Below are positions 1-11,541 of a stretch of DNA of 11,541 bases, one piece after another. Within the stretch, counting starts at the first letter, position 1. The number at the start of each line of letters is the position of its first letter. The notes below the pieces were generated by a model that made no database searches, was not told the origin of the DNA, and was given only the letters and a program-made list of their open reading frames with translations. The position numbers and the translations under genes are program-made. Source of the DNA: Thermoplasmata archaeon (lineage in GTDB: Archaea; Thermoplasmatota; Thermoplasmata; Thermoplasmatales; Thermoplasmataceae). Location: contig JAKAYH010000035.1 in assembly GCA_021826835.1 (NCBI GenBank), forward strand, positions 1 to 11,541. The letters run 5' to 3'.

Positions 1-68
1 TATTGAATTATATTCGACACAATGAACCTGAATCAGCTATACCGTGTGAAGATTTCAGGAAGAAATAG
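1..68 (+). CDS. Possible C-terminal end of a gene cut by the window edge
   Basis: The frame whose first complete codon is at base 3 is open from the window edge to a TAG at 66-68. It gives about 21 residues of plausible, charged coding sequence, including NEPESAIPCEDFRKK. There is no start inside the window and no recognisable family, and so short an open stretch can occur by chance. It is listed because the next gene starts far downstream, which leaves room for a gene ending here. The product is unknown. Confidence 0.3.
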   Translation, partial: LNYIRHNEPESAIPCEDFRKK

Positions 69-513
69 ATAAAAATGTGGTCTTACAAAAATATCAGTAT
101 TCTTGAGCAAACTCAGAAAATTGCTTAAAATGGCCCTTCCAGATAAAACTTCTCACAATAAACTTAACAGATAGAATGAACACGGAAATTTACAGAAAAA
201 TAAGGATAATGGATTCATTGTCTCTCAGCTAATGTATACCTTAAATAATATCGTCTCATTGTTTTGTAAAAGTTCATAGATAGATGTTCTCATAGTGTCT
301 CAAAGGCATAACAGGATAGGAGGATATAGCTTTCAGACGTGTGCGGAACTGGGGGCAATTGATTTTATGCATAGTTATTTTCCATATTTGCGGGACTCTG
401 AAATCACCATAAATCAATTTTCCTAAACAGAAAAATTAAACTACAGGTAATATTGGCTCCAGCAGATCTTTATTTACGATTTTTTCCTGCCCCAGTGAAG
501 TAACAGGAAAAGG
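69..513. other. Intergenic stretch, no supported gene
   Basis: This stretch of about 450 bases is AT-rich and has no long open frame with a start. One plus-strand frame has fewer stops than expected but shows no recognisable protein motif. No tRNA-like T-loop, repeat array or insertion-sequence end was seen. A TATA-like CTTTATTTAC near 468-477 could serve a start at 526. Confidence 0.5.
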
Positions 514-522
514 TTATTATAC
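514..522 (+). promoter_or_regulatory. TATA-like box of the 544-1476 gene
   Basis: TTATTATAC is centred 26 nt upstream of the ATG at 544, the spacing expected for an archaeal leaderless transcript. It overlaps the sequence just before the alternative ATG at 526 and so favours the downstream start. Confidence 0.45.
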
Positions 523-543
523 AAAATGCAACAATATCCTATT

Positions 544-1476
544 ATGCTTGTAAGGGACATTGATAGAAAGCTTGACATGCGTCTGGTCCTAAAATTACGC
601 CAGAACACTGATTTGTTTAACGCACTTCTTGATTTTAAGACTAAACTTCCAGTTTTCATATACTCAAAAGATGAGGAAACGTGGATGAGTACATACCTGC
701 CAAAGAAGTCCGACAATCCAAAGATAGGCATTCTTCTTAAAAGATTCAATGCCCTGGAACTTGATGACGCCTTCGTAATTGACAGTAGGATCAATAATGT
801 CAAGGATCTTTCTGTTATAGATAGACTGATGGAAGTGCCGTCATTCATCGTTAACAGGGCTGACATGAATTCCGGCTATCTTAACATCTATGCGAGATTT
901 CATAGTATGAGGTTAGATGAAGTCTCCCAAATCCTGAACGAATACACACTTGATTCCGAAAATGCCAGGATAGAATGGCTTGGGCCGAGCAATGGCATAA
1001 TGTACATAATGGATCTTATAAATAAGGAATACCGGGTGTCTCTTATAACATATCTTATTCCTATGAATGGAGAGGGGGATCCTAACTTGTCCTCGCTCAA
1101 ATCGGATTACCTGATTGAGGTGGCGAATTCTTTGACTAAAAGTGGGGGTTTCATTTCTGTTCTGTATTCTGACTCTCTTTTGAATGCAAATATGCAGGGT
1201 ATTACGGCAGTATCTGAAAATGATGGTGTGTATTTATTCTCATTGCACAACCAGTATCTCAGTGAGGTAAGGAAGAGATCAAATGAGAAGCATATCAACA
1301 GGATAAGATTCTTCGTTAAGCCCTTTGGTGACAGGTATGAGGTTACGGTTTTCATTCCGTCAGTAAATATTTATGAATATTACTCCATCGTATACGATGT
1401 AGCCAGAAAATACCAGAATACTGTAACAGTAAAAAACATCCTGCCTTATTCTCCCGAGATATGGGATTTTATCTGA
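544..1476 (+). CDS. Orphan conserved-type protein of about 310 residues, function unknown
   Basis: I do not recognise this protein. The frame is open for 310 codons from the ATG at 544. An in-frame ATG at 526 would add six residues, but 544 is preferred because a TATA-like box lies 26 nt upstream of it. The protein is soluble-looking, with no signal peptide or membrane segment. Visible marks are MLVRDIDRKL at the N-terminus, FIYSKD at residues 38-43, and two similar-looking alternations of beta-type strands and helices in the second half (about 100-175 and 245-300). The C-terminus is rich in aromatic residues and ends in PEIWDFI. There is no zinc-finger pattern and no obvious helix-turn-helix. 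A decayed stretch at 7177-7390 carries the same FIYSKD after a similar N-terminal segment, so this may belong to a small paralogous family. It converges on the methyltransferase gene 94 bases downstream and so is probably transcribed alone. Confidence 0.75.
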   Translation: MLVRDIDRKLDMRLVLKLRQNTDLFNALLDFKTKLPVFIYSKDEETWMSTYLPKKSDNPKIGILLKRFNALELDDAFVIDSRINNVKDLSVIDRLMEVPSFIVNRADMNSGYLNIYARFHSMRLDEVSQILNEYTLDSENARIEWLGPSNGIMYIMDLINKEYRVSLITYLIPMNGEGDPNLSSLKSDYLIEVANSLTKSGGFISVLYSDSLLNANMQGITAVSENDGVYLFSLHNQYLSEVRKRSNEKHINRIRFFVKPFGDRYEVTVFIPSVNIYEYYSIVYDVARKYQNTVTVKNILPYSPEIWDFI

Positions 1477-1570
1477 TTCATGAATTGTTACTGTTTAAGG
1501 TATTCATATGCATGATATACTCAGATCAATTCCTGTAATATGTGCTAAAACCCAATCAGACTCATTGCAC

Positions 1571-2368
1571 CTATGATGATATCGCTGTAAGGACAAGCCT
1601 AGTCTTTATGAAAGTCCCGGAATCGTACGAAATGGCTTTCTTCAGGCTATCACTGCTTTCAATGAACGCCTTGCACTTTATTCCGTTATCCTCATCAGCC
1701 TTGACAGGAGAAAGCCACTCCTCAAAGCCGATTCTTTCGGGAAGGGTTTGCATATAACTGATTTTGAAACCAGCCTCTGACAACGACTCTTCCCAGAATC
1801 CCTGCGTTTCCGCAGAAACATGTGTCGGATCTCTTATTCTCTCCAACGTGTTGAATGAGGCATCGGTGTCCAGTTTTGGTAGAATCATATCTGCAAAACC
1901 AAGATAACCACCAGGTCTCAGCACACGCCTTGCCTCACTTAAGAATGCCCGCTTGTTCGGGAAATGATGGGCAGCTCTTCTGCAGGTCACAACATCAAAT
2001 GTGTGATCCAGGAACGGAATTTTTTCCGCTTTGCCTATAACAAAGATTACGTTGTTCAAATTCTTTTTTAAAGCCATTTCTCTGGCTTTTTCAAGCATTT
2101 CTATCGTCGTATCCAGTGCAACAACAGTACGGTAAATTGAAGAAAGTCTGAAGCTAGTAAACCCTGTTCCTGCAGCAATGTCAAGCGCCGTGTATGCTCC
2201 GTTCCTTGGGAGATGATCCACAAGGAGTGAAAGATCGTTGCCTAATTCATGTGACTTACTTTCGGCATAGTATTCGTAATTCTTCTTGAAAAATACCTGT
2301 TCTTTCGAATTGTTAAGCTGGTAGCCTTCTTTCCCAGATTGCCCCATCGCCCAGTAATGTTTATACAT
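1571..2368 (-). CDS. Class I SAM-dependent methyltransferase (Methyltransf_11/UbiE-like)
   Basis: A 265-residue protein with a Rossmann-type methyltransferase core. Motif I is LDIAAGTG at residues 62-69, which binds S-adenosylmethionine. D86 at the end of strand beta2 should contact the ribose hydroxyls. The GKAEKIPF segment (112-119) leads to FDVV (124-127), and AHHF (133-136) and VLRPGGY (149-155) are the usual motif II and III regions of UbiE/ArsM-like enzymes. The first 50 residues and the part after about 165 probably form the substrate lid. The substrate cannot be told: menaquinone biosynthesis, small-molecule and lipid methyltransferases all share this core, and there is no Cys set typical of ArsM. 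The start at 2368 is supported by a TATA-like box 26 nt upstream. The gene is alone between the converging orphan gene and the separately promoted DUF929-like gene. Confidence 0.85.
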   Translation of the reverse strand: MYKHYWAMGQSGKEGYQLNNSKEQVFFKKNYEYYAESKSHELGNDLSLLVDHLPRNGAYTALDIAAGTGFTSFRLSSIYRTVVALDTTIEMLEKAREMALKKNLNNVIFVIGKAEKIPFLDHTFDVVTCRRAAHHFPNKRAFLSEARRVLRPGGYLGFADMILPKLDTDASFNTLERIRDPTHVSAETQGFWEESLSEAGFKISYMQTLPERIGFEEWLSPVKADEDNGIKCKAFIESSDSLKKAISYDSGTFIKTRLVLTAISS

Positions 2369-2390
2369 ACATTAATTCATTCATATAACC

Positions 2391-2399
2391 AATAAAATT
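2391..2399 (-). promoter_or_regulatory. TATA-like box of the methyltransferase gene
   Basis: On the minus strand this reads AATTTTATT, centred about 26 nt upstream of the ATG at 2368. This suggests a leaderless transcript. Confidence 0.4.
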
Positions 2400-2431
2400 A
2401 TGCCTTTAATACATAAATTGAGGGGAGTATT

Positions 2432-3307
2432 TCATGGCAGGCATGCGGCATTTACGGTTGTGAGAATATCAATCAAGCTTTCCTTTCCACTGTTTATTCC
2501 AGTCATGTTTTTGTAATGGGAGAATACGTATGAAGAAGACATGGGATCACCGTAATTTCCCTGTGAAGTATCAAAGGGCCCGGTTCTTATAACGCCGTCA
2601 GGCTGAAACATGAAGCCGAAATGAACAAACGCTCCATTGGGGCCAGTTATTATTTCCATTGTGACCAGATGGCCTTCCACGTCAGCGATAGGTTTACTGT
2701 AATTCTGCAACTTCACCTGTGTCTGATACTTCATTGCCGTATTGTATATTGCCAGCGGTAGAGTAGCTTTCAGCTCTGAAAGACCGACACTTGTTAGATC
2801 AGTTGAATTTATGGGTGTATTTTTTACTGTTCCTGTCAGTGTCTGATTATACATATAGAATGACTCAAAGTTGAAAGAAACACCGCCTAACGAAAACGTT
2901 GTATTCATTCCATAACTTCCCATGCCTGAACTTCCAAGGAAAAGAAGTGCTGGAGTGTTGTTATAAAAATCAAAAGGCGCAGATGTGTGTAACACAACAT
3001 CCCCTGAAATGTTCTTTGTTGAGTTTATGAGATCATAGAGCACCCACGAATTGTCTGCACCATAGGGGCAACCATACCAGCTTATGAAATATATGGCACT
3101 GGTGTTGTTGGAGAGTAGATCTGAATTAGATATTTTCATATACTGACCCATAACAACATCGGAATTCTTTGATTTCAAAGCAGGAACAATGTATAGAACA
3201 GACAACACAACCACCACCACAACTATAACTGCAACGGCGGCAATGAGAATGCGCTTATCTTTCCCTCTATGTATATCAGAACCACCTTTGCTTATCCCAG
3301 CAGACAT
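2432..3307 (-). CDS. Membrane-anchored extracytoplasmic DUF929-like protein with a CPxx motif
   Basis: From the ATG at 3307 the protein has 291 residues. A short basic N-terminus (KGGSDIHRGKDKR) precedes one strongly hydrophobic segment at about 20-43, rich in Val and Ile, which should anchor it with the rest outside the cell. The outer domain contains ISWYGCPYGA (75-84), a thioredoxin-fold type site with only the first cysteine. The sole other cysteine is C289, third from the end. Ten N-X-S/T sequons (residues 67, 68, 95, 99, 116, 135, 154, 167, 202, 267) fit an N-glycosylated surface protein. Overall form, size and the WYGCPYG region resemble the DUF929 family of acidophilic archaea, whose role is unknown. 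A TTG at 3328 would add seven residues. The ATG is preferred because GAGG lies 10 nt upstream and the TATA-like box predicts a start of transcription near 3323. Confidence 0.75.
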   Translation of the reverse strand: MSAGISKGGSDIHRGKDKRILIAAVAVIVVVVVVLSVLYIVPALKSKNSDVVMGQYMKISNSDLLSNNTSAIYFISWYGCPYGADNSWVLYDLINSTKNISGDVVLHTSAPFDFYNNTPALLFLGSSGMGSYGMNTTFSLGGVSFNFESFYMYNQTLTGTVKNTPINSTDLTSVGLSELKATLPLAIYNTAMKYQTQVKLQNYSKPIADVEGHLVTMEIITGPNGAFVHFGFMFQPDGVIRTGPFDTSQGNYGDPMSSSYVFSHYKNMTGINSGKESLIDILTTVNAACLP

Positions 3308-3345
3308 GTGAAATTTTCCTCTTTCCAATGCTATGCAAAAAAGGG

Positions 3346-3354
3346 TATATTAAT
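3346..3354 (-). promoter_or_regulatory. TATA-like box of the DUF929-like gene
   Basis: The minus strand reads ATTAATATA. A start of transcription about 27 nt downstream (near 3323) would leave a leader of about 16 nt containing GAGG (3321-3318) before the ATG at 3307. Confidence 0.45.
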
Positions 3355-3419
3355 GTTAAGATAGGTGTAAAATATGGAAATTTTGGTTTATTGATGATCT
3401 TTCGGATTACCTGAAAACC

Positions 3420-3605
3420 TCAGAACATAGACTTTTTAATCGCACCCTCGACCTTCTTCTGCAGATCCGGGGTGATCTCGGTTATGTTATGAGCAGTCTT
3501 AGCGTGTTCTACGATCTTGGGCATTAGCTCTTCCTTAGTCTTTGCTGACGCCGTAAACCCACAGTTCATTCCTATATCGGAACAGGCGAATTTGTATTTT
3601 GCCAT
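3420..3605 (-). CDS. DUF1059-like small putative metal-binding protein
   Basis: A 61-residue protein beginning MAKYKFACSDIGMNCGF. The pattern C8-x6-C15 and H34-x4-H39 (VEHAKTAHN) with a predicted beta-hairpin-then-helix order resembles a small zinc-finger-like fold, and matches what I know of the DUF1059 family of predicted small metal-binding proteins. The exact role is unknown. The frame is open to 3659, but the ATG at 3605 is chosen because the conserved part starts there and a TATA box, TTATATATAA, lies about 30 nt upstream, consistent with a leaderless transcript. The first 18 codons of the longer frame would fall over the promoter. It has its own promoter and is separated from both neighbours. 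Confidence 0.8.
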   Translation of the reverse strand: MAKYKFACSDIGMNCGFTASAKTKEELMPKIVEHAKTAHNITEITPDLQKKVEGAIKKSMF

Positions 3606-3903
3606 ATTTATCAATACTAAATACTCTAACTTATATATAATCTTTGTTAAGTATTCCATTTATCATTGCTCATTTGAAAATAACCATGAAGAATTTACAA
3701 AGTGAATCAATATATAAAATGGATTAGAATATATCCAAATAGATACATAAAATTTTTTGTATTACAACATCCAATTTTGACAAAGGTTGTTCCTCTATGC
3801 ACTTAGAAAGATATTATTTCGGTATATGTCACGTGATAATCTTCCCTGGGGACTTTAGCTTTTCTGTCAGTGCTTTATATAAAATTGTAATAAAAGATAA
3901 TAA
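3606..3903. other. Intergenic stretch between fchA and the DUF1059-like gene
   Basis: About 300 AT-rich bases. Apart from the minus-strand TATA box at 3631-3640 and T-rich minus-strand sequence just past the fchA stop, which may end transcription, I see no gene, repeat or RNA signature. Confidence 0.5.
3631..3640 (-). promoter_or_regulatory. TATA box of the DUF1059-like gene
   Basis: TTATATATAA (self-complementary in its core) is centred about 30 nt upstream of the ATG at 3605, with no ribosome-binding site between. This is a typical leaderless arrangement and decides the start. Confidence 0.55.
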
Positions 3904-4518
3904 TTATTTCAAGGGAGTTTCCTTATACAGTTTCATAAACTTGTTGTATACGTTGGACGCGTATCCTTCCAGGAGTTTCACTTTCAAATTCTCCCCCTCA
4001 CTCATTTCCTCTGGAAGTGATTTCAGGTTTATGTTCACATTGCTGATGGAACCCTTAAATGCACTATAAGCAAATTCCGCTGAACACAATGCATCGGATA
4101 TGGCATTTCTGTTTCCATTTTGCATAACGTATGTAGCCAATTCAATTGTCCTTATGGCTCTGGAAGCTATCTTGAGTGGAGGCCGTATTGCAATTAGTGT
4201 TGCCTCGTTAATTTTCCTTTTCCTGGCCTGCTTTTCCTCCTCCGTGGCTCTCGGAAGTTTCCATGACTGTGAAATGAGGTTGAACGCATCCTCATCTTCT
4301 TTCTCCAGTTTCAGGAAATCTGACATGATAACATCAGATTCCCTGATAATTTCCCCCATCCTCTCTTGCACAGATTCATATCCTTTTTTATTGACAGTTA
4401 GATTGGCCACCATCTTTGTAAGTGATATTGCGATGCTGCCAACAACCGCACTTGCAGACCCTCCACCAGGCGTAGGTGTTGCGCTTCCAAGCCTTCTGAG
4501 AAATTCCTCAAATTCCAT
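3904..4518 (-). CDS. fchA: Formimidoyltetrahydrofolate cyclodeaminase
   Basis: A 204-residue all-helical protein of the cyclodeaminase/cyclohydrolase family, which corresponds to the C-terminal domain of animal FTCD. It converts 5-formimidoyl-tetrahydrofolate to 5,10-methenyl-tetrahydrofolate with release of ammonia. The family signature is TPTPGGGSASA at residues 14-24. The central AIRPPLKIA segment and the GNRNAISD stretch (folate-site region) are also present, and the length is usual for stand-alone FchA. A TTG at 4539 would add seven residues, but the ATG at 4518 places the signature at the usual distance from the N-terminus and lies some 33 nt downstream of a TATA-like CTTTTATG. The gene follows ftcD on the same strand with a 50-base gap, so the two enzymes of consecutive steps are adjacent and may be partly cotranscribed. 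It acts in the cytoplasm. Confidence 0.9.
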   Translation of the reverse strand: MEFEEFLRRLGSATPTPGGGSASAVVGSIAISLTKMVANLTVNKKGYESVQERMGEIIRESDVIMSDFLKLEKEDEDAFNLISQSWKLPRATEEEKQARKRKINEATLIAIRPPLKIASRAIRTIELATYVMQNGNRNAISDALCSAEFAYSAFKGSISNVNINLKSLPEEMSEGENLKVKLLEGYASNVYNKFMKLYKETPLK

Positions 4519-4546
4519 ATGTGATTTAAGTAAAGTCAAGTACAGG

Positions 4547-4554
4547 CATAAAAG
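4547..4554 (-). promoter_or_regulatory. Possible TATA-like box of fchA inside the ftcD-fchA gap
   Basis: The minus strand reads CTTTTATG within the 50-base gap. It would start transcription a few bases before the fchA ATG. It is weak, and cotranscription from the ftcD promoter is equally possible. Confidence 0.3.
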
Positions 4555-4568
4555 TTTGCAGAAAAGCT

Positions 4569-5471
4569 TTATTGAGTTTCCAAGAGCTTGTATTCAAGAA
4601 TCTTTTTTCGGTCGATCCTATCCATACATAGATAATAGGAGAGAGAGTTGAGAATGCTATCCAGGGGAACTAGACCCACAATTTCAGATTCTGTAACACT
4701 GAGGCCGTACCTTTTCGCTTCAAGACGAACAAGTTCAAGCGCACGATATATGGGAGTTTTGTGGAAATTTGTGAGGTTCATTGAAATCTGAATCTGGTTC
4801 TTTTCTTTTATGAAAAAAGCCAGAGACTTAACAAAAGCGAGTCCACCGTCCTTTGCTCTCAGGGCTGTAGCTATTTTTTTACCGATATTGAGATCCTGTG
4901 TATCCAGATATACATTATAGGCTATTAGAAAGTCCCTTGCACCAATTATAGATGCTCCTGCGCTTCCTACCACGGAAGGACCGTAATCCGGGATCCATTC
5001 TTGCCGATTAATTTGTTCCTTCAGTTGTTCATACTGAAATTTAGAGTTACGAATGTTTTCTAAGTTTCGTCTGGAATCTTTAGTGGCAGCTTCAGAATAA
5101 AGGTATACAGGAATAGAGAGCTCACTGCCAACCCTCTCTCCCAATTTTCTCGCCAGTTCAACACATTCTCCGATTGTCACGCCGGAAATAGGAATGAACG
5201 GAACCACATCAGCTGCACCGAACCTCGGATGCTCTCCATGATGTTTTTCCATGTTGATAAGGGATGCTGCAACCTTTATACCGTTAAATGCGGCATTCAC
5301 GGCATTCTCAAACGATACAATAAATGTTACCACGGATCTGTTGTGACTTGCATCCATTTCTATGTCCAAAATTTTAACCGTATCGGTTGACTTGATTGCA
5401 CCGACTATCTGTTCCACGACACTTGAATCAATTCCATTGCTGAAGTTTGGCACACACTCAACGAGTCGCAT
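4569..5471 (-). CDS. ftcD: Glutamate formimidoyltransferase
   Basis: A 300-residue enzyme that transfers the formimidoyl group of N-formimidoyl-L-glutamate to tetrahydrofolate, giving glutamate and 5-formimidoyl-tetrahydrofolate, the substrate of the adjacent cyclodeaminase. Family marks in order: VECVPNFSNG at 4-13, DASHNRSVVTF at 40-50, HHGEHPRFGAADVVPFIPI at 77-95 with H81 at the position of the catalytic histidine of animal FTCD, GASIIGARDFLIAYNVYLD at 172-190, and the ISMNLTNF segment at 229-236. The frame is open upstream to an ATG at 5555, which would add 28 residues absent from the family. The ATG at 5471 matches the usual N-terminus and lies about 25 nt downstream of a TATA-like box. 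It is divergent from the R2-like gene. No other histidine-degradation gene is in the window, so use in the Hut pathway is inferred. Confidence 0.92.
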   Translation of the reverse strand: MRLVECVPNFSNGIDSSVVEQIVGAIKSTDTVKILDIEMDASHNRSVVTFIVSFENAVNAAFNGIKVAASLINMEKHHGEHPRFGAADVVPFIPISGVTIGECVELARKLGERVGSELSIPVYLYSEAATKDSRRNLENIRNSKFQYEQLKEQINRQEWIPDYGPSVVGSAGASIIGARDFLIAYNVYLDTQDLNIGKKIATALRAKDGGLAFVKSLAFFIKEKNQIQISMNLTNFHKTPIYRALELVRLEAKRYGLSVTESEIVGLVPLDSILNSLSYYLCMDRIDRKKILEYKLLETQ

Positions 5472-5490
5472 GCTAAGGAATGGTTCACTG

Positions 5491-5502
5491 TCTATTTTAA
5501 TC
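5491..5502 (-). promoter_or_regulatory. TATA-like box of ftcD
   Basis: The minus strand reads GATTAAAATAGA, centred about 25 nt upstream of the ATG at 5471, with no ribosome-binding site. This supports a leaderless transcript and the short form of FtcD. Confidence 0.4.
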
Positions 5503-5670
5503 ATGTTTTGTAAATCGTATGATTCTTCCATTTTTAATATGTCGTTCGAGACCATCCTGTTTCATTAGATATTCAGCACTCGAAAGAAAGGAGATTAGGC
5601 CTACTTATTCAAGTGTAGCCAATTATTAATTTTTTTAAAGCGATTTTTTCATAACGAGGGACTCAAAATT

Positions 5671-5680
5671 TTTTTATACA
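5671..5680 (+). promoter_or_regulatory. TATA-like box of the R2-like gene
   Basis: TTTTTATACA in the divergent gap. A start of transcription about 26 nt downstream (near 5702) would give a leader of roughly 48 nt, unlike the leaderless neighbours. Confidence 0.45.
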
Positions 5681-5707
5681 ACTACCACATTAGAATCCAG
5701 ATTAAAG

Positions 5708-5743
5708 TCCAATTCCGTACTAGTTTAATTGGATCAGGGTGAT
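5708..5743 (+). promoter_or_regulatory. Leader inverted repeat and strong ribosome-binding site of the R2-like gene
   Basis: A perfect 7-bp inverted repeat, TCCAATT (5708-5714) and AATTGGA (5727-5733), is separated by 12 bases. Five bases further on, GGTGAT (5738-5743) matches the archaeal anti-Shine-Dalgarno sequence and lies 6 nt before the ATG at 5750. It decides that start over the TTG at 5729, which is inside the repeat. The repeat could be a hairpin in the leader or a DNA operator just after the transcription start. Confidence 0.5.
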
Positions 5744-5749
5744 AAATAT

Positions 5750-6754
5750 ATGATTTCAACGGGAAGCGATGGTCTGTCATTAAACCAGAAGATTCAGAAG
5801 TTTACTCTACTCAATGAGTCAGGTGATAAATGGCTCAGCAGGAGGAAAATCATCGGTGGAACTAACACCAATTTGATGGAACTGATTCCACATAAATATC
5901 CTTGGGCTATGGAACTGTTTAGAAAACATTCTGAGAATTTCTGGAGCGTTGACAAGATAGACATGTCCAAGGAAAAGGAAGATTATGATTCCCTGTCTGA
6001 GATAGAAAAAAAAGCCTTTGAAAAAATTCTCTGTTCTGTTAACAGTATAGAGAGCCTTACTTATCTGAATTATCAAATAGTGAACCAATATATTACTGCC
6101 CCGGAGGTCAGTCTCGGCTTCTCTGTCCTGCAATTCCAGAACGCTAAACACGCTTACGCTTACTCTAAAATTATAGAGAGTTCAGTTGGTCTCACTGAGA
6201 GCGAAAACGTCTACAATGTCTGGAGAACTTCAGAGGAGCTTAGAAAGAGAAACTCTCTTTTCAATGCTAAACTGCTTGAATTTTGTAACAATCCAACAAC
6301 TGATAACTACTTAAGGAACGTCGTTGTCTGTGCTATATCCGGTACGGTATTCGCCCTAACGGAATTCAGTCTCATCTATGCAATGGCCAGAAGGTCCAAA
6401 CTTACAAGTTCATCTAATTTGTTGAAATATGTTCACAGGGATATAAGGGAGCATTCAACATTCCTTCTTCATGTTTATAACACCACGTTAGAGGAAAACC
6501 CGAAACTGTCAACTGGTGAGTTCAAGAGGTCTATTTCAAATCTAGTTAGAGAGATGGTGAATATAGAAACCGATTTTGTTCAGTCTGTATCCGCCGGTAT
6601 GATACCAGGATTGAGCGACCTCTCCATTGCAAAGTTTTCGCAGGCCCAGGCTAACAGGGTTTTAAAAACCGCAAACCAGGAGATCATGTATCCGGGCATT
6701 AGTGGAAACCCACTGCCATGGTTTGATACATTTGCTGAAATAAAATCGATCTGA
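5750..6754 (+). CDS. R2-like (NrdB-fold) protein lacking most diiron ligands, probable pseudo-R2
   Basis: A 334-residue paralogue of the NrdB encoded at 10115-11167, roughly 30% identical by eye. Residues 31-235 align to NrdB 17-221 at a constant offset of 14 without gaps, so ligand positions map directly. NrdB D87, E117, H120, E184, E218 and H221 become E101, N131, H134, G198, I232 and H235: three of four carboxylates are gone. The radical tyrosine position is kept (Y138, in HAYAY). The ITAPEV segment, GLSD (287-290) and NPLPWFDTF (320-328) keep the fold recognisable. The protein ends at residue 334, so it lacks the tail of about 31 residues that in NrdB holds the R1-docking end and the radical-transfer tyrosine. 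It may be a structural or regulatory partner of NrdB, or a metal-poor radical protein. A normal self-sufficient diiron R2 is unlikely. The start at 5750 follows from GGTGAT; a TTG at 5729 is the alternative. Confidence 0.88.
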   Translation: MISTGSDGLSLNQKIQKFTLLNESGDKWLSRRKIIGGTNTNLMELIPHKYPWAMELFRKHSENFWSVDKIDMSKEKEDYDSLSEIEKKAFEKILCSVNSIESLTYLNYQIVNQYITAPEVSLGFSVLQFQNAKHAYAYSKIIESSVGLTESENVYNVWRTSEELRKRNSLFNAKLLEFCNNPTTDNYLRNVVVCAISGTVFALTEFSLIYAMARRSKLTSSSNLLKYVHRDIREHSTFLLHVYNTTLEENPKLSTGEFKRSISNLVREMVNIETDFVQSVSAGMIPGLSDLSIAKFSQAQANRVLKTANQEIMYPGISGNPLPWFDTFAEIKSI

Positions 6755-6755
6755 A

Positions 6756-6762
6756 TTTTTTT
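6756..6762 (+). terminator. Oligo-T terminator of the R2-like gene
   Basis: Seven consecutive T residues begin two bases after the TGA, followed by further T-rich sequence. This is the usual form of an intrinsic archaeal terminator and suggests the R2-like gene is a monocistronic unit, separate from nrdA. Confidence 0.5.
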
Positions 6763-6900
6763 GTTAATTTCTCCATATTATCGCTAGGGGCCTTGTACCT
6801 CATAGTATTCATCGACTTTATTGCCTTAGGTTCATGTTTTCCTTTAGTTATGGTTTTAATCTGATTGTTGAATTTCACTTCAATGAAAATAATTATAAAG

Positions 6901-7134
6901 TATATTGGCAAAAACCGGATGGAAATGTTTCTAATGACTGAAATCTGTGGTGTAAAAAACGAAGAAGCCATGAAAACCGCAGCATGAAACGTTAGCAAAA
7001 TGGGTCTAAAACGAGGAAGAATTATGTACGGATTTCCGGCAAATGTGATCTCAGCAGAAGGGGAACCTCCTGGAAACATTAAAGATCTAAACAGAGTGAA
7101 CCATGTTTTCCTTAGAGGTGAACAGATAAAATGA
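6901..7134 (+). pseudogene. Decayed C-terminal fragment of an amidohydrolase
   Basis: One plus-strand frame reads like the last 70 or so residues of an amidohydrolase-superfamily enzyme (imidazolonepropionase/prolidase-like group). CGVKNEEAMKTAA is followed by an in-frame TGA at 6985-6987, then NVSKMGLKRGRIM, GFPANVISAEGEPPGNIKDL and NRVNHVFLRGEQIK before a TGA at 7132-7134. The closing pattern (V/I-I, G-x-P, N-I-x-x-L, V-x-x-V-F-x-x-G) is typical of the beta-sandwich end of these enzymes. The N-terminal 300 or so residues with the metal-binding HxH are absent, and upstream sequence in this frame has another stop at 6862-6864. It is therefore a truncated remnant with a nonsense mutation, not a gene. 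The left boundary is approximate. Confidence 0.6.
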
Positions 7135-7176
7135 ATGAAGTATAAATGGGGTAAGTTCTTATAAATGTAGACGGTT

Positions 7177-7390
7177 ATGTCAAAGACCTTGCTGATAATA
7201 GACATACCCGATAGAAAGGATCTTTGGTGTCATAAGGGCTATAAGAGAAAATAAACTTCGGCTAAGGCTTATTTTTTTGTACAACGGTAAAGAAGGGATT
7301 TGATTTATTTACTCTAAGGACTCGTGTATTAAAAAACACAAACTCCTCGATGAATTACGTATGGTTTCTTGTCTATACGGTTGTTTCTGA
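7177..7390 (+). pseudogene. Decayed, frameshifted remnant related to the 544-1476 orphan gene
   Basis: An ATG at 7177 opens MSKTLLIIDIPDRK. About ten codons on, the coding-like signal moves to the +1 frame: IERIFGVIRAIRENKLRLR, then LIFLYNGKEGI, a TGA at 7301-7303, then FIYSKDSCIKKHKLLDELRM, ending at a TGA at 7388-7390. The intact orphan protein at 544-1476 has a similar LVRDIDRK start and the identical hexapeptide FIYSKD at nearly the same distance (33 versus 32 residues from the shared DI). I read this as a paralogue broken by one frameshift and at least one nonsense mutation. TATA-like GTATAAATG at 7139-7147 may be its old promoter. Read alone, the first frame gives only 25 residues to the TAA at 7252-7254. 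Confidence 0.45.
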
Positions 7391-7740
7391 ATTTTATTAT
7401 GTTTTTTTAAGAATCCACGTATCTTTTTCATGTTTAAAGAGTTAGTTACATTTATTGAAATCTACCTATTATGACATTAAATTCCCTTAATTCTTGAATA
7501 ATCGATCCTGTGCAGTAGATTGGAGAAAACAAAGAATTTTTGCCTTATCCAGATAATTATAATAACGGAATGACTTAACTACACAAATTAAATGAAAATG
7601 ATCCAATAAATATATAATGGATAGGGCGGTATTATCAGGACAATAATCTTTTACGTTTCTGTAACAATTTTTGATATTCAATGGATTTAGATAGTCAACA
7701 GTTTGCTAGTTAATAACCAATCAGTTAAGTTCTTCTAAAA
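7391..7740. other. AT-rich intergenic stretch with no recognised gene
   Basis: About 350 bases, strongly AT-rich and broken by stops in all plus-strand frames. A 64-codon minus-strand frame at 7487-7681 has no promoter, ribosome-binding site or recognisable motif. KNPRIFFMFK-like coding near 7411 may be more debris of the remnant before it, but this is too weak to call. No RNA gene or repeat array seen. Confidence 0.45.
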
Positions 7741-7748
7741 GGTGGACA

Positions 7749-7838
7749 ACAATCCGGTTCAGTACAAAAAGCTTTTATTTATAACAACGGATTGTGACGT
7801 TTGCACAATTTGCAGGATCGCATTCAGCCTGCATTGTG
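7749..7838 (+). promoter_or_regulatory. nrdA promoter with four alternating ACAAT/ATTGT half-sites
   Basis: The TATA-like element TTTATTTATA (about 7775-7784) predicts transcription starting near 7805. Around it are ACAAT at 7749-7753, ATTGT at 7791-7795, ACAAT at 7805-7809 and ATTGT at 7833-7837. The first pair extends to a perfect 8-bp inverted repeat, ACAATCCG (7749-7756) and CGGATTGT (7788-7795), which brackets the TATA box. The second pair forms ATTGTGacgtttgCACAAT (7791-7809) across the predicted start site. The layout suggests an operator for a dimeric repressor. It does not match the NrdR-box consensus as I know it. Confidence 0.5.
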
Positions 7839-7842
7839 TAAA
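7800..7842 (+). promoter_or_regulatory. Strong hairpin in the nrdA leader
   Basis: Bases 7811-7816 (TGCAGG) pair with 7828-7833 (CCTGCA) around an 11-nt loop. After a two-base bulge (7809-7810), CACAA (7804-7808) pairs with TTGTG (7834-7838), and a G-T plus three T-A pairs extend the stem to 7800 and 7842. That is about 15 bp in all. The 3' foot ends five bases before the ribosome-binding site GGTGA (7848-7852), so folding could affect translation. If transcription starts at 7805 the RNA keeps the upper 10 pairs. Confidence 0.5.
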
Positions 7843-7847
7843 ACGAA

Positions 7848-7852
7848 GGTGA
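7848..7852 (+). promoter_or_regulatory. Ribosome-binding site of nrdA
   Basis: GGTGA lies 4 nt before the ATG at 7857 and matches the archaeal anti-Shine-Dalgarno sequence. It fixes the start and shows that this mRNA is leadered. Confidence 0.6.
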
Positions 7853-7856
7853 AAGA

Positions 7857-10109
7857 ATGGAGCTTTATCATAGACCTACCACTGTTATAAATAGAGAAGG
7901 TAAAATCGTGCCGATTGATATTTCCAAAATAAGAAATGTCATTAACAAGGCGTGCGATGGTTTGAACGTTGACCCTCTTGAACTTGAGATGGATGCTCAG
8001 ATTCATTTTACACAAAACATATCTACAAAAACTATACAGGAGACCCTTATCAGGGTGGCGAATGAAAAGACATCCTTATCAAGACCAGAGTGGACGCTTG
8101 TTGCCGCAAGACTTCTACTTCACCACCTGTACAGGGAGTCTTCACTAAAAAGAGGTGAACCATATGGATCATTCAGAAAACTGGTTGAGGAGCTTGTAAA
8201 ATCTGAAAGATATGATTCAAGACTTCTCACTGAGTATTCTGTTGAGGATTACGAGTTCTTTCAAATGGCAATTAGACCCGAGAGAGACCTCTTGTTCACA
8301 TATCCTGGTCTCAAGCACCTAATGGATCGCTACTCTGTGAAGTCTGGAGATGGAGCATATTTCGAACTTCCTCAGGATATTTTCATGGGTCTTTCAATGT
8401 ACCTTGCACTGGCAGAACAACCCGAAGAAAGGGTCTCCTGGGCTATACGGTTTTATGAGGTTCTCTCGGATCTTATGATAACAATGGCCACACCAACGCT
8501 TGCTCAAGCGAGGAGGCCTTTTGGGCAGCTTAGTTCATGTTTCATAGATACGCCTGATGATTCCATCAGTGGGATATTTGAAGGTCTCACCACCTTCGCA
8601 AAGATCTCTCAGAATGGGGGAGGAATGGGAGTTTATCTTGGACATGTAAGAGCAATGGGGTCAAGCATCAGGGGATACAAGAATATTGGCAGTGGGGTAA
8701 TCCCATGGATCAGGTTATATAACGATACAGCTGTTTCTGTTAACCAACTCGGTCAGAGAGCTGGTGCAATCAGTATATGGCTTGACCTTTGGCATAAGGA
8801 CATAGTGGATTTTCTTGATCTTAAAACCAACAACGGAGACGAGAGACGTAAGGCGCATGATGTGTTTCCTGGCATATGTGTGCCAGACAGATTCTGGAAG
8901 TGCATTGAAAACGGTGATCCTTGGTATCTCATGGACCCGCACAACATATTTGAAGTGAAGGGATGGAGACTTGAAGATTCATGGGGAGAGGAATGGGAGA
9001 AAAAGTATCTTGACTGCATTTCAGACGAAAGGATTGAAAAAACAGAAATTAATTCGATTTCCTTGATGGGCCTCATACTTAAGAGCCTCTATGAAACAGG
9101 TGGGCCGTTCATATTCAACAGGGATACGGTCAACAGGATGAATCCTAACAAACATGCTGGTATGATCTATTCATCCAATCTATGTACGGAAATCACACAG
9201 AACCAGAGTACCACTATGAATGGTGAAATAACCGTAAAGGATGATGTTATATTACAGACAAGGCATCCAGGTGACCTTGTTGTTTGTAACTTATCGTCCA
9301 TAAATCTAGGACGCTGCAACACTCCTGAACTTTTATCAAGAGTTATCCCAGTACAGGTAAGGATGCTTGATAACGTTATTACAATGAACAACTTACCTGT
9401 TCCCGCAGCAAAAATAACGAATATGAAGTATCGGGCTATCGGAATTGGCATCTCTGGATATCATCAGCATCTGGTTGATAAGGGAATAGAGTGGGAATCA
9501 GATGAGCATCTCAATTACGCTGACAAGCTCTTCGAGCACATCAACTATATTGCCATAAAGGCCAGCTGTGACCTGGCGAAGGAAAGGGGTGCTTATCCAA
9601 TGTTCCCCGGAAGTGATTGGGAAACTGGAGCGTATTTCGATCTAAGGGGTTACAACGACGAGAAATGGCTCAAGCTGAAGGAGGAGGTAAATATGAATGG
9701 AATCAGAAATGGATATATAATGGCAATAGCACCAACTGGAAGCACATCGGTAATTTCCGGATCAACAGCAGGTATCGATCCGATTTTCAAGCCCATATTT
9801 ACAGAGGAAAAGAAGGGATTCCTTATAAGAAGGGTGGCACCAAACCTGACGCTGGAAAATCTTCCTCTTTACAAGGAGGCACATAAGATCAATCAGTTCT
9901 GGAGTGTTAAGGCTGCTGCCATAAGGCAGAGGCATCTCGATCAGAGTCAGTCTATGAATCTCTACGCCACCGAGGATCTGAACGAAGAGAGTTTCATGGA
10001 ACTCTACCACAGTGCATGGAAACTGGGTTTGAAGACGATATACTATTTCAGGAATTACACAAAGGAAGAACATGAATCCGATAATAACTGTGAGGCATGT
10101 CAGGCGTGA
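7857..10109 (+). CDS. nrdA: Class I ribonucleotide reductase large (alpha, R1) subunit
   Basis: A 750-residue R1 that reduces ribonucleotides to deoxyribonucleotides using a radical supplied by an R2 partner. An N-terminal ATP-cone (about residues 8-95, INREGKIVPIDISKIRNVI) implies allosteric activity control by ATP/dATP. The catalytic barrel follows: C228 (SSCFI) and C477 (VVCNLSS) form the reducing pair, N441-x-C443-x-E445 (NLCTEI) carries the thiyl-radical cysteine, and Y729-Y730 (TIYYFRN) are the radical-transfer tyrosines. The C-terminus CEACQA holds C745 and C748, the shuttle pair re-reduced by thioredoxin or glutaredoxin. The loop region SQNGGGMGVY (251-260) and PTGSTSVISGSTAGIDPIF (626-644) are also intact. 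Length and residues fit a fully functional class Ia-type enzyme. Its stop overlaps the long form of nrdB, so the two are one operon. Confidence 0.97.
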   Translation: MELYHRPTTVINREGKIVPIDISKIRNVINKACDGLNVDPLELEMDAQIHFTQNISTKTIQETLIRVANEKTSLSRPEWTLVAARLLLHHLYRESSLKRGEPYGSFRKLVEELVKSERYDSRLLTEYSVEDYEFFQMAIRPERDLLFTYPGLKHLMDRYSVKSGDGAYFELPQDIFMGLSMYLALAEQPEERVSWAIRFYEVLSDLMITMATPTLAQARRPFGQLSSCFIDTPDDSISGIFEGLTTFAKISQNGGGMGVYLGHVRAMGSSIRGYKNIGSGVIPWIRLYNDTAVSVNQLGQRAGAISIWLDLWHKDIVDFLDLKTNNGDERRKAHDVFPGICVPDRFWKCIENGDPWYLMDPHNIFEVKGWRLEDSWGEEWEKKYLDCISDERIEKTEINSISLMGLILKSLYETGGPFIFNRDTVNRMNPNKHAGMIYSSNLCTEITQNQSTTMNGEITVKDDVILQTRHPGDLVVCNLSSINLGRCNTPELLSRVIPVQVRMLDNVITMNNLPVPAAKITNMKYRAIGIGISGYHQHLVDKGIEWESDEHLNYADKLFEHINYIAIKASCDLAKERGAYPMFPGSDWETGAYFDLRGYNDEKWLKLKEEVNMNGIRNGYIMAIAPTGSTSVISGSTAGIDPIFKPIFTEEKKGFLIRRVAPNLTLENLPLYKEAHKINQFWSVKAAAIRQRHLDQSQSMNLYATEDLNEESFMELYHSAWKLGLKTIYYFRNYTKEEHESDNNCEACQA

Positions 10110-10110
10110 T
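10106..10110 (+). promoter_or_regulatory. Ribosome-binding site of nrdB overlapping the nrdA stop
   Basis: GTGAT contains the nrdA stop codon TGA (10107-10109) and lies 4 nt before the ATG at 10115. A ribosome ending nrdA would sit on the nrdB start signal, suggesting translational coupling and matched subunit amounts. Confidence 0.45.
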
Positions 10111-10114
10111 TAAA

Positions 10115-11167
10115 ATGGAGAAAAAGCTACTTTTTAATCCACAGGGGTCAAGAGACAAGATTCAGCAGAGATTGATTCATGGAAATTCCACCAATCTGCT
10201 GGAGTTCCAGAATTGCAAATATGAGTGGGCAGAACAGCTTTACAGGAAAATGAGGCAGTTTTTCTGGGTACCTGAAGAGGTTCCACTTGGTGATGACAAG
10301 CTCATGTTTCCACGGCTTACAGAGGCTGAACAGGAAGCATACAAAAAAACTCTTTCATTTCTCATATTCCTGGACAGTATACAGGTGGACAACCTCAGTG
10401 CCATCTCTCTCTACGTAACGGCACCGGAGGTAGTGGCTTGTCTAAAGACCCAGGCGTTCTTTGAAACAATACATGCCCAAAGCTATGATTATCTCCTTAC
10501 ATCGGTCGTTGACAGGCTCACCAGGGATGAGGTTTACTATATGTGGAAAGATGATGAACATCTCCTCCGGAGGAACAGATTCATTACAGATCAATATCAG
10601 AGCTTTATCAATGATCCAACAGAGGAAAATTTTGTAAAAAGCTCCATGGCAGATTTCCTTCTTGAAGGTATATATTTCTACAGTGGTTTCGCCTTCTTCT
10701 ATTCCCTGGGTAGACAAGATAAGATGGGTGGAACAGTGAGTCTTATCAGGCTAATTCAGAGAGATGAAAATACCCATCTTGCCCTATTCACAAATATAAT
10801 GAGAACACTTAAAGAGGAAAATCCTGAGGTATTCACACCACAGCTAGAGTCAGATCTCGTAGAAATGCTGAAAACTGCGGTATCTCACGAGATTGAATGG
10901 GGTCATTATGTTACGAAGAATCAGATCCTGGGATTGTCTGACCAGCTCATTGATCGTTATATAAAGTACCTCGGAAATAGCAGGGCAGCGGCTATTGGCA
11001 TGGCGCAGCCCTATGATGTGAGGGAAAATCCAATGGGATGGGTTGATACATATGCCACAATGAATGAAACAAAAACTGACTTCTTCGAGAGAAAAGTTAC
11101 AAACTACACTAAATCGGCCGGTTCCCTGAAATTTGACAACCTTAAACCTCTCAAAAAGAATGAGTGA
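10115..11167 (+). CDS. nrdB: Class I ribonucleotide reductase small (beta, R2) subunit
   Basis: From the ATG at 10115 the protein has 350 residues. It houses the diiron-tyrosyl radical cofactor that starts catalysis in NrdA. All six metal ligands are visible: D87 (FLDSIQ), E117 and H120 (FFETIHAQSY), E184 (LLEGIYFY), E218 and H221 (RDENTH). Y124, four residues after H120, is the radical tyrosine, so this is a Tyr-type R2 and not the Phe-substituted class Ic. The tail after WVDTY (309-313) has FFERKVTNY, with Y331 as the probable radical-transfer tyrosine, and then a charged end that should dock onto NrdA. An in-frame ATG at 10097, inside nrdA, would add six residues, but it has only one base between GAGG and the start. 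The later ATG has a properly spaced GTGAT. No nrdI gene lies nearby, so oxygen-driven self-assembly is likely. Confidence 0.96.
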   Translation: MEKKLLFNPQGSRDKIQQRLIHGNSTNLLEFQNCKYEWAEQLYRKMRQFFWVPEEVPLGDDKLMFPRLTEAEQEAYKKTLSFLIFLDSIQVDNLSAISLYVTAPEVVACLKTQAFFETIHAQSYDYLLTSVVDRLTRDEVYYMWKDDEHLLRRNRFITDQYQSFINDPTEENFVKSSMADFLLEGIYFYSGFAFFYSLGRQDKMGGTVSLIRLIQRDENTHLALFTNIMRTLKEENPEVFTPQLESDLVEMLKTAVSHEIEWGHYVTKNQILGLSDQLIDRYIKYLGNSRAAAIGMAQPYDVRENPMGWVDTYATMNETKTDFFERKVTNYTKSAGSLKFDNLKPLKKNE

Positions 11168-11427
11168 TCATAGAGGAATATGTTTTAACGTTTACACACA
11201 AATTTTATCCAATATATTATTTTAACTGACAAGTCAGTGCCATATCCTTCTTAATAATTCTCAAATATGGAAATAAAGATCTAAGTCTCTTCAACAAGTC
11301 TCATAAATTAAAATTCTAATTTATAAAGAGCAATAGTATGAGGGTATGAAATCACCTCAATTTTTAGGTGAATGAAATAGTACACTTTTAATATAATATT
11401 CTGTTTTTATCGCCAGATGTATTGGGT
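11168..11427. other. Convergent intergenic stretch with two short palindromes
   Basis: About 260 AT-rich bases between nrdB and the minus-strand gene at the right edge. It holds a perfect short palindrome ACTGACaaGTCAGT (11225-11238) and a 6-bp hairpin, TCACCT (11352-11357) with AGGTGA (11366-11371). Either may lie in transcription-termination regions, but neither is followed by a convincing T run on the plus strand. No gene seen. Confidence 0.4.
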
Positions 11428-11541
11428 TCATGGTTTCGAAGGTTTAGCCTGAGTAGTGTACTTCCTTGCCTTTCCCACCCCCCTCATTATACTGGAAAAT
11501 CCAAAGAAAAGTAAGATAGTCCCTATGAAACCAAGATCGGA
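11428..11541 (-). CDS. C-terminal end of a membrane protein cut by the window edge
   Basis: The minus strand is open from the right edge of the window to a TGA at 11430-11428, giving 37 residues. They begin with a hydrophobic stretch, DLGFIGTILLFFGFSSIM, that fits one membrane-spanning helix. A basic tail follows (RGVGKARKY, ending AKPSKP), as expected for a cytoplasmic C-terminus by the positive-inside rule. The rest of the gene, including its start, is outside the window. The family cannot be recognised. It converges on nrdB and so is not part of the RNR operon. Confidence 0.55.
   Translation of the reverse strand, partial: SDLGFIGTILLFFGFSSIMRGVGKARKYTTQAKPSKP

Follow-up and report, generated by a model that had tools for sequence, protein, structure and literature searches.

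The psR2 locus

The right half of the window (the whole analysed stretch of 11,541 nt) carries three genes on the plus strand, psR2, nrdA and nrdB, and their left neighbours, on the minus strand, are the two parts of a formiminotransferase-cyclodeaminase (Table 1). NrdA and NrdB are the large and small subunits of class I ribonucleotide reductase (RNR), and psR2 is a second protein with the small-subunit (R2) fold. The psR2 start was placed at the ATG rather than at a TTG (5729), which would give 341 aa, because the aligned relatives begin at the Met of this ATG. The 1.1 kb between psR2 and nrdA (6755-7856) contained no recognised gene and no Rfam match, a 168-aa ORF on its minus strand had no Pfam match, and Rfam gave no structured RNA in the window. 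A small DUF1059 protein is encoded close to the FTCD genes (3420-3659, minus strand), and its relatives also lie close to FTCD in three other genomes (G077, G078 and G111). An archaeal source of the window is evident from L001, a contig of 8 kb in a 'Candidatus Thermoplasmatota' metagenome-assembled genome (MAG), which carries the same genes with a 100% identical psR2.

Table 1. Features of the window. Residue counts refer to 32 psR2 sequences, to the 23 non-redundant ones among them, or to 120 NrdB relatives.
Feature	Coordinates	Strand	Description, evidence or variation
psR2, R2-fold protein	5750..6754	+	334 aa from ATG; Pfam, alignments, AlphaFold2 model
NrdA, class I RNR large subunit, one N-terminal ATP-cone	7857..10109	+	750 aa; Pfam PF02867, PF00317, PF03477
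NrdB, intact R2	10097..11167	+	six ligands, Tyr, Trp, C-terminal tail; Pfam, alignment, model
Formiminotransferase domains FTCD_N, FTCD	4569..5555	-	Pfam; divergent neighbour in 14/17 psR2 genomes
Formiminotransferase-cyclodeaminase C domain FTCD_C	3904..4539	-	Pfam
S96 codon	6035..6037	+	Ser 23/23 non-redundant psR2; Phe 120/120 NrdB relatives
E101 codon (NrdB D93)	6050..6052	+	E 31/32, T 1/32
N131 codon (NrdB E123)	6140..6142	+	Glu retained in only 4/32
H134 codon (NrdB H126)	6149..6151	+	H 32/32
Y138 codon, radical Tyr position (NrdB Y130)	6161..6163	+	Y 24, L 7, F 1 of 32
G198 codon (NrdB E190)	6341..6343	+	Glu 2/32, Asp 1/32
E205 codon, gained carboxylate	6362..6364	+	E 22, D 1 of 23 non-redundant psR2; Gly 120/120 NrdB
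D231 codon (NrdB D223)	6440..6442	+	D 32/32
I232 codon (NrdB E224)	6443..6445	+	I/L/M/V 32/32
H235 codon (NrdB H227)	6452..6454	+	H 21, Q 9, N 2 of 32
psR2 end: core Trp, 10 residues, stop	6719..6754	+	8-10 residues across family; long NrdB tail absent

Family membership and predicted fold

psR2 belongs to the Pfam family PF00268 (Ribonuc_red_sm), with an E-value of 5.2e-45 and 154 bits against a cut-off of 33.6 over profile positions 3-279 of 281; the NrdB of the locus scored 264 bits. It reached none of the listed NCBIfam cut-offs, the best model giving 229 bits where 310 are needed, and NrdB passed this same model with 445 bits. By BLASTP the two proteins share 27% identity over 317 aa (85/317). 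The sequence-only reading had described their alignment as free of gaps, which holds across the ligand region; three gap positions occur, every one of them C-terminal to it.

The AlphaFold2 model of psR2 has a mean pLDDT of 92.8 and a pTM of 0.92, and that of NrdB, whose tail is predicted with low confidence, a mean pLDDT of 88.7. Both models show corresponding main helices, with the extra tail on NrdB, a likeness that is partly built in because the psR2 input contained 22 NrdB relatives along with 15 psR2 sequences. The closest solved chain to psR2 by sequence is 7AIL, the R2 of Aquifex aeolicus (E-value 1.6e-52).

Distribution and genomic context of psR2

For the family comparison, 32 psR2 sequences, including that of the window, were taken from the protein database and from 17 genomes within a single archaeal order. 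With psR2 as single query the database gave 11 matches (E up to 1e-3), and with the psR2 alignment as query it gave 15 (E up to 1e-20); very distant relatives could be missed, because this search requires shared exact words. The 32 sequences include near copies entered under both P and L identifiers, and 23 were left under 90% identity with L019 excluded; a 175-aa fragment (P0015) was excluded from the family count, and nb_P0035 was also excluded from the conservation weights. In whole genomes, the psR2 profile detected 18 copies (322-590 bits, with NrdB matches at no more than 224 bits) in 17 of the 117 genomes of the order, which are probably mostly MAGs of unstated completeness. Among 400 genomes sampled from the class, order members included, 18 had a match at E up to 1e-10, all from that order.

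nrdA lies 3' of psR2, in the same orientation, in 15 of the 17 genomes. In G086 the contig stops after psR2, and in G117 nrdA was not found within the 2.2 kb of contig remaining beyond psR2; no RNR large subunit was found in either assembly, and both must be incomplete, since this subunit is missing entirely. The divergent FTCD neighbour is separated from psR2 by one ORF in G076; as to the three exceptions, it points in the same direction as psR2 in G117, and the contigs of G093 and G114 end before it. Most relatives have about 0.16-0.45 kb between psR2 and nrdA, and G092 has 1.6 kb, so that with spacings of about 0.16-1.6 kb a single transcript is not necessary. The two genes of G092 are separated by an ORF for an IS605 OrfB-type transposase that has a Cas12f1-like TNB domain (L056, 5413-6687, plus strand). 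Two further peculiarities concern single genomes: G079 has two differing psR2-nrdA loci on two contigs (L050 and L051), representing a second copy or a mixed bin, and the NrdA of G078 (L049, 6666-9302, minus strand) has 878 aa and two ATP-cone stretches, compared with one in the window.

A match to the class II enzyme NrdJ above the family cut-off was present in 14 of the 17 psR2 genomes; G086 and G117 had none, and the sole match in G114 is NrdA. NrdJ lies directly 3' of NrdB in eight genomes (G076, G077, G078, G079, G087, G088, G092 and G093), and in the subclade of the window it is located about 16-17 kb off (G112, G115 and G116) or on a separate contig (G001). Class III NrdD was found in none of 23 genomes. 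NrdI was likewise found in none of the 23, 17 of which bear psR2, with the reservations that MAGs may be incomplete and that the search control was positive in 3 of 14 known genomes.

NrdB occurs without a psR2 match in G071-G074, which form one clade, and in G098, and therefore NrdAB does not depend on psR2 everywhere; absence on long contigs concerns only G071 (911 kb) and G098 (119 kb). Mapped on the NrdB tree, psR2 presence requires three changes. About two of these, the absences from the G071-G074 clade and from G098, are left over, because G040 looks like contamination. The 3.6 kb contig of that genome (L044, G040:C56) encodes an NrdB identical to that of G111, and the best NrdJ of G040 resembles those of G026-G039; L044 is thus a probable MAG contaminant. 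In G098, NrdA (L045, 8232-10903) runs across several frames with stops (two TGA and one TAA in one stretch), the NrdB end is seemingly out of frame and NrdJ is likewise in pieces, reflecting poor assembly or broken genes.

Loss of the dimetal site and of the C-terminal tail

The ligands of NrdB, numbered here from the ATG at 10097 (the sequence-only reading counted from the second Met, so that 6 must be added), correspond to psR2 residues as D93 to E101, E123 to N131, H126 to H134, E190 to G198, E224 to I232 and H227 to H235, and the radical tyrosine Y130 corresponds to Y138. BLASTP and the family alignment both confirm this earlier mapping. As the Escherichia coli equivalents of the family positions we take D84 for E101, E115 for N131, H118 for H134, Y122 for Y138, E204 for G198, D237 for D231, E238 for I232 and H241 for H235, as well as W48 and Y356. 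The numbers of Tyr122 and Y356 in the E. coli protein are given in PMC8463856. In the best 120 of 4,165 NrdB relatives, the six ligands and the tyrosine are invariant. The window's psR2 has retained one carboxylate and lost three, since the first ligand changed from Asp to Glu, and it lacks the six-ligand set of a functional class I R2.

Across the 32 psR2 sequences, the ligand is lost in 30 at the E204 position, where at least 10 different residues occur, and in 28 at the E115 position, and the radical tyrosine is lost in 8; the W48 position has Trp in 15 of the 31 filled rows. The loss is not uniform for each ligand, as four sequences, all of one subclade, retain Glu131 and two near copies retain Glu198. 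The four carboxylate columns are lost beyond random four-column sets of NrdB-invariant positions (p about 0.011). Orthologues retaining all six ligands were sought among the 32 sequences and none was found. The full Asn-Gly-Ile set, which the sequence-only reading had suggested checking in relatives, is confined among the 32 to the window's psR2, and even the nearest relative (P0001) has Asn-Gly-Met; judging from the alignment, the conserved property of the family is the absence of the dimetal site and not these three letters. The radical tyrosine is indeed kept in the window's copy, as had been noted, and not reliably in the family. The proposal that at most a single metal could be bound by the one Glu and two His left in place fares similarly: E101 and H134 are kept, H235 is Gln or Asn in 11 of 32, and the retained set has to be revised to E101, H134 and D231 plus the gained acid at 205.

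The chain also ends early. All 32 psR2 sequences have 8-10 residues after the core Trp, compared with 25-68 in the best 120 NrdB relatives, of which 119 retain the F, E and Y of the tail motif. The C-terminal tail of R2, with its radical-path tyrosine and R1-docking end, is missing in 32/32, and therefore no psR2 has a Y356-type tyrosine, a residue that according to a review (PMC8463856) is retained by all characterised class I RNRs. With the tail lost, a role as self-sufficient radical donor is unlikely. psR2 is thus a protein of the R2 fold that has neither the diiron ligand set nor the R1-docking tail, and its radical tyrosine is not reliably kept.

Switched core positions and shifted conservation

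At four positions psR2 and NrdB each have one residue in at least 90% of sequences, and the residue differs between them: F88 to S96, D93 to E101, G197 to E205 and Y288 to F296. Helix spacing suggests that S96 and E205 face the level of the bundle where the radical tyrosine was located, as a large-to-small plus small-to-large exchange. A search of the literature on the Ser211 position returned nothing useful. Conservation in psR2 has shifted off the metal-site helices: in residues 201-220 and 221-240 the weighted values are 0.61 and 0.55, compared with 0.89 and 0.84 in NrdB, whereas blocks 21-40, 281-300 and 321-334 lie slightly above those of NrdB (0.72, 0.71 and 0.71 vs 0.66, 0.66 and 0.64). 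In most other blocks NrdB is the more conserved protein.

Selection and descent

Pairwise dN/dS values, given only where the dS of the pair was below 1.6, are 0.054, 0.062, 0.040 and 0.024 for psR2 in four close pairs. In G113/G115 the values are 0.024 for psR2, 0.031 for NrdA and 0.005 for NrdB, and in G112/G113 they are 0.040 for psR2 and 0.009 for NrdB. Between the window and L001, psR2 has no amino-acid change and NrdA has a dN/dS of 0.27 at a dS of only 0.002. From these pairs, purifying selection on psR2 is strong, similar to that on NrdA and weaker than that on NrdB. None of the 18 genome copies contains an inner stop, and members drop to 30% identity yet keep the invariant residues.

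psR2 forms one clade in two trees (support 100/99 and 100/100). Forcing it together with the archaeal NrdB rows was rejected (p-AU 0.00145), a result to be read with its long branch, flagged in the first tree as long-branch meeting, and with the choice of the tested group after the tree had been viewed. Both trees were built without ps_L019 (partial), ps_L004, ps_L006 and nb_P0016 (near copies) and nb_P0035 (odd tail), the second also without two viral rows, ps_P0011 and bac_P0040. Across 12 of the 15 three-gene loci (G077, G114 and G115 were excluded), the psR2 tree has 9/9 splits in common with NrdB and 8/9 with NrdA, some of them weakly supported, and psR2 distances are 3.0 times those of NrdB and 2.3 times those of NrdA. 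As judged by these gene trees, psR2 has been inherited jointly with NrdA and NrdB.

Other origins were considered and set aside. Recent tandem duplication of the local NrdB is unsupported, psR2 being one clade whose grouping with archaeal NrdB is rejected. A viral scan gave two R2 proteins (L038 and L039), both with all ligands, and all 259 plasmid records stayed below 60%, the five listed reaching 27-32% and four of these being annotated as RNR beta.

Proposed role of psR2

Quite probably, psR2 has a non-catalytic function of some kind for class I RNR. The reading that we favour, by analogy with known R2 paralogues and with chances that we judge to be about even, is a cofactor-less accessory beta' subunit of the neighbouring class I RNR, an Rnr4-like partner of NrdB. 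Alone, such a protein would neither make nor deliver a radical. It would join NrdB via a presumably retained R2 dimer surface, giving an asymmetric beta-beta' dimer that contains a single cofactor and a single docking tail, and would stabilise or tune NrdB through cofactor assembly, R1 binding strength or half-site turnover, in the manner of Rnr4 for Rnr2. The E101-H134-D231 core together with the S96/E205 swap may act as an internal polar network, holding the core together without metal. The presumed pairing of NrdB and psR2 has to be set against the tighter selection on NrdB (0.005 and 0.009, compared with 0.024 and 0.040) and against the lack in psR2 of the R1-docking end that the apicomplexan R2_e2 keeps. 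The idea of an archaeal pseudo-R2, neither class Ie nor ordinary, acting as partner, chaperone or regulator had already been put forward from the sequence and is still the best reading.

A homodimeric regulator (acting as decoy or inhibitor, or switching the cell between class I and class II RNR) binding NrdA, NrdB or NrdJ without a canonical R2 heterodimer appears rather unlikely: the NrdJ matches in 14/17 psR2 genomes, directly 3' of NrdB in eight, and the persistence of NrdAB without psR2 would agree with it, but psR2 has no tail for docking on R1, NrdJ is not adjacent in the window's subclade and no independent sign of a regulator was seen. We regard as improbable a relocated single-metal or small-ligand site formed by E101, H134, E205 and D231, which would make psR2 an iron/oxygen sensor, a metal donor or an oxidase. 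The near-complete retention of E101 (31/32), H134 and D231 (each 32/32) and of an acid at 205 (23/23 non-redundant) while the old ligands drift, as well as the placement of S96 and E205 where 120 NrdB proteins are invariant otherwise, argue for such a site; on the other hand, how near E205 lies to the old site is estimated from helix spacing, H134 and D231 may be structural because both are invariant in ordinary R2 too, E101 is Thr in one member and no dedicated partner gene was recognised. One elaboration, decidedly improbable, is that the Phe-to-Ser96 and Gly-to-Glu205 changes put a carboxylate two helical turns from the lost one, creating with E101, H134 and D231 a new single-metal or ligand site, so that psR2 would be a metal- or oxygen-responsive beta' subunit gating class I RNR; we know of no precedent for an R2-fold sensor.

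It is very improbable that psR2 itself generates the radical, as a subunit of a novel metal-poor type, whether class Ie-like or of a new class. Class Ie likewise lost three ligand glutamates (PMC8463856) and Y138 is kept in 24/32; against this stand the tyrosine's replacement by Leu in seven members and Phe in one, the variability of the E204 position, the tail and Y356-type tyrosine absent from every member, and the failure to find NrdI in 23 genomes, which makes a class Ie DOPA radical unlikely. The new ligand-poor cofactor type considered earlier does not survive the same evidence, namely variable ligand columns, a tyrosine replaced in 8/32, NrdI in 0/23 genomes and a tail gone in 32/32. 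That psR2 is a decaying duplicate heading for loss is hardly credible: its larger distances (2.3 times those of NrdA and 3.0 times those of NrdB) and its absence in two NrdAB lineages would suit decay, but a dN/dS of 0.024-0.062, family-wide conservation of invariant residues down to 30% identity and the lack of inner stops in all 18 genome copies speak against a pseudogene. Since selection on it is strong, psR2 is probably a helper or regulator and not a dying gene.

Comparison with known R2 paralogues

Class Ie R2 proteins resemble psR2 in having lost three ligand glutamates, at the same three positions. psR2 differs from them in that NrdI was not found, a hydrophobic residue replaces the lysine, the tail is absent and the tyrosine needed for DOPA is not conserved in the family, the window's own copy having it. 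R2lox proteins share the R2 fold with psR2, as paralogues outside RNR, and they retain the dimetal ligands; four NCBIfam R2lox models gave 18-36 bits with psR2 (cut-offs 194-346).

Yeast Rnr4 is truncated N-terminally and keeps its C-terminal end. psR2 is archaeal, outside the yeast duplication and without the C-terminal tail. As described in PMC2704937, Rnr4 stabilises the diiron centre of Rnr2 and cannot hold its own, and it is like psR2 an R2 paralogue with lost iron ligands that lies beside an intact R2 and evolves faster; the dN/dS of 0.497 reported there contrasts with 0.024-0.062 for psR2, although pairs and methods differ. The apicomplexan R2_e2 (PfR4 in Plasmodium) is similarly a clade-specific non-canonical R2 with a variable radical-tyrosine position and without the C-terminal Tyr, beside one orthodox R2. 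According to PMC3824934, R2_e2 is without key residues and PfR4 interacts with PfR2 and R1; unlike the tail-less psR2, R2_e2 retains the last 7-8 R1-binding residues. The short NrdB of 'Candidatus Liberibacter asiaticus' also has no active site and accompanies intact copies, and a heterodimer role for it is speculated on in PMC5154197, which cites a truncated E. coli beta' that makes heterodimers; these copies are nearly identical, recent truncations of 125 aa, whereas the psR2 core is of full length and anciently diverged. The Aquifex aeolicus R2 (7AIK/7AIL) has a diiron site, as described in PMC8772380, unlike psR2.

A literature search for dead, paralogous or archaeal R2 proteins, mostly outside subscription journals, showed no archaeal one among the matches listed. 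Annotation calls for caution, as one psR2 family member (P0012) is named 'ribonucleoside-diphosphate reductase beta chain' in its source though the family is without the ligand set of known dimetal cofactors. Catalytically dead R2 paralogues are already documented in eukaryotes; psR2 is prokaryotic, older than the split of the order's two NrdAB subclades, tightly constrained and without both cofactor site and docking tail, and it would make it possible to study beta' function in a bacterial-type RNR of two subunits that lacks the regulatory machinery of yeast.
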